Positions 1 through 64,000 of a stretch of 64,000 bases of DNA are shown one piece after another (position 1 is the first letter of the stretch; every line of letters starts with the position of its first letter). Both the position numbers and the translations under genes were made by a program. Below the pieces are notes generated by a model. The model saw only the letters and a list, made by a program, of their open reading frames with translations, searched no databases and had not been told where the DNA came from. This stretch comes from a virus, in the IMG/VR virus record IMGVR_UViG_3300042922_000643, positions 62,001-126,000 of that record; one strand, 5' to 3'.

Positions 1-6
1 GGCCGC

Positions 7-198
7 TTAAACATAGTAATCATCGTCCCTCAGATAAAGTAATGGGTAGGACTCTGCGGGTTCATGTTCTTTACTTTCGCAAATCGGACATTCTGGATCA
101 ATCTCATAAGACTCAATATAATACTCATGCCCACAGGATATGCAAGCTACCCATATGTCTGTCGTTACTCTCTTTTTGAATCTCTTTCGTGTTGTCAT
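7..198 (-). CDS. Small zinc-ribbon protein
   Basis: 63-residue protein with two CxxC pairs (C19/C22 and C37/C40) spaced as in a zinc ribbon, flanked by a basic N-terminus (TTRKRFKKR) and an acidic C-terminus. Such minimal ribbons usually bind nucleic acid or a protein partner, but nothing here identifies the partner. The ATG overlaps the TGA stop of the upstream PIN-PhoH gene (ATGA), so translation is probably coupled; a GGAG lies about 11 bases upstream. The coupling suggests a role alongside the PhoH ATPase, which is inference. The zinc ribbon is well supported; the function is unknown. Confidence 0.8.
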   Translation of the reverse strand: MTTRKRFKKRVTTDIWVACISCGHEYYIESYEIDPECPICESKEHEPAESYPLLYLRDDDYYV

Positions 199-1532
199 TG
201 CAATTTTTCCACTCCCAGTTGAGCCAGTTTGGAGCGGACCACTGTTTCCAATGTGATGTGACCAACGATATCTTCACCTTTGAATTTATCCACCGTGTAT
301 GTAAGACCATTGCTGCTTGGCGTTAGTCGATGATCATCGATCTGTTGTGAGCTAATGTCTCCCAGGAAGACTACCTTACTACCCTCAGCAGCACGAGTAA
401 TGATTGTCGCAGCTTCATGTGCTGTTAAGTTTTGTGCGTCATCCACAATGATGAACTGACCAGGAATACTTCTACCACGAAGATGAGCCAACGCTTCAAG
501 CTCTAGAAATTTATTGTCAATGAGTCTTTGAATCTTATCACTTGAAGCCATGAATTTATCATCTTTATCTTCTTCTTTTTCAAGAAGGTACTCTAGTGCG
601 TCAAAGGTGGAAGCCATCCATGGACTTAGCTTTTCAAGCTTATTCCCAGGTAGATAGCCAATATCTTTACCCACAGGAATCAGTGGCCGCATTACTACGA
701 CTCTATTATATATTCCGTCTTTTCCTAATACTTGTTCTAGCGCTGCTGCCAATGTAAGTAATGTCTTTCCTGATCCAGAAGGACCGATTGCTGAAACAAA
801 TTCAATACTTGGGTCAAGCAAGAGATGGAGCAAGAACTTTTGTTCTAGAACTTCATTGCCTTCTTTATCTTTTTTCGGCTTAATTCCCCACGCACGATAT
901 TCATGTTTCAATGCTTGGATACTATGTGTTCCCGAATCATAAATACCTTGATGAATACCACCCGCTGGATCTTTCATAATTACAAACTGATTATGTACTA
1001 ATCTACGAGTACCTACATCAAAGCCCTGGATCGGATATGAACTATAGAACTCTTTTAATTCTTCTTTTGTAATATCGATATGTCGTACACCTGAATAAAG
1101 TTTACTTACGTTTACATCTTCAGGAGCGAAGTTCTGAGTATCAATTTTCAGAGAGTCTGCAATAACTCGAACATTAATATCTTGGCTGATTAAGGCCGCA
1201 TCTTCATCTCGCGCTGCTTTAATGATTTGGTGATCGTTCTTCTTCAGATCAAGGTCTTCCGCCTTGACAAGGACCTGAACCCAATGGCCTTCGTATGGAA
1301 CACCCGCATCCAGCTGGCCTCTTGTACGAAGCTCATCCAAGAATCTTGTAGTTGCTCGGCAATGTTCATTGATAGGGTCGTGACCCTTCTTGAACTTGTC
1401 TAGCTCGTTTAAAACTACTAGAGGAATAATTACATGAGTGGGTTCACCAAAACTCTTCAGTACGTCATACAGTGGCCGATCTAAAAGCACATTGGTATCA
1501 ACCACGACGCGTTTCAATTGTTGCGCTGCCAA
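195..1532 (-). CDS. PIN-PhoH family ATPase (PhoH2/YlaK-like)
   Basis: 445-residue fusion of an N-terminal PIN nuclease domain (about 8-130; acidic residues D12 in VVDTNVLL, E43 in LNELDKF, D100, D118) and a C-terminal PhoH P-loop ATPase (Walker A GPSGSGKT at 250-257, Walker B FIIVDDAQNLT near 356). This matches the PIN-PhoH class known from bacteria and common in large phages. Family members are proposed RNA-unwinding and cleaving enzymes; the role in phage infection is not established. Translation starts at TTG with AAGGAGG eight bases upstream. A promoter-like element lies at 1619-1647, so the gene may be transcribed separately from the block before it. It shares an ATGA overlap with the zinc-ribbon gene downstream. 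Confidence 0.93.
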   Translation of the reverse strand: MAAQQLKRVVVDTNVLLDRPLYDVLKSFGEPTHVIIPLVVLNELDKFKKGHDPINEHCRATTRFLDELRTRGQLDAGVPYEGHWVQVLVKAEDLDLKKNDHQIIKAARDEDAALISQDINVRVIADSLKIDTQNFAPEDVNVSKLYSGVRHIDITKEELKEFYSSYPIQGFDVGTRRLVHNQFVIMKDPAGGIHQGIYDSGTHSIQALKHEYRAWGIKPKKDKEGNEVLEQKFLLHLLLDPSIEFVSAIGPSGSGKTLLTLAAALEQVLGKDGIYNRVVVMRPLIPVGKDIGYLPGNKLEKLSPWMASTFDALEYLLEKEEDKDDKFMASSDKIQRLIDNKFLELEALAHLRGRSIPGQFIIVDDAQNLTAHEAATIITRAAEGSKVVFLGDISSQQIDDHRLTPSSNGLTYTVDKFKGEDIVGHITLETVVRSKLAQLGVEKLQ

Positions 1533-1618
1533 TAAGGTTGCCTCCTTAGAATATCTTCATTAGTTATAGGTATCGGGATAATCCAAAATCTAGTGGCAAC
1601 ACCTCTCTCTCTAGTTCC

Positions 1619-1647
1619 ATTCAAAACGTTTTTAAGACGTAAGTCAA
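1619..1647 (-). promoter_or_regulatory. Candidate promoter for the PIN-PhoH gene
   Basis: On the minus strand TTGACT (1647-1642) is followed after exactly 17 bases by TTGAAT (1624-1619). The -35 is one base from consensus and the -10 matches 4 of 6. It lies just after the terminator of the preceding gene and about 90 bases upstream of the TTG start. The long leader contains no ORF that I could support. Confidence 0.5.
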
Positions 1648-1662
1648 TACGAAAACAAAAAT

Positions 1663-1690
1663 AAAAAAAGACCCCTTTTCAGGAGTCCTT
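1663..1690 (-). terminator. Rho-independent terminator after the 73-residue gene
   Basis: On the minus strand AAGGACTCC and GGGGTCTT form a stem of about nine pairs with two G-U wobbles around a TGAAAA loop, followed by a run of seven T. It sits directly downstream of the stop codon at 1698. Confidence 0.85.
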
Positions 1691-1697
1691 ACATGGG

Positions 1698-1919
1698 TTA
1701 TACTGTCCATTCTTCAGCTACGATTTCAATATGAATCCAGCCTGCGCGGACTATGTGTAACTTGCCTGAACTATCTTTTAGCCTATGGTTCCCTGATTCC
1801 CTCACAGAGAGTTCAACAACACCTACTATACGTACAAATTCATCCCCAGGGAAACGATAAGTTCTTTGTCTCTCACCGTGAATAAGAGTTGGTGCAAAGG
1901 ATGTAACAGATACAGCCAT
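1698..1919 (-). CDS. Small beta-rich hypothetical protein
   Basis: 73 residues with alternating hydrophobic strands (for example RIVGVVELSV and HIVRAGWIHIEIVAEEW), a pattern expected of a small beta-barrel. No signal peptide, membrane segment or recognisable motif. The ATG has AAGGAGG seven bases upstream and lies just after the stop of the vWA gene, so it is the last gene of that transcript before a terminator. I do not recognise the family. Confidence 0.8.
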   Translation of the reverse strand: MAVSVTSFAPTLIHGERQRTYRFPGDEFVRIVGVVELSVRESGNHRLKDSSGKLHIVRAGWIHIEIVAEEWTV

Positions 1920-1921
1920 AC

Positions 1922-2653
1922 TTAGACCTCCTTGTCTTTCGTCAGGTCTTCGCCATTAGTCCAGTCACCAACAGTACCTTTGGAACGGTAATTGGAAACA
2001 GCGGTGTCAATAGCATTGTAGGCTGCGAACAAGGCCCCGCCAGAGTAGCCATCTATAAAGTCAGCAGTCAGGTTCCCTGTAGCAATTTTATCAGCTGTTA
2101 TCGCGTTAGACATGATATAGGAAGAAGTAACCGATTGACCACCTGCTCCGCGGGTCATTCCAATACCCATAGCTTGTCTATCTCTCAATGAGCTTTCGTC
2201 TGCTCCAATAAACAGGACTTCCCATTTGCTCTTATTACGTTGTTCTTCGATAAGTTCCTTCACACTGCTCCCCTGGAACTCTCTAGAGCAGTTCTCTTGC
2301 CCGTCAGTGATAACCATGACAATAACATTGGCTGGACGTTTCTTGCTCTCTGTGGCCTTAATACGAGCTCTCACGTCATGGATAGTGCGGCCTACCGCGT
2401 CGTAGAGTGCAGTACTACCACGAGGAACATAGTTAGTATCATCCAGAGGTTTAACATCATGAATGTCTACACCATCATAAAGTAACGTATACTCATGATC
2501 GAAGAGACTTACGGTAACAGAAGCTTCTCCAGGAAGTTCTTTTTGTCTTGCAATGAAAGCATTAAATCCTCCGATAGCGTCGTCTCGCATTGTATTCATC
2601 GATCCACTACGGTCTATAATAACTACGATCTCTGTCTTATTTTTATTTGGCAT
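1922..2653 (-). CDS. vWA-domain protein with MIDAS motif
   Basis: 243 residues forming one von Willebrand factor A domain. The metal-ion-dependent adhesion site is complete: DRSGS at 14-18, a conserved Thr in RGSTALYDAVG, and Asp in MVITDGQEN. Such domains mediate metal-dependent protein-protein contacts; stand-alone cytoplasmic vWA proteins occur in many large phages without known function. The frame is open to an earlier ATG at 2689, but ATG 2653 is preferred: it has GGGAGGA seven bases upstream, overlaps the end of the previous gene by 11 bases, and the protein then starts right before the first beta-strand. The C-terminal third contains AITADKIATGNLTADFI, which resembles decapeptide repeats in the giant fibre of this phage. 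No signal peptide. Confidence 0.9.
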   Translation of the reverse strand: MPNKNKTEIVVIIDRSGSMNTMRDDAIGGFNAFIARQKELPGEASVTVSLFDHEYTLLYDGVDIHDVKPLDDTNYVPRGSTALYDAVGRTIHDVRARIKATESKKRPANVIVMVITDGQENCSREFQGSSVKELIEEQRNKSKWEVLFIGADESSLRDRQAMGIGMTRGAGGQSVTSSYIMSNAITADKIATGNLTADFIDGYSGGALFAAYNAIDTAVSNYRSKGTVGDWTNGEDLTKDKEV

Positions 2654-2963
2654 CTTCTTGTCCTCCCACAGGTTGAATAACAAAACCATAGTTTTCGAAT
2701 CTAGTACTCACCTTGCTCTTATATAATTCCTGGGCATATGCTGCACCTTCAACAGCTTTTTCTGAAGCAACAGTTTTTTTATCGTAGAGCATGCCCTCTG
2801 GATCATCACGGTAGTCCCAGATACCACCTAGAACTTCTTCTCCGTCTTCGTAGGTAAGAACTTCTAATGCTAGGCCTCGTGGGTGTAACCACTGGCGATT
2901 AATCTCTCTTAAAAGTCCTGATTCACGGAACTCTTTAATATCCATACGTTTGATCTCGCTCAC
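2643..2963 (-). CDS. Hypothetical protein next to the vWA gene
   Basis: 106 residues from a GTG start with GGGAGGG six bases upstream. An earlier in-frame ATG at 2990 lacks a good ribosome site and would overlap a small gene ending at 2980. Features: acidic, mixed alpha/beta, an aromatic WLHPRGLALEV segment and IWDYRDDPEGMLYDKK. It overlaps the vWA gene by 11 bases, so the two are probably translationally coupled and may form a pair. I do not recognise a characterised family. Confidence 0.8.
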   Translation of the reverse strand: MSEIKRMDIKEFRESGLLREINRQWLHPRGLALEVLTYEDGEEVLGGIWDYRDDPEGMLYDKKTVASEKAVEGAAYAQELYKSKVSTRFENYGFVIQPVGGQEDAK

Positions 2964-2979
2964 ATCGAACCCTCCCAGG

Positions 2980-3156
2980 TTAATATTCATCTAAGCATTC
3001 TAAAGAAAGAAGCTTGTTGATTTCATCACACATACATTCAATTTCTTTGTCCGAAGCATTACGGAGTTGTTCTAATGTTACGAAGTCACCGAACTCCAAA
3101 AGAATGAATTGGACCATACTCTCACGTTCTTCTTTAGCGTAGGATGTAACCGACAT
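2980..3156 (-). CDS. Small hypothetical protein, 58 residues
   Basis: An intact ATG-to-TAA frame of 58 codons with AGGAGG seven bases before the ATG, filling the gap between two accepted genes. The product starts MSVTSYAKEERESM and is acidic and largely helical, with LLSLECLDEY at its end. There are two Cys in CMCDE but no zinc-ribbon pattern. Its end at 2980 supports the GTG start at 2963 for the next gene. Function unknown. Confidence 0.75.
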   Translation of the reverse strand: MSVTSYAKEERESMVQFILLEFGDFVTLEQLRNASDKEIECMCDEINKLLSLECLDEY

Positions 3157-3207
3157 TTGAAGACCTCCTCATGCTTAGGTATCTATATCAAAGGGATGGC
3201 CCCTGAG

Positions 3208-3639
3208 TTATTCATCAATAGACTGTAACTTATCCAAGTTCTCTTCGTTTGTTGTAGCATCCTTGCTTAAAGTAATATCGATATTGATAAATTGAGGTTC
3301 CATCTTTTTAAAAACATTGGCCGTAAGTCGTATATTTTTATCTCTATATAATGGAGATTCTGATGACGTATTAACACAAAACCATTGATGACTTACAGTA
3401 TCGACAGTTTCAATCTTCATATCGATAAGTAATAGATCCTGCTCATAGAGCATATCCTCTAATTGCTGATACATTCTTTCCCTAGTCCGTCTTTCTATAT
3501 CCCTAGTGTTTTCAGGCCCATATTCAGTGTTAATAGTTGCATTGAGAGCTAACCTTCGCCGAGTATAAGTATCTAGATGGTCAGTGTATTCACTATAATC
3601 GGTTGTATCAATATTAACATTACCATTAGAAAACAACAT
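3208..3639 (-). CDS. Hypothetical protein, first gene of the vWA-PhoH transcript
   Basis: 143 residues from ATG 3639, preceded by GAGGTGAT; a GTG three codons earlier (3648) is the alternative. The sequence has a helical middle rich in Arg/Tyr (TYTRRRLALNATI, RERMYQQLEDMLYEQDLLL) and a beta-rich C-terminus (NIRLTANVFKK, FINIDITLSK). No known motif. It begins directly after an extended -10 promoter, so it heads the transcript that continues to the 58-residue, 106-residue, vWA and 73-residue genes. Confidence 0.75.
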   Translation of the reverse strand: MLFSNGNVNIDTTDYSEYTDHLDTYTRRRLALNATINTEYGPENTRDIERRTRERMYQQLEDMLYEQDLLLIDMKIETVDTVSHQWFCVNTSSESPLYRDKNIRLTANVFKKMEPQFINIDITLSKDATTNEENLDKLQSIDE

Positions 3640-3657
3640 CCTTATCACCTCTTCATT

Positions 3658-3666
3658 ATTATATCA
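3658..3666 (-). promoter_or_regulatory. Extended -10 promoter
   Basis: On the minus strand TGATATAAT is a perfect extended -10 (TGnTATAAT), about 20 bases before the start at 3639. No good -35 is visible at the usual spacing, which is typical of extended -10 promoters. It lies immediately after the terminator of the GH26 gene, so it restarts transcription. Confidence 0.65.
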
Positions 3667-3698
3667 TACCTTAACGTCATTGTCTCTATAGAAAATGG

Positions 3699-3726
3699 AA
3701 AAAGGCCGCCAAATAAATGACGACCT
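3699..3726 (-). terminator. Rho-independent terminator after the GH26 gene
   Basis: On the minus strand AGGTCGTC and GGCGGCCT form an eight-pair stem (two G-U pairs) with an ATTTATTT loop, followed by TTTTT. It begins just after the GH26 stop codon. Confidence 0.85.
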
Positions 3727-3732
3727 GATAGA

Positions 3733-5172
3733 TTATTTAATGTATAAATTAGTCTCAGGAATAATTTCTTTTGTCACCGTAGCACTCTCCCAGTAAAGCT
3801 GCATGATTGCCGCAGCAGAAGCATCATAGAACTCGACAGTAATATCGTACTGAACATCCTTAACCAGATTGATAAGCCCTGAACCCCAGTTTGCACCATT
3901 GGTCCATTTGTTTACGACAAGCGCTCCATTGATATAAACCCTGGCCCCATCATCTGAGTATGTTATAATCTTATACTGCTCTGTAGATTTTGAAACAAGT
4001 ATGCCTGTCCACCGAACAGAGAAGTTATCAATAGGAAGCCCTGTAATAATAACTTTATTAGACCAGTTAAAATCAATCTTAGCATCGCGGCGCTGTCCCT
4101 TAAGCTCGTTAAAAGCAACACCTGAATAGTAATTACCTGATAGTCCATTCTCTCCAGCTACAATTTCATTACGGTTAAAGCTGTAAGCATCCGTATAAAC
4201 TGTCTTGATTGTAGCATCTGAATTATTCTCAGATAGCATTTTCCCCCAGGTCAGGAACCAAGAGTACTTATTCTGTGCTGTGGATAGAGTACTCATCGTA
4301 GGTAGTTCTCCGTTTTCTCCAATAGCAAGTAGCTTTCCACAAGAAAGTTCCGCAAGCTCATCATGGTGAGATTGTTTAAAATCTTTACTGTAGATATCCA
4401 AAGCTAGTACATCAACTCGATCATAACCGACATAGAAGTTCTTTATAGGTTGACACCATTGATTCTTGGCGTTTGGACACCAGACCCATATTAGATTATC
4501 GAGTGCATGTAGATTCACAAAACGATCATACATGATCTCCCATAGCGCTGCGAAGTTGTTCTTGTTTCCCCACCAGAACCAGCCACCATTCATCTCATGG
4601 TAAGGTCTCCACAGAACAGGTACGCCGTAGTTTCGTAAAACTTTTAGAGAAGCTGCAACTAGATCTATATCTCTCAGTAGTGCCTTGTAAAGATCTGTGC
4701 CAGATGTGACGATCTGATCAAACTCAGATTGTGTTGTGGCTCTTTGCACATTGCTCCATATTGAAGGAGTGCCTGGATAGACAGCGTGATAAGTTGCAGT
4801 AATAACTCCGCCGCCATCATGCCAGGCTTTGGCTGCATTAACTACACCTGCTCTTTGAGTGGCTAGAAGCGTATCACTCTGACCACTGATGCCACCGAGC
4901 TCAATGCCTTTCACCATAGGACGTTTGCCTGTTTTAGTGAAGACTTGATCGGAGTAGGAGTAAGGAGCTTCTAAATATTCATGTTGTCCAGTTAATATTC
5001 TTTTTCCTCGGAGGTCATAAAGCTTTTGTAGAAGGTTTTTTGCTGGAGTCATAAGGTAGGGATTCACAGGAGCCCGATTAAGATTCTCAAAATCAGATTT
5101 CCATGTTGTATCAGTCACAATCTTTGAAGCTCTTTCTACTAGATCCCATAATGCTTTGGACTGTTCGTTCAT
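3733..5172 (-). CDS. GH26 beta-mannanase-like glycoside hydrolase with PA14 domain
   Basis: 479 residues in two parts. Residues about 40-330 form a GH26 TIM barrel: GKRILTGQHE on the first strands, RPYHEMNGGWFWWG carrying the expected acid/base E193, and AIGENGELP carrying the expected nucleophile E286. Aromatic residues W189, W198 and W200-201 would line the cleft. Residues about 342-470 form a PA14-type module (YSDDGARVYINGALVVNKW), known as a carbohydrate-binding beta-barrel. Family knowledge: GH26 enzymes hydrolyse beta-1,4-mannans and related beta-glycans. There is no signal peptide, no coiled coil and no tail-attachment domain, and the gene sits in the replication/accessory block. It is therefore probably a soluble enzyme freed at lysis, though loading onto the virion is possible. 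GAAGGAGG precedes the ATG by about 11 bases. Confidence 0.9.
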   Translation of the reverse strand: MNEQSKALWDLVERASKIVTDTTWKSDFENLNRAPVNPYLMTPAKNLLQKLYDLRGKRILTGQHEYLEAPYSYSDQVFTKTGKRPMVKGIELGGISGQSDTLLATQRAGVVNAAKAWHDGGGVITATYHAVYPGTPSIWSNVQRATTQSEFDQIVTSGTDLYKALLRDIDLVAASLKVLRNYGVPVLWRPYHEMNGGWFWWGNKNNFAALWEIMYDRFVNLHALDNLIWVWCPNAKNQWCQPIKNFYVGYDRVDVLALDIYSKDFKQSHHDELAELSCGKLLAIGENGELPTMSTLSTAQNKYSWFLTWGKMLSENNSDATIKTVYTDAYSFNRNEIVAGENGLSGNYYSGVAFNELKGQRRDAKIDFNWSNKVIITGLPIDNFSVRWTGILVSKSTEQYKIITYSDDGARVYINGALVVNKWTNGANWGSGLINLVKDVQYDITVEFYDASAAAIMQLYWESATVTKEIIPETNLYIK

Positions 5173-5230
5173 TTAGCAATAACCTCCTTCACAATATAGA
5201 CATAATTATAGCTGTTCTGGAATGATATGG

Positions 5231-5518
5231 CTAGTCTTTATCTTGAACCTGTCGTACATTTTGATGAAACCATTTTGTTTCTTTACCTTCATACTGTTTT
5301 GCTATGATAGCTACAACCTCGTCTCGACTTAGGCTAGGGCAGCTTCCATGTATCGCTGCATATTGACGGTGAAAAGACCGCATTTCGTTTGCGGCCTCAC
5401 AGTCTTGTTGTCCTGTCCCGTAACAAGGGCAGTCTTTTTTATTGACGTATCCTTGTCCATCAGGACAGGCGTAGCAGAACACAGATTCTGCTATTATTCT
5501 TTTAATATTGTCCTTCAT
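5231..5518 (-). CDS. Small Cys-rich protein, DnaJ-type zinc motif
   Basis: 95 residues from ATG 5518, which has AAGGTGGAG upstream and overlaps the end of the previous gene. The frame is open farther upstream (to 5644), but that part lies wholly inside the preceding gene. Residues 15-39 carry CYACPDGQGYVNKKDCPCYG and a later Cys, like the CxxCxGxG zinc arms of DnaJ or of phage restriction-alleviation proteins. The remainder is helical (SRDEVVAIIAKQY). Probably a zinc-binding adaptor; function unknown. Confidence 0.75.
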   Translation of the reverse strand: MKDNIKRIIAESVFCYACPDGQGYVNKKDCPCYGTGQQDCEAANEMRSFHRQYAAIHGSCPSLSRDEVVAIIAKQYEGKETKWFHQNVRQVQDKD

Positions 5519-5798
5519 ACTTATCCAAGTCTCCACCTTTAAATGTTGGTGTGTCTGCCGTTCTGTAACCTCTCGCCTTACAGTGAAGTATGACTTCATC
5601 ATCTGTTTCTTTAAAAAGTATAGAGGGATGTTCAGTGATATCAATATACTCTGCCTTTAAAAATCTATTCATAGTAGAGATCACTTCTTCTCTTGCCTCA
5701 TCTATGGCCTGCTCCAAAGGAGTATCACCAATTTGATTCTTGAATACAGTATGTTTGCATCCAAAACGGGTAGGTCTTTTTTGTTCTTGAGTTTCCAT
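5502..5798 (-). CDS. Hypothetical protein
   Basis: 98 residues. The ATG directly abuts the TAA of the upstream gene and has AAGGAGG upstream. Helical centre (LEQAIDEAREEVISTMNRFLKAEYIDI) followed by beta strands (DDEVILHCKARGY). No motif that I recognise. Together with its neighbours it belongs to the helicase transcript. Confidence 0.75.
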   Translation of the reverse strand: METQEQKRPTRFGCKHTVFKNQIGDTPLEQAIDEAREEVISTMNRFLKAEYIDITEHPSILFKETDDEVILHCKARGYRTADTPTFKGGDLDKYEGQY

Positions 5799-6092
5799 TT
5801 ATTTTTCCTCCTTCTTAACAAATTTATAACTGTCAACGTACTTTCCTGTGACTACAAATTGCCTAGTTATTTCTTCGTCTCCACAAATTTCGTTCATAGA
5901 ATTGTAAAAGCGATGTTTTTGCTGTTCAATATTCAGGTCTTTCAGCTTAACATTAAATTCCTCTTCATATTCTTTAATCTTTTGAAACAAATTACTGAGT
6001 ATCTCGTTAATCTCTGCTGAATCTAGCACTTTGTCTGCTTGGAAAACTTCCGAAGAGACGGTTACTGTTCTTATTTCTGTAACCTCTACCAT
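5799..6092 (-). CDS. Hypothetical protein
   Basis: 97 residues with AAGGAGG just upstream of the ATG. Two parts: a short beta N-terminus (EIRTVTVSSEVFQ) and a long charged helix likely to form a coiled coil (ILSNLFQKIKEYEEEF to IEQQKHRFYNSMN), ending in a basic tail. It follows the helicase gene after a weak hairpin. No function assigned. Confidence 0.75.
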   Translation of the reverse strand: MVEVTEIRTVTVSSEVFQADKVLDSAEINEILSNLFQKIKEYEEEFNVKLKDLNIEQQKHRFYNSMNEICGDEEITRQFVVTGKYVDSYKFVKKEEK

Positions 6093-6112
6093 ATTGACCT
6101 CCTTATATTTAA

Positions 6113-6128
6113 GGACCCCAAAGGGCCC
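6113..6128 (-). terminator. Weak hairpin after the helicase gene
   Basis: On the minus strand GGGCCC and GGGTCC pair (one G-U) around TTTG, followed by TTAAAT rather than a clean T run. It could be a leaky terminator that lowers expression of the three small genes downstream. Confidence 0.4.
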
Positions 6129-6131
6129 AGA

Positions 6132-7241
6132 TTAGCCTGAGACAAGCTGATTATATCGTTGTGCTCCAAGAGCATTCACTTCACGGAAGTAAGACATTTC
6201 AGGGAAGAACTCAAAGAACATTCGACCCTTAAAGGAAGTATATTTGTTCTTACGAATATCGACTTCAAATACAGGCTGATTGTCTTCGCTGTCTGGACGT
6301 TTAAAGAAGACCTGTGCCTGCTGTCCGCGAAGACCCACTTCGTTGTAGCACATAAGAACAGCCTTGGCTTCATATCCGATCTTCGTAGATTCACGGATAT
6401 CATCAAGCCCAGGTCTACGGTTACCATTCAGCTTGCGAAGTTCAGCTGAGCAGATGATTGGGCAGTCAAACTTTGTAGCGATGAGAGAGAGTCTATCAGC
6501 AATATAATCGTATCTACCATTTGAATCCGCACCAAAGTTTGTACTAGATACAGTTACGTCATGAAAGTTATCTATGAATACAACGAGTTGATAGGTTTCA
6601 TCAATCCGTGACAATTCGAAGGAATACTGTTCAACAACTTTTTCAATCTCTTCAATAGAAGTTCCATCATTAGAGTCATACAATGCAAAGAAGTCAACTA
6701 GTGCATCGAGCTTCTCTACACCTTCTGCACGTTTCTTCATCTGCTCAATGTTATCTTTATACTTCTCTGGAGAACGAACGACATTGATTGGAATCATTTG
6801 GTCGATAGCGATGAACCGCGGCAACAGTTCATTCGTGTTATCATCTAAAGAGAAGTATACACAGAATGCTTTCCGTGGTCTATCCTCTGTAACAACTTGG
6901 TTGCTGTAGGAAACTTGCTTTGCAATCTGCATCATGAAACCACTCTTACCTACGTTAGATTGCGCAGCCACTAGATGAACTCCAGGGTTTAGTCCTTCGA
7001 ATGCATAGTTAAGCCTTTCGAATCCCCAATCGAGACCACCCATCTTACCACGTCTCCATGAGTACTCGTCCATGGCTTTAATTCTACCAATCATACTATT
7101 GCCAAGAATAGTTTCGCGGAACTTACCAGAGTTAATAGAGATTCTCGGCGCTGCTGCGACCTCTTCCTTCGCCTGTTCTTGTGGAATGCTCTCCCCAAAT
7201 AATACTTCATCCAAAGTTAAAGTCTTTTCATGATCTTCCAT
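6132..7241 (-). CDS. DnaB-like replicative helicase (RecA-fold)
   Basis: 369 residues, essentially a DnaB C-terminal ATPase domain after a short N-terminal extension of about 60 residues. Walker A is AQSNVGKS (93-100). A DnaB-type YFSLDD motif follows, Walker B is VVFIDNFHD, and ICSAELRKLNG then RPGLDDIRES matches the DnaB H3/H4 region. The usual N-terminal primase-interaction domain (about 150 residues) is absent, as in some phage helicases. Expected to form a hexamer that unwinds the replication fork with the primase encoded two genes upstream. GAGGGGA precedes the ATG. High certainty for the fold; the fork-helicase role is inferred from the family and the neighbours. Confidence 0.9.
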   Translation of the reverse strand: MEDHEKTLTLDEVLFGESIPQEQAKEEVAAAPRISINSGKFRETILGNSMIGRIKAMDEYSWRRGKMGGLDWGFERLNYAFEGLNPGVHLVAAQSNVGKSGFMMQIAKQVSYSNQVVTEDRPRKAFCVYFSLDDNTNELLPRFIAIDQMIPINVVRSPEKYKDNIEQMKKRAEGVEKLDALVDFFALYDSNDGTSIEEIEKVVEQYSFELSRIDETYQLVVFIDNFHDVTVSSTNFGADSNGRYDYIADRLSLIATKFDCPIICSAELRKLNGNRRPGLDDIRESTKIGYEAKAVLMCYNEVGLRGQQAQVFFKRPDSEDNQPVFEVDIRKNKYTSFKGRMFFEFFPEMSYFREVNALGAQRYNQLVSG

Positions 7242-7274
7242 TCCCGTCCCCTCTTCCTTTTCCCCTAGCTATTT

Positions 7275-7475
7275 TTAGTTCATAAGCTCGTCAAGTTCTG
7301 CGGTTAGCTGGTCAAATATGTCGTGCATATCCTTAACGACACGATCAAATGCTCGATCAGTTGGAGACATCTTCTCAAATTCTTTCACGATATCACCCTT
7401 AGCCTTCTTTAAGGAAGCCCTCATTCTTTCAGCCTTTACCCAGTCTTTACCAACGCTTCCGTTTACTACTCCCAT
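7275..7475 (-). CDS. Small helical protein between primase and helicase
   Basis: 66 residues from ATG 7475, which overlaps the primase stop as TAATG and has GGAGGGA upstream. An ATG six codons earlier is inside the ribosome site and is rejected. The protein is almost entirely charged helix (MRASLKKAKGDIVKEFEKM, DIFDQLTAELDELMN). Its position between primase and helicase makes a small accessory or loader role possible, but no motif supports this directly. Confidence 0.75.
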   Translation of the reverse strand: MGVVNGSVGKDWVKAERMRASLKKAKGDIVKEFEKMSPTDRAFDRVVKDMHDIFDQLTAELDELMN

Positions 7476-8488
7476 TATTCTCTCTCCCTCCATAATTTAC
7501 AGCTACTTCCCTCACATGTTGCTAGATTCTCTAGGGTGCTGCATCCGTACTCATAATCTCCTTGGTATACACTTTGCATTACATTCCGAAGCTCACGTTC
7601 ATTCATTGATTCGCGGTTCCATTGAATAAGAAAGTCCCATACTTCCTGCTCACTTAATCCTTTCCTTTTCTGGAAGGAGACTAGCGCCGCTGCCGTATTA
7701 TTGCGCTGACCTTTCTGTGGACCTGCGTCTATCAACTCTTGTACACAAGATGGTGTGAAATCAAGAACCTTGGTTGCCGTTCTATCTCTACTAAACTTTT
7801 TCTCATAGCGCAATTTCCATTGTTCAATGCAATCCAAATACATCGAACGTGCGCGTGTTACCTCATAAGCCTGTGTCCACTTTGGTGCTACAGGTTGTTT
7901 CGCCTTCTCTTTAATATCTTCAAAGGGAAGAGTACGCAGCTCCTCAACGGATAAAGGTATCTTGTGTAAGCCCGTTTTCTGGTGGATGCTATTTGTAACA
8001 CGGAATAATCGACGGCGATCATAAACCTTAAAGTCCAAGGTGCCATTCTTAATGTTCATTCCGATTCGCTCAGCCATGGATTTGTAATGATGATTCAGGT
8101 TTGGCGAAGGTTCAACACCAAAGACTACTGCGGGAATCACAAGATGAATCCCCTTTTGTCCACTAAAGAAGATACGTATAAGAGCCATTGGGATGTTGCA
8201 GAAGAATGGACGAGTTAAGTAATGAACCGCATCTAGCGCATCGTTACGTGCTTTCTCAAAGTCTGCTTCACTATCAAAATCCAGATAAAAATGTCCATAG
8301 AGATTGGCTGTTTTAACGTCAGTAGAATCATACCAGTAAGCTGAAAGGTAAATCCCTTTGTTACCGAATTCTTTTTTGAATGCGGAGATATCTCCTGCAA
8401 CCATCATTCGATTACGCATGAATCTATCTTCTGCGTAGTGGCATCCCCCCTCGACGTAGGCGAAGCTATCTAGGTCTAGGGATGACAT
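7475..8488 (-). CDS. Archaeo-eukaryotic-type primase with PriCT-like C-terminus
   Basis: 337 residues from ATG 8488 (GGAGGG eight bases upstream; TTG at 8494 is the alternative). The catalytic signature of AEP primases is present: YLDFDS with two acidic residues near 70-72, SGQKGIHLVIP near 109-119 with the conserved His, and VYDRRRLFRVTNS near 156-166 with the third acidic residue. The C-terminal part (about 240-337) has the PriCT-like helical segment GQRNNTAAALVSF and QEVWDFLIQWN, and ends in a Cys-rich CSTLENLATCEGSSC that may bind zinc. Expected to synthesise primers at the phage fork. It lies upstream of the DnaB-like helicase in the same transcript. Confidence 0.87.
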   Translation of the reverse strand: MSSLDLDSFAYVEGGCHYAEDRFMRNRMMVAGDISAFKKEFGNKGIYLSAYWYDSTDVKTANLYGHFYLDFDSEADFEKARNDALDAVHYLTRPFFCNIPMALIRIFFSGQKGIHLVIPAVVFGVEPSPNLNHHYKSMAERIGMNIKNGTLDFKVYDRRRLFRVTNSIHQKTGLHKIPLSVEELRTLPFEDIKEKAKQPVAPKWTQAYEVTRARSMYLDCIEQWKLRYEKKFSRDRTATKVLDFTPSCVQELIDAGPQKGQRNNTAAALVSFQKRKGLSEQEVWDFLIQWNRESMNERELRNVMQSVYQGDYEYGCSTLENLATCEGSSCKLWRERE

Positions 8489-9173
8489 GGTCAAGGCCCT
8501 CCATTGATAAAGAAGATTTACGCTCTTCTAGAATAAGTTCAGCATTTTTTATATATTTTTCAATATCAAAGGGCATTCTAGGGAATTCGTCTCCCACAGT
8601 TGAATCATCAATGGCGTATAGTAACGCATCAAGATCAGTCTGCCGAAGCATATGTTTAAACGCGCCTTTATCACGGTCACGATATCTACTATTATCGTTG
8701 CCTGTCATTCTATAGAAATAATCTACTAGATCATCTATAGTGAAAGATTCTTTAATCTCCAAAAAGAATTCCTCTTCATCATAAGAGGATCGGAATGTTC
8801 CATCAGGCAGTAGCTCTACAATGGGTGCAGGAGGTGCAACTTGAAGCGCAGGGTGGTGGTAGAATCGCAGAGGCTCAAGGATGTTCTCAGGATTCTTTTC
8901 GGGAAGTTTATTATGGATAATATTAATATTTAGAAAGTGAAAGATATCTTCCATCTTATATGCTTCTTTATAAGTCTCGCATCTGCGAATATACTCGCTA
9001 ATCATTTGAGACATAAGGGATACAGAATTGCCACTTTGCAACAATTGATCGAAGCTTTCCATAACGATCTTCTTATAATTTGCGGGGGCAGCAACCTTCT
9101 TCTGTGAATTCATGGGGTAGCCTTTTACTTCGGATAGAAATTTTACCGTTAATCCAATTGCATCGCTATTCAT
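8466..9173 (-). CDS. Unknown protein of the replication block
   Basis: 235 residues, acidic, mostly helical. N-terminal half: helical bundle-like (KKIVMESFDQLLQSG, SQMISEYIRRCETYKEAY). Centre: Pro-rich linker (LQVAPPAPIVELLPDG). C-terminal half: helical with IDDLVDYFYRMTG and DRDKGAFKHMLRQTDLDALL. The end overlaps the primase start by 23 bases, which implies coupled synthesis. A helicase loader or primase partner would fit the place and shape, but I see no AAA+ motif and no OB-fold pattern, so it stays unassigned. AGAGGACGAGGA precedes the ATG. Confidence 0.8.
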   Translation of the reverse strand: MNSDAIGLTVKFLSEVKGYPMNSQKKVAAPANYKKIVMESFDQLLQSGNSVSLMSQMISEYIRRCETYKEAYKMEDIFHFLNINIIHNKLPEKNPENILEPLRFYHHPALQVAPPAPIVELLPDGTFRSSYDEEEFFLEIKESFTIDDLVDYFYRMTGNDNSRYRDRDKGAFKHMLRQTDLDALLYAIDDSTVGDEFPRMPFDIEKYIKNAELILEERKSSLSMEGLDHVIPRPR

Positions 9174-9228
9174 TCCTCGTCCTCTCCCTTATCCCGTTTC
9201 CTTGGTGCTTATAAGTTTAGATAGAGAA

Positions 9229-9244
9229 GGGGGCCTAAGCCCCC
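9229..9244 (-). terminator. Hairpin terminator after the Rad52-like gene
   Basis: Perfect GGGGGC/GCCCCC stem with TTAG loop on the minus strand, followed by a pyrimidine-rich but broken T tract (TTCTCTATCT). It sits just after the stop at 9255 and may be partial, letting transcription continue into the replication genes, which have no obvious promoter of their own. Confidence 0.6.
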
Positions 9245-9254
9245 ATACTCTTTA

Positions 9255-10151
9255 TTATGCTTCTGGAACTTTTTTTGTCAAGAAGATATTGAATGCAGAA
9301 ATGTTCTTCGGATTCAAATGTGTGTTTGTTGTTGCACTTTGATCATCGAGGAACTCACGAATGTACGGGTCGAGTTGAGCATTGGATGTTACTCCAAGAA
9401 TCTGCTTGAGCTCCTTCATGCGACTGATTTCTTTTTCGTCCCAAGCGCTATCTGTCTTCTTTTCAGTAGAAGCAGTTGTGGCAGCTTGAGTTTTCGCTGC
9501 TGGTGTTGCTGGGGAAGAGGCAGGCGGTGTGCTCGGCTTCGAGGTTGAAGGCTTAGCAGGCGCTTCCTTTTCCTTTTCATCATCATCTTCATATAGTTCA
9601 AGACCGACACCGAACAGTGTTGCACACTTTTTCAAAGCGTCTGTAGAAGCAGACTTGTAAGCTGTTTCCTGTTCCGATGCGCCACCGATAAGTACCTTGG
9701 AGCCATATTGCTCTTTGATACCATAGCCAGGGACGATCAGGCGGCCTGTAATTTTAACGACAGGTGGCTGTTCTTCGTAGACTTGATTGCCATCCTTATC
9801 TAGCTTGTTTACTTTTTTGTTGCTCACATATTCGGTTACTGCCTTTGGAAGCGATGGAACGACTTCTTCGCTTACAATTTCAAAGCTCCATTTGTAATTG
9901 AAGGCTTCGTTCAGCAAGCGGATAACTGTGTGGCCCCCAATATACGAAAGCGTCGTATTCCCTTGCTTGCGCTGCTTGATCAAACTCTTGTCCAGATCCC
10001 GCTCCAAAACTTCCTTGGCGTGCGCAAAGCTTTCTTCAGTTACCTCACTGTTACATACGTCCAGCGCCAGATACCCTGTAGGTTGGGAGTAAGAAGACAT
10101 TCCAGTCAACAACTCTCCTTGGATTGCGGTACTTCCTTGTAGCTCGCTCAT
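9255..10151 (-). CDS. Rad52/22-type single-strand annealing protein
   Basis: 298 residues from ATG 10151 (GGAGG eight bases upstream); the frame stays open upstream through the promoter, so the longer form is rejected. The core (about 45-190) shows the Rad52 fold signatures: SYIGGHTVIRLLNEAFNY near 69-86, and the diagnostic helix KSASTDALKKCATLFGVGL (166-184). It is followed by a low-complexity Lys/Pro/Ser/Thr/Ala linker (about 196-235) and a small helical C-terminal domain. Family role: annealing of complementary strands in recombination-dependent replication and repair. It has its own sigma-A-like promoter and lies next to a ribbon-helix-helix regulator. Confidence 0.9.
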   Translation of the reverse strand: MSELQGSTAIQGELLTGMSSYSQPTGYLALDVCNSEVTEESFAHAKEVLERDLDKSLIKQRKQGNTTLSYIGGHTVIRLLNEAFNYKWSFEIVSEEVVPSLPKAVTEYVSNKKVNKLDKDGNQVYEEQPPVVKITGRLIVPGYGIKEQYGSKVLIGGASEQETAYKSASTDALKKCATLFGVGLELYEDDDEKEKEAPAKPSTSKPSTPPASSPATPAAKTQAATTASTEKKTDSAWDEKEISRMKELKQILGVTSNAQLDPYIREFLDDQSATTNTHLNPKNISAFNIFLTKKVPEA

Positions 10152-10206
10152 TTGTTTATTCCTCCATTTATTGGTTTGGAAGGGTAACTTCCCTTTCCAT
10201 GTCTTA

Positions 10207-10235
10207 ATTATACTATACGTTATGACAATTGTAAA
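10207..10235 (-). promoter_or_regulatory. Sigma-A-type promoter of the Rad52-like gene
   Basis: Minus strand TTTACA (10235-10230), 17-base spacer, perfect TATAAT (10212-10207). The -35 starts right after the stop of the RHH gene. A CAATTG palindrome overlaps the 3' end of the -35 and the start of the spacer. Confidence 0.85.
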
Positions 10236-10238
10236 CAT

Positions 10239-10397
10239 CTATTTTTTATAGTATACGGTGTTTTCGTACTTCTCGATTAGGTCCTTAACTGCTTCTTCCA
10301 CGAAGGCGGATATTGGAATACGGCTCTTCTCAGAAAGCTCTCTGAGCTGCTGTATAGTTTCTTCTTCAAGGTAAGATGTGAAACGTTGCTTTGTCAT
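10239..10397 (-). CDS. Ribbon-helix-helix DNA-binding protein (Arc/MetJ/CopG type)
   Basis: 52 residues from ATG 10397 with AAGGAGGG six bases upstream; the 18 extra upstream codons contain the promoter and ribosome site and are rejected. Residues 3-8 (KQRFTS) form the expected DNA-contacting strand. Helix 1 is EEETIQQLRELSEKSR and helix 2 is ISAFVEEAVKDLIEKY, the classical RHH layout. Expected to act as a dimer on a palindromic operator. A palindrome ATGTATACAT lies between the -35 and -10 of its own promoter, so autoregulation is likely, and the adjacent recombination promoter may be a second target. Confidence 0.88.
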   Translation of the reverse strand: MTKQRFTSYLEEETIQQLRELSEKSRIPISAFVEEAVKDLIEKYENTVYYKK

Positions 10398-10418
10398 GAC
10401 TAACCCTCCTTTTCTTAT

Positions 10419-10447
10419 ATCATAACATGTATACATTTGTAAGTAAA
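10419..10447 (-). promoter_or_regulatory. Promoter of the RHH gene
   Basis: Minus strand TTTACT (10447-10442), 17-base spacer, TATGAT (10424-10419), directly after the lysis-cassette terminator. The -10 matches 5 of 6 and the -35 matches 4 of 6. Confidence 0.65.
10427..10436. promoter_or_regulatory. Candidate operator palindrome
   Basis: ATGTATACAT is a perfect ten-base palindrome centred in the spacer of the RHH promoter, where a bound repressor would block RNA polymerase. Assignment to the RHH protein is inference from position. Confidence 0.45.
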
Positions 10448-10453
10448 GCAAAT

Positions 10454-10473
10454 AAAAAAGCCCCGAAGGGCTT
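10454..10473 (-). terminator. UUCG-loop terminator ending the lysis cassette
   Basis: Minus strand AAGCCC-TTCG-GGGCTT followed by TTTT; a six-pair stem with the very stable cUUCGg tetraloop. It overlaps the patatin-like stop codon. Confidence 0.93.
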
Positions 10474-11329
10474 ACTTGCCTTGAATAAATTTCTGTACCT
10501 CTTCAATCACACTCAGTCCATATGCGTAACCTTTTTCGTAAGCCTCAGCGGTTCGGTCAAAATCAAGTGACCGTATCTCAGGTATCTTTGGATAAAGACA
10601 TAGATAGTCTTTAGAGTTGGCAAGCGCGTAGTCCATGTTCTGATCAATCATGATATCCCAGGCACGACCTAATAGGCTTATGATGCCATGTGTTTCTTCA
10701 TAGCTTCCTTGAGTGCTGATATTGATTGCCACAATTTTATCAGCGCCCATAATGTTAAGTAAATTAGCAGGGAGGTTGTTAACAATACTGCCGTCACCTA
10801 AACTATGCGACCCCCAATGAAGAGGCGGGAATATACCTTGTATAGCAGAAGAAGAGTAGATCATCTTACTCAAGCTGATTCCTTCGGAGTATGTAAGTAT
10901 CTGGCTGTGTTCAGGAAGCTTCGTATTCAGGTCCATTGAAGAGAAAATGACCTGTTTCCCTGCGTTCATATCTGAAGATACTATGCTTAAGGGGACTAGA
11001 ACATCCGTAATGGGATGATCAAAGTTCTGATCTAAAAAGCTTTTTAGTCTCTTTCCCTTCATAATACCTTCAAGATTTTTAAACCGCCAAGGAATCCCCG
11101 TGATGATCTTTAAATAGTTGATATCCAGCAGCTTATTATTGATTTGCTGGATTAAGTCGAGACATTCAGCATGGGAGAAGCCCATTGCCTTCGCAGACGA
11201 CACGATAGCTCCTGCACTTGTCCCTGCATACATATCAGCCACAATACCATGCTCTTCAAAAGAATGGAGGATACCAAGGTGTATTGCTCCCCTGGCTCCC
11301 CCACCTGATAGAGCTACTCCGAGTTTCAT
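10472..11329 (-). CDS. Patatin-like phospholipase
   Basis: 285 residues with all patatin signatures: oxyanion loop GGGARG (9-14), nucleophile elbow GTSAG with Ser38, and catalytic Asp in LGDGSIVNNLP (D179). Family enzymes hydrolyse acyl chains of membrane phospholipids and are cytoplasmic or membrane-associated. No signal peptide. ATG 11329 is chosen: AAGGGGTGA lies upstream, and the GTG three codons earlier overlaps that site. It is the last gene of the lysis transcript, starting six bases beyond the stop of the LLH-holin-like gene. The context argues for membrane damage during lysis, though an effect on host lipid signalling is possible. Confidence 0.92.
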   Translation of the reverse strand: MKLGVALSGGGARGAIHLGILHSFEEHGIVADMYAGTSAGAIVSSAKAMGFSHAECLDLIQQINNKLLDINYLKIITGIPWRFKNLEGIMKGKRLKSFLDQNFDHPITDVLVPLSIVSSDMNAGKQVIFSSMDLNTKLPEHSQILTYSEGISLSKMIYSSSAIQGIFPPLHWGSHSLGDGSIVNNLPANLLNIMGADKIVAINISTQGSYEETHGIISLLGRAWDIMIDQNMDYALANSKDYLCLYPKIPEIRSLDFDRTAEAYEKGYAYGLSVIEEVQKFIQGK

Positions 11330-11334
11330 CGGAA

Positions 11335-11670
11335 TCACCCCTTCTGATTATAAAGCTCCTCAAGTCTTGGACCAATGAAACTACGGATCATACTTTCTGT
11401 CATCAGTTCTTTTTCGCCTTGAGTGAGAAATTCAGCGGCATCGATTTTGGACTTCACAAACTTGACAGCATAATCTTCAAGCTTGCCATAGCCCATAGCA
11501 TCAGCCTCGCGGATCTTAATCACTTCAGTGAACACTTCGGTAAGGATAGGACGTATCTTATCCCAAGGCAGTTCAGCGCCACTCTGACGGGCTTTAACAA
11601 CAAGAATACCAGCGGATGCGGCGGCCAATGTAATCACGACAGTTAGCACAACAATAGCAGCAATACTCAT
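11335..11670 (-). CDS. LLH-family holin-like membrane protein
   Basis: 111 residues: one N-terminal membrane helix (about 4-26, AAIVVLTVVITLAAASAGIL) with the N-terminus outside or very short, then a charged cytoplasmic helical domain ending GKLEDYAVKFVKSKIDA and ELMTESMIRSFIGPRLEEL. This layout is that of the phage LL-H holin superfamily. The ATG overlaps the upstream stop (TAATG). Its place between a second membrane protein and the patatin fits a lysis role. Confidence 0.72.
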   Translation of the reverse strand: MSIAAIVVLTVVITLAAASAGILVVKARQSGAELPWDKIRPILTEVFTEVIKIREADAMGYGKLEDYAVKFVKSKIDAAEFLTQGEKELMTESMIRSFIGPRLEELYNQKG

Positions 11671-12098
11671 TACTCTTCTCCTCCATGCTCAGTAGTGTCA
11701 GCAGAGATACCTGCTGCGGTATTAACACTTTGATCAATAGCCTCATCAATATGTTTATCGATCTTCATACCCAGTTGATTTAACTTCTGGCGAATAGATG
11801 CGTAGTACTTCAATATTACTGCTACACAAGCCAAACCTTGGAGAGCAACAAAGCCACCATTTACCGCAGGAATTCCCGTAGTTGCAATTACTAATGCTTG
11901 AGTAGCAATTAGAAAGATTGTGTACTGCAAGAGAGGATTAATAAAATCAGGCAGAAGGTGAAAGTCGATCTCTTTTGATCTAGCGGCAACAATAATAGAA
12001 AGTGCTAGATTGATCAGGATAAGCAGGGAGAGGCCTGCGATCATATAGACCACAGGCGAGTCACCTAGATATTGAGAGAGTAAAGCGGAAGTATCCAT
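11670..12098 (-). CDS. Putative holin or lysis membrane protein
   Basis: 142 residues with about three membrane helices (about 16-38, 56-75, 83-100) and a polar acidic C-terminus (SADTTEHGGEE). The size and topology fit a class I holin or an antiholin. Start ATG with AAGGAGG upstream; it follows the amidase gene by 12 bases and overlaps the LLH-like gene. No firm family match by eye. Confidence 0.65.
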   Translation of the reverse strand: MDTSALLSQYLGDSPVVYMIAGLSLLILINLALSIIVAARSKEIDFHLLPDFINPLLQYTIFLIATQALVIATTGIPAVNGGFVALQGLACVAVILKYYASIRQKLNQLGMKIDKHIDEAIDQSVNTAAGISADTTEHGGEE

Positions 12099-12110
12099 AG
12101 GAGTTCCTCC

Positions 12111-12947
12111 TTAAAATTTCTCAGGATGTTTAGACGGCGTGTAGTAAACAGCAAGACTAGGGTTCTTGACAATGATAGTAGCATCTTTAGTAGTCTTGTA
12201 AAGATTGTCAGCCCAGGCAATTGCCAGATCAGCAGTAGTGAAGCCTGCCTTCTGTACTTCTTTCTGGAAGACTCTCCATACTTGAGGAGTGGACGGAGTC
12301 GCAGGAGCATTCAGAGCAGCTAGTTCTTTTGCTACAGCATCCTTATAAGCCTGCCAAGCAAGATCCTTGGTTGTGCTAAGATACTTCTTAGCGTAACTGT
12401 TGTCTGTGAAGAATCCTGGACACAGTTTGCCAGTAATGTCATAGTGACGATACATCTGATCTACAGTCAGTCCATGTTCTTTCAGAACCATAGCAGAAAC
12501 CTTTACTGCATTGGCATAAGCCTTTTTAAAGTCGCCGTCAGAATTGACACAGATTTCAAGACCAATCGTGCAATTGTTTGGATATGTACTGCCCAGCTTT
12601 TTAAGAATTCCAGACATGTATTCATCCGCCTCTGCACCAACGTGATAGGCCATCTCTGCTTTTCCCTTTTTCCAAGGAATATTTTCAGTCAGAGTACCAT
12701 CATCTACATTTAAATGTGCAGAAGCCTTTCGAAAAGATACAGGCTTTCCTTTGGCATTGTTATATATTTCGTAAATTTTGCTGGCAATCACGCGCCACTT
12801 ACGATTGAAATAGTTACGGTTAGCAACAGCATTAGAGCCTTTGCCTTCATTAGCTGTCCAGTGAACAACGTGTCCTGTTACCTTATTCATGAGAGTTCCA
12901 GGACGGTTTGGATGCTTAACATCCAGATACATCTGTTTAGTTTCCAT
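12111..12947 (-). CDS. N-acetylmuramoyl-L-alanine amidase endolysin (Amidase_2)
   Basis: 278 residues. The amidase_2/PGRP zinc site is visible: H29 in HVVHWTANEG, H168 in YRHYD and C176 in LCPGFF, with the likely catalytic E131 in IGLEICV and AYHVGA near 100-104. It cleaves the bond between MurNAc and L-Ala in peptidoglycan. After about residue 195 comes a helical linker (KDAVAKELAALNAPATPSTP) and a small C-terminal domain (about 220-270, WRVFQKEVQKAGF) that is probably wall-binding. No signal peptide, so it needs a holin for release. AAGGAGA precedes the ATG, which overlaps the upstream gene by 11 bases. Confidence 0.94.
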   Translation of the reverse strand: METKQMYLDVKHPNRPGTLMNKVTGHVVHWTANEGKGSNAVANRNYFNRKWRVIASKIYEIYNNAKGKPVSFRKASAHLNVDDGTLTENIPWKKGKAEMAYHVGAEADEYMSGILKKLGSTYPNNCTIGLEICVNSDGDFKKAYANAVKVSAMVLKEHGLTVDQMYRHYDITGKLCPGFFTDNSYAKKYLSTTKDLAWQAYKDAVAKELAALNAPATPSTPQVWRVFQKEVQKAGFTTADLAIAWADNLYKTTKDATIIVKNPSLAVYYTPSKHPEKF

Positions 12948-13527
12948 TGTTCTTATCTCCTTTTTCTTTTTTTCTTACACCATTCAGTAGATGAATTTGG
13001 CGTAAGTGCTTAATAAGCAAACTCATGAACACACAGCATACGGCAATCTCGATGATCGTTTGCTCCAAGCGAAGAGTCATCCATGTATCCCTGTAGGACA
13101 TGTCAAAAGGGATGGCGATAAGATTTTTAACGATGATAGAACAAAAGATTGCGCGGTATACATTGAACGGCGAGTATTTAAAAATCTTTTTAAAACTCTG
13201 ATAGAAGAAGACGATGCTAATAGCAAAGACTTCTCTTACGAAGAGCATAGAATATAAATTCCAATGATAGTAATGAGTGTCTAGATTATAGTGAGTTACT
13301 AGAGACCAAATTAGTGCTAGAGGAATAGCAACTCTATATCCTCCAATCATACAGGCGAACATAGTCGCCACGATTGTAATATCAATGGCCTTACTAGGAG
13401 AAAGTGGTACATATACCATATCTGAGAACCCAGCAAGAATTGCAATTAAACTGAATAGGCCCGAGATGAGTATAGAAAGATAACTTTTACGGCTGATTTG
13501 GATCTTCGTCATTAGCAGACTCTTCAT
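12937..13527 (-). CDS. Polytopic membrane protein of the lysis cassette
   Basis: 196 residues with about six hydrophobic helices (near 18-36, 45-60, 62-80, 95-112, 125-140, 157-173) and a basic C-terminus. The arrangement and the LSPSKAIDITIVATM then GYRVAIPLALIWS region recall 5TMR-LYT/ABC-transporter-like sensor membrane domains rather than a typical small holin, but the resemblance is only by eye. Start has GGAGG eight bases upstream and lies 41 bases inside the upstream gene. It could be a lysis timer or an antiholin-like partner. Confidence 0.7.
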   Translation of the reverse strand: MKSLLMTKIQISRKSYLSILISGLFSLIAILAGFSDMVYVPLSPSKAIDITIVATMFACMIGGYRVAIPLALIWSLVTHYNLDTHYYHWNLYSMLFVREVFAISIVFFYQSFKKIFKYSPFNVYRAIFCSIIVKNLIAIPFDMSYRDTWMTLRLEQTIIEIAVCCVFMSLLIKHLRQIHLLNGVRKKEKGDKNNGN

Positions 13528-13945
13528 CGGTAGATCCTCCTTTGTTCTTTGTCAGACTAAGGTATAGGTTCCCCAAGGTTTCAGCGAGTTTGTTATGACC
13601 AAGCTTAGCCGTATTCTTTGTTGCCGACACAATTTCAAGTCCCACCAGAGCGATGATCAAAGACAATCGTGCAGTATCAGGCAGTCCAGTCACTCCGTCA
13701 AAAGCATGAAACATGGCGATCCATAGCACATAGGTAAAAACTTTGCCCCAGAATTTCTTCATTAGGGATGGCAACTTAAACTGTCCTTCTTTTCTAGCGA
13801 CCTGTCCTTCAAAAATGAGATCAATAAACATGGCGATAAATAGATAGGAGAGCTGATGGTTGAGCGGACCAATTGCAAAGATAACTGCGCCTTTAAGAAA
13901 TAAAAGCGGCTCTTGTTCGAAGAAACTTCTGTTCAATAGTAACAC
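13487..13945 (-). CDS. Holin-like protein (Phage_holin_4/TcdE-like)
   Basis: 152 residues with about four hydrophobic segments and the soluble loop then helix pattern of toxin-secretion/phage-lysis holins: VARKEGQFKLPSLMKKFWGK, then YVLWIAMFHAFDG, then LIIALVGLEIVSATKN. The C-terminus is acidic. The start is uncertain: GTG 13945 (GGAGGAG about 12 bases upstream) or TTG 13936 (GGGGTG eight bases upstream). It opens the lysis cassette directly behind the last tail gene. Confidence 0.75.
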   Translation of the reverse strand: MLLLNRSFFEQEPLLFLKGAVIFAIGPLNHQLSYLFIAMFIDLIFEGQVARKEGQFKLPSLMKKFWGKVFTYVLWIAMFHAFDGVTGLPDTARLSLIIALVGLEIVSATKNTAKLGHNKLAETLGNLYLSLTKNKGGSTDEESANDEDPNQP

Positions 13946-13966
13946 ACCCCTGTGCCGACTCCTCCC

Positions 13967-15217
13967 CTACAAGTCGTCCAAATTTTTGTAAGTATAATCA
14001 ATCTTGATATTTCTGATCGTAGGTATAATATCGCCCTGTTTCTTCAGTATCGTTTTGACATAAATCTTCTGGATGGGCGCAAGGATCTCGTTACCGAAAT
14101 CGAATTCGTTTGTCATGGCCTTGTTATAGTAGAGTTTATGCTCAACCAAATCATCGATAGATGATTCTGCACCCTGAGCCGCACTCACTGTAGGCGTCTC
14201 TATTGTAAAGAACCGTTTCTTTGTTCCTTCAATAGAAAACTCAGTGACGAATTCTGCCACATCACTATTATAGACGCGGTACTCCAAACCGATATCTTGA
14301 AACCCATAAACGAAGTCTCTCTTCCCCTGATTATAAAACCAGTATGGCTGGGTGAAGAAAATCTGTATCTCTGTAACTTCGATTTTAGGAAACGAGAACA
14401 TCAGCTTACCAGCATCTTTAATCGGGATAGGTTTATCATTGTTGTTTTGATCTTTCTCTATGGGGAAATTAGGTAACCTATACCACGTATCACCGTAACC
14501 TTTATACTGAATATCTGCAATAGTCATTGAGTATTCTGGATAGGGATGAAGTGTCAAAATATTGGCAAATATGTTATTTAACATAGTCAAAGGTAGTTTG
14601 ACATGGATAATACCGTATACCTCGCTTACATTACTTTCTTCTGCAAAACTAGAGGTATGTGCCCAGAAGGTATTATTGCTGCGATCTACTGCGCGAAGAA
14701 GCTTGACGTCTTCAGGCTTGTAGTAAGTAGGTAGTCCTGTTGTTTGGTCAATAGCTTGTGTGTTGTTAGATTCAGAGAGCGTTACAGCTAATGAGCTTGG
14801 CAAAATAACTTGCCCATCATCAGTTGTATATGAAAGTTTAGATAGGCGATCACTATCAGGTAGAGTTGCAATACCATACAAGGTATCAATCGTTGCGCCT
14901 AGCGATCCATTATTGATAATACCATCAAGGGTATACATCGATTTAATCAGATGCTGCTTTTGAAGACTTTGCTCTTTATAAAGCAGATCTGTTTTAATCT
15001 TCTCTAGCTGAGTAGTTAATGCGTTGATCTTGTTCTGCAAGAAGAAGTTCTCACGTACCAAGATATCCATGTTCTCAGCGATCTCCTGATCATGCTCGTT
15101 TGCGATATTAAATAGCGTGACTAGGTCCTGATGAAGATCATTTTGAAGTCGATTAAACTCCCGAGAACTAGACGGCCCTTTATGTAGGTTAGGGTTATTC
15201 TGAGATATAGGTTGCAT
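13967..15217 (-). CDS. Coiled-coil plus beta-sandwich tail protein, member of a paralogous set
   Basis: 416 residues. Residues about 20-110 are a long helical coiled coil (RLQNDLHQDLVTLFNIANEH and LTTQLEKIKTDLLYKEQSLQ). The rest is beta-rich and contains ADIQYKGYGDTWYRLPNFP and the YGFQDIGLEYRVYN motif that recurs in the next three large genes. I infer a virion tail or baseplate-periphery protein made of an oligomerising stalk and discoidin-like domains. AAGGAGAG precedes the ATG. It is the last gene of the 50-kb tail block. Confidence 0.75.
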   Translation of the reverse strand: MQPISQNNPNLHKGPSSSREFNRLQNDLHQDLVTLFNIANEHDQEIAENMDILVRENFFLQNKINALTTQLEKIKTDLLYKEQSLQKQHLIKSMYTLDGIINNGSLGATIDTLYGIATLPDSDRLSKLSYTTDDGQVILPSSLAVTLSESNNTQAIDQTTGLPTYYKPEDVKLLRAVDRSNNTFWAHTSSFAEESNVSEVYGIIHVKLPLTMLNNIFANILTLHPYPEYSMTIADIQYKGYGDTWYRLPNFPIEKDQNNNDKPIPIKDAGKLMFSFPKIEVTEIQIFFTQPYWFYNQGKRDFVYGFQDIGLEYRVYNSDVAEFVTEFSIEGTKKRFFTIETPTVSAAQGAESSIDDLVEHKLYYNKAMTNEFDFGNEILAPIQKIYVKTILKKQGDIIPTIRNIKIDYTYKNLDDL

Positions 15218-15229
15218 GACTTCTCTCCT

Positions 15230-16000
15230 TTATAGGTTATCGATAATATTCTGGATTTCTTCATCCAAAATATTGATCTGGGATTTGATAGAACTATTGA
15301 TTGGTTGTAGGTGATATGGATTTCTCTCAACATATGTTAAAGATATATCACTAAAATCAATCTTGACCTCAGGCAGGTTACTACCAGTAGTATATAGATC
15401 TATATTGATTGTGATATCTTCCTTATGAAGACAGGTGATATAAACTCCATAGTAGTCCCCATCATCAAGAACCTGTTCTACTAGAATACCTTCGCCCTGA
15501 TTTACATTACGACTACCAATAGTGAATCCTAGGGGCGAGCCTTGACTACCTGTGGCTTTCATCCGAAGATAAAGAATCTGTCCTTCCTGAACATTGATCG
15601 TTGTCTGTACACCAGAAGGACTCGATGTTCCAGGAGAGTAAAGGCTATAGCCTGTGCTTGTTGTGCCTTTGACACAGCCACCATAAACTACCCATCTACT
15701 ATCACTAAGCTTAATATCTGGTAGCACGGCTTCCCCCTGACGAAAGAGGTCCGCCGCGGTACTCGTACTAGATGTGATCGTCACTTTGTCACCACTGAAG
15801 TAAGCTGCAAAGTTATCCCTGATAAAATCGGTTTGGCCTCTAGTTAAAGAGAAAATGAATTCATCTCGGTCTATCCATTTCCCCAGCAATTTAATATCAT
15901 GCAGGGTTTCATTAACCGTATTCCCGTATTTGATTGTTTCTGTCGGCCCACGAAAGCGAGCGTTACTTCGAATCATCGAAGGCCGTTTTTTGTACTCCAT
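15230..16000 (-). CDS. Beta-rich tail protein
   Basis: 256 residues. The N-terminal 50 residues are helical (TVNETLHDIKLLGKWIDRDE). A beta-sandwich follows, with TINVQEGQILYLRMKATGSQ and FTIGSRNVNQGEGILVEQVL resembling a carbohydrate-binding jelly roll, and a helical C-terminus (ILDEEIQNIIDNL) closes the protein. AGGGGTGA lies upstream of the ATG. No exact family; the virion role is inferred from its place between tail genes. Confidence 0.7.
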   Translation of the reverse strand: MEYKKRPSMIRSNARFRGPTETIKYGNTVNETLHDIKLLGKWIDRDEFIFSLTRGQTDFIRDNFAAYFSGDKVTITSSTSTAADLFRQGEAVLPDIKLSDSRWVVYGGCVKGTTSTGYSLYSPGTSSPSGVQTTINVQEGQILYLRMKATGSQGSPLGFTIGSRNVNQGEGILVEQVLDDGDYYGVYITCLHKEDITINIDLYTTGSNLPEVKIDFSDISLTYVERNPYHLQPINSSIKSQINILDEEIQNIIDNL

Positions 16001-16014
16001 CTTTCATTCACCCC

Positions 16015-18105
16015 TTAGCTGAAACGTAGTCGATAGCTTTTAAGTTTTGGTGAGGCAACAGTAATATCATCATCTCTTGTCAGCACAGCTTTGAAAAGAA
16101 TTTCATCTTTAACGGTGCCATCTATGTAGTTGTAATAGAATTCGTACTCTAGCCCTGGCGTAGCATGATTGAGAATGACATAGGTTGAAGTATTAGACTC
16201 TAGTAGTGAGTACTTTGTATAGTCCGTATTGATCGTATTATATCTTAGATCAAACAGTGACACTTTCATAAGGGCCTTTGCCTGAGAATATACATTTGAA
16301 CCATAGGACTTTGGATCAAAAGATATATCAACTGTTGAGCCATTTACGGTGTTTACACTTTCCCTGGTGTATACAAGGACGACAATTTCGTTCCATCCAT
16401 TTTGAAACAGATAGTTCAGTCGGTTTGTACTGTTTGGAATCCCTTGGAACAAAAGCTTGCCATTCATATAGATCGCAATAGGATCAGTACTTGCAGGCAC
16501 AGCTGTTACAAGTTCGCTAGTCTTTGTTGAAAAGACTCCTAACGTGAACATGTAATTCATGGCTGTGGTTGTGCGCTCTTTATTTAGAACGACACCTGGT
16601 TTTCCGTCAGCAATCTGGACATAATCAATATTGACCTGATTCTGTGGTGCAACCCAGTCGCTCATGCTCGGGAGATGGCTTGCATGTCCACTATGTTGAT
16701 ATTCGTAATGTTTCATACCCCAAGTATTCTTTCCTGCAAATAGCTGTTCTGTGCCATCAATAATCTTTCTATTTGCAACTTCACCGATCTTATAAAAGCG
16801 TATTCCATGTGCATACAAACTTTCCATTTCATATTCGCCAATAGAGATGCTGGTGTCAATAGAGAAGGTGTTCGGGATGGATGTCGAAATATTCTTGAAG
16901 TCGATGATCTGATCATACTTTGGAAGCTCTCGATTCACTGGGGATAGGTCTTTCCACTCAGGTTCTCCAGTCTCCACAGGCAGTGCAATGTAATATTTGA
17001 TATCCGTTCCATTGGGAAGCTCTTCATCAACTAACAATGAGACTTTATCTATGGTGAAGTTCTTTGTGGAGTCTGGTTCAGCATCCAGGACTTTAGAGTA
17101 AAAATCAGAACTTGTAGAATAGATAAAGGTATAAAAGCTAATATTTTTAATCCCCATCAAATAGGAGTACTTAGTTTGGCTGACTCCATTTACTTCTGTG
17201 ATAGTTTCATTATCTGGTTCGTTCTTTGCCATCAAGAAGCGGATTCTGCTTACCTCCAGCATCGGAAAATCAAAAGTATATTCACTATAGACTTCGATAG
17301 CCTCTTCGTAATAAGGCAGTGGAAACCAATTCAGTCCGTCTGAAGTACCCTCTACACGGATAAAGGTTGGTTTAATAGACTGAAGAGATAACGTAATACG
17401 ATTGATTTGCTGCTTCTTCTCAAACACAACATGAAAGTAAGATGGTACGGCAATGCTCTCTGTTGTCAGGATTGTTGTTTGCCAAGTCGTGTTAGACTTA
17501 TCACTTAAGGCATCTTGCGTTGTACCACTGATCGTTTTCACTTCTGGAGTTGGAGAAATTAGCGGCGAAATTTCAAACGCTGTATAAGCCGCAGGAACAA
17601 TCTTCTTACTGGTTTTCTTTACGTCATTAAGTCGTACTTCATGATTCGAGATGTCTACATTCGCAGTTGTCTTTGTCAGATCAATAGAACTCATGTCCGC
17701 AAAAATATCATACACGCTATTCAGATATCCCGAGTTTCCATAAAGCAATATCAGTTCCTTCAGTTGATTCTCCAAAGAAAGTAACTGGTAATCCAGCTTG
17801 TCTTTCTCAACATCAAACTTATTAAAGTGTTTCAGTGATTTGTTCTGTTGATCTACGGCATTTTCATATAGTGTTTCTAAGTCTTCATAGGCTCGATCCA
17901 GAACATTATTATAGTCACCAGAACGTGCTGTACTTTTTGCGCGTACATTTTTGAATTCTAAAGATGGACCACTGAGGTTAGTCTTCTCTAGATATTGATT
18001 TACCTTCCAGATGAATTCCTTGGAGGAAGGGAGGTTCCCCTTTTGGAGTTCCTCCCGTAAGATTTTGTTTACGGCTTTGGCAAAGCGTCTTTCTCTAATA
18101 CTCAA
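16015..18105 (-). CDS. Discoidin-like tail protein, paralogous set
   Basis: 696 residues from a TTG start with GGGAGG eight bases upstream. Helical N-terminus (1-130) including NVLDRAYEDLETLYENAVDQ; discoidin-like domain about 195-295 (RITLSLQSIKPTFIRVEGTS, DGLNWFPLPYYEE, SRIRFLMAK); then the paralog motif YLMGIKNISFYTF near 318-330. A second beta-sandwich follows near 345-410. The last 250 residues are beta-rich, with a PA14/CBM-like EIVVLVYTRESV stretch. Probably a surface protein that binds glycan or links tail components. Confidence 0.75.
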   Translation of the reverse strand: MSIRERRFAKAVNKILREELQKGNLPSSKEFIWKVNQYLEKTNLSGPSLEFKNVRAKSTARSGDYNNVLDRAYEDLETLYENAVDQQNKSLKHFNKFDVEKDKLDYQLLSLENQLKELILLYGNSGYLNSVYDIFADMSSIDLTKTTANVDISNHEVRLNDVKKTSKKIVPAAYTAFEISPLISPTPEVKTISGTTQDALSDKSNTTWQTTILTTESIAVPSYFHVVFEKKQQINRITLSLQSIKPTFIRVEGTSDGLNWFPLPYYEEAIEVYSEYTFDFPMLEVSRIRFLMAKNEPDNETITEVNGVSQTKYSYLMGIKNISFYTFIYSTSSDFYSKVLDAEPDSTKNFTIDKVSLLVDEELPNGTDIKYYIALPVETGEPEWKDLSPVNRELPKYDQIIDFKNISTSIPNTFSIDTSISIGEYEMESLYAHGIRFYKIGEVANRKIIDGTEQLFAGKNTWGMKHYEYQHSGHASHLPSMSDWVAPQNQVNIDYVQIADGKPGVVLNKERTTTAMNYMFTLGVFSTKTSELVTAVPASTDPIAIYMNGKLLFQGIPNSTNRLNYLFQNGWNEIVVLVYTRESVNTVNGSTVDISFDPKSYGSNVYSQAKALMKVSLFDLRYNTINTDYTKYSLLESNTSTYVILNHATPGLEYEFYYNYIDGTVKDEILFKAVLTRDDDITVASPKLKSYRLRFS

Positions 18106-18119
18106 GCCTGTCGCCTCCC

Positions 18120-19928
18120 TTATACGCTACCTTCTTTAAACACGATCCTGAGGCTGTAGTCTTCAAGAATAGGCGTAAAGGAAGGCGCATTTGTAATTGT
18201 CGTTGGACGTTGCAAAATGACTTTAAGTCGAACCGCTGTTGGCGCTGGAGTCACTGTTAGATATTCTTTGTAAAGCTGGAAGGAAGATTGAAGGTCCACA
18301 CTTGCTCCATTCAATTCTATAATCTTCGGAGGGAATGTTTTTCCGCTCATAGGCATCTGATGCATTGGAGAGATTTGAGTCCAGTTCACATCGTCAAAAG
18401 AGACATAGTACTGAATCCAATCATTAGCCTTTTTAAGATCTTGCAAGAAAGCTTCAGGGATCTTTTCATTCGCATATAGCATAACCTCTTTAATCGGTTT
18501 GTCTAGAGTAAACTTTTTCGTTATAAGCTCGCTCTTTTCTACAAATTGATAGCTCATAATATTAATATCTCGAATACCAATCGCATATCTCCAGCCGTCA
18601 AATACTTCAATTGCTTTACGAATGTATTCATTCTGGCCGATTAAATACTTCCCTGTTTCTCCACTAACAACACTTTCAGGAACTTTAGACTCTGGAACAC
18701 GAACAGAACTTTCCTTTTCAGCTCCAGTTGAAGAGTCGATAGTTGTTGTGATCCGTTCATAGTAGGTATGTCCAAAGAGTTCTTTGTAAGACTCTACTTG
18801 ATCGAACACAAACTCTACGTATTTAGCTCTACGTGTTCCGAAACTCCATACCCCTTGCCCTGCAAACTTAGAAGCATTGTAATCATTGCTACCATTAAAG
18901 ACTTCATCTTGACGATAGGTCTGTGGCGTTGTATTGATTTCAGCATTGATAATATAATCCCCGTCAGTATAAAGACCTTTATAATCAAAGCCATCTTCAG
19001 AAGTTCGTATGCTATAGACGATCACCTTACCTGTAGACCCTGTAGGATGATAAGGATTAATGTTTATCCAGTTGATGTCTGCAATTTCTTTCAGTTCGAC
19101 AATGAGCCGTAAACGAAGCCTGTCATTGCTTTCCGTTCCTTTAACCCAATCAAAGTCATAGTTCATAGCAACGTCTACAATCTTAGACTCATCAACATTC
19201 ACCATCTGATATTCAAAGATTGTGTCTGGTCTGCCATCTAATACAACCGAAGCGTCATTATTCGGTGTCTGTTTAAAAATGTAGCTCGCGGCTGCACCTG
19301 TCTGGTCTCCAGTACTTGCTCTCTTAACGATGTGTTGGGTACCCGATTCTCCATCACCTTGCAAGAGCTTGATAGAGGCATCCACGCTTCTGTTCACCGT
19401 ATTAGAACGTCCCAGAGTGACGATACCTTCTCTAGTAGAAATCTGAGCGAGGGCACCCATGACCATAGCAGGCTCTATACCATTCTGGTCAACAAAGCTA
19501 TCTTTGATATAAGTAGAGTCGTCTGTTGTTTCATTAGCAATCAGATTTAGATCATTAGTGAGACCCGTCAAACCATGGATTCGGTTCTCAATCCGCAGAC
19601 GCTCGCTCTGTGCATAATTGAAATGATTAACCAGAGTATCGCCGATACGTTCAATTTCTCCAAAAAGAATTGTTGTATCTGCTACAATTTCATCAATCGT
19701 TTGAGAGTAGTCCTCAATGAAAGGAAGATGCCCTTCGTCCATATACCGCTTAATTGTCAATGGCCGACCAAGATTAACATAGTATCTACGGATTGTTTCT
19801 TGGACTAAGATGGCAACCTGCTCTTTCGTGAAAGCATTACCCATTTGACTTGCCATTCTGGTGAACAAGTATGCAGCTTGCATCTCGATGATCCTAGAAT
19901 TGATATTAGTATTAAACTTGTTACTCAT
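18120..19928 (-). CDS. Discoidin-like tail protein, paralogous set
   Basis: 602 residues. The first 140 residues are helical (ARMASQMGNAFTKEQVAIL). The discoidin-like region near 245-375 contains ELKEIADINWININPYHP and SIRTSEDGFDYKGLY. The paralog motif YAIGIRDINIMSYQF occurs near 445-458, followed by SELITKKFTLDKPIKEVMLY and WIQYYVSFDDVNW, a second beta-sandwich also seen in the 696-residue neighbour. AGGTGGTGA precedes the ATG. Virion location is inferred. Confidence 0.75.
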   Translation of the reverse strand: MSNKFNTNINSRIIEMQAAYLFTRMASQMGNAFTKEQVAILVQETIRRYYVNLGRPLTIKRYMDEGHLPFIEDYSQTIDEIVADTTILFGEIERIGDTLVNHFNYAQSERLRIENRIHGLTGLTNDLNLIANETTDDSTYIKDSFVDQNGIEPAMVMGALAQISTREGIVTLGRSNTVNRSVDASIKLLQGDGESGTQHIVKRASTGDQTGAAASYIFKQTPNNDASVVLDGRPDTIFEYQMVNVDESKIVDVAMNYDFDWVKGTESNDRLRLRLIVELKEIADINWININPYHPTGSTGKVIVYSIRTSEDGFDYKGLYTDGDYIINAEINTTPQTYRQDEVFNGSNDYNASKFAGQGVWSFGTRRAKYVEFVFDQVESYKELFGHTYYERITTTIDSSTGAEKESSVRVPESKVPESVVSGETGKYLIGQNEYIRKAIEVFDGWRYAIGIRDINIMSYQFVEKSELITKKFTLDKPIKEVMLYANEKIPEAFLQDLKKANDWIQYYVSFDDVNWTQISPMHQMPMSGKTFPPKIIELNGASVDLQSSFQLYKEYLTVTPAPTAVRLKVILQRPTTITNAPSFTPILEDYSLRIVFKEGSV

Positions 19929-19938
19929 ATGTCACCAC

Positions 19939-21783
19939 CTACTTCATCACTTTGAATTTAAGAGCATATTGTAAAACGGTAGGAGAAACAGAGCTAGCTG
20001 CGACCCCGTTACGACGGAGAATAATTTTCATTCGGAAATTAGAAGCCAAGTATTCATACTCTACCGCAATCTCTGCGTTACCATGATTAGTATCTTGGTT
20101 CGTTAAGATATCTGATTTGTTAAATGTTTCAGAGAAGTAGAGCTTATTACCTTCATTCCAGTATTCAAACATTGCATACTGGCTACTTGGTGTCTTACTA
20201 TCCAAAACATAAGGGGCGGGTGACTTCCAAGTTTTCGTTTTATAATCAGTAATGTTTAAAGTATTAACACTCCCATCAACCCCAGTGTACGGAAGGACCT
20301 GAGTTAGCGTAGCCCTATTAGGACCTGCAATAGATGCATTTTGTAGAGTTACGGAGATTGGTCGATACCCCGAAGTATTGGGATTGAAGGTTGTGACTCC
20401 ATTAATAACCTCATAATCAATGTAAGGGTATTTGGAAAGGACTACAGTCTTATTATGATTTGCTCCGTCTTTGAAAACATCCTTCTGTTTGAGACGAGTC
20501 AAACCTTTGCTGTATATATCTACCGTCCATGGATCATCAATCTCCCGATTAGGCGTGTAACTAATGGTATAGATGGAACTAGTAGAACGTTCTTTTGTAA
20601 GTTGCACACTAGTTGCGCCATTGACAAATGCCCAATCATAGAATGGGATACCGTCTTTATAAACCTTTGCTTCAGGATCGCTATAAGTTAAAGCTGGAAA
20701 GCGAAGAGTCGCTGTACGAGCACTATCAAAAATAAGCAACTCGCAAGGGATCATTGTTTGACCTTCAGGAAGAATCGGGTACCAATCTTCTTGTGTAGGA
20801 GTGTTCGCATAAGAGATATAATACTCAATCGAAGTTTGTCGGGAAGTCGCCTCGCCAGAAATCGAATTGAAGTAAGGGTGATCTTCTGTGGCATTCAGAG
20901 ATACCTGCATAACGTTACCATCGATCTGCATTGGCTTGCTTACATAAATGGAGGATGGTAAGTATTCATTACCTCTAATCTGCAAGTCTTTGATGCCATA
21001 GACATACTCATACTTGGTAATCTCTTTCTGTGCTTCCTTCGTGAACTGAGGCTCATCTCTTAAGGTGGGGGGAGCTTGCAACGGCGCTGATGGCGCTTCA
21101 GGCTGAGGAGGTGTATAAGGAGTAGAATGATAAGAGTAGGACACGTTGGCGCTTGTAGTGCCTGTGACATACCCCCATATCGAGTTGGTTTCCATACCTC
21201 CACTGTTTTCCCCAGCGAAGTACCAGCTATTTGGATTCACGTACCAGTCGGCAACATTTTGACCGTTACCGTTTGTGGTATTTAGTTTGTTTCCATTAGC
21301 GTCATACATGTCCTTGCCGATTTGTGTATCAACAAGGCCATCGTTATCCCAATCGAGATTCGCTGGTGGTCGGTAAGTGTAAGACCCTGTATTCAATTCA
21401 TTTGGACTGTAGTTGACAGCTTGATCCAAAGTGTTTGTGTAAGCTGTATACGTAGTCACACCAACCTGAGCGGCCTGAGCACGAGCAGCTTCTGCTGTAG
21501 CATGTGCGGCGGCCATAGCTGCTCTATCTCCACGCTCGTATGCATCTTGGTAGGCTTGCTTTGCTGCTACAACTGTGTCATTAATTTGCTGCGCTGTCTG
21601 CCAGTTAGTCGCAGATGAACTTGATGTTGTAGAACCATTTGTTGTTTGAGTTGTGCTGCTGGACGTGGTGCTTACCACTGTACCAACCACCGTTCCTACC
21701 ACAGTACCAGTTACTGTAGCTGTGACGGTAGGAGTGTAGACGCCGTTCACCGTAGTGCCGACAACATATCCTATAGTAGCCAT
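19939..21783 (-). CDS. Tail protein with Val/Thr repeat N-terminus, paralogous set
   Basis: 614 residues. Residues about 10-45 are a Val/Thr/Gly low-complexity tract (VTGTVVGTVVGTVVST). A Ser/Thr-rich stretch and an Ala-rich helix (AAMAAAHATAEAARAQAA) follow. At about 145-160 LDWDNDGLVDTQIG has a DxDxDG calcium-loop pattern. After a Pro-rich linker comes the paralog motif YVYGIKDLQIRGN near 260, with the same second beta-sandwich as its neighbours (IEYYISYANTPTQEDWYPI). The last 250 residues are beta-rich. It keeps the C-terminal module of the set but has replaced the helical N-terminus. Confidence 0.75.
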   Translation of the reverse strand: MATIGYVVGTTVNGVYTPTVTATVTGTVVGTVVGTVVSTTSSSTTQTTNGSTTSSSSATNWQTAQQINDTVVAAKQAYQDAYERGDRAAMAAAHATAEAARAQAAQVGVTTYTAYTNTLDQAVNYSPNELNTGSYTYRPPANLDWDNDGLVDTQIGKDMYDANGNKLNTTNGNGQNVADWYVNPNSWYFAGENSGGMETNSIWGYVTGTTSANVSYSYHSTPYTPPQPEAPSAPLQAPPTLRDEPQFTKEAQKEITKYEYVYGIKDLQIRGNEYLPSSIYVSKPMQIDGNVMQVSLNATEDHPYFNSISGEATSRQTSIEYYISYANTPTQEDWYPILPEGQTMIPCELLIFDSARTATLRFPALTYSDPEAKVYKDGIPFYDWAFVNGATSVQLTKERSTSSIYTISYTPNREIDDPWTVDIYSKGLTRLKQKDVFKDGANHNKTVVLSKYPYIDYEVINGVTTFNPNTSGYRPISVTLQNASIAGPNRATLTQVLPYTGVDGSVNTLNITDYKTKTWKSPAPYVLDSKTPSSQYAMFEYWNEGNKLYFSETFNKSDILTNQDTNHGNAEIAVEYEYLASNFRMKIILRRNGVAASSVSPTVLQYALKFKVMK

Positions 21784-21793
21784 TAATCCACCT

Positions 21794-23146
21794 CTATTCT
21801 AAAGCATTTTTAACTGCGGTATAGTAAGCTCCATAACGATTGTATGAGCTATTGTACTGGCTCACTAGAGACTGATAGGCGCTGTATGCGGTTTGATACC
21901 GAACAACATCTGTTTCGTACACAGCCTTCGCTGCATTATAATTCTGTAGATCTATTACGTATTGAGCGTAGTCGGATTCATATTTGGTTAGTTCATCTTG
22001 ATAGATATCCCAACCACTATAAGTATCAACATCTGTTTGAGAAACGGTTACATTAGATGTTGTTGCTAGGGTAACTTCGGTCTCACGTTTACTGATCTTA
22101 TCCCAAAGGTCGGATTTTGAAATTTCTTTTTCACGAACCAGATATGTATTCTTGGTATAGTTCTTTTGTCGAATAACGAATGTAAATCGTTTTGCAATAA
22201 TACTTGGAAACTGGAATACCATTGTTTGGACTGATTCCTTTGGTTCAGTCACTAGACCTTTAATAGGATGATATGTTTCTACGTCTTCTTCATATCCAAT
22301 GGACACAATCTCCATAGGGTAAGTTGTGAAAGGTGTAATTGAAATTTCGCTTACGATTTCAGGTCTTAGTAGAGTCATCGTAAATTTCACTAGAGCTCCA
22401 CCAGCTTCTACGTCTCCCATTCCAACATTCAAAGGTTCATCTGTGAGAACAATTTCTCCCCAATACGAATCTTTAGAGTCATCAATAGCATTAGCCACAG
22501 GGTAAGAACTTTGAGTCTCAGGCATACCGCGCTGATCGGTGCGTAAGAAAGTAGCTACAGCACGACCACTACTATCATGAACTCTGTCGTTATCAGCGGT
22601 TTTAGATAGACATAAGTAGCTCTTATCATTATTCTTTTGAATTGTAGCTGTCGGAATCTCACTACCGTCTCTATCTTTAAAGAGATAAGGGTACTGAGCC
22701 CGATCTGTTTCCATGTCTGTTGTATTTGTGAAATCGAAGCTCTTTACAATCAGGCCGTCTTCACCTTCTGCGACAAGTCTAAGGCTGCTGATTCGTTCTC
22801 TCAAAGCTTTGACTTCGCTGTCTAGTGAAGATAGTGTTCCATCATATAGACGCTCATAGCTACTAAGAGCTCGTTCTACAAGGTCCGCTTCTGCGAACAT
22901 AACGCCCAGATCCATTTGGAAATTACCAAAGAATTGATTATAGAATCTAGAACTTACTCTCTCACCTTGCTGAACAAACTCTGTTTGCTGTTCATGGTCT
23001 TCAGCAATACGCCGAATAATTTCAGTGAATTCACTTTCGCTAATGGACTCCCCAGTAGTTCCGCCATTTGTTTTAATGATCTCTTGAATCTTATTTCGTT
23101 GCACCTGTGGAAGAATATCTAAGTATCCTTCGAGGTAATTCTTCAT
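21794..23146 (-). CDS. Tail protein with Tyr-rich helical C-terminus, paralogous set
   Basis: 450 residues. N-terminal helices (1-135, ending in LYDGTLSSLDSEVKALRERI), then a discoidin-like beta domain about 150-335 (VSEISITPFTTYPMEIVSIG, AKRFTFVIRQKNY). The last 80 residues are a predicted helix with a Tyr about every 5-8 positions (KYESDYAQYVIDLQNYNAAK and VRYQTAYSAYQSLVSQYNSS). It is the most upstream member of the set, so it could be the core or the scaffold for the others. The ribosome site AAAGGATG is modest. Confidence 0.73.
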   Translation of the reverse strand: MKNYLEGYLDILPQVQRNKIQEIIKTNGGTTGESISESEFTEIIRRIAEDHEQQTEFVQQGERVSSRFYNQFFGNFQMDLGVMFAEADLVERALSSYERLYDGTLSSLDSEVKALRERISSLRLVAEGEDGLIVKSFDFTNTTDMETDRAQYPYLFKDRDGSEIPTATIQKNNDKSYLCLSKTADNDRVHDSSGRAVATFLRTDQRGMPETQSSYPVANAIDDSKDSYWGEIVLTDEPLNVGMGDVEAGGALVKFTMTLLRPEIVSEISITPFTTYPMEIVSIGYEEDVETYHPIKGLVTEPKESVQTMVFQFPSIIAKRFTFVIRQKNYTKNTYLVREKEISKSDLWDKISKRETEVTLATTSNVTVSQTDVDTYSGWDIYQDELTKYESDYAQYVIDLQNYNAAKAVYETDVVRYQTAYSAYQSLVSQYNSSYNRYGAYYTAVKNALE

Positions 23147-23159
23147 GATCTCACATCCT

Positions 23160-23504
23160 TTAGATTAGCTTTAGGTTTCCTTTTACGCCCTCAACCCAAG
23201 GGGAGACTCCTCCATCGCTCTCCAGAGATCGTATCCTTACTTTTTGTGTTTCACCAATAACAGAATCTGTTTGGGTATAAACCCATTCTCCACCATTGGC
23301 ACGAACTCGGAATGAATCAATCAGAGTTTTTGCAGGAACTTCAATTCGTTCTTGATTCATCACAACGAAAGGATATGCTTCTTCGCCACGAGTCCGCATT
23401 TTATACCTAACATAAGGACCGATAGCTTGATCACTACCCGTCCCCATATTGTAACGTCCATATTTTGCAATCCTACCATATTTGAATCTTCCGTATTTCG
23501 GCAT
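23160..23504 (-). CDS. Small tail protein with KYGR repeats
   Basis: 114 residues from ATG 23504 (GGGTGA four bases upstream); an ATG at 23540 lies in the loop of a terminator hairpin and is rejected. The N-terminus has three copies of KYGR in 17 residues (PKYGRFKYGRIAKYGRYNMG). The remainder is beta-rich (TLIDSFRVRANGGEWVYTQ, QKVRIRSLESDGGVSPW), like a fibronectin-III-type domain. Possibly a connector peptide for the discoidin-like proteins encoded next to it. Confidence 0.72.
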   Translation of the reverse strand: MPKYGRFKYGRIAKYGRYNMGTGSDQAIGPYVRYKMRTRGEEAYPFVVMNQERIEVPAKTLIDSFRVRANGGEWVYTQTDSVIGETQKVRIRSLESDGGVSPWVEGVKGNLKLI

Positions 23505-23520
23505 CGTATCACCCACATTA

Positions 23521-23548
23521 TAAAAATAGGGGACCTCCATGGGCCCCC
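23521..23548 (-). terminator. Terminator after the 86-residue gene
   Basis: Minus strand GGGGGCC and GGTCCCC pair (one G-U) around CATGGA, then TATTTTTA. It separates the 86-residue gene from the discoidin-like block. Confidence 0.8.
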
Positions 23549-23555
23549 TTGATAT

Positions 23556-23816
23556 TTATCCCAATCTAGCTTTGAACATTTCAACCGCTTGTTGGGCGAC
23601 TCGCGTGTCTCGCAATTGATCGGAAACCGTTCGAGTCAGTGACTCAATCTGAATCGGTTCAAGCTCCTGCGCCCCCTCAGGCACGTTCAGCTGGATGCCA
23701 CCATTACTTAGAACTCTGATATGTAGTTCGGCGGTAACCTCAGGCTCTGCAACTTGGTCAGGTGTGACCCCTTCCTCTGGTACTACTGGTAACTGTGTAA
23801 TTTCTGGCTTCGACAT
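23556..23816 (-). CDS. Small acidic tail-block protein
   Basis: 86 residues. Pro/Glu/Val-rich N-terminus (EEGVTPDQVAEPEVTAE), one beta-hairpin (LHIRVLSNGGIQLNVP) and a C-terminal helix (LRDTRVAQQAVEMFKARLG). GGGAGGATAA precedes the ATG. It has its own upstream promoter-like element and downstream terminator, so it seems to be a short separate transcript, perhaps needed in high copy. Function unknown. Confidence 0.72.
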   Translation of the reverse strand: MSKPEITQLPVVPEEGVTPDQVAEPEVTAELHIRVLSNGGIQLNVPEGAQELEPIQIESLTRTVSDQLRDTRVAQQAVEMFKARLG

Positions 23817-23851
23817 TATTATTATCCTCCCTAGACCTCTTTATATTTTGA

Positions 23852-23880
23852 TGCTAACCATATTGAGTGAATAAAGTCAA
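23852..23880 (-). promoter_or_regulatory. Candidate late promoter (17-base variant)
   Basis: Minus strand TTGACT (23880-23875), 17 bases ending in GG, TTAGCA (23857-23852). It resembles the elements at 31501, 38359 and 61174 but has one extra spacer base. It starts directly after the stop of the 116-residue gene. Confidence 0.5.
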
Positions 23881-24231
23881 TCAGTGTACCGTAAGAATTT
23901 CAAAGATAATGTGTTCTTCTCGTTCCATGTCGCCATTAGCAAGTGGACGCTCTTCAAGAAGGTAGAACTTGAAGTTCGCATCGAAGGATCGGATCAAGTA
24001 TTCTTCCCCACCGATCTCTTCATATATCTTGATTGCACACTTGCGTATACTAGATACTTTCCTAGCATTATCGACATCATAGGTCAGCAAGTTCAATGGT
24101 TTGATAATCGTAAGTGTGATTGCTCCCGAGGATTCTACTCGGTAGCTGCTGCTTTTAAAAGGACTCTCGTAGTAGTAAGTTACTGCTGGCTGCTTTGATG
24201 TATCGATAATTTCAATTCGCATTGTACTCAT
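23881..24231 (-). CDS. Hypothetical tail-block protein
   Basis: 116 residues, nearly all beta-strand (VTYYYESPFKSSSYRV, AITLTIIKPLNLL, YLIRSFDANFKFYLLEERP, HIIFEILTVH) around one short helix (RKVSSIRKCAIKIYEEI). It looks like a compact beta-barrel or sandwich. GAGGAGAGGA lies before the ATG. Probably a small structural protein of the tail, from context only. Confidence 0.72.
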   Translation of the reverse strand: MSTMRIEIIDTSKQPAVTYYYESPFKSSSYRVESSGAITLTIIKPLNLLTYDVDNARKVSSIRKCAIKIYEEIGGEEYLIRSFDANFKFYLLEERPLANGDMEREEHIIFEILTVH

Positions 24232-24262
24232 TACCGATCCTCTCCTCGTTAATTAATGTATG

Positions 24263-25297
24263 CTATGTAGCGTACATATCGTTTCCTACAGGAATGACTA
24301 GCTTTCTACTGATGCGCACACTCTTGTCTCCATACACACCAAGAAGTGGAAGGTATGCTTGAGAGCTATCTCCCCAGTAAGTTGATGCTTCAAAGATCGT
24401 ACTTGCATTACCTCCCCACCTAGTAGCGACAATCATTCCATGATGTCCTGCACCATCATTATTATTCTCTATATAAGCAGCTGTAGTACCTGTACTGACA
24501 CCACCAGGTCTTGGCATAGCATTAGTACCTAATAAAGATGTAAGTCTTCCAATAGGACCAGAAGTTCCCGCCGACATACTTCCATCCGTAGCAATTGTGC
24601 CATACCCCGCATAGATACTCTTACCGTTATAGGTACGCATCCACGTGCTATCTGTCATTTGCCATCCACCACCGTGAGTTTGATGGTAAAAAACTTCAGA
24701 TCCATTTACTCGAAACGATCCTGTGATAAGATTTAGTCCAGAAGTATCTAGGGTAAAATATGTCGCCGTACCATTATGACTTTCAAATGTCATTGCAGGA
24801 GCACCAACATATAGACGGTTTGATCCTGCCAAGAGGTGCATATTACCATTGGCATCGGAAGGACGAAGCCAGCTTGTTCCTGAAGCATTTTGAATCCCAA
24901 CGTTCTTGTTGTTAGGCATTACAATAGTTCCTGCGTCCATACTAATATTGCCTTCTTTAGTGACAGCTAGCACACTTCCACCAAGTCCATTACCGACGAC
25001 AAATGTTGGAACTGTAGTTGCGCCTGGGTTTCCGCTATTCCAGTTGATATAGACACCATGGCCTGTTCCTGCATCTAAGTGAAGGTTACCATTACTAGTA
25101 AAGACATTCGCTGTTGTGGTATTAGCTATTGGAGAGTCACCCCCAACTATGAGGGTGCCTCCATAAGCAGTATTTGGTCCAAACTTCATTCGCTTACTGG
25201 CAGTAAAATTGATGTTACCCATCATGTAAATCTCGGGCATCCCTGTATGCATAATAGGATACCCTGCAATTGTAGATCCGCCTTCTAGTAAAGCCAT
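24263..25297 (-). CDS. Tail-fibre protein, tip-like
   Basis: 344 residues rich in Gly, Asn, Ser and Thr with short strand repeats typical of trimeric fibre shafts (GNISMDAGTIVMPNNKNVGI, NGNMHLLAGSNRLYVGAP, GSFRVNGSEVFYHQTHGG). The ATG lies immediately behind the stop of the 2055-residue gene and has AGGTG upstream. It resembles the C-terminal parts of the larger fibres here, so it may be a short fibre or a separate tip subunit. Confidence 0.78.
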   Translation of the reverse strand: MALLEGGSTIAGYPIMHTGMPEIYMMGNINFTASKRMKFGPNTAYGGTLIVGGDSPIANTTTANVFTSNGNLHLDAGTGHGVYINWNSGNPGATTVPTFVVGNGLGGSVLAVTKEGNISMDAGTIVMPNNKNVGIQNASGTSWLRPSDANGNMHLLAGSNRLYVGAPAMTFESHNGTATYFTLDTSGLNLITGSFRVNGSEVFYHQTHGGGWQMTDSTWMRTYNGKSIYAGYGTIATDGSMSAGTSGPIGRLTSLLGTNAMPRPGGVSTGTTAAYIENNNDGAGHHGMIVATRWGGNASTIFEASTYWGDSSQAYLPLLGVYGDKSVRISRKLVIPVGNDMYAT

Positions 25298-25298
25298 A

Positions 25299-28200
25299 CT
25301 ACAGCACCTGCCCTTCTATAATATTCCCTAGTACTTTCGTTTGTCCACTCTTATCGAATCTCATTTTCGTGTCCCACATTGCATTTAGATCTGCGGTAGA
25401 GATTAGTCTCGGAGCAATAAACAAATTCTTGCAATAGGAATCCCAGCAATCTTCATCCCACGAGTATCCACCTACTCTTACGATACCATTAAGACCAGCC
25501 ATTGTTTGCCCAGTGCAATTGGAAGTATAAATTGCTCCACTGGCTCCATAGATTTCCGCGGTCATCACATCTGTTGTGGAGTTATACTTTAAGACATACA
25601 AAGCCCAATCCTTATAATCTTGTTCAGATAGTGCAGAGCCACTACCATATTTGCTGACATAAGTCGTAGCAGTATTGCTATATCCTACAAGTTGCCAGCT
25701 AGCTACAGTTGCAGTAGCTCCCCACTTAAACCCAATACAAGCATCTGACTGACCAAGTACGTAGTAGTCTCCGACTGCAATCGGAACAAATCGGTTTCCT
25801 GTCGTCGTTGTCATACTCCAAATATTAGGCTTCGCGATTACCCCTACGGTCCAATCATTATTTGCATTTATGATGGAAGGAACTGTGTACTTTAAGATAC
25901 TATCTCCAACAGTTGTGTTTGGTGGAATCGATGGATTCTGATAAGGGAGATTTGTGGAGTTCGTCCATTGTACCCCATTAATATAGAGTTCACCAGCATT
26001 TGCAGAGTACCCCCATGAGGGTCCATCCACAAGCAGAGCTCCAGTATAAGCTTCTGATGCCTTGGATGTTCTCCAGAAGTAATGCCATTGCCCGTCAGCA
26101 ATGATAGAAGCATCTCCAGCAATCGTAGTAAAGATTGCGCGTGTCCAGTCAGAGGTGTAGAGACCAGCCGCAGTAAAAGCAGTGACTCCAGCAGCAGCAG
26201 ATGTCTTATACCATCCTGATACAGTTACATAGCTATCTGCTGTTACGGTGAAGAGTGTTCCATATGGTCCTTCCCATCCATGCCACTGGCTTGCCGAACC
26301 TGTCTTGGTGAATTTCCACGTCTTGGAATTTGGAATAGGCCCTGGCTCTGTTAGAGTGACATCAGTAATAATGCCACCATTATTCGTCCAAGGAGCTACA
26401 TCATAAAATAGATTCTTAAAAGAAGCTCCAATGAATACTCCGTTCTGATCATAGATAGTATTTGTTTCAGTGGTTGGCGGATTCAGATGGTTAATATCTA
26501 GAGAATCTACAGTAAGTGGATAGAACAAATCTCCACCTTGTAAACCCATAGGGCCTTCTACAATCCCTTTTGTGATAAGATCTCCGCTAGCCTTCAGTGA
26601 GCTCTTTGGTTTTGCAAGTGCAGAAATCTCTTCCGTATTTAGATTCCTATTGTAAACCGCTAGATTACTAATGGGTCTGTTGGCAGGAGAGCTATTTGTA
26701 CTTGTATCGTAGAACTTCATTCCGCCTACACGGGTTGTTGGCGTTGTTGCGCCCTCGCGGTTGATGAGGAATAAGAGTCTTACGTATCTTGTGCCATATC
26801 GGAACAAGCTTCCTGATCCACCGCCTACACCTGTTATAGTTCCCGTGTACTGCGTCCAGCTCGTTGGCACGGTTACGTTACCTGCGGCGATGTAGTTATA
26901 TCCGCCGCCGTCAGTAGAACAAGCCACCGCTGTTCCAACAGGAAGTGTTGTTCCCGTCCAAGCACTTGCGAGTGTGATCGTTTTTGCTGTGGTATTCAGG
27001 GTAACATAACCTACTGTTCCATCTGAGTATGTATAGTTCTGGTAGTTTCCTGTGATCCACCAAGAGAATTGCTTCGAGTAATGATAGACTCCAGCGGTTC
27101 CTGCCGCCCATCCCGTTGTGCTTGTTAGATACACTACGGTATCTCCTGGCTTCAATGCTTGAGCTAATGTGGTAAGACCCGCGTGAGTGACTCGGTTGTG
27201 CGGAATAACCGCTTTGTTCTTATCAAAGCAGATTACTCCATAGTAGAGTTTACTGGTTGCGGCCATTCCTTTGAACCATCCCGTTAGAGTATAGGGTCTA
27301 GTTGGGTCTACGGGAATATACTCATCAGAATATACCGTAGAGTCTGCACTTGTTCTAGATAAGCAACCTGCTTGCCCATCTGGACTATCTCCAGCTACAT
27401 ATACAAAGGAACTGAAGTTGGTATTATCACCTAAGTTAGCTGATCCATTCTTAATCAGGTTATTATTTACGCCATTTCCTACTCGCATATATTCAATGTT
27501 TGTGGCGTCAATCACAGGAACAGCGACCCCACCATAGCTTCCAGGCATCATAACCCCATCTATCCATAGCTCAAGACGAGTGGGCATAGAGATGACTACG
27601 AAGTGATGAACGCCATCGGTCTGAACAGGAGCAGACACTTCTTTGTAATTCGTAAGACCAGTACCTGAGCGTAGACGGAATGTGCCATCACCCAGCTGGT
27701 GAAGAGATAGAACATTCAAATCCATTGATCCATTATCGAATGAAAAGAGGGCCTGCTCAGATCCTGTAACCGTACGAGAATCTACTTCATAGTCAAGGGA
27801 TATACTAATCGGAGCCGTTGGTTTAAATGGTATCGAAGTGACACTTGCGGTAGGATATGATCGACTACCTATCACATAGGAAGTAGAGAATTGTCTCGGT
27901 TCCATTTGCGGTGCGCACAACCACATCCGCTTGCCTGACGGAATACTAATTACAAAGTCTAGTGAGTCCGTGTCATTGTTAACCTCTGTTCTTACGAAGT
28001 TAAAGACGCATCTCTTCCATCCTTCTTCAGGGTCAACTTGGATTTGGTTTGTCCACTTACCATGGTTCTCTCCAGCAGCAGCAGTAAGTCCTTGGATCTG
28101 TCCAGGAGCTTCTGTCTTCACATAAACTGAGATTGTGTAATCTGTTACGTCAGCCTGAGGAGAGTAATCACCGTAAGAGTAATACCATCCGCTACCACCA

Positions 28201-31200
28201 CTTGGTCCAGTAATACTTACAACAGGTGAGTCGATTCCGTCTGGAGGTGCAATATCATTCCATGTAATATTTAGAAAGTTATCTTTTGTCCAGCCTGTGT
28301 CAAGGTTCGTATTCGTCACGACATTTGTTGTGGCTTCTTCTACTAGCAGACCTTTACTGGATACACTCGCTCCTGATCCTAGAGTCGCAGGCGCAGACTG
28401 TCTAATCTTAAAGTTCCGTAGGTACCCCTTAAAGGCATTATATCCGCCCCAAGCTGGGACGTTTGCATAGTAGTCATTGGCAAGATTACTAACCTGAGAT
28501 ACGTTCGATGTGTATGCTCCGTCAGCTCCAATGAATAATCCCGTACTCCATCGATTTACGATATCTCTCTGACGATATGTTACCCAGTCTCCATTACCAG
28601 GAGTTGTTTCTAAACTGACGTCTGCTAAGGCTGGAGTTGTTGCACTTAAAGCTCCATTAACATAAAGTCTCAGATATTGTTTATCATACGTCAGTCGAAC
28701 AGTATTCCATGTGCCTGCGGTAACGAGCGCAGAGCTTGTTGCTGAAATACCCCATCCATTATTATGATACTCTGCTGGTTCTTTAGCCGCGGCACCGACT
28801 GTGCCTATAAGGGCTCCAGTACTTGAGAGGCGTAGATTAAAGATGTATCTTGAAGCATAATTGTATCCTGAGTAAAAGCTAGCCAATGCATAGTTACCCA
28901 GAATGTCTGCTTTAAACTCAATCTCTACATCTAAGAACTTTGTCTTATCAAAGACTAGAGCTACAGGTAGTCCTCCTGTTTGTGTTCTCAAGTAGCAAGT
29001 ATTATTACCGTTAAAATAACAACCCTCGTTAGAGAATATTGGTGCATCGACTGGTAAGAAGAATTCACCATAGTCTTTTAGATAATTCTCAGTGAGAGTA
29101 GCTGTTGTAGAAACATACCCGTCAGTAGTACCATCAAAAGGATAATAAACAACAGGAGTATTTACTTTTGGACCCCGCTCATTGACCTCCCCCGTGATAT
29201 TAAGACTATTCTTCTTTAGTCTGCCAAGGACACCAGTCACTTTGATAGTATACTCTGAACCGTACACAGTTCCTGCTCCGTTTGTAGCATAGGCTCTAAT
29301 ATAATATGTAGTTCCAGAGGCTAAGTTTTTGATGTTCGATTTAAATATTCCCGTCCCTGTACGAGCACCTAATGATGAATATGTGCCAAGGGCAATAGTC
29401 GGAGCAGTAGCAGTACCCCATACATGGCCATGCTGTGTCACGCCGCCGCCTGTTGCGGTGAGACTCCCACTAATAGATATAGTATTGCCACGGGTTACAG
29501 GAGTTGATGTTGTGACTGTAGCACTAGAGTACGAAGTCGTTGCACTAGCATTAGCTGAGTTTGGACTCTGAAGCAAAGTAGTTGTAGTAGGCAGATAGGC
29601 ATAGGCAGTATATGCAGTGTTTGGCGATAGCCCTGTCCACGCGCTTCCCGTTGTCTTGGTTTGCCCATTACATACGATCATTGATCCCGCTGTAGATGAC
29701 CACACGACAGAAGAGGAAGTGATACTTGAAGATGTTGGCGTACTTGGCGCTGCCTGAGCAGCCTTAGCTGTGGTAAAGCTCAATTCAGGTCCATAGGATG
29801 TTCCGTATTGAGTCGTTGCGTAAGACCTAAAATAGTAAGTCGTCACAGGAGAAAGCCCTGTTGCTGAACTACTATATGCGATAGGGCCCGCCATAGCCCC
29901 TAGCGATGTCTTTGTGGTTAAGGCAACGGTAGGGGCTGTAGAGGTGGACCACACATGTCCGTACTGACTGACAGTGCCTCCATCAAAAGTCGTGACTGCC
30001 CCTGTAAGGGTCGAGGTACTAGCAGTTATGCTATTAGCTACGCCTGTCGTTAGCGTTGCAAGACCACTTTGAATTGTATAATACGTATCTAGTGGGCCGT
30101 TAACATTACCCGCATTATCATAAGATCTCCACTGGAAATGATATTTGCCAAATCCGTTCGTTCTATTGAAGGTATATGTATACTGATTACTGCTCCCAGG
30201 AGTTGTTACGTTCTCGGCCGACCAAGCTCCATAGGTCGATCCATTATCCGTACTCTTTCTCCACCAAGCTGATACTCTATTAATACCAGAACCTGCATCT
30301 GTAGAGGTGGCCGTTAAAGCTGCTGTACCTGTATTAGAAGTAGGACTAGTGGTAATGACATCGTTTGGTTTAGTTAAGCTCGGTACTGTTTTATCGTGGT
30401 AACAATAAGCTCGCTGCATAGTACTAACATTTCCTGCGTAGTCATAGGCACGGAAGTCTATGCCCCAGTTGCCCTCTTGTTCTGCTGCTGGGAATGTGTA
30501 AGTCACTGTGAACTGACCTGGTGCTACAGAGCTAGCATTTTGAATCGGATAGTATGTTGCATCAGGCCGTACCATATACACACTTACATATGATATGCCA
30601 ATTGCGTCAGTAACATTCAGTGCAGCAGCGGTAAATGTACCTCCTGTACTTTTATATTGCTGTGGAGAAACAGACCCAATGACTGGAGCTGTTGTATCTA
30701 CACCAAAGTAGTTATTTGAATAGTTAACATCCCCTGTTCCTGTAGACACGGAGTTGACTTGTCCAAAGTCATCCATAACCTGCATACGAACATAATATGT
30801 ACTGCCATTGGTCAGGATACCTGAAGGTAGCGTAAAGCTTCTAGCAGAGCTATCGTATACCCAACCTGTACCATAAAGGACTGCGCTATATGCAGAGTTA
30901 GCAATCTCTAGATTATACGCTGCTTGATATCCAGCGGCATCAGGGTCGCTAAAACTCCAAGTGAATGTAGGTGTTGTTGTTGGTATCCACGTGTTATTTG
31001 CTGGATAAGTAATTGCTGGAGGACTAGGAGCTGTATTGCTTCGTAATACGATGTAGTCTAGGTCGATGGTGACACCACCAGCTTCACCGACGTCGAACCG
31101 CCAGCCTGTAATATTGCCATAGGCAGAGTTCCACCGTACATGGTCACTCATATGAACTACAGTTGTAACCCAGCCACCTGTCCCTGTTAGCCAGTCGCTA

Positions 31201-31466
31201 AAAACAACTTGTACTTCTGTTGCCGAACCATAAGTACTGTTTAGAAAGTAGATTTGGAATCGTCCAATACCGACTCCAGCAGGTGCTTTCCATCTGATTT
31301 CCATAGCCTTATATGTATTCGGATCAAATGAGCCAAGGCCATTCATATTAATATATGGATCACCATGGGCGGTGGTCAGCGTTAATACACTACCACCAAC
31401 GGAGTAGGTAAATCCATAGTAACCATAGGGCATTGTATCAAAATTCTGGCGAAACGCTTCAGCCAT
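25299..31466 (-). CDS. Giant multidomain tail fibre (2055 residues)
   Basis: A chain of beta domains. Residues 1-135: a carbohydrate-binding-like sandwich (FDTMPYGYYGFTYSVGG). About 140-770: fibronectin-III/Ig-like repeats with TTYYFRSYATTQYGTSYG and TTYYIRAYATNGAGTVYG. About 770-1030: a LamG domain (VVYYPFDGTT ... FNGNNTCYL). About 1045-1190: a CBM-like jelly roll. About 1200-1335: a second LamG (EQALFSFDNGSMDLNVLSL). About 1345-1590: another CBM-like domain (TGWFKGMAATSKLYYGVICF). The last 450 residues add a further CBM and LamG. No enzyme motif seen. Expected to project from the tail and bind host surface glycans. A promoter-like element lies just upstream and AGAGGTGAG precedes the ATG. 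Confidence 0.85.
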   Translation of the reverse strand: MAEAFRQNFDTMPYGYYGFTYSVGGSVLTLTTAHGDPYINMNGLGSFDPNTYKAMEIRWKAPAGVGIGRFQIYFLNSTYGSATEVQVVFSDWLTGTGGWVTTVVHMSDHVRWNSAYGNITGWRFDVGEAGGVTIDLDYIVLRSNTAPSPPAITYPANNTWIPTTTPTFTWSFSDPDAAGYQAAYNLEIANSAYSAVLYGTGWVYDSSARSFTLPSGILTNGSTYYVRMQVMDDFGQVNSVSTGTGDVNYSNNYFGVDTTAPVIGSVSPQQYKSTGGTFTAAALNVTDAIGISYVSVYMVRPDATYYPIQNASSVAPGQFTVTYTFPAAEQEGNWGIDFRAYDYAGNVSTMQRAYCYHDKTVPSLTKPNDVITTSPTSNTGTAALTATSTDAGSGINRVSAWWRKSTDNGSTYGAWSAENVTTPGSSNQYTYTFNRTNGFGKYHFQWRSYDNAGNVNGPLDTYYTIQSGLATLTTGVANSITASTSTLTGAVTTFDGGTVSQYGHVWSTSTAPTVALTTKTSLGAMAGPIAYSSSATGLSPVTTYYFRSYATTQYGTSYGPELSFTTAKAAQAAPSTPTSSSITSSSVVWSSTAGSMIVCNGQTKTTGSAWTGLSPNTAYTAYAYLPTTTTLLQSPNSANASATTSYSSATVTTSTPVTRGNTISISGSLTATGGGVTQHGHVWGTATAPTIALGTYSSLGARTGTGIFKSNIKNLASGTTYYIRAYATNGAGTVYGSEYTIKVTGVLGRLKKNSLNITGEVNERGPKVNTPVVYYPFDGTTDGYVSTTATLTENYLKDYGEFFLPVDAPIFSNEGCYFNGNNTCYLRTQTGGLPVALVFDKTKFLDVEIEFKADILGNYALASFYSGYNYASRYIFNLRLSSTGALIGTVGAAAKEPAEYHNNGWGISATSSALVTAGTWNTVRLTYDKQYLRLYVNGALSATTPALADVSLETTPGNGDWVTYRQRDIVNRWSTGLFIGADGAYTSNVSQVSNLANDYYANVPAWGGYNAFKGYLRNFKIRQSAPATLGSGASVSSKGLLVEEATTNVVTNTNLDTGWTKDNFLNITWNDIAPPDGIDSPVVSITGPSGGSGWYYSYGDYSPQADVTDYTISVYVKTEAPGQIQGLTAAAGENHGKWTNQIQVDPEEGWKRCVFNFVRTEVNNDTDSLDFVISIPSGKRMWLCAPQMEPRQFSTSYVIGSRSYPTASVTSIPFKPTAPISISLDYEVDSRTVTGSEQALFSFDNGSMDLNVLSLHQLGDGTFRLRSGTGLTNYKEVSAPVQTDGVHHFVVISMPTRLELWIDGVMMPGSYGGVAVPVIDATNIEYMRVGNGVNNNLIKNGSANLGDNTNFSSFVYVAGDSPDGQAGCLSRTSADSTVYSDEYIPVDPTRPYTLTGWFKGMAATSKLYYGVICFDKNKAVIPHNRVTHAGLTTLAQALKPGDTVVYLTSTTGWAAGTAGVYHYSKQFSWWITGNYQNYTYSDGTVGYVTLNTTAKTITLASAWTGTTLPVGTAVACSTDGGGYNYIAAGNVTVPTSWTQYTGTITGVGGGSGSLFRYGTRYVRLLFLINREGATTPTTRVGGMKFYDTSTNSSPANRPISNLAVYNRNLNTEEISALAKPKSSLKASGDLITKGIVEGPMGLQGGDLFYPLTVDSLDINHLNPPTTETNTIYDQNGVFIGASFKNLFYDVAPWTNNGGIITDVTLTEPGPIPNSKTWKFTKTGSASQWHGWEGPYGTLFTVTADSYVTVSGWYKTSAAAGVTAFTAAGLYTSDWTRAIFTTIAGDASIIADGQWHYFWRTSKASEAYTGALLVDGPSWGYSANAGELYINGVQWTNSTNLPYQNPSIPPNTTVGDSILKYTVPSIINANNDWTVGVIAKPNIWSMTTTTGNRFVPIAVGDYYVLGQSDACIGFKWGATATVASWQLVGYSNTATTYVSKYGSGSALSEQDYKDWALYVLKYNSTTDVMTAEIYGASGAIYTSNCTGQTMAGLNGIVRVGGYSWDEDCWDSYCKNLFIAPRLISTADLNAMWDTKMRFDKSGQTKVLGNIIEGQVL

Positions 31467-31500
31467 CTCTTCTCACCTCTCATCTATCTATGCAATATAG

Positions 31501-31528
31501 TTGTAACCAAAGGAAGTCACTTCGTCAA
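31501..31528 (-). promoter_or_regulatory. Candidate late promoter of the 2055-residue fibre gene
   Basis: Minus strand TTGACG (31528-31523), 16 bases ending in GG, TTACAA (31506-31501). It is embedded in the longer shared string TTATTGA-N16-GGTTACAA, which is found with the same spacing at 61174-61204. A GAAGT-G-ACTTC inverted repeat overlaps the end of the -35 and the start of the spacer. The predicted leader is about 28 bases. Confidence 0.6.
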
Positions 31529-31531
31529 TAA

Positions 31532-31554
31532 GAAAAACCCTGCGGTAGCAGGGT
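31532..31554 (-). terminator. Terminator after the 1044-residue fibre gene
   Basis: Minus strand ACCCTGC-TACC-GCAGGGT, a perfect seven-pair stem, followed by TTTTCTT. Directly after the stop at 31561. Confidence 0.93.
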
Positions 31555-31560
31555 ATATTC

Positions 31561-34500
31561 TTATCCATACACAAAGTCTAGAGAATCCTCTGTGGAGTTG
31601 TAAGTCATTTCAAACTTATTGGCTACACGTACACCCTGAGCAGTATGTATTCGACCTGTACCTTCGATCTGGGCAACCTTGCCTGTGTTTGTAATGAATA
31701 CAAAACCTCGGTTAGTGCCGCCGCCTGCCATTTTGAAGTACATATTGTAGTCCGAGGTTGCTGCGCCTGTAACTCCCCCGCCCCAAGTTCCATCAGTAGT
31801 GCCTGACATCCAGATTTTGAACAGATCACTACCTGACCAGAACCTAACACCATATCCATTGACAGCATCGAGGTCAAACTCTGATGCTCTGACTCTACCA
31901 TTGACATGGAGTTTTTGAGCAATGGTTCCTGTTCCTGTACTGATCCCTACATTACCAGCCTGACCAATTAAGATTTCCCCTTGGTATGTTCTTAAAGCAA
32001 GACCATAGTAACCAGCAACTTGTACCGATGGACCACTACCCGTGGGGATCGTTAAGTTTGAGTTACCAATACCATACCAAGGAGAGTTGTTGACATTATC
32101 TGTATTGCCCTGGTTAGCTACATCAAATTTAGGAGAATAAATACTTGTGGTTACTACTGCTCTTGAACCCATCGTTACGATGCCTGTGAGAGTAGAAGTA
32201 CCTGCAACACTCAATGTGCTACTTAGAGTTGTAGCTCCTGATACGGTTACTGTTGACAAAGTAGTGTTTCCTGTAACTCCAAGCGTTCCGCCCACAGTAG
32301 TATTGCCTGGCATAGAGATTGCTGCGCTACCCCATCCACCATCATAACCCAGGGTTATAGTTCCTGCGCCCGAACGAATATAATCAACTCGATTACCAGA
32401 GTGAAGAAAACTTATAACTGAATAAGTGGCTGCTGTAAGCAGGAGAGTGCTGCCTACAGTTGAATAGTTTGTTGTGGTAGGAGAATAAGTAACGGTTGAG
32501 TTTCCGATACTTAGTCCACCATCTGATAAAATACCAGCTGCATTGGTACCAATCACAACACCGCCCTTAATATCAAGCGTATTACGTACAGTAGCTCCAG
32601 TAGCAATACCAACTCTACCTGATGAGTCAATACGTAGTCTCTCTGTACCATTCGTATAGAGGAGCGTTGTACCGTGAGTATACGCCGCATTAGCTCTACT
32701 CAGCTGGCCGATTTTCAGGATACCGTTTAACGCACCAGCAGTTCCAGGAACGTAGGACATTTCAACGGAGTAATCATAGTTGGGAGTTGCAGACTGAGCG
32801 GACTGTATAAAGAACTTTGCTTCAGCACTATTTCCTGAGATGAGCCATAGTCCTTGCCCATTATTCCATCCATGTAATTTAAGTGGTGTTTGACCAGCTG
32901 TAGCATTCATTATGAGCTCGCCGCCATTAATAGTCAGGTTGCCGCTATTTACCTGTGTAGAGCCACTAAAGAGGGCAGCGTAGGTAGCAGCTCCTTTGAT
33001 GGCATGCATAGCTGCCCAAACTCCAGCACCACTTGTATCTGCAAGAGCACGAAATTCAGTATCTTGAAGGCTCCCACTGTTTGGTGCATAAGAAACTCTA
33101 AAACTTCTAGCACTATTAGCTCCTGAGTTTCCATAGATATCAAGAGTTGCCGTAGGCGTAACTGCTTTACCAATAGCTACTTTAGAAGTATATGTGCCTG
33201 AGTCAGTACCTCCGATTATAATGTTACCTGTACCATACTCAAGACGCATACCATAGTTGTTTTTAGAACTGATTTGTCCAGCAAGCCCATTATCATTCCA
33301 AAGAGTAAGTGTAGCTTGACCAAATGTTGTAGGGTCTACTCCACCACCAACAACAGTAATACCTCCATCCGTTGTCGCAGCGCTACTATTAGACATACCA
33401 AAAGGTTTAAACGCTGTGAGTGCTCGTCCACGTTCCACTTGGAAAGCACTAAAGTACATAATCGTTCCACTACCACCAAGGTTCTGCACTTCAAATCGAA
33501 GATATCTAGCTGTTGCTGGTGCCTGTAAAGTGCCATCATATCGTTGCCATGAAGTCGCAACTGTCACGTCTGTCCCTACGACCTGGCTAATTCTAGTTTT
33601 GCTAGCATCATACCAGTTAAATATGAACTTCATGTTTTTAGAGGTTGTAGTACAGAAAGCATAGCTAGAGAATGTTACCCATTCATTGGGTGAAACATCA
33701 TAGTAATAAGTGTGGTGCGCCCATGCACCAGCACTAGTAGAACTAACCTTAAGTGATCCATATGCGCCTGTACCAGTAGGAGTTTGCGCCGCATCGAAAG
33801 CTATTGTGCCGCCGCCTAGACTCCATTTTGCCACTGAACCACTGGCCATTAATGGATCGGGGAATTCATTCGCACCAATTCCTTTAAGCTCACCTTGAAC
33901 TTCTAGGTCCTTATTGATTGTGACATTCTGACTGAACGTAGGTGTACCTACAATGGAGATAACGTTGCCAGCGGCATTACCCAAATTCACGTTACCGTTT
34001 AGGTAAGTAGACCCTGTAATAGTAGCTCCACCGTTCATAGCCACTGCTCCTACGAAATTCGATGTCGTTCCTACCCATAATGCTTGCTGGATTGCTAATC
34101 CTGCGGGGTCAATAGCTACACGCAGAGTTGAAGATGCTCCCCCACTGTTCGTATAAAATTTATGACCACTGTGTGAGTCATACCAGATGTTTGCAGTCTC
34201 CATACCAAATGCATACACGTTGTTATAAAGTTGGATTTTTGTTCCTGTAGAAGCAGTAGATCCTGTAGGAGGGGCTTCCCCTGGCGCTCCTACGAACGTT
34301 AATTTATTAGGGGTTACACCACTTCCCATAGTGACATCGCCATTAAAAAAAGCGGTATCTCCTGCGAGTCCTTGAGCATATTTAATCGCTGCTCCTAGCC
34401 CTGATTTTGGATCAACATATGTACCTCTAGAGAACTTCTGTTCAGCACTGAAATAGTTCCCAGATGAAACTGTCTGTGAAGTATTTAGTAAGAATACATT

Positions 34501-34695
34501 GGTTGAAAGTCTACCGTCAGCTATAGTTCCGATAGTAATATTCGTACCATTAAGTGTATTCAGTCCAGAACCATTACCTGATATAGTACCCATAACATTT
34601 AGGCTTCCTGCGATAGGCTGAGTTCCTGTTGCGGTCTTGCTTACAAAGGCACGATTTAAATTATCTTTATCAAGAAGTTGCCCCTGAATAATCAT
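31561..34695 (-). CDS. Large tail fibre (1044 residues)
   Basis: N-terminus TQPIAGSLNVMGTISGNGSG is typical of phage fibre shafts. Repeated beta-strand elements follow (MNGGATITGSTYLNGNVNLG; LGVTGNTTLSTVTVSGATTL). A CBM-like jelly roll lies near 275-430 (EWVTFSSYAFCTTTSKNMKF, ARYLRFEVQNLGGSG). Near 700-720 ERLRIDSSGRVGI is a motif seen in many fibre proteins. The C-terminus FEMTYNSTEDSLDFVYG shows no endosialidase-type chaperone, so the protein is probably not self-cleaved. Likely trimeric receptor-binding fibre. Confidence 0.83.
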   Translation of the reverse strand: MIIQGQLLDKDNLNRAFVSKTATGTQPIAGSLNVMGTISGNGSGLNTLNGTNITIGTIADGRLSTNVFLLNTSQTVSSGNYFSAEQKFSRGTYVDPKSGLGAAIKYAQGLAGDTAFFNGDVTMGSGVTPNKLTFVGAPGEAPPTGSTASTGTKIQLYNNVYAFGMETANIWYDSHSGHKFYTNSGGASSTLRVAIDPAGLAIQQALWVGTTSNFVGAVAMNGGATITGSTYLNGNVNLGNAAGNVISIVGTPTFSQNVTINKDLEVQGELKGIGANEFPDPLMASGSVAKWSLGGGTIAFDAAQTPTGTGAYGSLKVSSTSAGAWAHHTYYYDVSPNEWVTFSSYAFCTTTSKNMKFIFNWYDASKTRISQVVGTDVTVATSWQRYDGTLQAPATARYLRFEVQNLGGSGTIMYFSAFQVERGRALTAFKPFGMSNSSAATTDGGITVVGGGVDPTTFGQATLTLWNDNGLAGQISSKNNYGMRLEYGTGNIIIGGTDSGTYTSKVAIGKAVTPTATLDIYGNSGANSARSFRVSYAPNSGSLQDTEFRALADTSGAGVWAAMHAIKGAATYAALFSGSTQVNSGNLTINGGELIMNATAGQTPLKLHGWNNGQGLWLISGNSAEAKFFIQSAQSATPNYDYSVEMSYVPGTAGALNGILKIGQLSRANAAYTHGTTLLYTNGTERLRIDSSGRVGIATGATVRNTLDIKGGVVIGTNAAGILSDGGLSIGNSTVTYSPTTTNYSTVGSTLLLTAATYSVISFLHSGNRVDYIRSGAGTITLGYDGGWGSAAISMPGNTTVGGTLGVTGNTTLSTVTVSGATTLSSTLSVAGTSTLTGIVTMGSRAVVTTSIYSPKFDVANQGNTDNVNNSPWYGIGNSNLTIPTGSGPSVQVAGYYGLALRTYQGEILIGQAGNVGISTGTGTIAQKLHVNGRVRASEFDLDAVNGYGVRFWSGSDLFKIWMSGTTDGTWGGGVTGAATSDYNMYFKMAGGGTNRGFVFITNTGKVAQIEGTGRIHTAQGVRVANKFEMTYNSTEDSLDFVYG

Positions 34696-34710
34696 CTCTT
34701 ATCACCCTTT

Positions 34711-36447
34711 CTAATAGCTCACTTTATAGATTCCCTTAGGCCAAAATGGGCTATTGGAATAGTACCATGCTAAGATCTCATCGCTAGTTCGCGCTATCTT
34801 GTCGATCCTTAACTCGTCGAAGATATTATTACCCGTATTCTGACCATCAGCCGAGCCGACTGTTAGTATGGAGATTGGAGCTACTACACCGCAAGTTCCT
34901 TTCTGAATGCCGTTGACATACAGCCTTGTTTCTAAGGTGTCGAAGACCACGGCTACATGACTCCAAGTAAACGCAGTAATATCGCCAGGAGATAAGGCTA
35001 TATCTGTGCCTGCTACTCTAAGTCTATAATAATTCTCCGACACTCTCTTCCATAGAATGAAATTATCACTATAGGGACTCTGCCCCATTACCCAATTTAC
35101 AGAGGCTATGTAGTCATCTGTTACTCGTGGCTGCACCCAGAAGGAAATCGTAGAGGGCCTAGTTATCGAAACGGGGTAGTACAATCTTCCATTTGCCCGA
35201 GTTCCATTTACGAAAGAAGTAGCGAAACTCTTTGTCTCCATCTGAGGTTGATAAGCAAAAAAGTCTAGAGAATCTGCCACGGCAGGAGTATGAAACCTGA
35301 TCTGCCGATTCGATGTGCCATTGCTTGTACCGCTACTTTTCTTATATATCCATCCCATGTCTTTCGTGATCGTTCCCGACAATCCATTGATTTGATTAGA
35401 AAGAATTAAGGAAGTAGAACTATTATTCTTAACCCATAAAGATGCTGTACAGGGAACTGAAGCAGTACCAGGACCTACATCCCCGTAATATTTAAGAACA
35501 CTGGTTCCTCCTGAAGCTTGAATGCGGGTTGCATTATTTCCACCGAAGGGATCTGGGTACCCTTGTGTTACTTGAACACTAGATCCGCTGAATGTATTCC
35601 ATCCTGCAAAGGTTGTATTTGGAGCAAGTAGATTGGTTGTCGCTTCTTCTACCGCAATACCTCCACCGTAATATCCTTGTGGACTTAGTGTACTCACTTG
35701 AACTCCTGAGGTCCACTTGGGATTTGTGATCACACCTGCATTTCCTCTTAAAGAGTAGTCTACAGCAAAAGATCCACTCCCCTCATTGAGTTTCCAATAA
35801 CCTACAAGTCCAGGTTCATCCCCTTTAAGTTCAGCAACCATGTCTGTTTGAATCTGATTTTGAGATCTTGCAGTCCTCCACATCATTAGTCTACTTATAG
35901 ATCCATTCCAGTACTGGCTAGTGAGCCTACGTCCGATATTGATGAAGCTGGAACTTGGAAGATTATTAGAGTGCTTTGGCCCACTAAATACTAGAACACC
36001 ATTTTTATACGAGTATACTTTTGTTCCATCACATACCAAAGCGATGTGATCCCACTGAAGACCATCATGGTCGAAGAGGATTGTACCACTAACAAAACCG
36101 CTATCGGTATACCAACGATAGCTAGTTGTAGTATTATCCTTTTCTATCCGAACAGCGGTACCATCTACTCCAGTATCAAAGGTTAGGATATCCGACCATC
36201 CTACGGGGCTATTGTGTTTGATCCAGAAAGAGATCGTAAAAATACTTGACCACATTAGTAGGTTAGGAATTCTCATATAAGAATCGCCTACACCTACGTT
36301 TAAAGCATAAGGATAACCTATAGGTTGTATTCCGCTCAGTACATCATTTTCATTCACGTCGTAATGGGCAAGGAATATAGTATTTTCATCTACGGGAATA
36401 ACCTTATTCTTTAGAGGGAGATTTTGCTCTATATGAGACTGCGTCAT
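34711..36447 (-). CDS. Double-LamG tail protein (578 residues)
   Basis: Starts MTQSHIEQNLPLKNK, nearly the same as the next upstream gene. Domain order: LamG about 20-225 (FTISFWIKHNSPVGWSDILT, INIGRRLTSQYWNGSISRLM), CBM-like jelly roll about 265-425 (ASLWVKNNSSTSLILSN), second LamG about 430-575 (ISFWVQPRVTDDYIASVNWV, THVAV-like SHVAVVFDTLETRLYVNG). LamG domains bind glycans without cutting them. The two genes are tandem paralogs separated by two bases. GGGGAGG precedes the ATG. Confidence 0.85.
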   Translation of the reverse strand: MTQSHIEQNLPLKNKVIPVDENTIFLAHYDVNENDVLSGIQPIGYPYALNVGVGDSYMRIPNLLMWSSIFTISFWIKHNSPVGWSDILTFDTGVDGTAVRIEKDNTTTSYRWYTDSGFVSGTILFDHDGLQWDHIALVCDGTKVYSYKNGVLVFSGPKHSNNLPSSSFINIGRRLTSQYWNGSISRLMMWRTARSQNQIQTDMVAELKGDEPGLVGYWKLNEGSGSFAVDYSLRGNAGVITNPKWTSGVQVSTLSPQGYYGGGIAVEEATTNLLAPNTTFAGWNTFSGSSVQVTQGYPDPFGGNNATRIQASGGTSVLKYYGDVGPGTASVPCTASLWVKNNSSTSLILSNQINGLSGTITKDMGWIYKKSSGTSNGTSNRQIRFHTPAVADSLDFFAYQPQMETKSFATSFVNGTRANGRLYYPVSITRPSTISFWVQPRVTDDYIASVNWVMGQSPYSDNFILWKRVSENYYRLRVAGTDIALSPGDITAFTWSHVAVVFDTLETRLYVNGIQKGTCGVVAPISILTVGSADGQNTGNNIFDELRIDKIARTSDEILAWYYSNSPFWPKGIYKVSY

Positions 36448-36449
36448 TA

Positions 36450-38309
36450 TTATGCCTCCCCGCTATAGTCCAAGTAGTTATAAAATGGAGCATTACTCTG
36501 GTACCAGGCTAAGACTTCATCATCTGAAGCCCAAGTTGTGTCGATACGTACTTCACTAAATAGACCATTTGTAGGAATTGACGTGGATGACATATAGTCT
36601 TTACCTATAGAAATAGGATAACCTCCGTAGTCTAATACTGGAATTGCTCCTTCAACCTTCATCGTGTTTCGGATTCCATCTTCTTTAAAGACATCAATAG
36701 AAACTTGAGTAGCCTTCCATCTCGCCACAATGAATACCCATTTTTCAACTTCAAGTATGTTAGAAGTATAACCTGAAGAGAACACAGAGCCTGCTACTCC
36801 TGGCATTCCGTATTCAAAATACAATTGATTCGTACCATTCATCTTGGTAATACTCCAACCATTGAATCCATTAGCCCACCTACCTGCTCGTAGAATTACT
36901 GAGAAGCCAGCAAAGATGTTGTTTGGTTTAAACCAGAGGGCTATTGTCCCTTCCTGCTGTCCAATTAGTGGAGAACTATTATACACTAGGGTGCCGCCTG
37001 GTCTAGAGCCATCTACAAAAGATGTAGCAAAGGCTTTTTGTTCAAGCTGTAGTCCTTCAATCTCAATCCAGGACCCTGCCGTATCCCCAAATCCACGAAC
37101 ATAAATATTTGCTCGTGTAGCTCCCGCTGGAGCAGCTGTAGTGAATACGAGCCTCTCGAAGCTGTTAGATTGAGATACAGGGTTACCTGCTACGTCGCCT
37201 CCGATTGAAGCACCTGAGGTGTCCATCCACCTTACTTGGATTAATCCTTTCCCCGCGTGGCTGGATTTAACGTACGCAGATACCGTATAAGTTGCGCCAG
37301 CTATAATTCCTGTTACGGCCTGAATAAAATACAGCGTAGCACTATTCCCAACCGCAGTTATATCAATTCTCTGTATATTGCCTGGAGTGTTCACTCCTGA
37401 TTTAGTCATACGTGTGAATACTCTTCCAGCATCTATTCCATCTCCTGATATCCCGACGGAATAACCTTCTGCTGCTCCGTCTAGATTAGAATCCAGGAAT
37501 ACTGGATTTGTCATTAAATTCGTAGTCGCTTCTTCTATTGCTATAGCTCCAGTAAACTTTCCATCTGTTCGAAGAGTGGCAACAGATCTTCCGTGAGTCC
37601 AGGTACCTGATCCAATAATTATGCCATCATTACCAAAAGAGGAGTGATCACATACTACTGGTCCACCTCCTTCGTTTAATTTCCAGTGGGCAATCAGGCC
37701 TGGTTCTCTTCCTGTTAATTCTGTATTCATTAAGAGCGCTATCTGAGAGGCGGTTCTAGGCATATTCCAAATTCGGATATCTGATAGCTGTCCATTGAAA
37801 AATTGGCCTGTATCTCGTTTGCCAATCCACGCCCCAGGGTTACTCCATGAGTTTACAGTTGTATACGTTGTTTCAACTCCGTTAATAAAGCAGCTGGGAA
37901 TCCCTGTGTTATCATAACTTACAGCAATATGGTTCCACTCACTGTTAATAAAACCTGTAAGATTGGCAGTCCTATTGGCTACAGGACTCATGATGAGGCT
38001 ATTCCCTCCAAAGAACCCAATGGCAAATCCTTGGGGATTCGTAATCATGAGAACACTAGCGGTGGTAATCGTCCACTTAACCCATAACTCAACTGTCATA
38101 TTTGTAGATATACCAAAGTCCTTTATCTCAATATGGGTCCCTGTCCCATCGAATTTGAGCGAACCCATCTCACCATATGGGGATACTTTACTTCCTTGGT
38201 TTAGTCCATAAACTTTGTTGTCATAACTTGCATGAAGGATAGTGCTTTTATTAATAGGCATACTTTGCCCCTTGGTTGCTAGGGTTTGCCCAATATGTGA
38301 TTGTGTCAT
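36450..38309 (-). CDS. Double-LamG tail protein (619 residues), tandem paralog
   Basis: Starts MTQSHIGQTLATKGQ. Same LamG-CBM-LamG plan as the downstream neighbour: about 25-235 (MTVELWVKWTITTASVLMIT), about 265-440 (YTVSAYVKSSHAGKGLIQVR) and about 445-610 (GTIALWFKPNNIFAGFSVIL). Shared phrases such as EEATTNL and KAFATSFV mark a duplication followed by divergence. GCGGGTGA precedes the ATG. A promoter-like element and a hairpin lie in its leader. Confidence 0.85.
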   Translation of the reverse strand: MTQSHIGQTLATKGQSMPINKSTILHASYDNKVYGLNQGSKVSPYGEMGSLKFDGTGTHIEIKDFGISTNMTVELWVKWTITTASVLMITNPQGFAIGFFGGNSLIMSPVANRTANLTGFINSEWNHIAVSYDNTGIPSCFINGVETTYTTVNSWSNPGAWIGKRDTGQFFNGQLSDIRIWNMPRTASQIALLMNTELTGREPGLIAHWKLNEGGGPVVCDHSSFGNDGIIIGSGTWTHGRSVATLRTDGKFTGAIAIEEATTNLMTNPVFLDSNLDGAAEGYSVGISGDGIDAGRVFTRMTKSGVNTPGNIQRIDITAVGNSATLYFIQAVTGIIAGATYTVSAYVKSSHAGKGLIQVRWMDTSGASIGGDVAGNPVSQSNSFERLVFTTAAPAGATRANIYVRGFGDTAGSWIEIEGLQLEQKAFATSFVDGSRPGGTLVYNSSPLIGQQEGTIALWFKPNNIFAGFSVILRAGRWANGFNGWSITKMNGTNQLYFEYGMPGVAGSVFSSGYTSNILEVEKWVFIVARWKATQVSIDVFKEDGIRNTMKVEGAIPVLDYGGYPISIGKDYMSSTSIPTNGLFSEVRIDTTWASDDEVLAWYQSNAPFYNYLDYSGEA

Positions 38310-38333
38310 GATATCACCCGCTTACATAGGAAT

Positions 38334-38354
38334 AGGAGGGATTTTGTCCCTCCT
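38334..38354. terminator. Perfect hairpin between the 827- and 619-residue genes
   Basis: Perfect eight-pair stem AGGAGGGA/TCCCTCCT with a five-base loop. On the minus strand it is followed by ATTCCTAT, a poor T tract, so it may be a weak terminator. A transcript from the element at 38359-38386 would begin at this hairpin, so it could instead protect the 5' end of the fibre mRNA. Confidence 0.55.
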
Positions 38355-38358
38355 TTAG

Positions 38359-38386
38359 TCGTAACCTATATGATCTTTCTGTGCAA
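38359..38386 (-). promoter_or_regulatory. Candidate late promoter of the LamG pair
   Basis: Minus strand TTGCAC (38386-38381), 16 bases ending in GG, TTACGA (38364-38359). Same layout as the elements at 31501 and 61174 with two changes. Confidence 0.5.
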
Positions 38387-38388
38387 GA

Positions 38389-40872
38389 TTAACTTGCTCC
38401 CCAGACCCGTGTGTTCCCAATCAGAATAACATCAACTTGAATTTCTTCTAGAGCGGGATTGTCCAGCTCAATATCAATCCAGTTCTCAGTTTTACCTACC
38501 CAACGGATATGTCGCTGGAAAGAGTTAGAGGAAATAACTACAGAGTAACGTAAAGCTCCATAATCGTGCCTCCATCTCTTAATGGTTTCTCCCACTGCGA
38601 ATGTCATACTCACACCGTTTCTTGCAGCACTGATAAGTCCATTCGAACTGACATAAGTATCCCCTGTGTTCAGGTATATGTTTTTCGAGTTTGTCTGGAG
38701 GTACATGTGATCCTCTGTTGTAATTTCATTTGGGTCAATTAACATACTTGATGTGCCATCTGTGATTTTCAAGTAGTAATTCCCACTAGTAGGTACACCA
38801 GCGATACTACCCGTTGATCTGATAGTCTGTCTACCGTAAAGGGTGTTATTAACAGGCAATGCTAAAGTACCAAGCTGACTGTATTTATCCGTGAGTAACT
38901 TTCCACTTTCCATAATGGTTCCGCCAACTGTTAAGTTAATGTTCGCCGTACTAGAACCAATCTTGAAATCTAGACCATTGAATAAAACGGGTACCCAATT
39001 CTTCACATTGTTGTCAATGTCTGCGTTGAGAATCGTTGCATTCCCTCCAGAGTATTGACCAATAGGCTTAATACTCATCTTCGCTAAAACAATGGCATCA
39101 TAAGGATACTGATAAGTAGTAGGCGACATCCCTTCTGCTGCTCTCGTTGGGACTACTGCCCCAGCTGCGGTATTAGAAGTTGCTGTCCCTGCTACGATAC
39201 CCAATGAGCCTTCGTTACTACCGCTACTTGCTCCATGAATAAAGACAATATCATAGCGGTAGAAGGAGGCACTCGGGGTAGCAATAGACTTCTGCTCCGT
39301 ACCTGTGATCACGACTCTTCTTCCTGACGAGGTATAGATAGTTCCCGCCGTGACTCTTATTGCAGAACTTGGTACAGCAGTTTCTATAACGTTTACGCCG
39401 CTATATACTCCATCTCTATGAATATCGTATACGGATTCTGTACCTGCTAATTCATAAATTGATTTCCCATCTATAAATTGAGCATTCAGACTATCTACTC
39501 GCACTGAATTTGGAGTTTGAAGAATTCCTATACTCACTGTTCCTTTAAAATTTGCATTGCCATCCCCATCCATTGATACATTTGGAGTCGAAGGAACAGC
39601 CCCTGTACGGAGACCGTCTAATCGAATGACCTGATTTCCACCACTATCTTTAAGGCTGATTACACCAACGTTTCCGTTGTTACCTATATTCATAATCCCT
39701 GTCACTGCCAGACCTGAGGCAAAGGTAGTATGAGTATGGTTACCTGCCGCTACTGTCGTTGAAGTAGATCCGAAACTCACTGATAGAGTGCGGTCTGCGG
39801 CAAGTGTTCCCCCACCTGTAAGACCTGTGCCTGCAATAACTGAACGAGTAGTATCAACCTTCGTTGCAGGATCGAAGTTACCATCATGCCAAAGCATTCT
39901 CCAATTTGTCCATGTGCCATTACTTTTTCCACGGAACCCCATAGTCCCCGCATTGAAGTCCCACATTGTCTGGGAATTATAAAGATCATTATGTTTAATT
40001 CCCATCATAAACCGCCAAGACCCACCACTGGTTTGATTGGCTAGACCACTTCCCATAAAGAAGCCTGTACTTGAGTAATCATTCCAATCTCCACCATTGG
40101 TAACGGTAATAGCCTTATCATTATCAGATAGTTTCCATTGCTGATAGTCATGACTATGATTTCCTACCGCTACGGTTGTGGATGTCGTACCAAAGTTGAC
40201 TGATAAAGTTCTGTCTGCCGCCATTGTACCGCCACCCGTGAGTCCCGTACCCGCGATTACATTTCTGGTTTGAGGTGTATATATCGTACTAATATTGACT
40301 CCATTTACTTGAAGAGCAGTGGCTGCATTCACTGTACCTATTGTAAGTAACTTTGATGTTGCAGTAATATTACCAACTACGGTTAAGTTCCCTACTCCGT
40401 CTAAAGTCATGACATTGGCTGGAGTTGCAACGCCTACAGTATTCTGGGAGTACCATTTATGACTAGCATAACTACTGTACCAAACGGCACTTCCTTCAAT
40501 GCCAATTCCCCAAGTGTTAGCATCATTCCATAAGGTTATCTTTTGACCTGCTGAGTTGTTGGTTCCGTTAGGGGCAGCAGATCCATTCACACTAAATACG
40601 ATACGATTTGCGGTTGCATTGCCCATAGCCAACACACCGCCATTAATCTGTAGTCCACCTGTCATTGCCCGAGTACCATCCAGCAAAAGGACGCCAGCCA
40701 TGTTTGCAGAGGAAAGGTTCGTAAGAGCTGAACCATTCCCCGCAAAGCTAGTGGCCGTGATTGTACCCGTACTATTATCTAGTAGAATACTACCACCTAG
40801 AATAATATCATGGGAGGGGACGGTTAAGTCCCCATGTAGCGTGATTCCATAGTCAAAATTCCTAACCGCCAT
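38389..40872 (-). CDS. Tail fibre (827 residues) with internal repeat
   Basis: Fibre-type N-terminus (DYGITLHGDLTVPSHDIILG) and shaft repeats. Two copies of VIAGTGLTGGG(T/M)..ADRTLSV then F-x-TTSTTVA-GNH lie near 205-250 and 345-385; this is a common phage fibre motif. The second copy is followed by LAVTGIMNIGNNGNVGVISL. The middle region has IYTSSGRRVVITGTEQKSI, then strands; the C-terminal about 100 residues form a globular beta domain (KRWRHDYGALRYSVVISSNS, EIQVDVILIGNTRVWGAS). Likely trimeric. Confidence 0.83.
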   Translation of the reverse strand: MAVRNFDYGITLHGDLTVPSHDIILGGSILLDNSTGTITATSFAGNGSALTNLSSANMAGVLLLDGTRAMTGGLQINGGVLAMGNATANRIVFSVNGSAAPNGTNNSAGQKITLWNDANTWGIGIEGSAVWYSSYASHKWYSQNTVGVATPANVMTLDGVGNLTVVGNITATSKLLTIGTVNAATALQVNGVNISTIYTPQTRNVIAGTGLTGGGTMAADRTLSVNFGTTSTTVAVGNHSHDYQQWKLSDNDKAITVTNGGDWNDYSSTGFFMGSGLANQTSGGSWRFMMGIKHNDLYNSQTMWDFNAGTMGFRGKSNGTWTNWRMLWHDGNFDPATKVDTTRSVIAGTGLTGGGTLAADRTLSVSFGSTSTTVAAGNHTHTTFASGLAVTGIMNIGNNGNVGVISLKDSGGNQVIRLDGLRTGAVPSTPNVSMDGDGNANFKGTVSIGILQTPNSVRVDSLNAQFIDGKSIYELAGTESVYDIHRDGVYSGVNVIETAVPSSAIRVTAGTIYTSSGRRVVITGTEQKSIATPSASFYRYDIVFIHGASSGSNEGSLGIVAGTATSNTAAGAVVPTRAAEGMSPTTYQYPYDAIVLAKMSIKPIGQYSGGNATILNADIDNNVKNWVPVLFNGLDFKIGSSTANINLTVGGTIMESGKLLTDKYSQLGTLALPVNNTLYGRQTIRSTGSIAGVPTSGNYYLKITDGTSSMLIDPNEITTEDHMYLQTNSKNIYLNTGDTYVSSNGLISAARNGVSMTFAVGETIKRWRHDYGALRYSVVISSNSFQRHIRWVGKTENWIDIELDNPALEEIQVDVILIGNTRVWGAS
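39730..40280. repeat. Imperfect direct repeat inside the 827-residue fibre gene
   Basis: Two copies (about 39730-39850 and 40150-40275) encode the GTGLTGGG-ADRTLSV-STTVA-GNH unit. They are separated by the KLSDNDKAITVTNGGDWNDY segment and could support in-frame deletion or exchange. Confidence 0.7.
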
Positions 40873-40887
40873 TATTTATTCCCCTCC

Positions 40888-43800
40888 TTAAGATGTGAAC
40901 TTATCATAAACGATAACCTCTATGTGCTTGATTTGTATAGCTGATCCAGCGGTATTTCTTTTCACTTGGAAGATTGTATCCCCCGTAAAACTGGATTGGA
41001 ACGGGGCACTCGTCCATGTTCTTGCACCGCCGCCAACTCCCTTACCTACATTCGGCAGATCGAAATCCGTTGGGTTGGTCAAAGTCACAGCAGAAGTTGT
41101 TGTGCCATCCTGAACGATACGAAGCGTTGATGTCGAACCTGGCTCATCGTTATACCGAACAAGGAGTACGTACCAGCGTTCACCACCAGAAGGGTGTTCT
41201 AGGAGACGGCCAGGGCCTGTCAGGAAGGTTCCATAATCTTCGATGATGGTATCAAAGGTTGTACTGCTAACTTCGATAGGAAGGTCACCAGGACCGTATA
41301 CAGGGAAACTGAACATCATACGAAGTGTATTCAAGAGCCTAAGCTCACCGTTTACACGAATGATATCTGTCTCGTCCCCTGTACCGATAGTCGTACTTCC
41401 TTGAACGGTCAGATTGCCAGAGATTGTATAGTCGCCATCCACCTGAGTACTACCTACGTAAGTAGTCGTACCTGTAACGTTCAGGTTTCCTGCTACAGAT
41501 ATGTCTCCTTCGGAGTCGATAGTGAACAAGCTTTCACCTGTACTTTTTGCAACCTGCATAAGGACCGTATTTGTCAAAGCCGCGCTTGGTTGGATCTTAA
41601 GCCCGAGTCCTGCTTTAGTCAGGGTTAGTGTATCGACTAAGGTATTCGCCGCACCAAGTCTTGCGTAGTACGTTGAGATATCTGTGATTGTAGATACTGT
41701 TTGGTTATGCGCTGTTGGTGTAAATGCAGAAGGTACACCTGTCAGATCCCCCCAAGCTACCGAAGTCCAAGATGCAGTTCCAGCAGAGGACCACTTCAAG
41801 AAATTCCCTGTTGCTCCTCCAGCGGGAATATGATTGTAACCCGCACCTGTAGGATGCACATAGGTTGCGGTAGAAGAAATTGTCCCGTCTGCTGCGACAG
41901 AGATATTCGCTCCGATCTTCACGCCACCAAGGACAGTTGCAGAAGCAATAGGAGGAGTAAACTCTGTAGGCTTATCACTTACTTCAGTCCATCCTACTGT
42001 GCTCCATACAGCGGTTCCTGCCGCAGACCATTTCAGCACATTCGTACTTGCTCCACCCGCAGGGATATGATTGCTGCCTGCTCCTGTAGGATGAGTGTAG
42101 ACAGTTATTGTAGAAGTTGTGCCTGCTCCATTCGTTAGTGTTATTACTCCATCTCCAGGAGTTGGATCAGTTACCTTGTGAGCTCCTGTTGCGATGTCTG
42201 TAAGTTTAGTACGATCCCCTGGGGCTAAGTGTATCGTTGTATCACTAGCATGAGCAGAGATATCTACGCCGTCTACAGTAAATCCAGATCCCATGATTAG
42301 GTTAGCATTGATCGTCAGATCCGCGGTGATGATGCCGCCAGCACCTACAGATAAATATTCAGGGTGCCAGTGATCCGCACGGGCCATACGTTCTAGAACG
42401 CCGCTATGAGGGAGTTCTACTTTCATAGCATCTAGAATTCCCCACCCATGAACAGTATCAAGGATTGACTTATTATCCAAGAAACTACCATCCTCATGGA
42501 AGTGGCCATGATAGTGAGTATCATAGTTCAAGTCTAGCTTGTACTCGCCAATCTTCGCATAAGGAGAGATATGGTAGTCCATAATCGCACTTGGCAGAAT
42601 CTTCGGACCACGTACTGCGCCGTTTGCCAAATGGAACGATTGGATACCTGTCTTATGTGGGAAGCTTGGGTTCCATGCTTCAATTCTTGATCCTGGGAAG
42701 CTATCTGATGTTTGAGACATACGCCAAGATGTGGATTGTTTTCCCGTCTCAAATATAGCTGAGGTAACATAGATCAAGCCTCGTTCTACTTCAGGAAGAA
42801 GAGATCCTGTTGGATTGTTCAATCCTGCTCTTACTTTGAAACGATACTTAAGTGGAACGCGGAAGTCAGGTAATTGAGTGTCGGGGTTCAGATACACTCT
42901 ATCAAACGCACCTTCTGTAGACTGTTTCCCTTTACCAATATAGTTTCTTGTTTGATCAGCAACAATCTTGTAACGAGTGAATGTAGAAGGAGAAGTATTA
43001 GTTAAGGTTTGTACTGTTGATCGTCCACTGTATTGATAGTCTTCAAAGCGGATTCTGTCGAGTGAAATCTTACCACTATTTTGCTGGATTAAGACTCGGT
43101 GTTTGCCAGGAGGCATGGACATTGTATGTCTGTGCTCAATTTTGTTTAAGTAAGTCGCTTGATAGAACAAACTGTGACTTCCGCCCATAACCGTTGGCAT
43201 TTTAACAAGCGCTTCCCCAAACTCAGGACCAATAAGATAAGTCATGTACCACCAAGATGTGTACTCAATATCGATATCAATAGAGACATACGCTTTAGGG
43301 ATATCCGTTGTTACCACTGATCTGCCATTAGAAGCCATTTGCTCGCCTTCATATTCAGAACCCGCTGGATACATGTAGTCGTACTCTACTTCCCAGTCAG
43401 CGTATGCATGACAGTGAGCAATATCCATGGTGTCTCCTTTGATCTCATTGCCATTGCCATCAAGGAGAACCGTACCTGTATCTGGATCTCTAGCTTCCCA
43501 GCCCGTTGTAGAAAATCTCATGTACCTCGTAGGTTTGGAGATGATGGAGGCATAGAGATTTGTCTTTCCATTCGGTACTTCAGGCTCAATACCAATAGCC
43601 GTGTGCGCACCAAACCAGTTGGCATTCCAGCTGGGCATATCAAGCCAAGTAAACCAAGATACGCCATCTTCAGAAGACTCAATCTTTACGTTCTTGTAAG
43701 TCTTAGTAACGAAGTCTCGTTGCTCTACTCCGCCCCAGAACGTGTAGGTATAGGTTCTGCCTAGAGGGAATTTAGTATCCCATTCCATCCACACATCACA

Positions 43801-46800
43801 GTGGCCAACCATGTAGGTTTTAACGAGGTCTATAGTAACCGTTTTAACTCCTGAGCCTGTTACTGTTACGTATCGCTTAGAGTTATTATGCGCTCCTCTA
43901 AAGATCGCTCCATCAGCATTCTTTCTAAAGTCCCAAGTGAATACGTTTTTTGGATATTTGCCGTCCACGGCTTCAGCCGCACGCTCATCTGTAGGGTCCA
44001 TATCCTGAAGAACCCATGTGCCGTTTGTAGAGATTTGAGCCACAGGTAACTCTCTGCTACGCACGGATTTGTCGGAGCTTGTAAAGCTGTAATGAGGAGC
44101 CTCATATTCTTGGTCTACTCCATCTTCAATCGGAGTAAAGACCCCTGTTGTTAGATTATCCATGACTACAAATTTAGGAACAAACTCTTCTATGATAAAT
44201 TGTGCTGAAAAGTTCTTTGAAGAAGACTCATTCATTGCAATCAGAACTGAACCATTATGGTTTTTATGGTGGGAGTTCAAAATGTATGAATACTTTGCAT
44301 CCACTCGACCTTCGGCTGGGACAACAGCCTGCTGGAATTCTACACGAGAACTCGCAGGATTAGCGAACTTATTATAGTACACTGTATACAGCTCAGGCGG
44401 ACAGATATAAGACTCTCTGTAGGAGTAGCTAACAGCATACACTTTTGTTCCCACGGGAATCGAGGTATCAAATTCGATTTTTGCGCCGTCTTCATAGTAA
44501 ATTTTACTTGGCATATTTGTGTCTTCAAATGTTACACCATTATCTTTACTGAATTGAATGACTGGCGCTGGTTTTTCAACCCACTCATATTGAGGCGTAA
44601 ACACTTTTCTGTTTGTATCAGCGGTAAGTAGCTCTTTAATAATAGGTACTAACACGCCAGTATACACTCTAAACTCTGGAGTCACAGGAGTCATCTGAGT
44701 ATAAGCAGGGTCACTAGGGTCTGCCCAGTCCATTTTCGGGAAGAAGATATGAGAGGAACTACCGATCCCTCTACTCAATTGATCTCTAGCATAAAGGTCT
44801 AGCGTATTACCATTAGAATAATTGACTACGTTATACAAGTCTTGCTGGATTTCCGCTTGCTGTGAATCCTTACCTGCAACAAGCAGTCGCGCATATCCGC
44901 CTTCATTCAGAAACGGTTCATTAACGCGGAACTCAACAAGTGCGTAGTCACGGACATTTTTCTTTTCTGCATCTTCATAGACCCAGTCTGTTCGATTAGG
45001 TGCCCAGTGTTCTGCTCCTTGATACTCTACAGAACCTTCTAGTCCTAAATAAGGGTCTCCGATGTAGTTCCCCTCGGGATAAACAAAGGACAGTGAACCT
45101 GTCCCACCATTATTTACTAAGTAGAGGTATTCCTTGCCGTCCCATCCTACATCTATCGCAAGGCCCATAACGTTCGCACCCGCATCAATGTAACCAACGA
45201 TAGTTTCTGTCGCAATATTAATACGAGCAACTCTATTTTCACCATTAATAGACACAAGGAGTTCGGTTCCTGCGGCATTCACAACCATATCCAAAGGTTT
45301 TAAACCAACCTGTATAAGCTTTCTAGGCTTTGTATCCATCATCACGGTACTCTCATCGAAGACAGCTACAGAATCAGAACCTAGGAGGGTCACGAAAATT
45401 TTACCATTGGCTACCTGTATGAACTCAGGAGAGTCTCCAACTTTAATACGCGCATGAATTTCTCCACCGTAATTAGGAGTATTACGCACAGTTGAATAGT
45501 GAGAGTGACCTCCACCCCCGTCTTCCATTCCGCCTATACTATGATCCATATGCGGAGTGATACGACCAATTGCAATGAGTTCTCCTCTATCATGGTCTGT
45601 AACATACAGCATGCTCTGATCTGTACTTACAGCGATTCCGTGAGGCGACCATTTATCTTCATCCGAAATAGCTGAACCGTATCCGCCATGATTGTGTTCT
45701 CCAGTTGGAGCGGTGGCTTCAGTTGTACTAGCTGCATCCCCACCTACCGCATAGCCTAACCCAAATCGAGTACTGAGTCCTCCGTGATAGTTATCCATCC
45801 CATGAGGGGAGATAGAAATTGACCCTACTGCTTTCCAGTACATAGTAGGGAAATCAGTCATGCTTAGAATCAGAATATCCCCTTGATCTGCTAGAGTAAC
45901 ATATACCAATTTATCATCTGTAAGGACAAAGTCATACGGAGTATTTCCTGTTACTATTTGGTGATGTACATACAGATCGGGAACTCCATCCCCCGTAATA
46001 TCATCTGACACAGGGGGTGCATCAATAACAATGAAAGAATCGGGAGCATTAACATCCGTAGGGTCGGAATTGACGACGAAGAAGTGTTTATGATCCCCAA
46101 GCTTATTTCCTGTATATTTGATGCGTCCTGGACCTTTTCCTAGGTTCAGTGTTTTACCTGTCAAGCTAAAGTTGTTTGGGTCAAGATCTACTTGCACTAA
46201 TGTATCGTTACCTTGAACAGTTACATATGCGTAGCGTCCTACATCGTCTAGCATTGTAGGTGCGCCGAGTGTCTTACCAATTCCGATAAAACTAGGCTTC
46301 TTACCAGGAATCAACAGTTTACCTGCGACGGTATTAGTGGAAAGGTCGATCTTCCAGAGTTCGTGAGCGCCTTCAGTATTCAGACCTGAACCAAGCAATG
46401 CTTCTCCATCTGGGTTCTTTTTTAGGTATCCAAAGCTAGAGGACGCCGTCATAAACATCCCGTTACCAACTAGATTATCTGATTGAATTACCCCGACGTC
46501 AAATCCATCTACACGTAGGTAGCCATCTCCAATAAGAGTTTCCCCCGCCTTACCAAATACAGAGATGATGTTCGCATCGATACCTTGGGCGCTAATATGC
46601 TGAGCAGTAATACTACCTGCCTGGATAATATCACCCGTGATTGCTCCTGCTTGAATGTTGTTTGTGGTAATTGCATTTGCAGCAATCTGAACTGAGGTAA
46701 TCGTTCCTGCTTTGATAGTAGATGCGTCGATAGAACCGATTTTAATACGAGCACTATCGATGTATCCTGAGGTAATAACCGCAGCGTCTAGCCCACCCGT

Positions 46801-49800
46801 GGAGATATTGTCAGTTGTAATTACCCCCGCTTGGATATGCTTAACGGTCAAGGTATCTGTATTGATTACACTAGAATCGAGTTTCCCTGTTTTAATAACT
46901 CCAGCATCTAATCCTGCCGTAGAGATATGAGTAGTCTGGATCGCATTTGCTGCGACTAAGTCAGAAGTGATTGCACCAGCGGCAATGAGATTGGAAGTGA
47001 TAGTACCCGCAAAGATATTCTCTGCCACAATTGAACCGACGGCAATCTTCTCAGCTGTTACAGATCTTGCTGCTAGTGCTTCAGTATCAACAGCTCCAGC
47101 TTTAATATGCACGGTTTCAATGGCATCGGCTGCAATTTTATCAGCCACGACAGCTCCAGCGTGTAATTTATCAGTCTCTATAGCTCCCGCTGCAATCTTA
47201 TCAGCTACAACAGCTCCAGCATCAAGCTTGTCTGTTTCAACCGCACCTGCTGCGATCTTGTCAGCTACTACAGAGCCTGCCTTGATATTTTCAGCTTCTA
47301 CTGCGTCTGCCTTTAATTCTCTAGTTCCGATAACATCAGCAGCAATATTCCCAGCTATAATAGCATCAGCAGCAATCTTGCCAGCAACAACAGCTCCTGC
47401 TTTAATAGTATCAGCCTCTACAGCATTAGCAGCAATCTTATCAGCAGTAATTGCGTCAGCTTCGATATGTACTGCTTGGATAGCACCAGCAAGAATTTTT
47501 TCAGACGTTACTGAGTCAGCAGTAAGTTTTGAAGCGTCGATGCTATCAGCTTTAATATTTCCTGCTTCGAGTACGCCAATCTTTGCGGCATGAATTGTAG
47601 CATGTTCTGTTGATAGATTGATCGCGCTAATAACCGCAGCTTGAATATGATCAGCACCTAATACACCGATGGCAGCCGAGTTAATGATTGCAGCACCTAC
47701 TGTAGCAATACCTGCTTTAAGGTTCACCGCATCTACTACATTTGCTGTCATACGATTAGCATCAATATTTCCAGCCGTGATCTTTTCTGCACTCAGATTA
47801 CCGATTTTTGCTTCTCCGATAACTGCATTTCCTGCATATAGGTTGATAGCATCGATGACGCCAGCTGTGATCTTATCCGCTGTGAGTTCGCCAATCCGAG
47901 CACTATCAATAAGTGCTTGTTCAGTGCTGATATTAATCGCGTGAATAACGATAGCTTCAATACTCCGAGCTTCTAGTTCTCCAATTTTTGCTCCGTTAAT
48001 TTTAGCAGTATCTGCGTTCAAGTTGATCGCGTCGATAACAGCAGCTACGATATGGTTCGCTGTAAGCTCTCCAATAGTGGCCACATTAATTCTCGCGCTA
48101 TTAACATCCATTTGATCGGCATAGATATTAATTGCTGTAACGATATTGGCCCGCATTCTTTCTGCGGAAATATCACTTGCAGAAATATTGATTGCTTCAA
48201 CTACAGTTGCTTTTAACTTTTCAGCCGTAATATTTTCGGAGGAAATATTGATTGCTTCAATAACAGCAGCTTTAATATGGTCCGCAGTTAAGGTGCCAAT
48301 CACAGCGTTACTGATCTGAGCATCACCTGCTTGCATAGTAGCTGCATAAATATTCAGGGCGGACACTACGGAAGCGGAGATACGGTTTGCATCCAATGTT
48401 CCTGTCTTGATATGAGACGCATCGAGATCTCCGATTACAGCACTTTCAATTACAGCTTTGCCGATATTCGCATTGATGGCCTGAATAACATTAGCCTCAA
48501 GGAACTCACTATCAATGCCTCCGTCTCCATCCAGTAAGCCACTGATACGGCTTACACTAAAAGTATATTCAGCGGGAGCATTATTAATAGAAGTAACTAG
48601 ACGGCTCCCATCATAACTTGCGATTTTGATGTCTTCAATAGAGGCATTCATTAATGCAGCACCATCAATAGAGTTTCCGATAAAGCGAATTAGATTCGAT
48701 GGGATACTTGCGCCTTCGACAATAAAACTCTCATTTGACGCATTAACAGTGATTTTCCCGAACACTGTTTCTCTCGAATAAAATGGACTAGCAACTTTAA
48801 TGAGAGGGTTCTTACTATACCAGTTACCCGTAATTGCTGGAGGATAGTACAAGTTAACTTCATTACTCACAGCACCATAGTTTTCATTTGTTACACAAAG
48901 TGCATCCAAGCTAAATAACAAGGCAACTGTGTGTACATATTCAAACAAAGTCGTAGCCTGAGTCGTAGGAAGTGTATCACTAAGGAACGAAGATCCAAAA
49001 ATTTGAATTCCCAAGGAAGTTCTGTATGTATACATCTTTTCCATCTTAGTTTTGATTTCAGATAGTGGAAGGGAATGTTCTCCTATTCTACTATCTATTG
49101 CAAAAGTATCATAGAAATAGATATCTCCTTGCTGAGCCGCAGAGGGGAGCCAGTCAGGATTGTATATAGTGTCCCCAGTTTCAGAGAACAATTCATCTGG
49201 ATTTTCTGCATTCAGTATAGCTACTAGATTCTGTTCGTGAATACTATTCAGGATTTGATTTTGGAGCTCACGAGACACACCATTTTCATATCCAAAATTC
49301 CCACAGTAAATACCTGTAACACCCATAGCTTTCCATTGACCAATCATCGTTTGAATTTCAGCCAAAGTGAGTCCTAAAAATCCTGAGCTTAAGGTTCCAT
49401 AGAACTTTACAGACCGAGCTTCTCTTACTTTTTGAATAAGAGAAATCGTAGTTCCGTGCTTCGAATTGGAAATCATTTGCAAACCTTCAGCCAGAATAAC
49501 ATGGTCATATTTCAGATACTGAGTTACTGCTTCGTCGATATTCAAAGAGCCATTAATTCCGTCAACAACGCCATTATAGAAAAGAACAGGAGGTACTCGT
49601 AGCAGTCGTAATCCTTCAAGCTGGGAAATACGATCTGATACCGAAGTACTTGCTCCTTGTGGATTCAGTCCAAGGACATTCTCAATTGCTGTGATCGAGT
49701 CTTGAAGATCATTTACATCTTCAGCCATGACATAATCACCAAGAGGATCGTTTGCAGAAGTTGCATTTACTTTTGTTTCGAACAGATCAAATTGATTTGG

Positions 49801-49815
49801 GAAATTGCTACTCAC
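40888..49815 (-). CDS. Giant modular tail protein (2975 residues)
   Basis: Starts at GTG with AGGGGGTGA upstream. Order of parts: about 1-75 helical base; about 76-350 a TIM-barrel-like region (VPPVLFYNGVVDGI, KAMGVTGIYCGNFGYENGVS, NLVAILNAENPDELF) resembling spherulin-4/GH114-type hydrolases; 455-1095 a long repeat region of ten-residue units (AITADKIAANAVEADTIKAG); 1100-1570 a YVTN-type beta-propeller (YAYVTVQGNDTLVQVDLDPN, GTELLVSINGENRVARIN). About 1570-2480 holds several carbohydrate-binding-like sandwiches. About 2480-2975 is a fibre shaft with paired HPTGAG-HIPAGGA repeats and a globular end. Probably a central or long side fibre. Confidence 0.85.
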   Translation of the reverse strand: MSSNFPNQFDLFETKVNATSANDPLGDYVMAEDVNDLQDSITAIENVLGLNPQGASTSVSDRISQLEGLRLLRVPPVLFYNGVVDGINGSLNIDEAVTQYLKYDHVILAEGLQMISNSKHGTTISLIQKVREARSVKFYGTLSSGFLGLTLAEIQTMIGQWKAMGVTGIYCGNFGYENGVSRELQNQILNSIHEQNLVAILNAENPDELFSETGDTIYNPDWLPSAAQQGDIYFYDTFAIDSRIGEHSLPLSEIKTKMEKMYTYRTSLGIQIFGSSFLSDTLPTTQATTLFEYVHTVALLFSLDALCVTNENYGAVSNEVNLYYPPAITGNWYSKNPLIKVASPFYSRETVFGKITVNASNESFIVEGASIPSNLIRFIGNSIDGAALMNASIEDIKIASYDGSRLVTSINNAPAEYTFSVSRISGLLDGDGGIDSEFLEANVIQAINANIGKAVIESAVIGDLDASHIKTGTLDANRISASVVSALNIYAATMQAGDAQISNAVIGTLTADHIKAAVIEAINISSENITAEKLKATVVEAINISASDISAERMRANIVTAINIYADQMDVNSARINVATIGELTANHIVAAVIDAINLNADTAKINGAKIGELEARSIEAIVIHAINISTEQALIDSARIGELTADKITAGVIDAINLYAGNAVIGEAKIGNLSAEKITAGNIDANRMTANVVDAVNLKAGIATVGAAIINSAAIGVLGADHIQAAVISAINLSTEHATIHAAKIGVLEAGNIKADSIDASKLTADSVTSEKILAGAIQAVHIEADAITADKIAANAVEADTIKAGAVVAGKIAADAIIAGNIAADVIGTRELKADAVEAENIKAGSVVADKIAAGAVETDKLDAGAVVADKIAAGAIETDKLHAGAVVADKIAADAIETVHIKAGAVDTEALAARSVTAEKIAVGSIVAENIFAGTITSNLIAAGAITSDLVAANAIQTTHISTAGLDAGVIKTGKLDSSVINTDTLTVKHIQAGVITTDNISTGGLDAAVITSGYIDSARIKIGSIDASTIKAGTITSVQIAANAITTNNIQAGAITGDIIQAGSITAQHISAQGIDANIISVFGKAGETLIGDGYLRVDGFDVGVIQSDNLVGNGMFMTASSSFGYLKKNPDGEALLGSGLNTEGAHELWKIDLSTNTVAGKLLIPGKKPSFIGIGKTLGAPTMLDDVGRYAYVTVQGNDTLVQVDLDPNNFSLTGKTLNLGKGPGRIKYTGNKLGDHKHFFVVNSDPTDVNAPDSFIVIDAPPVSDDITGDGVPDLYVHHQIVTGNTPYDFVLTDDKLVYVTLADQGDILILSMTDFPTMYWKAVGSISISPHGMDNYHGGLSTRFGLGYAVGGDAASTTEATAPTGEHNHGGYGSAISDEDKWSPHGIAVSTDQSMLYVTDHDRGELIAIGRITPHMDHSIGGMEDGGGGHSHYSTVRNTPNYGGEIHARIKVGDSPEFIQVANGKIFVTLLGSDSVAVFDESTVMMDTKPRKLIQVGLKPLDMVVNAAGTELLVSINGENRVARINIATETIVGYIDAGANVMGLAIDVGWDGKEYLYLVNNGGTGSLSFVYPEGNYIGDPYLGLEGSVEYQGAEHWAPNRTDWVYEDAEKKNVRDYALVEFRVNEPFLNEGGYARLLVAGKDSQQAEIQQDLYNVVNYSNGNTLDLYARDQLSRGIGSSSHIFFPKMDWADPSDPAYTQMTPVTPEFRVYTGVLVPIIKELLTADTNRKVFTPQYEWVEKPAPVIQFSKDNGVTFEDTNMPSKIYYEDGAKIEFDTSIPVGTKVYAVSYSYRESYICPPELYTVYYNKFANPASSRVEFQQAVVPAEGRVDAKYSYILNSHHKNHNGSVLIAMNESSSKNFSAQFIIEEFVPKFVVMDNLTTGVFTPIEDGVDQEYEAPHYSFTSSDKSVRSRELPVAQISTNGTWVLQDMDPTDERAAEAVDGKYPKNVFTWDFRKNADGAIFRGAHNNSKRYVTVTGSGVKTVTIDLVKTYMVGHCDVWMEWDTKFPLGRTYTYTFWGGVEQRDFVTKTYKNVKIESSEDGVSWFTWLDMPSWNANWFGAHTAIGIEPEVPNGKTNLYASIISKPTRYMRFSTTGWEARDPDTGTVLLDGNGNEIKGDTMDIAHCHAYADWEVEYDYMYPAGSEYEGEQMASNGRSVVTTDIPKAYVSIDIDIEYTSWWYMTYLIGPEFGEALVKMPTVMGGSHSLFYQATYLNKIEHRHTMSMPPGKHRVLIQQNSGKISLDRIRFEDYQYSGRSTVQTLTNTSPSTFTRYKIVADQTRNYIGKGKQSTEGAFDRVYLNPDTQLPDFRVPLKYRFKVRAGLNNPTGSLLPEVERGLIYVTSAIFETGKQSTSWRMSQTSDSFPGSRIEAWNPSFPHKTGIQSFHLANGAVRGPKILPSAIMDYHISPYAKIGEYKLDLNYDTHYHGHFHEDGSFLDNKSILDTVHGWGILDAMKVELPHSGVLERMARADHWHPEYLSVGAGGIITADLTINANLIMGSGFTVDGVDISAHASDTTIHLAPGDRTKLTDIATGAHKVTDPTPGDGVITLTNGAGTTSTITVYTHPTGAGSNHIPAGGASTNVLKWSAAGTAVWSTVGWTEVSDKPTEFTPPIASATVLGGVKIGANISVAADGTISSTATYVHPTGAGYNHIPAGGATGNFLKWSSAGTASWTSVAWGDLTGVPSAFTPTAHNQTVSTITDISTYYARLGAANTLVDTLTLTKAGLGLKIQPSAALTNTVLMQVAKSTGESLFTIDSEGDISVAGNLNVTGTTTYVGSTQVDGDYTISGNLTVQGSTTIGTGDETDIIRVNGELRLLNTLRMMFSFPVYGPGDLPIEVSSTTFDTIIEDYGTFLTGPGRLLEHPSGGERWYVLLVRYNDEPGSTSTLRIVQDGTTTSAVTLTNPTDFDLPNVGKGVGGGARTWTSAPFQSSFTGDTIFQVKRNTAGSAIQIKHIEVIVYDKFTS
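41750..42102. repeat. Imperfect direct repeat in the giant fibre gene
   Basis: Two DNA copies of about 115 bases (about 41753-41866 and 41989-42102) encode HPTGAG-NHIPAGGA-LKWS-AGTA-W. They flank a segment with GGVKIGANISVAADG, itself a standard fibre motif. Confidence 0.7.
46540..48450. repeat. Decapeptide-coding repeat array
   Basis: About 1.9 kb coding for around 60 ten-residue units with consensus xAxxIxAxxI. The upstream half is built of longer units of about 35 residues (IGELTADKITAGVIDAINL). The downstream half is plain decapeptides (AGAVVADKIAAGAIETDKLH). Several units are nearly identical at DNA level (ATCTTATCAGC and GCTCCAGC recur on the plus strand). Confidence 0.85.
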
Positions 49816-49828
49816 GTATTCTCACCCC

Positions 49829-50017
49829 CTATTTCTTTTTAACAACACCATTACGTCCATCAAAAGCCATCCATTTTCTTTTATCTTCATCCCAGTATTG
49901 GATTTCAAAATATTCAATATCTGCACCCTCTAAGTAAGACCAAGACAAGGTCGTTGTGTTTGTTTCCGAGTCGTATTGTTGAGAGATGCCAAGCGGTATA
50001 TTGTTAGGCAAGGACAT
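49829..50017 (-). CDS. Single fibronectin-III-like domain protein
   Basis: 62 residues: PLGISQQYDSETNTTTLSW, then YFEIQYWDEDKRKWMAFDG, the A-B-C strand pattern of a fibronectin III domain with a Lys-rich tail. GGGGAGATAA precedes the ATG. It sits between two giant fibre genes and downstream of a terminator. It may be a small connector or cap, or the remnant of a larger fibre domain. Confidence 0.7.
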   Translation of the reverse strand: MSLPNNIPLGISQQYDSETNTTTLSWSYLEGADIEYFEIQYWDEDKRKWMAFDGRNGVVKKK

Positions 50018-50033
50018 TATTTATCTCCCCTTT

Positions 50034-50064
50034 CAAAAAAAGACTACCCACTTAGAGGTAGTCT
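50034..50064 (-). terminator. Terminator after the 1294-residue tailspike gene
   Basis: Minus strand AGACTACC-N8-GGTAGTCT, a perfect eight-pair stem, followed by TTTTTTT. Confidence 0.93.
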
Positions 50065-50093
50065 AGTCAAGCGATTATTCAATAATGAGGCCT

Positions 50094-53000
50094 TTATGAG
50101 AATTTCTCCACAGTAATGCGAATATTATGAGTTGCTGGGATCGTAATATCCGCGGCGGTACTGTTTCCAATACGAAGCTTTATCTTACCTGCTTCTGTGA
50201 TATAAGGATTCCACATCAACCCCTCAGGCAGATTATACATTACTACCCGAACATCATCATTCAGTGCTGCATTTGCCATGGTCAAATCAATAGTTGTTGT
50301 GGAGTGGGCTGGAATACTTAAGGTGGGAATCGCAGTCGTCAGGTTATAACTCGCTAATAGAGTAGAGAATACACCTGTTGATACTGTTCCGCCACCGATC
50401 TTTACAGAATCTGCTGCAAAAGAGCCAGTAATAATTCCTGTCCATGTCGTGCCCCAATCTATCGACTGCTCTTGTTTGCCGCTCGTTTCCCGATAGATTG
50501 TTCCGCCCACTAGATATTTTGATACCCAGGAGTCTCTCCAGTGTGCATGGCCAAGTGAGGATTTAGACTGCACAAGCATAGGGGCACTTGTCCATGCTAC
50601 GTTATTAAATTTGACATTTGATTCGTACATCGTTGCTCTTTCGTGGATCTCCATCAAACTACCATTTCCTGCGATATCGATAGCTTTTGCTGATTTCCAT
50701 ACGCCTTTGATCCCATTGTTCTCAAAGATAACACGAGATTGTTGTGCGCCCGTCCCCTTCCAAATTGCCAGAGGTGCAGCGGTAAGTCCAGCACCAGAAG
50801 TATCGGTCATTAAGAAGCTGGAGTTTCGTACAGTCATCGAAACCTGACCAAAGGATCTGAATGCGTGCATATGACGGATACCCTCAAAATCGATACCATC
50901 AAAGATGATATTGCTTGATGTGCCTGTCGCGGAAGTGATTAGATCTTTACCTATAATAACTGCGCCAGAATCATCATCATCTGCGGATCGGAATTGTCCA
51001 CCAGAGATTTGTCCACCGAAGAAGTGCCACCCACCGCCATCAGGAGAGATCTGAATACCAGCCGTATTTCCTGTTAGCCAGAAGTTGTAGAAATTCATAT
51101 CACTACCACTAGATACTCCCGCTCTAAGATTCAAACCAATAGCACCAAGCTGGGCCCTACAGTTGTAATAAACAGTACCGTAGCAGTTATCAATCATGTC
51201 GAAAGCGATAGGTATTCTTTTAACTGTTACACTGTGGACTTCAAACTGACGCATACCTCTTAGAAGTAAGCCCCTATTGGTACCCGTAGCATTACTTGTC
51301 GGTCCTTCGATAAAAATGTCTTTGATGTACCCTGAAGGAGCTACTCCTGATCCACCACCAGAAGTTCCATTCTGGATCGTAAGAACATCATAAGCAGTTG
51401 AACTTGTAGGAAGAATGCGTGTGGAAGTTCCTCCAGCTCCATAGATCATAATGTTCTCATCTGTAGCAGTACCTGTATATTTGGAAGTATCTGCAACAAG
51501 GCCTGCTGAAATCTTATAGTTACCCGCAGGGATGTAAAGAGGAATACGTAACTCTGCCATTTTGTTCAGTGCAGCTTGCAGGGTTACCGTATCGTCAGTC
51601 GTGTTGTCTCCCTTTACATTGAAATCTAAAACGGCATTAATGTATCCTCTATCAGTATAGGTCATAATAGCGGCACCGCCGCCTGCTGCAATGAAATCAG
51701 CAACTTGAGTAACTGTAATCGATTTAGTCGTAGGTAATAGCTGACTCCAGCCTCTACTGGTTTGCCCTATAATCCCGTCGTAATCACCCATCATAGACAG
51801 GTAATAAGTTGAGCCTAGAATGTCACCTTCAAGCTTGTAGTAGTTGGTACACCCATCATAGCTCGGATTTGTAATCATAAACGTACTATTCCCAGCAGAT
51901 AGATCAACAGCTACTGTATAGTTGAAGAATTTAGGTAGACTCAGCTCAAACCCAACTACACGATTCAGTTTAATCGCCATAGGTTGTTTCGTACTTTCCC
52001 AATGTTTAAAGCTACAGTTTCTGAACGAAATACCTGTAGGTGCTGTTCCTTCAAGGTCACCAATCTCTAGCGGTATTCCGCCATTGCCTTCGATATTGAC
52101 TGTATCAAAAGTAACTGTGCGTGTCTGTCCGCCAACGATCTTGACACCTCCAAGTGCATTACGTTCAATTGCACCGCCTACAAAGTTAAATACGTCAGGT
52201 GTATTTAAGTAAATGCCAAGGCCAGCGTTATCCTTGATGATACAGTTGTAGTGATTCGAAGGAGTTGCGGATACCACAAAGTAAGGTAATTCCCAGCCGT
52301 TGAAATTATACTCAACTTTGACATTCTCAAAGTGTGTGTACCAACTACAACGTTCACTGACTCCAAGATAGTGATTACGGATATCAACATTAACTATAGC
52401 TACTGTATGACAGAGGAATAGCTCCAGCGCAATCCTAGTGAAAGGTAGTGCCGTTAGCGATCCCGCATATGCAGAAGTCAGAGTTAAGTTGTTTAATCCC
52501 CAAGTATCAATGTATTCATTGCGAACGTCGGTATATGTATTCCCTTCACCGATAGCTTTAATTGAAGGCCACACAGACTCGTAAGAGACAAGCTTTGTGC
52601 CTGAACGATCTACGCCTCCTAGAGTAACACCATCTTTGAGCCAGATTCTGCCGAAACGATACGTTCCTTCATGGAGCGGGATTCTGCCGCCGCCTTGCTC
52701 AAAAGCATAGTCGATAGCGGCTTGAAGACCTACTGTTTCGTCATGACGAACTACAGCGGTGGAAACAGTAATAGTAGCAGCATCCTCTAGAGTAACGACC
52801 TTCGTTGTAGTATCGATTGCGATGATCTTGGATACAAGTTCTCCAACGCCACTTTTCATTGTCTTAATATCAAGTACGACCCCTGTTAGACCTGGGTCAT
52901 AAGTAAGAGCTGTCTGCGCTCCTGGAGTACTACACTCATATGCCATTACAGTATCGGAAGCGGAATACTTAGTCCAGCCTGTGAGATTAGCTCCTCCATT

Positions 53001-53978
53001 AAGAGTGTTTTTAATAGAAGTAATGCTGCCAGTACCTTCTTGAAACTCTGTGAAGTTTGCATAAAGAGTACCGAACCCAAATACTTGGTGGCCATACTTT
53101 CTAGACCCAGAAGTGTTTGACGTAAAACGAACAACATTTGCTGAGGGATTACTGATTGTCCATCCTGTCCAAAGGTTTGTAAAATAGGAATCTGTCTTCA
53201 ATCGATTAGCAAAAGCTGATGCCGTTTCTCCATTATAGACAGTAATGTACTTGGTATTCCACTCTAAAGAAATACCAAATTGCCCCTCACGATCACTCGT
53301 ACCTACGAATGTAAGGTCCATAATCTGAGGCCTTGCAGTAATTGTGTAACTAGCTGTCGTTGCACCAGAACTAATGGTCAATGTTCCAGACGCTGTTGGG
53401 GGCGATTTGATTTCAATAAAGGACATAAACTTTTCTTTTGCTGCCCCCGCAACAGCAAGGTATTGGTCAACCTCAAAGCTGTCTATAGACGCAAGCGTTA
53501 AGTCTTTGGAACCATCCGTAATGCTCCCAGCCGTTGTTCTTACTGAACCGCTGATCTTATAATCGTCAAGATTAATAAGGTTTTTCCTCTTTACAAACTT
53601 TTGTTCAGAGGTATCAATCCTCGTGTTCATACTCTCTATGTCAGTAAGGATGTCTTGCAGTTCCGTATTGGCCGTTGTAAGACTAACGCTAAGATCATCT
53701 AGGTTAGTGTTGAGCTCTATAACGTCTGCCTCTGTAGAACTTGTTCTTGATCTCAGCTCTGTGTCATCATAGACTGTAAGATTGTAGCCATCAACAGAGA
53801 GTTTCCCATTGATGACTGACGATCCCACAACTGAACCTTTGTTGTCATACAAATACATGTCATTGTCGATAAGCTGCTTCATCGTCTCATTGAAAACATC
53901 CGCGTGGACCTTATCCGTGGTCTCGAATTTACGTAGAAGCTCATTATAAACACGCGAGTTGGTTTCATGGTTAGCCAT
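50094..53978 (-). CDS. Tailspike with two pectate-lyase-type beta-helices
   Basis: 1294 residues. N-terminal 120: helical attachment and coiled-coil region (VIELNTNLDDLSVSLTTANT). About 150-400: beta domains. About 413-730: first right-handed beta-helix, opening with VGLQAAIDYAFEQGGGRIPL and GRIWLKDGVTLGGVDRSGTK. About 780-1190: second one with the classical Pectate_lyase_3 entry (VLDFNVKGDNTTDDTVTLQA, IPLYIPAGNYKIS). The last 100 residues form a small beta domain. Such folds are typical of tailspikes that bind and cleave capsule or wall polysaccharide; catalytic residues cannot be fixed by eye. The gene starts five bases after the preceding stop. Confidence 0.88.
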   Translation of the reverse strand: MANHETNSRVYNELLRKFETTDKVHADVFNETMKQLIDNDMYLYDNKGSVVGSSVINGKLSVDGYNLTVYDDTELRSRTSSTEADVIELNTNLDDLSVSLTTANTELQDILTDIESMNTRIDTSEQKFVKRKNLINLDDYKISGSVRTTAGSITDGSKDLTLASIDSFEVDQYLAVAGAAKEKFMSFIEIKSPPTASGTLTISSGATTASYTITARPQIMDLTFVGTSDREGQFGISLEWNTKYITVYNGETASAFANRLKTDSYFTNLWTGWTISNPSANVVRFTSNTSGSRKYGHQVFGFGTLYANFTEFQEGTGSITSIKNTLNGGANLTGWTKYSASDTVMAYECSTPGAQTALTYDPGLTGVVLDIKTMKSGVGELVSKIIAIDTTTKVVTLEDAATITVSTAVVRHDETVGLQAAIDYAFEQGGGRIPLHEGTYRFGRIWLKDGVTLGGVDRSGTKLVSYESVWPSIKAIGEGNTYTDVRNEYIDTWGLNNLTLTSAYAGSLTALPFTRIALELFLCHTVAIVNVDIRNHYLGVSERCSWYTHFENVKVEYNFNGWELPYFVVSATPSNHYNCIIKDNAGLGIYLNTPDVFNFVGGAIERNALGGVKIVGGQTRTVTFDTVNIEGNGGIPLEIGDLEGTAPTGISFRNCSFKHWESTKQPMAIKLNRVVGFELSLPKFFNYTVAVDLSAGNSTFMITNPSYDGCTNYYKLEGDILGSTYYLSMMGDYDGIIGQTSRGWSQLLPTTKSITVTQVADFIAAGGGAAIMTYTDRGYINAVLDFNVKGDNTTDDTVTLQAALNKMAELRIPLYIPAGNYKISAGLVADTSKYTGTATDENIMIYGAGGTSTRILPTSSTAYDVLTIQNGTSGGGSGVAPSGYIKDIFIEGPTSNATGTNRGLLLRGMRQFEVHSVTVKRIPIAFDMIDNCYGTVYYNCRAQLGAIGLNLRAGVSSGSDMNFYNFWLTGNTAGIQISPDGGGWHFFGGQISGGQFRSADDDDSGAVIIGKDLITSATGTSSNIIFDGIDFEGIRHMHAFRSFGQVSMTVRNSSFLMTDTSGAGLTAAPLAIWKGTGAQQSRVIFENNGIKGVWKSAKAIDIAGNGSLMEIHERATMYESNVKFNNVAWTSAPMLVQSKSSLGHAHWRDSWVSKYLVGGTIYRETSGKQEQSIDWGTTWTGIITGSFAADSVKIGGGTVSTGVFSTLLASYNLTTAIPTLSIPAHSTTTIDLTMANAALNDDVRVVMYNLPEGLMWNPYITEAGKIKLRIGNSTAADITIPATHNIRITVEKFS

Positions 53979-53983
53979 TCATT

Positions 53984-56900
53984 CTACCCTCCCATATTTA
54001 TAGTCCCATCTAATGTGTTTTCGCCGTCCATGAGGGTGCTCTCAACTGGATCTGTTGTGGTGACAGGATCTACATACTCAATAATATAGTAAACACCGTA
54101 TGCTACATATTTCTTAAGTATATCTATAACCTGTTGCTCATCGAACTGTCCACCATTTATCTTCAAAATTGAATTAGGCAAATTTAAAATAATTACACCA
54201 TTACTGTAATAAGCTTGGCCATCCCATGGCCCCATATCCCAATGGTTCACCACAAGTGGATTCTTTTTCTTCAGCACATCTTTAGATAGACTCTCTTTTA
54301 CGCCGCCGCCGCGGACACGGGCATCCAGAACAGTAGCCTGATTTACATTGGTATGTTCTCGAAGCTGTGCTACACCGATCAAGAGTGCAATACCTGGCAT
54401 AGACTTACGGATCTGATCCCACTCTGCTTTGGAATAGCAATGACGAATAGTGTATGGGTTTGTATCCCCGAAGCTATTGGACTGCGGTACAATATAGATA
54501 TATACCTCCTTATTCATCAGTTTTGAAGTTGGGACTTCTTCATAGCTGAGGATAGGAACACCTGTGAGCTCTCCATTACGAATTACAGGGAGCGTACAGT
54601 AATGACCTTCAGATGGATTGAGGTCTAGATACATATACTTCTCTAGATTTTCATCGTAGTAGCCATTGTACTCTACAAAGTTTTCTTCATAAGAATAAGA
54701 GCAATAGATCTCGTCCTTGAAACTAATGGGAGTATTCAGGTAGAGAAGCCCGCTTTGTGTGTCATAATCTTTAATCGTAACAATCTTATCTACAGAGTAA
54801 AGATAATCGATATACACACTTTCGTTCACGTCTTCCAGAAATTCAACTGTGCCTTCATCATAATTAATTTGGTAGGTGTTGATATCTGCGATGTGATCCT
54901 GATCATTCGTACTTCCTTCAGGGATACGATAAATGACAGGGCTAGGGTAGAGTAGCCAGTTCTCATGGGTAGATACGAAAGTCTTCTTATCTGTAGTTTT
55001 AAGCATCTCTCTCTTTACTCGACCATTACTGTATGTTCGTTTTCTGAGGTCAATATTGTTGTAGGTATAATCAACCATGATCCGTCCTGGCGCTGTTTCC
55101 TCCAGAATGATACGACCACCTTCATAGTCGATATCATACTCACCTACATAATTAATGAAGACACCGTTACCGTTAGTATCCGAGAGAACAACAGGAGGAA
55201 CTGTTTTTACCCAGTTACCAGATAAAGCTTTGAAGATTTTAGCTGTTTCCCCGTCCATCTTTGTCAGTATCTCTCCAGAAGAGGTTCCTTGCTGGATATA
55301 TAAAGGAGAATTCTGGACACGAACTGTAGTGTCGTCAACGTATTCACAGATTTCCTTGTATATGCGGCGGAACGGTTGTCCTGGTTTAAAGATCTGACGA
55401 TCATATTCAGGTAGAGAGTATCGGTGAGTGCCAAATTGTTTTGTTGCGTATGCTGTAGAAAACTCATCATATTCGGCATAGCTAAGACTGTCCTTCGTAA
55501 AACTTCCGTTATGGACACGAGGCAACCACGGATCTCTCTCATCGACTGTCGCAGGGTAGGTCAGGTAAATACGTTCATCACCCTGAGGCTTTGTAGCGTA
55601 TCTGCGTTTGGTAGCTCGGATCGTGTAGTAGTCAGCCCATGCTTGAACAACGACCTCAAGGCGTGCAGTTCCAGCCATCAGCTCAGAATATCCAATCAGG
55701 TTCTCTCCCGATGTACTATAGAAGTAAACGCCAGTCTTCTTATTAAAGAATGCGACATTAACGAATGCATTTTCGCCGCGATCATCTACAGGGTCAACTG
55801 TAACTTCAAAGAAGATTCGGTCTTGATTTGCCCATTCCGCCCCAGCTTTCAAGTCAGGCAGTAGGGTTGTTAAAAGGTCAATAGTCACGATACCGTCAGA
55901 TCTTCGAATATCCATCTTCTTACGACTATAGTTTCCATACTCACGAATATATCTCGCTAACGTATTATCCCATTTATAAACAAATGACTTAATAATACAA
56001 TAGAAGGAAACAGTAGGGTCATAGGTTGTTACATCTGCCGAAGAGAATCCTTCTGTTTTAAGGTCAAAGGTGTCTCCTTTAGGCTTAACTGCGTATGCAT
56101 ATAGAGCAGAACTTCCATCATTATCTGGAGTCATGTACACACTTCCAATGTTATACATTTCCACATAATCCATATAGACCGTACCTTGTCCCGATGTTAA
56201 GAGGCCGATTCGAATTTCGATATCTGTAACTTCGGTCAAACCGAAATTAACCTCGACTTTTGTCCAGTCGCGATCTCCAATAATCAGATTTCCTGTAGCT
56301 AAAATTTCACCATTAGCTTTACGGATCTGGATTGTTGCGCCAGAAGAACTAACGTTTGATGTTTTGATCCAAGCGCTAGAACGATAAGAACCAAGAGGAA
56401 GTTGAGGGACACTGGAACTCCAGTATGCAGCACCTTCGGTAACTGTTGTAATCTTTAGAGCTTTTTCCCCGCGCTCTGAAATATTCGAGATATGTTCGAA
56501 AGTTGCTGTACCTAGCCCCAAATTTGTGCTCCACCCTGAGATCGCATTTAGGTTGGTATTTGTCCAAGATGTTACTGCGGTAGCTGTTGTGCTATCATAA
56601 CTACCAATCTCAAAGTCATTATTTGTCACAACGACCTGGCTGTCAGCTTGAACCTCGGTTTTAAATATGCCCTTTGCTTTGTAATACGAAGACGGCATAT
56701 AGGGGATAAGGGCATCTCTGATACTTTTATTCAGAATCTTTTTGGCTACGATTTGCGTACTATCCATATCGCTACGGTCATCAATATACACAGAGCGATC
56801 TCCATCGTTGTATTCCTGCTTAAACAGGTTATCTCTATGATAAACATACTCGCGCATCCATGGAGTTGTAACGTAATTCTCTTCAGCAATCCCCAGGATC

Positions 56901-58564
56901 ATATTGATCGTCATCTTGATATCATCGTTATCCTTATTCATTAAGGCGCGAAGGATACCGCAGTTTGAGATTACGATAATACCCTCATCGTAAATAGACC
57001 GAGTAATTACCGCAGGGTCATTATTCTGATACTTCACAATCGTAGTCCAAAGACTTAAGCTTTCACCGTCACCAAACACAATCTTTGGATTCACACCTTC
57101 ATATCCTACTTGAATCTTGGTTTTAGTGAGAAGATACAGACGTTCAACTGCTGAGCGCTCAATAGAATACGGGCTATGATTGTCTAAATCTACGGTGTTA
57201 ATTCCATACGATTTTGGACCTGTAGAAGATTCTGTAGTGGAGAATGATACACTAGTCAGAAAGCGACCAAGATCTAGTCGGTTTGCACCAGCGCCAGCAT
57301 TATCGATCCATAGACGACCACCATTTTGAAGATAAGTACGAATCGTATCACTATAAAGAGAGACGTCAGCAACTCCATATCCTGTAATAATAATAAGATC
57401 GTAATCATTCAAATAATCTGAAGGCATAGACAGATCCGTGATCCAATACTGAATACTTTTATCTTCTTTCGAAGTACCTACTGGTGGATGTGGATTAACG
57501 AATTCCAAGTATCCAGGTTTGGAGCTGTGCTCATAAATCTTCTTGAGTGCTCCCGTTAAATCCTCAGCATTGAACACACTATCATTTAGATAGACTAATC
57601 CAACATTCAAGTATCCCGTGTGTGTAGTATCCAGCTTCGTACGTAAACGACCTTTGATACGGTAGGAAAATTGATGTGCGGGTCTGGTTGTATTATCTGC
57701 AATAATGACCTGGCTTGGTGAATATACTTGGAATTTTTGATCGTCTGTTTCAACAATCGAATATGTCTTCTCGCTTAAAGAAGAAGACCATTCTCCATTT
57801 ATTTTTCGATTCTCTAGAATGTCTTCCATATCTTCCTTCGGAATTTCTGTGAAAAATGGATAGGCATTCAAGACTTCTACAGAGTCACTAATGTGAGATC
57901 CATTTGTATTGTACTTCTCATAACGAATCAAGTAGCTCTCTTCAGACGATCCCTGGAAGTTAGTATATATAAAAATACGATATGCATTCGCTGGGATACC
58001 AACGCCCGATTGTTTAATCAATTGGATCTTATAACGAAGAGAGCTGTCTATAGCTGTGCCATCAAGTTTTGTTACTCGAATTTTGTTTCCAAGATACAGA
58101 AGATTGTCTCTATTAGTAGCCTGAGAATAATCCATAATGTCCGTGATTGGTTTCTCAGTGTACCCACCAGTGTAGTATGCCACAGCAGCTCCTGTCGCAT
58201 CGAATAAGCCCTTTATCTCCGCTCTGTAGTATAGTGGAACTGGAGAATCTTGAGCGCTCTTAGGGGCTGAGAATTCGTCTGTGAGGGTGATGTTCTTTGT
58301 TGGTGCATAGTATGGCTTATTAAGCTCGCGCAACAGAAACGTATCATCTGGGAATACCAGCGTATCTCCCACATTTGAACTCAATGTGTTCTCTACGATT
58401 TGTCCTGACATATCTGTAATCAGCAGGTTTTTAGACGGGCTAATTTCAGGAGTGTGGACATAAGCTAGATTTACGCTATTAGAAGGGACTTTATTCCCTA
58501 CACGAATCGTATAGCCAAGGTCTTCTCCGCCCTGATCAATACGATCCTCATGATTCTTTGTCAT
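53984..58564 (-). CDS. Large tail/baseplate protein (1526 residues) with GATase-like domain
   Basis: N-terminal 370 residues are beta-rich. About 375-560 looks like a flavodoxin/class I amidotransferase-like Rossmann domain: YDLIIITGYGVADVSLYSDT, RTYLQNGGRLWIDNAG, EGIIVISNCGILRALMN. About 645-805 is a CBM4/9-like jelly roll (GSYRSSAWIKTSNVSSSGAT, RIGLLTSGQGTVYMDYVEMY). The C-terminal half is beta-rich, with repeats of VDYTYNNIDLRK / IDYLYSVDK / YCSYSYEENF type. The last 120 residues contain a helical region (EQQVIDILKKYVAYGVYYII). AGAGGTGGG precedes the ATG. I see no T4-like baseplate motif. Confidence 0.75.
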   Translation of the reverse strand: MTKNHEDRIDQGGEDLGYTIRVGNKVPSNSVNLAYVHTPEISPSKNLLITDMSGQIVENTLSSNVGDTLVFPDDTFLLRELNKPYYAPTKNITLTDEFSAPKSAQDSPVPLYYRAEIKGLFDATGAAVAYYTGGYTEKPITDIMDYSQATNRDNLLYLGNKIRVTKLDGTAIDSSLRYKIQLIKQSGVGIPANAYRIFIYTNFQGSSEESYLIRYEKYNTNGSHISDSVEVLNAYPFFTEIPKEDMEDILENRKINGEWSSSLSEKTYSIVETDDQKFQVYSPSQVIIADNTTRPAHQFSYRIKGRLRTKLDTTHTGYLNVGLVYLNDSVFNAEDLTGALKKIYEHSSKPGYLEFVNPHPPVGTSKEDKSIQYWITDLSMPSDYLNDYDLIIITGYGVADVSLYSDTIRTYLQNGGRLWIDNAGAGANRLDLGRFLTSVSFSTTESSTGPKSYGINTVDLDNHSPYSIERSAVERLYLLTKTKIQVGYEGVNPKIVFGDGESLSLWTTIVKYQNNDPAVITRSIYDEGIIVISNCGILRALMNKDNDDIKMTINMILGIAEENYVTTPWMREYVYHRDNLFKQEYNDGDRSVYIDDRSDMDSTQIVAKKILNKSIRDALIPYMPSSYYKAKGIFKTEVQADSQVVVTNNDFEIGSYDSTTATAVTSWTNTNLNAISGWSTNLGLGTATFEHISNISERGEKALKITTVTEGAAYWSSSVPQLPLGSYRSSAWIKTSNVSSSGATIQIRKANGEILATGNLIIGDRDWTKVEVNFGLTEVTDIEIRIGLLTSGQGTVYMDYVEMYNIGSVYMTPDNDGSSALYAYAVKPKGDTFDLKTEGFSSADVTTYDPTVSFYCIIKSFVYKWDNTLARYIREYGNYSRKKMDIRRSDGIVTIDLLTTLLPDLKAGAEWANQDRIFFEVTVDPVDDRGENAFVNVAFFNKKTGVYFYSTSGENLIGYSELMAGTARLEVVVQAWADYYTIRATKRRYATKPQGDERIYLTYPATVDERDPWLPRVHNGSFTKDSLSYAEYDEFSTAYATKQFGTHRYSLPEYDRQIFKPGQPFRRIYKEICEYVDDTTVRVQNSPLYIQQGTSSGEILTKMDGETAKIFKALSGNWVKTVPPVVLSDTNGNGVFINYVGEYDIDYEGGRIILEETAPGRIMVDYTYNNIDLRKRTYSNGRVKREMLKTTDKKTFVSTHENWLLYPSPVIYRIPEGSTNDQDHIADINTYQINYDEGTVEFLEDVNESVYIDYLYSVDKIVTIKDYDTQSGLLYLNTPISFKDEIYCSYSYEENFVEYNGYYDENLEKYMYLDLNPSEGHYCTLPVIRNGELTGVPILSYEEVPTSKLMNKEVYIYIVPQSNSFGDTNPYTIRHCYSKAEWDQIRKSMPGIALLIGVAQLREHTNVNQATVLDARVRGGGVKESLSKDVLKKKNPLVVNHWDMGPWDGQAYYSNGVIILNLPNSILKINGGQFDEQQVIDILKKYVAYGVYYIIEYVDPVTTTDPVESTLMDGENTLDGTINMGG

Positions 58565-58579
58565 CTTTGACCCACCTCT

Positions 58580-61138
58580 TTAGCCATTTAGTCTATACCA
58601 GTTCTGTATTGCTAGATACTTATTATAAAGGCTTGTCGTCAGCTTGTTGTTATTTAGCCATACAATTTCTTGTATATTTATTAATCCATCCTCATTAAGG
58701 TCGAGCAAGGCTCCAAGCCCATTAGAAAGATCAGCAGCTTTTGTGTTGATATGATCCGTAACTTTACCCAGGATGTAAACTAGGATTTCTTCCCATTCAG
58801 ATTCTTTTAATGTCTGCTGTCGATCCTCGATCCGCTCAATATTACCATAGAATAACGTCATCGGGATTTGAACACCAAGACCACTGACCTGATCGATCAC
58901 GTTGATATACTCTGGCAGCTCGGAGCTTGCGAATTTATCTTCACTGAGTAGTGGAGCACGATAGCGATATAAATGCCTTCCTGCTTCTTCTCGAACACGA
59001 ATACTTCCTGCATCCGTCTTTGGAAGAACTTGCCCATACTTAGCTACTACACTAAGCTTTACATTACTTGCGAAGTTTCCATTCTGATCTAGTGGTTCAA
59101 TACTGATTGCCGACTCTGAAACTCCATCTGCAAACAAGAAGTTTGGAGAGGCTTTCACTCGAAAGACGGAGGTGTTCCCTGGTGTCTTCGTGATGTAAAG
59201 GAAACCTTGATGATTTGGGTTAAGCAATGGATTCAGTTCTATCATCGTAGCCAGCTTCTCTTCAGAATAGCGATTCCCTTCATAGGTAACTTCTACAGGT
59301 TTACCATCATGCTTACCTACAGTGACACGGAAAGAATCAGGCTGCTCAATATTGAAATCTACTGTATAAGCATCTTCTGGCTGATAAGATACGAAGAGAG
59401 GTTTACCTCTAAGTTCTTTCTTTTGCTCCGCAGTTAATGTCAGTAGAATTTTATTATTATCCACTGTATAGGGGTCTCCAACAATTGCACCTGATTGGTC
59501 CTTCACCTGGATTTTGAAGTTTTCATTTTCGATATCAGGATAACCAACTCGGATGTAGTCAGAAGTCCCGTCATAAGGAACGTACTCCTCATTGTATGTT
59601 CGGTATTCTCCAGAGATAGGGTCGAAGAAAGAGACTTTACGCATTGGCGTGCCATCTTCTTTCTGTACAATCACAGGTGACCCATAAGCAGGAGAAGGTG
59701 TAATCTCGATAATTGATTTATTAAAGCTCCCAATAGCATGATCAAACGTAGCCCGAAGAATCATCTGATCTATATTCAGAATCGGATTTTCAGAAGAATA
59801 TATTTTTAGAATATCGACTTCTGTTATTACCTTCGAGAAAATGATCAAGTCATCAATTGCCCCTGTGAATACAGAATTATGGAGACTACTGTGACCAATG
59901 CGAATAACATCAGAAGCTCCTAAGAATGTCTGGACAGCTGTATTGGCTTGGCGCACGCTATTCACCGTAAGGGACATACCATGCTCACTCCAAGTGATTG
60001 CGACGTGATTCCATTCGTTTAGGGTGAGTGATCCTGCGGCAGTTAGAGTAACTCCTTGATATTTAAAAGCGATGCCTAATGCTTGCTGACTAACCGAGAG
60101 CTCTCCGTTTGTGTCTCCATATTCTAAGATCGCAGAGGTACCTTCAGTTAGTGGATACATCCACAGACTAGCTGATCCCTCTTTACTGTTAATATTCTCT
60201 TTCGAGGGGTATGTCAGAAAGGAGGCTTCTCTCGATGCGCTATTCACAAGATCTTCGTTATGTATATACCCTGTGCTATCTTCACCCTTTTCAAGTTGCA
60301 CATTATTCACCTGGATCTCGTCTGTCGCAGAGAACCGAAGTTTGATTTGAGTACAGCCCGTAGAGGTTGTAAAAGTGTAGCTTCGACTCACCCATTCCTC
60401 ACTTGCTGAAAGAACAGAGCTATGTGTAGCTTGGGTTCCATCTACTTCAATCAGTTCAGCCTTTCCGCCACCTGATAAGGAGAAGGATAATGTATAGGGT
60501 TGTAGAGGAAGAACAGTAATAAGCTGCTCTAAATACACACTATCTGTTCCATCACTCTTGATGTGAAGATAGGCATCGTCGTTATCTAGCTTTTGAATAT
60601 CGACAAGAGCTCCAGACACACTATCGACGTTCGAAGTCCACCCCTCTGGGAATTCGGACTTGATCTCGATGGAATCGCACTTTGTCCCAGCTTCCCCATA
60701 CGCAGCGACCTTGCCGCTTTGAAGACCGTTATATTCAATATTGAAGATCAGGCTACCATCCAAATAAACTTTATAGTTTGTTCTTTTGACTTGACAGACT
60801 AATTGGTAAGTTTGTCCAACTACTAAGTCAGGGAGATTACTATTCTCTGCAAGATCAAGTTTGTTTGTTGATATCTGCGCACTTAAACGAGCAATCGTTT
60901 TAGACCCCGAGAAAGAGAGTCCAGAAAGATCAGCGCTTGTATATGAGCCTATGATACAGGAGAGGTATGTAATCTCTGAATTGAAACGTGGGATAATACC
61001 GAATTCTCCACCCTGATAAATCATGTCAGCTGTGAGAGTTAAATCTTTCCATTTACTATCACCAACAGCATAGTAGCCGTCAGTGTCCCATATTAATTTT
61101 CCATTGTCATTATGCGTATCCGCTAGAGTATACAGCAT
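58580..61138 (-). CDS. LamG tail protein with EF-hand/dockerin-like C-terminus
   Basis: 852 residues from ATG 61138 (GAAGG five bases upstream). GTG 61165 and ATG 61159 are alternatives but lie at or beside the predicted transcription start and lack a ribosome site. About 5-160: LamG-like sandwich (DTDGYYAVGDSKWKDLTLTA). About 165-290: CBM-like domain. About 305-445: second LamG (SASLWMYPLTEGTSAILEYG, NEWNHVAITWSEHGMSLTVN). The following beta domains include FRVTVGKHDGKPVEVTYEG. Near 815-835 DLNEDGLINIQEI is an EF-hand/dockerin-type calcium loop. Probably a glycan-binding tail component. Confidence 0.8.
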   Translation of the reverse strand: MLYTLADTHNDNGKLIWDTDGYYAVGDSKWKDLTLTADMIYQGGEFGIIPRFNSEITYLSCIIGSYTSADLSGLSFSGSKTIARLSAQISTNKLDLAENSNLPDLVVGQTYQLVCQVKRTNYKVYLDGSLIFNIEYNGLQSGKVAAYGEAGTKCDSIEIKSEFPEGWTSNVDSVSGALVDIQKLDNDDAYLHIKSDGTDSVYLEQLITVLPLQPYTLSFSLSGGGKAELIEVDGTQATHSSVLSASEEWVSRSYTFTTSTGCTQIKLRFSATDEIQVNNVQLEKGEDSTGYIHNEDLVNSASREASFLTYPSKENINSKEGSASLWMYPLTEGTSAILEYGDTNGELSVSQQALGIAFKYQGVTLTAAGSLTLNEWNHVAITWSEHGMSLTVNSVRQANTAVQTFLGASDVIRIGHSSLHNSVFTGAIDDLIIFSKVITEVDILKIYSSENPILNIDQMILRATFDHAIGSFNKSIIEITPSPAYGSPVIVQKEDGTPMRKVSFFDPISGEYRTYNEEYVPYDGTSDYIRVGYPDIENENFKIQVKDQSGAIVGDPYTVDNNKILLTLTAEQKKELRGKPLFVSYQPEDAYTVDFNIEQPDSFRVTVGKHDGKPVEVTYEGNRYSEEKLATMIELNPLLNPNHQGFLYITKTPGNTSVFRVKASPNFLFADGVSESAISIEPLDQNGNFASNVKLSVVAKYGQVLPKTDAGSIRVREEAGRHLYRYRAPLLSEDKFASSELPEYINVIDQVSGLGVQIPMTLFYGNIERIEDRQQTLKESEWEEILVYILGKVTDHINTKAADLSNGLGALLDLNEDGLINIQEIVWLNNNKLTTSLYNKYLAIQNWYRLNG

Positions 61139-61173
61139 AAACACCTTCTTTCCAGACATTCTCACTACTAAAC

Positions 61174-61201
61174 TTGTAACCTATACCTCTGAATAAATCA
61201 A
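61174..61201 (-). promoter_or_regulatory. Candidate late promoter of the 852-residue gene
   Basis: Minus strand TTGATT (61201-61196), 16 bases ending in GG, TTACAA (61179-61174), inside TTATTGA-N16-GGTTACAA as at 31501-31531. The predicted start of transcription is near 61166, about 28 bases before ATG 61138. Confidence 0.6.
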
Positions 61202-61202
61202 T

Positions 61203-61228
61203 AAAGAAAAGCCACCCTGAGGTGGCTT
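61203..61228 (-). terminator. Terminator after the LysM-containing gene
   Basis: Minus strand AAGCCACC-TCAG-GGTGGCTT, a perfect eight-pair stem, followed by TTCTTTAT. It overlaps the stop codon at 61227. Confidence 0.9.
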
Positions 61229-64000
61229 AAAACGTGAACTTTTGCACAGTAGAAGTCTTCTTAACATCGAAACCTGAGTTGCGAACAAGGTTCTCTGCGG
61301 CAGGCTGGAACTTCGCAGCATTCGAGTATTTGCCAGGAACATACTCTATATTCCCTGATCTAGCCATTTCAGATTCCGTAGGCGCTACAGTAATCGGTTC
61401 GCTAAATAAGTAATATTCTTCACTGCCCAGATAATAAAACCCTGTCTGGATTGTCGGGAACCAGTTGTCTTTAGGAACTCTATCCTGTAAGGAGCCATTA
61501 GCATATCCTATACCTGAATCATAATCGATCCATGTCTTCACCCAAAGGTCATTATCCTCGATAATGTACTCTTTGTTTTTGATCTCTTCATCTTCTGCGC
61601 CTTCCCACTCTGACATCGAAGGAAGAGCTGCTCTGAAGTCCACACCTGGAGAGCATGTGCCTGTGAAGGCTTTAACGTCAGGAGATCTCCAAATTCGATC
61701 TACACCGCTTTCCTCTTGGTAGTCACAACCAATCGTAATTGTAACCTGCTTTGGTTTTAAGCATTTATAGGATACATAGTACGCTTCGCCGCTGTCAGGC
61801 TCTCGACTCATTCCTTCTGCATAAGACCAAGAGATATAGTTTCCACTAAGATCATAATCCACTCCGCTAATGTAGTTTGAAGCCTGTACTACATCCGTGG
61901 CCGAGTCCCATATCCCAATAACCTCAATGACTTTTGCATTATTCAAAAGATCTTTACCGTTCTCTAAGGAGCCGCGGATAATTTTCTCTTTTGTGATAAC
62001 GACTTCCTCTTCTAGAATCTTAAGCGTTCGAACAAAGACGCGATTGTCAGGGACAATAATATCCTTCTGTTTTACACTGTTATAAATAACATCTATCTGG
62101 TAAGGCTGAGCGGATACGATAGCTGCTGGATCGATTCTTGGGAGAATAATCCTAGCAGGAATAATAATTGTCTTTCCAATAGCGACTGGAGTGGTTAAAT
62201 CCCCATTTGCAGATCGCAAATCGTATTCATCGACTTGGAATAATGCAGCGATGCTTTCGTAGGTATCTCCGTTTTTTGTAACATACTTCATCTCGACAGA
62301 GTCTCCCGATTCTGGGGTGACGTGGGTTCGAATATAGTCACCACGAAGATCGTTAAGATTAACTGTGCCTGAATAGATTTTTTCTTCGGAAACCCAATCT
62401 ACAAGGCCCCAAGTCGAATCTATAGAAACGAGTACAATTACCTTATCACTGAAAGTATTTGGGTTCCCGTTAATGATTTTATTATGGGCAGAAATTTCTG
62501 TAACATTTGTTTTCGGTGTATTGATCTGTTCTGAACTCCAATACATGATAACATTATTATTAACCGTACCATTGTTGGGAGCTCCTGTCTCAGGATTGTA
62601 CCATCCAGACATGAGGAAGTATCGATATTCTTTGGTATCATCCAGGGATGGTGTGAAAGAAGGAAGAAGTTCCATCTCGTCACCTTGGTTGATTACAACA
62701 GAGCCACCGCCATACTGGAAATGTTTAAAGACACCTGTTGTGGTTGCGTCTTTCGGCGTTGTATCTACGTTAATTCTAGCCCAAATCCTATCGTTACGAG
62801 AACTGGTATAGTTTGGACGCGAGATAGATGGAGGCAAATTGTTAGTACTCTCTAGATAAAGAACGATATCTCTTGGACGCTCGGTTCTATCTTCAAGATA
62901 ATACAGAGGGGTTGTCGCTTCCGCTGGAGCTGTGAAGCTTAGTGTGCTCATATCAAGAATCATTTGTTCTCCTGTATTTAAATTATCTACAGCAGAGAAC
63001 TTGTATTTGTCTATGGATTTTCGTTCTTCATAGATTAAATTTGAAGTCAGCTGAATCGAGTCAACAACTGGCGTCGCCTTATCTACCCGTTTACTTAGGG
63101 AGATCTTAATCCGATAAGGCTTGTTTGCTACACGGCGACCAATCAAACTTCGATCTGATATATATTTGGGTTGATCAAGAGAAAGTAGCACGTTGTCTTG
63201 TTCATCAAGAAATTCATAAAGAATACGAACGCTCGATTCATCCAGAGGCATATAAGAAGTGTCATCCCAGCTTTCCCAATGGTCAATACGCAGATTAGGG
63301 TTTACGCTGGCGGGGTTAATTAAAGAGGTAATGATATACCCTTCATTAAATCCTTCCTTGATGCGTAGTCGATGTGTTGACTTTTTGTATGGAGCACTCA
63401 TTGCTGAATAGACCGTACTTGATGTTGTAGCCGCAGACCGACTACGTATAGTCAAGTTGGTTCCTGTTGGAACTGTAGATGTCCAGTCGATAGAAACTGT
63501 TTCTTTAAACGTGGTTCCTGTCGGGGTTGCGACATCAATCATGTTGATAGTCCCCGTCCAGCTACCATCTTCAGTACGATTGCTGGTGTCTCCAGCGTAT
63601 ACATCAAGTTCTTCTACGATTGGCGATTTATCATTATCAGAAGAAGCAAGCCATAGTCTGATCTTTACGTGATCCTTACCAGCATAGTTGGGAGAAGTAG
63701 CTGTTAGAGTATAGGCATCAGTACGTCCTGATATAGCTGTTTTTGTAAGTGGGATTTTAACATAAGAAGTATACGTTCCACCACTACCTGTTTTTGCTTG
63801 AATCTCAAGAGTAAACGCGCAGACCCGAGCTTGAATAGAACGAAGCTGCAAAGTCTTATTCGCTGCGTTATCACTTCCCAAGGAGATCTCAACAACCTGA
63901 TTGCCATAAGCCAACTCGTCAATTACATACTGCTTGTTAGTGATAGATACGCTCACACTTGAAAATGTGTAGTTAGTAATCACACTTGCTGTTCCAGGCT
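61227..64000 (-). CDS. Partial large tail/baseplate protein with LysM domain
   Basis: More than 918 residues; the frame stays open to the window edge (a GTG occurs at 63983 but has no ribosome site), so the true start lies outside. The visible part is beta-rich (CAFTLEIQAKTGSGGTYTSY), with sandwich domains across the first 550 residues, then a LysM module (GDTYESIAALFQVDEYDLRS, then PVAIGKTIIIPARI) at about 560-615 counted from 63983. The C-terminal 300 residues are beta-rich and end in RNSGFDVKKTSTVQKFTF. LysM binds peptidoglycan or chitin-like glycans; in phage baseplate or hub proteins it often occurs as a structural module. Confidence 0.78.
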   Translation of the reverse strand, partial: PGTASVITNYTFSSVSVSITNKQYVIDELAYGNQVVEISLGSDNAANKTLQLRSIQARVCAFTLEIQAKTGSGGTYTSYVKIPLTKTAISGRTDAYTLTATSPNYAGKDHVKIRLWLASSDNDKSPIVEELDVYAGDTSNRTEDGSWTGTINMIDVATPTGTTFKETVSIDWTSTVPTGTNLTIRSRSAATTSSTVYSAMSAPYKKSTHRLRIKEGFNEGYIITSLINPASVNPNLRIDHWESWDDTSYMPLDESSVRILYEFLDEQDNVLLSLDQPKYISDRSLIGRRVANKPYRIKISLSKRVDKATPVVDSIQLTSNLIYEERKSIDKYKFSAVDNLNTGEQMILDMSTLSFTAPAEATTPLYYLEDRTERPRDIVLYLESTNNLPPSISRPNYTSSRNDRIWARINVDTTPKDATTTGVFKHFQYGGGSVVINQGDEMELLPSFTPSLDDTKEYRYFLMSGWYNPETGAPNNGTVNNNVIMYWSSEQINTPKTNVTEISAHNKIINGNPNTFSDKVIVLVSIDSTWGLVDWVSEEKIYSGTVNLNDLRGDYIRTHVTPESGDSVEMKYVTKNGDTYESIAALFQVDEYDLRSANGDLTTPVAIGKTIIIPARIILPRIDPAAIVSAQPYQIDVIYNSVKQKDIIVPDNRVFVRTLKILEEEVVITKEKIIRGSLENGKDLLNNAKVIEVIGIWDSATDVVQASNYISGVDYDLSGNYISWSYAEGMSREPDSGEAYYVSYKCLKPKQVTITIGCDYQEESGVDRIWRSPDVKAFTGTCSPGVDFRAALPSMSEWEGAEDEEIKNKEYIIEDNDLWVKTWIDYDSGIGYANGSLQDRVPKDNWFPTIQTGFYYLGSEEYYLFSEPITVAPTESEMARSGNIEYVPGKYSNAAKFQPAAENLVRNSGFDVKKTSTVQKFTF

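Follow-up and report, generated by a model that had tools for sequence, protein, structure and literature searches.

A leaderless GH26-PA14 protein of a large phage as a candidate exopolysaccharide depolymerase released by lysis

Why would a large phage keep a free-standing polysaccharide hydrolase among its replication and accessory genes? Among the Bacillales, slime protects its producers from phages, and the gene considered here, which encodes a GH26 catalytic barrel joined to a PA14 module (Table 1), may be an answer to such a shield. It lies in a 64,000-nucleotide stretch of viral DNA (the window), corresponding to bases 62,001-126,000 of a 251,543-bp virus record. We favor the possibility, at a probability of roughly 0.6, that its product is a soluble, non-virion depolymerase of exopolysaccharide (EPS) that would be set free by lysis, working as PghP and LevP of phage phiNIT1 do but with another enzyme and another target. 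The initial annotation had treated a depolymerase outside the tail proteins as a surprise, which is lessened because soluble phage depolymerases, PghP and LevP, are already known (PMC6966330).

Table 1. Positions in the window of the GH26-PA14 gene, its parts and its flanking features
Feature	Position	Strand	Basis
DnaB-like helicase gene, upstream border of the interval holding GH26	6132..7241	-	annotation; KLEB27-3 synteny
Promoter-like site TAGCCA-17-TATAAT	5205..5233	-	10/12 consensus matches; pattern only
Ribosome-binding site AAGGAGG	5183..5189	-	sequence
GH26-PA14 gene, 479 codons	3733..5172	-	ORF, Pfam, AlphaFold2 model
N-terminal helical segment without leader, aa 1-34	5071..5172	-	alignment, hydropathy, model
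GH26 catalytic barrel, aa 37-336	4165..5064	-	PF02156 1.1e-51; Foldseek to GH26 structures
E193 codon, predicted acid/base	4594..4596	-	invariant; aligns with RPYHEMNG of 6q75
E286 codon, predicted nucleophile	4315..4317	-	invariant; aligns with ALGEVG of 6q75
PA14 module, aa 341-474	3751..4152	-	PF07691 8.7e-20
Terminator-like hairpin with T tract	3703..3726	-	consensus match only
PhoH gene, downstream border of the interval holding GH26	195..1532	-	annotation; KLEB27-3 synteny

The reading frame is intact, with its ATG at 5172 and its stop codon ending at 3733, and the 479-aa product matches the GH26 profile with 176 bits (cut-off 20.2) over positions 2-311 of 311. Both Pfam scores lie so far over the curated cut-offs that a chance match is ruled out. 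The AlphaFold2 model of the protein (mean pLDDT 85.9) consists of a TIM barrel, the predicted (alpha/beta)8 fold, and a beta sandwich, and the best PDB match found by Foldseek is 6q75, the GH26A enzyme of Muricauda (target TM 0.92, 37% identity). Known GH26 mannanases follow and the GH26 lichenase 2bvd comes far lower; the strong fold matches ranked over the lichenase are all mannanases or Muricauda GH26A/C. Both catalytic glutamates, E193 (in RPYHEMNG) and E286 (in AIGENGE), are invariant across 11 homologues in our alignment. The PA14 module was recognized by profile and by fold, and on these measures it is nearest to the polysaccharide-sensing PA14 of RsgI3 from C. thermocellum (6qe7; matched by Foldseek at 1.5-1.7 A, and by profile at 4e-93 versus at best 8e-17 for toxin PA14 domains). 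The profile search and the structure prediction, both suggested in the initial annotation, bear out its description of a free-standing GH26-PA14 protein with both glutamates in place, and the position that it gave, between replication and PhoH genes, is confirmed as well. The name 'beta-mannanase', on the other hand, was too strong. In Muricauda GH26A, the nearest solved relative, the catalytic residues are kept but a loop over subsite +2 blocks it, commercial mannans and oligosaccharides were left uncleaved, and removal of a native diatom mannan epitope was its only activity on mannan (PMC9860051). Given this inactivity on commercial mannans, the substrate of the phage enzyme is uncertain and a mannanase label taken from homology is unsafe.

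No hydrophobic leader was found in the first 45 residues, where the maximum Kyte-Doolittle mean over 11 residues is 0.29, compared with 2.5-3.2 in secreted homologues; this is a measure of hydropathy rather than a SignalP prediction and leaves non-classical export possible. The N-terminal segment is modelled as two helices (aa 3-16 and 22-32) and can be aligned with that of other phage copies and of leaderless chromosomal copies. No other ORF in the 251.5-kb record is similar to the protein, and a shared virion anchor was thus not found; the PHROGs hold no family that matches it. The promoter-like site and the terminator-like hairpin are pattern matches. The lack of a signal peptide and of a virion anchor, and the terminator of its own, had all been described earlier and were recovered here, the terminator at the level of a pattern. 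The sequence is thus that of a free-standing enzyme without leader or virion anchor, as would be expected of one of the PghP/LevP type, and in view of the missing export tag the simplest reading is that it would be freed when the cell bursts.

The TerL protein of the record is 59% identical to that of Bacillus phage vB_BauM_KLEB27-3 and 38% identical to that of Moorella phage MTATph1. KLEB27-3 keeps the gene order of the window (holin, endolysin, RHH, Rad52, primase, helicase and PhoH), but its helicase-PhoH gap is 0.7 kb and holds one small gene, versus 4.6 kb including the GH26 gene in the window. The GH26 domain is absent from 13 records with a related helicase, KLEB27-3 among them and several of them fragments, so that one of the 14 related records carries it. 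The short gap in KLEB27-3 and the relatives lacking GH26 indicate that the gene is sporadic cargo in a conserved block, and its distance from the main structural block of the phage is about 60 kb. The same region holds other genes that are missing from the corresponding parts of KLEB27-3: a VWA-like protein with a DRSGSMN motif is encoded between GH26 and PhoH (1922-2689, minus strand), and the gene of a patatin-like phospholipase (10472-11338, minus strand) separates the lysis genes from the Rad52 block. The phospholipase resembles PADLOC phospholipase effectors (1.8e-12), and in the relatives L131, L132, L136 and L141 homologues (39-42%) are found close to the endolysin or the helicase. In KLEB27-3 (L104, about 9001-10776) the match to the helicase is split in two by a gap, as though a sequence had been inserted there. 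A second glycoside hydrolase, GH15 glucoamylase-like (Pfam 1.5e-18), is encoded outside the window at record bases 54719-55807 (L095:14719-15807).

Leaderless GH26 genes were found, besides the window, in the viral contigs L002, L003 and L090 and in a prophage of G029, a Paenibacillus-group genome; bacterial copies with a leader are common. The IMG/VR phages L002 (166.8 kb) and L003 (94 kb) carry leaderless two-domain genes with 55% and 52% identity, respectively. The genomic slot varies by phage: replication genes adjoin the gene in the window and in L002, where it comes directly after a DnaB-like helicase, whereas in L003 it follows tail genes, an M15 peptidase (endolysin) and a tyrosine recombinase. 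The leaderless GH26 of L090 (175 kb; 38% identity) has another C-terminus and is transcribed opposite to its neighbours; used as a query for further phage copies, it returned L090 alone. In G029 the copy (50% identity) is found about 9-10 kb into a low-GC segment, whose edge is marked by a serine recombinase (28.0-29.6 kb) where GC drops from about 0.6 to 0.35. A terminase match stands on the same contig at 152.5 kb, about 115 kb further on, and several replication proteins of the element match L002. We read the element as a large prophage with GH26 near its integrase end. The leaderless branch spans single chromosomal genes, three different IMG/VR phages and one large prophage. A search for isolate phages with GH26 in 50,697 records gave only five unannotated fecal scaffolds with 24-30% identity, one of them matched in the PA14 part only; the three inspected are UNVERIFIED clones. 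A different kind of phage GH26, a 1011-aa protein with a leader, is encoded beside a 1280-aa tail-like protein on a 62.8-kb IMG/VR contig (L091:8381-11416).

Homologues at E<=1e-60 are present in 65 of 100 Paenibacillus-group genomes, usually several in each, and mostly share 42-51% identity with the phage protein; the phage gene is a member of a Paenibacillus-centred lineage. The bacterial copies come in two forms, secreted with a leader and leaderless. Secreted copies belong to EPS clusters that also encode Wzy, Wzx, glycosyltransferases (GTs), UDP-glucose/GDP-mannose dehydrogenase and ManC, as identified by Pfam on L010. When seven EPS markers, including Wzy, Wzx, GTs, UGDH and ManC (the product of the GDP-mannose gene manC), were counted in loci over 15 kb, at least three lay within about 10 kb of 40 of the 46 leader-bearing copies versus 2 of the 23 leaderless ones; because of the kinship among the rows, we take this as a pattern rather than as a test on independent samples. 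Leaderless chromosomal copies occupy other conserved places, and their existence means that the leaderless form is not phage-specific and may serve another role. One leaderless GH26, of 1083 aa, is encoded within an EPS cluster of Paenibacillus sp. Soil522 (L064:9992-13243). Upstream of leaderless GH26 genes (L005, L006, L014, L017, L066, L069 and others) we noted a conserved element, GCCGNNTCCNTGTCC-N10-CATACWATG, which is near-unique to the GH26 gene in each genome and whose -10 part resembles sporulation-sigma boxes. A wider regulon for the host leaderless class was considered and rejected, since at up to three mismatches the element matched essentially GH26 genes only. Recurring neighbours at the leaderless loci L005, L012, L017, L066 and L069 are a NucA/NucB-type nuclease, an M78 (ImmA-like) peptidase, a cytidine deaminase and an M15 peptidase without obvious leader. 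The phage TerL was found in none of the 100 Paenibacillus-group genomes, so it is the kinship of the GH26 protein, and this alone, that points to the hosts, which are probably soil bacteria of the genus Paenibacillus.

The composition of the gene is that of the phage. Its GC3 of 0.356 is inside the phage range (0.33-0.42) and under that of the bacterial homologues (0.50-0.64), and in codon use it resembles phage genes (0.110) more than bacterial GH26 genes (0.163). It is unlikely that the gene arrived very recently or stems from faulty assembly, and we set aside both a recent bacterial transfer and a chimeric contig. In the wider tree, a comparison that the initial annotation had called for, one leaderless chromosomal group falls with the phage copies in a clade (99/95) that stands apart from the secreted copies and from the other leaderless group. 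The branch order inside this clade is not resolved, and hence neither is the direction of transfer. Strict monophyly of the phage copies, seen at 99/93 with fewer bacterial rows, did not hold up as a resolved grouping once closer chromosomal copies were added. Of the earlier proposal that the gene may have been acquired from a host or soil bacterium, the analysis bears out the cargo status and the sharing with soil bacteria, in the form of Paenibacillus-group homologues.

In the simplest scenario, the infected cell would make the GH26-PA14 glycanase in its cytoplasm from a gene transcribed as a unit of its own, and the protein, being leaderless, would be retained there, apart from the virion, until holin and endolysin burst the cell. 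The freed enzyme would diffuse out, with PA14 holding it on the polymer, and would cut a mannose-containing EPS of Paenibacillus-type hosts; the slime around neighbouring cells would be thinned and progeny phage could reach them. It would stem from an EPS hydrolase of the host lineage, the leaderless form of which is carried by phages. The initial annotation had named a mannan-like wall or biofilm polysaccharide as a target after lysis: release by lysis remains the best reading, but the manC/wzx/wzy clusters point to EPS and away from the wall, and mannose-containing EPS is our better guess at the substrate than mannan. As the neighbours of the gene are replication and accessory genes and it stands outside the late lysis operon, late expression is not evident. 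A two-sided version of this scenario, which we hold to be doubtful, is that the leaderless GH26-PA14 protein serves as a lysis-released EPS hydrolase both for phages and for Paenibacillus itself. The bacterium would free the chromosomal version as some of its own cells lyse, for example mother cells, and the NucA/NucB-type nuclease and M15 cell-wall peptidase encoded nearby would be freed alongside.

Release by lysis would also fit an auxiliary metabolic gene, whose product, freed at lysis or acting in debris, would degrade beta-mannan from plants or soil and provide food for surviving kin or for the infected population. Soil viruses do carry CAZymes, including a viral GH5 endomannanase found to be active (PMC6786970) and a GH26 'mannanase' listed from mangrove soil (PMC6460857), and the mannanases and Muricauda enzymes that head our fold matches are in keeping with such a role. 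We nevertheless consider it unlikely: a cell under infection has no way of applying the leaderless enzyme to an external polymer before it dies, the lineage is tied to EPS clusters and not to mannan-utilisation loci, and no transporter, uptake or mannosidase genes were seen beside the GH26 gene. An enzyme that stays inside might instead have cytoplasmic targets, such as EPS or glycan intermediates, or benefit lysogens as a moron. The leaderless copies kept at conserved Paenibacillus chromosomal loci, the leaderless protein inside an EPS cluster (L064) and the prophage copy near an integrase end would all be compatible with this. We judge it quite improbable, however, as the polymers that GH26 enzymes attack are extracellular, polymerisation of Wzy-type EPS takes place outside the membrane and PA14 suggests polymer binding; moreover, an unsystematic look at the examined part of the window phage saw no signs of lysogeny.

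Most phage depolymerases are parts of the virion, and the L003 copy does come after tail and endolysin genes, so the enzyme could in principle be attached to the particle through a partner protein. This is very unlikely for a protein that lacks a tail-type N-terminus, resembles no other ORF of the record and has no matching PHROGs family, encoded far from the main structural block with a promoter-like site and terminator of its own. A tail spike was likewise rejected on the position of the gene, outside the main structural block, and on the lack of similar ORFs. Least probable of all is a passenger gene without current function: its sporadic presence in the related records would suit this, but the intact frame, the invariant active-site residues, the phage-adapted composition and the recurrence in several phages argue against it.

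The case links a phage enzyme through its ancestry to the hydrolase that hosts of this kind encode in their EPS clusters, and one leaderless enzyme is common to several different large phages and a prophage. If the EPS depolymerase reading is correct, the target polymer can be named as the ManC-dependent EPS of Paenibacillus, and viral 'mannanases' that are catalogued under carbon cycling may serve as weapons against EPS. The window enzyme shares both domains and its active-site residues with the secreted Paenibacillus EPS-cluster enzymes (L010, L024 and L004; 44-48% identity), which, unlike the phage copy, have a leader and adjoin manC, ugdh, wzx, wzy and GTs. It shares the missing leader and the aligned N-terminal helix with leaderless chromosomal GH26-PA14 proteins (L118-L122, L009 and L015, the group that joins the phage copies in one clade, and also the L005/L069 class; at most 51% identity), but these are single chromosomal genes with a GC3 of 0.52-0.64. 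Muricauda GH26A, the best structural match, has aligned catalytic glutamates but is a Bacteroidetes enzyme, probably periplasmic, from a mannan-use locus. The soil-virus CAZymes (GH5 endomannanase, chitosanase and the mangrove GH26) are likewise virus-encoded polysaccharide hydrolases; they are interpreted as carbon-use genes, in the accessible parts of their accounts no tie to host EPS clusters is drawn, and the GH5 enzyme and chitosanase belong to families other than GH26.

The closest parallel is with phiNIT1. The soluble phage depolymerases that we found described for slime-producing Bacillales target gamma-PGA and levan. PghP is reported to be non-structural, expressed late and released by the burst, and both PghP and LevP to have apparently been acquired from the host (PMC6966330); homologues of PghP have also been located in B. 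subtilis prophages (PMC4497714). Like these, the window enzyme is a free-standing phage enzyme with a surface polymer of Bacillales as its predicted target. It differs from them in its GH26 and PA14 domains, to which their folds are unrelated, in their substrates (gamma-PGA and levan), and in that its release and activity are predicted. On our analysis, it is a GH26 member that probably works in the way of PghP and LevP.
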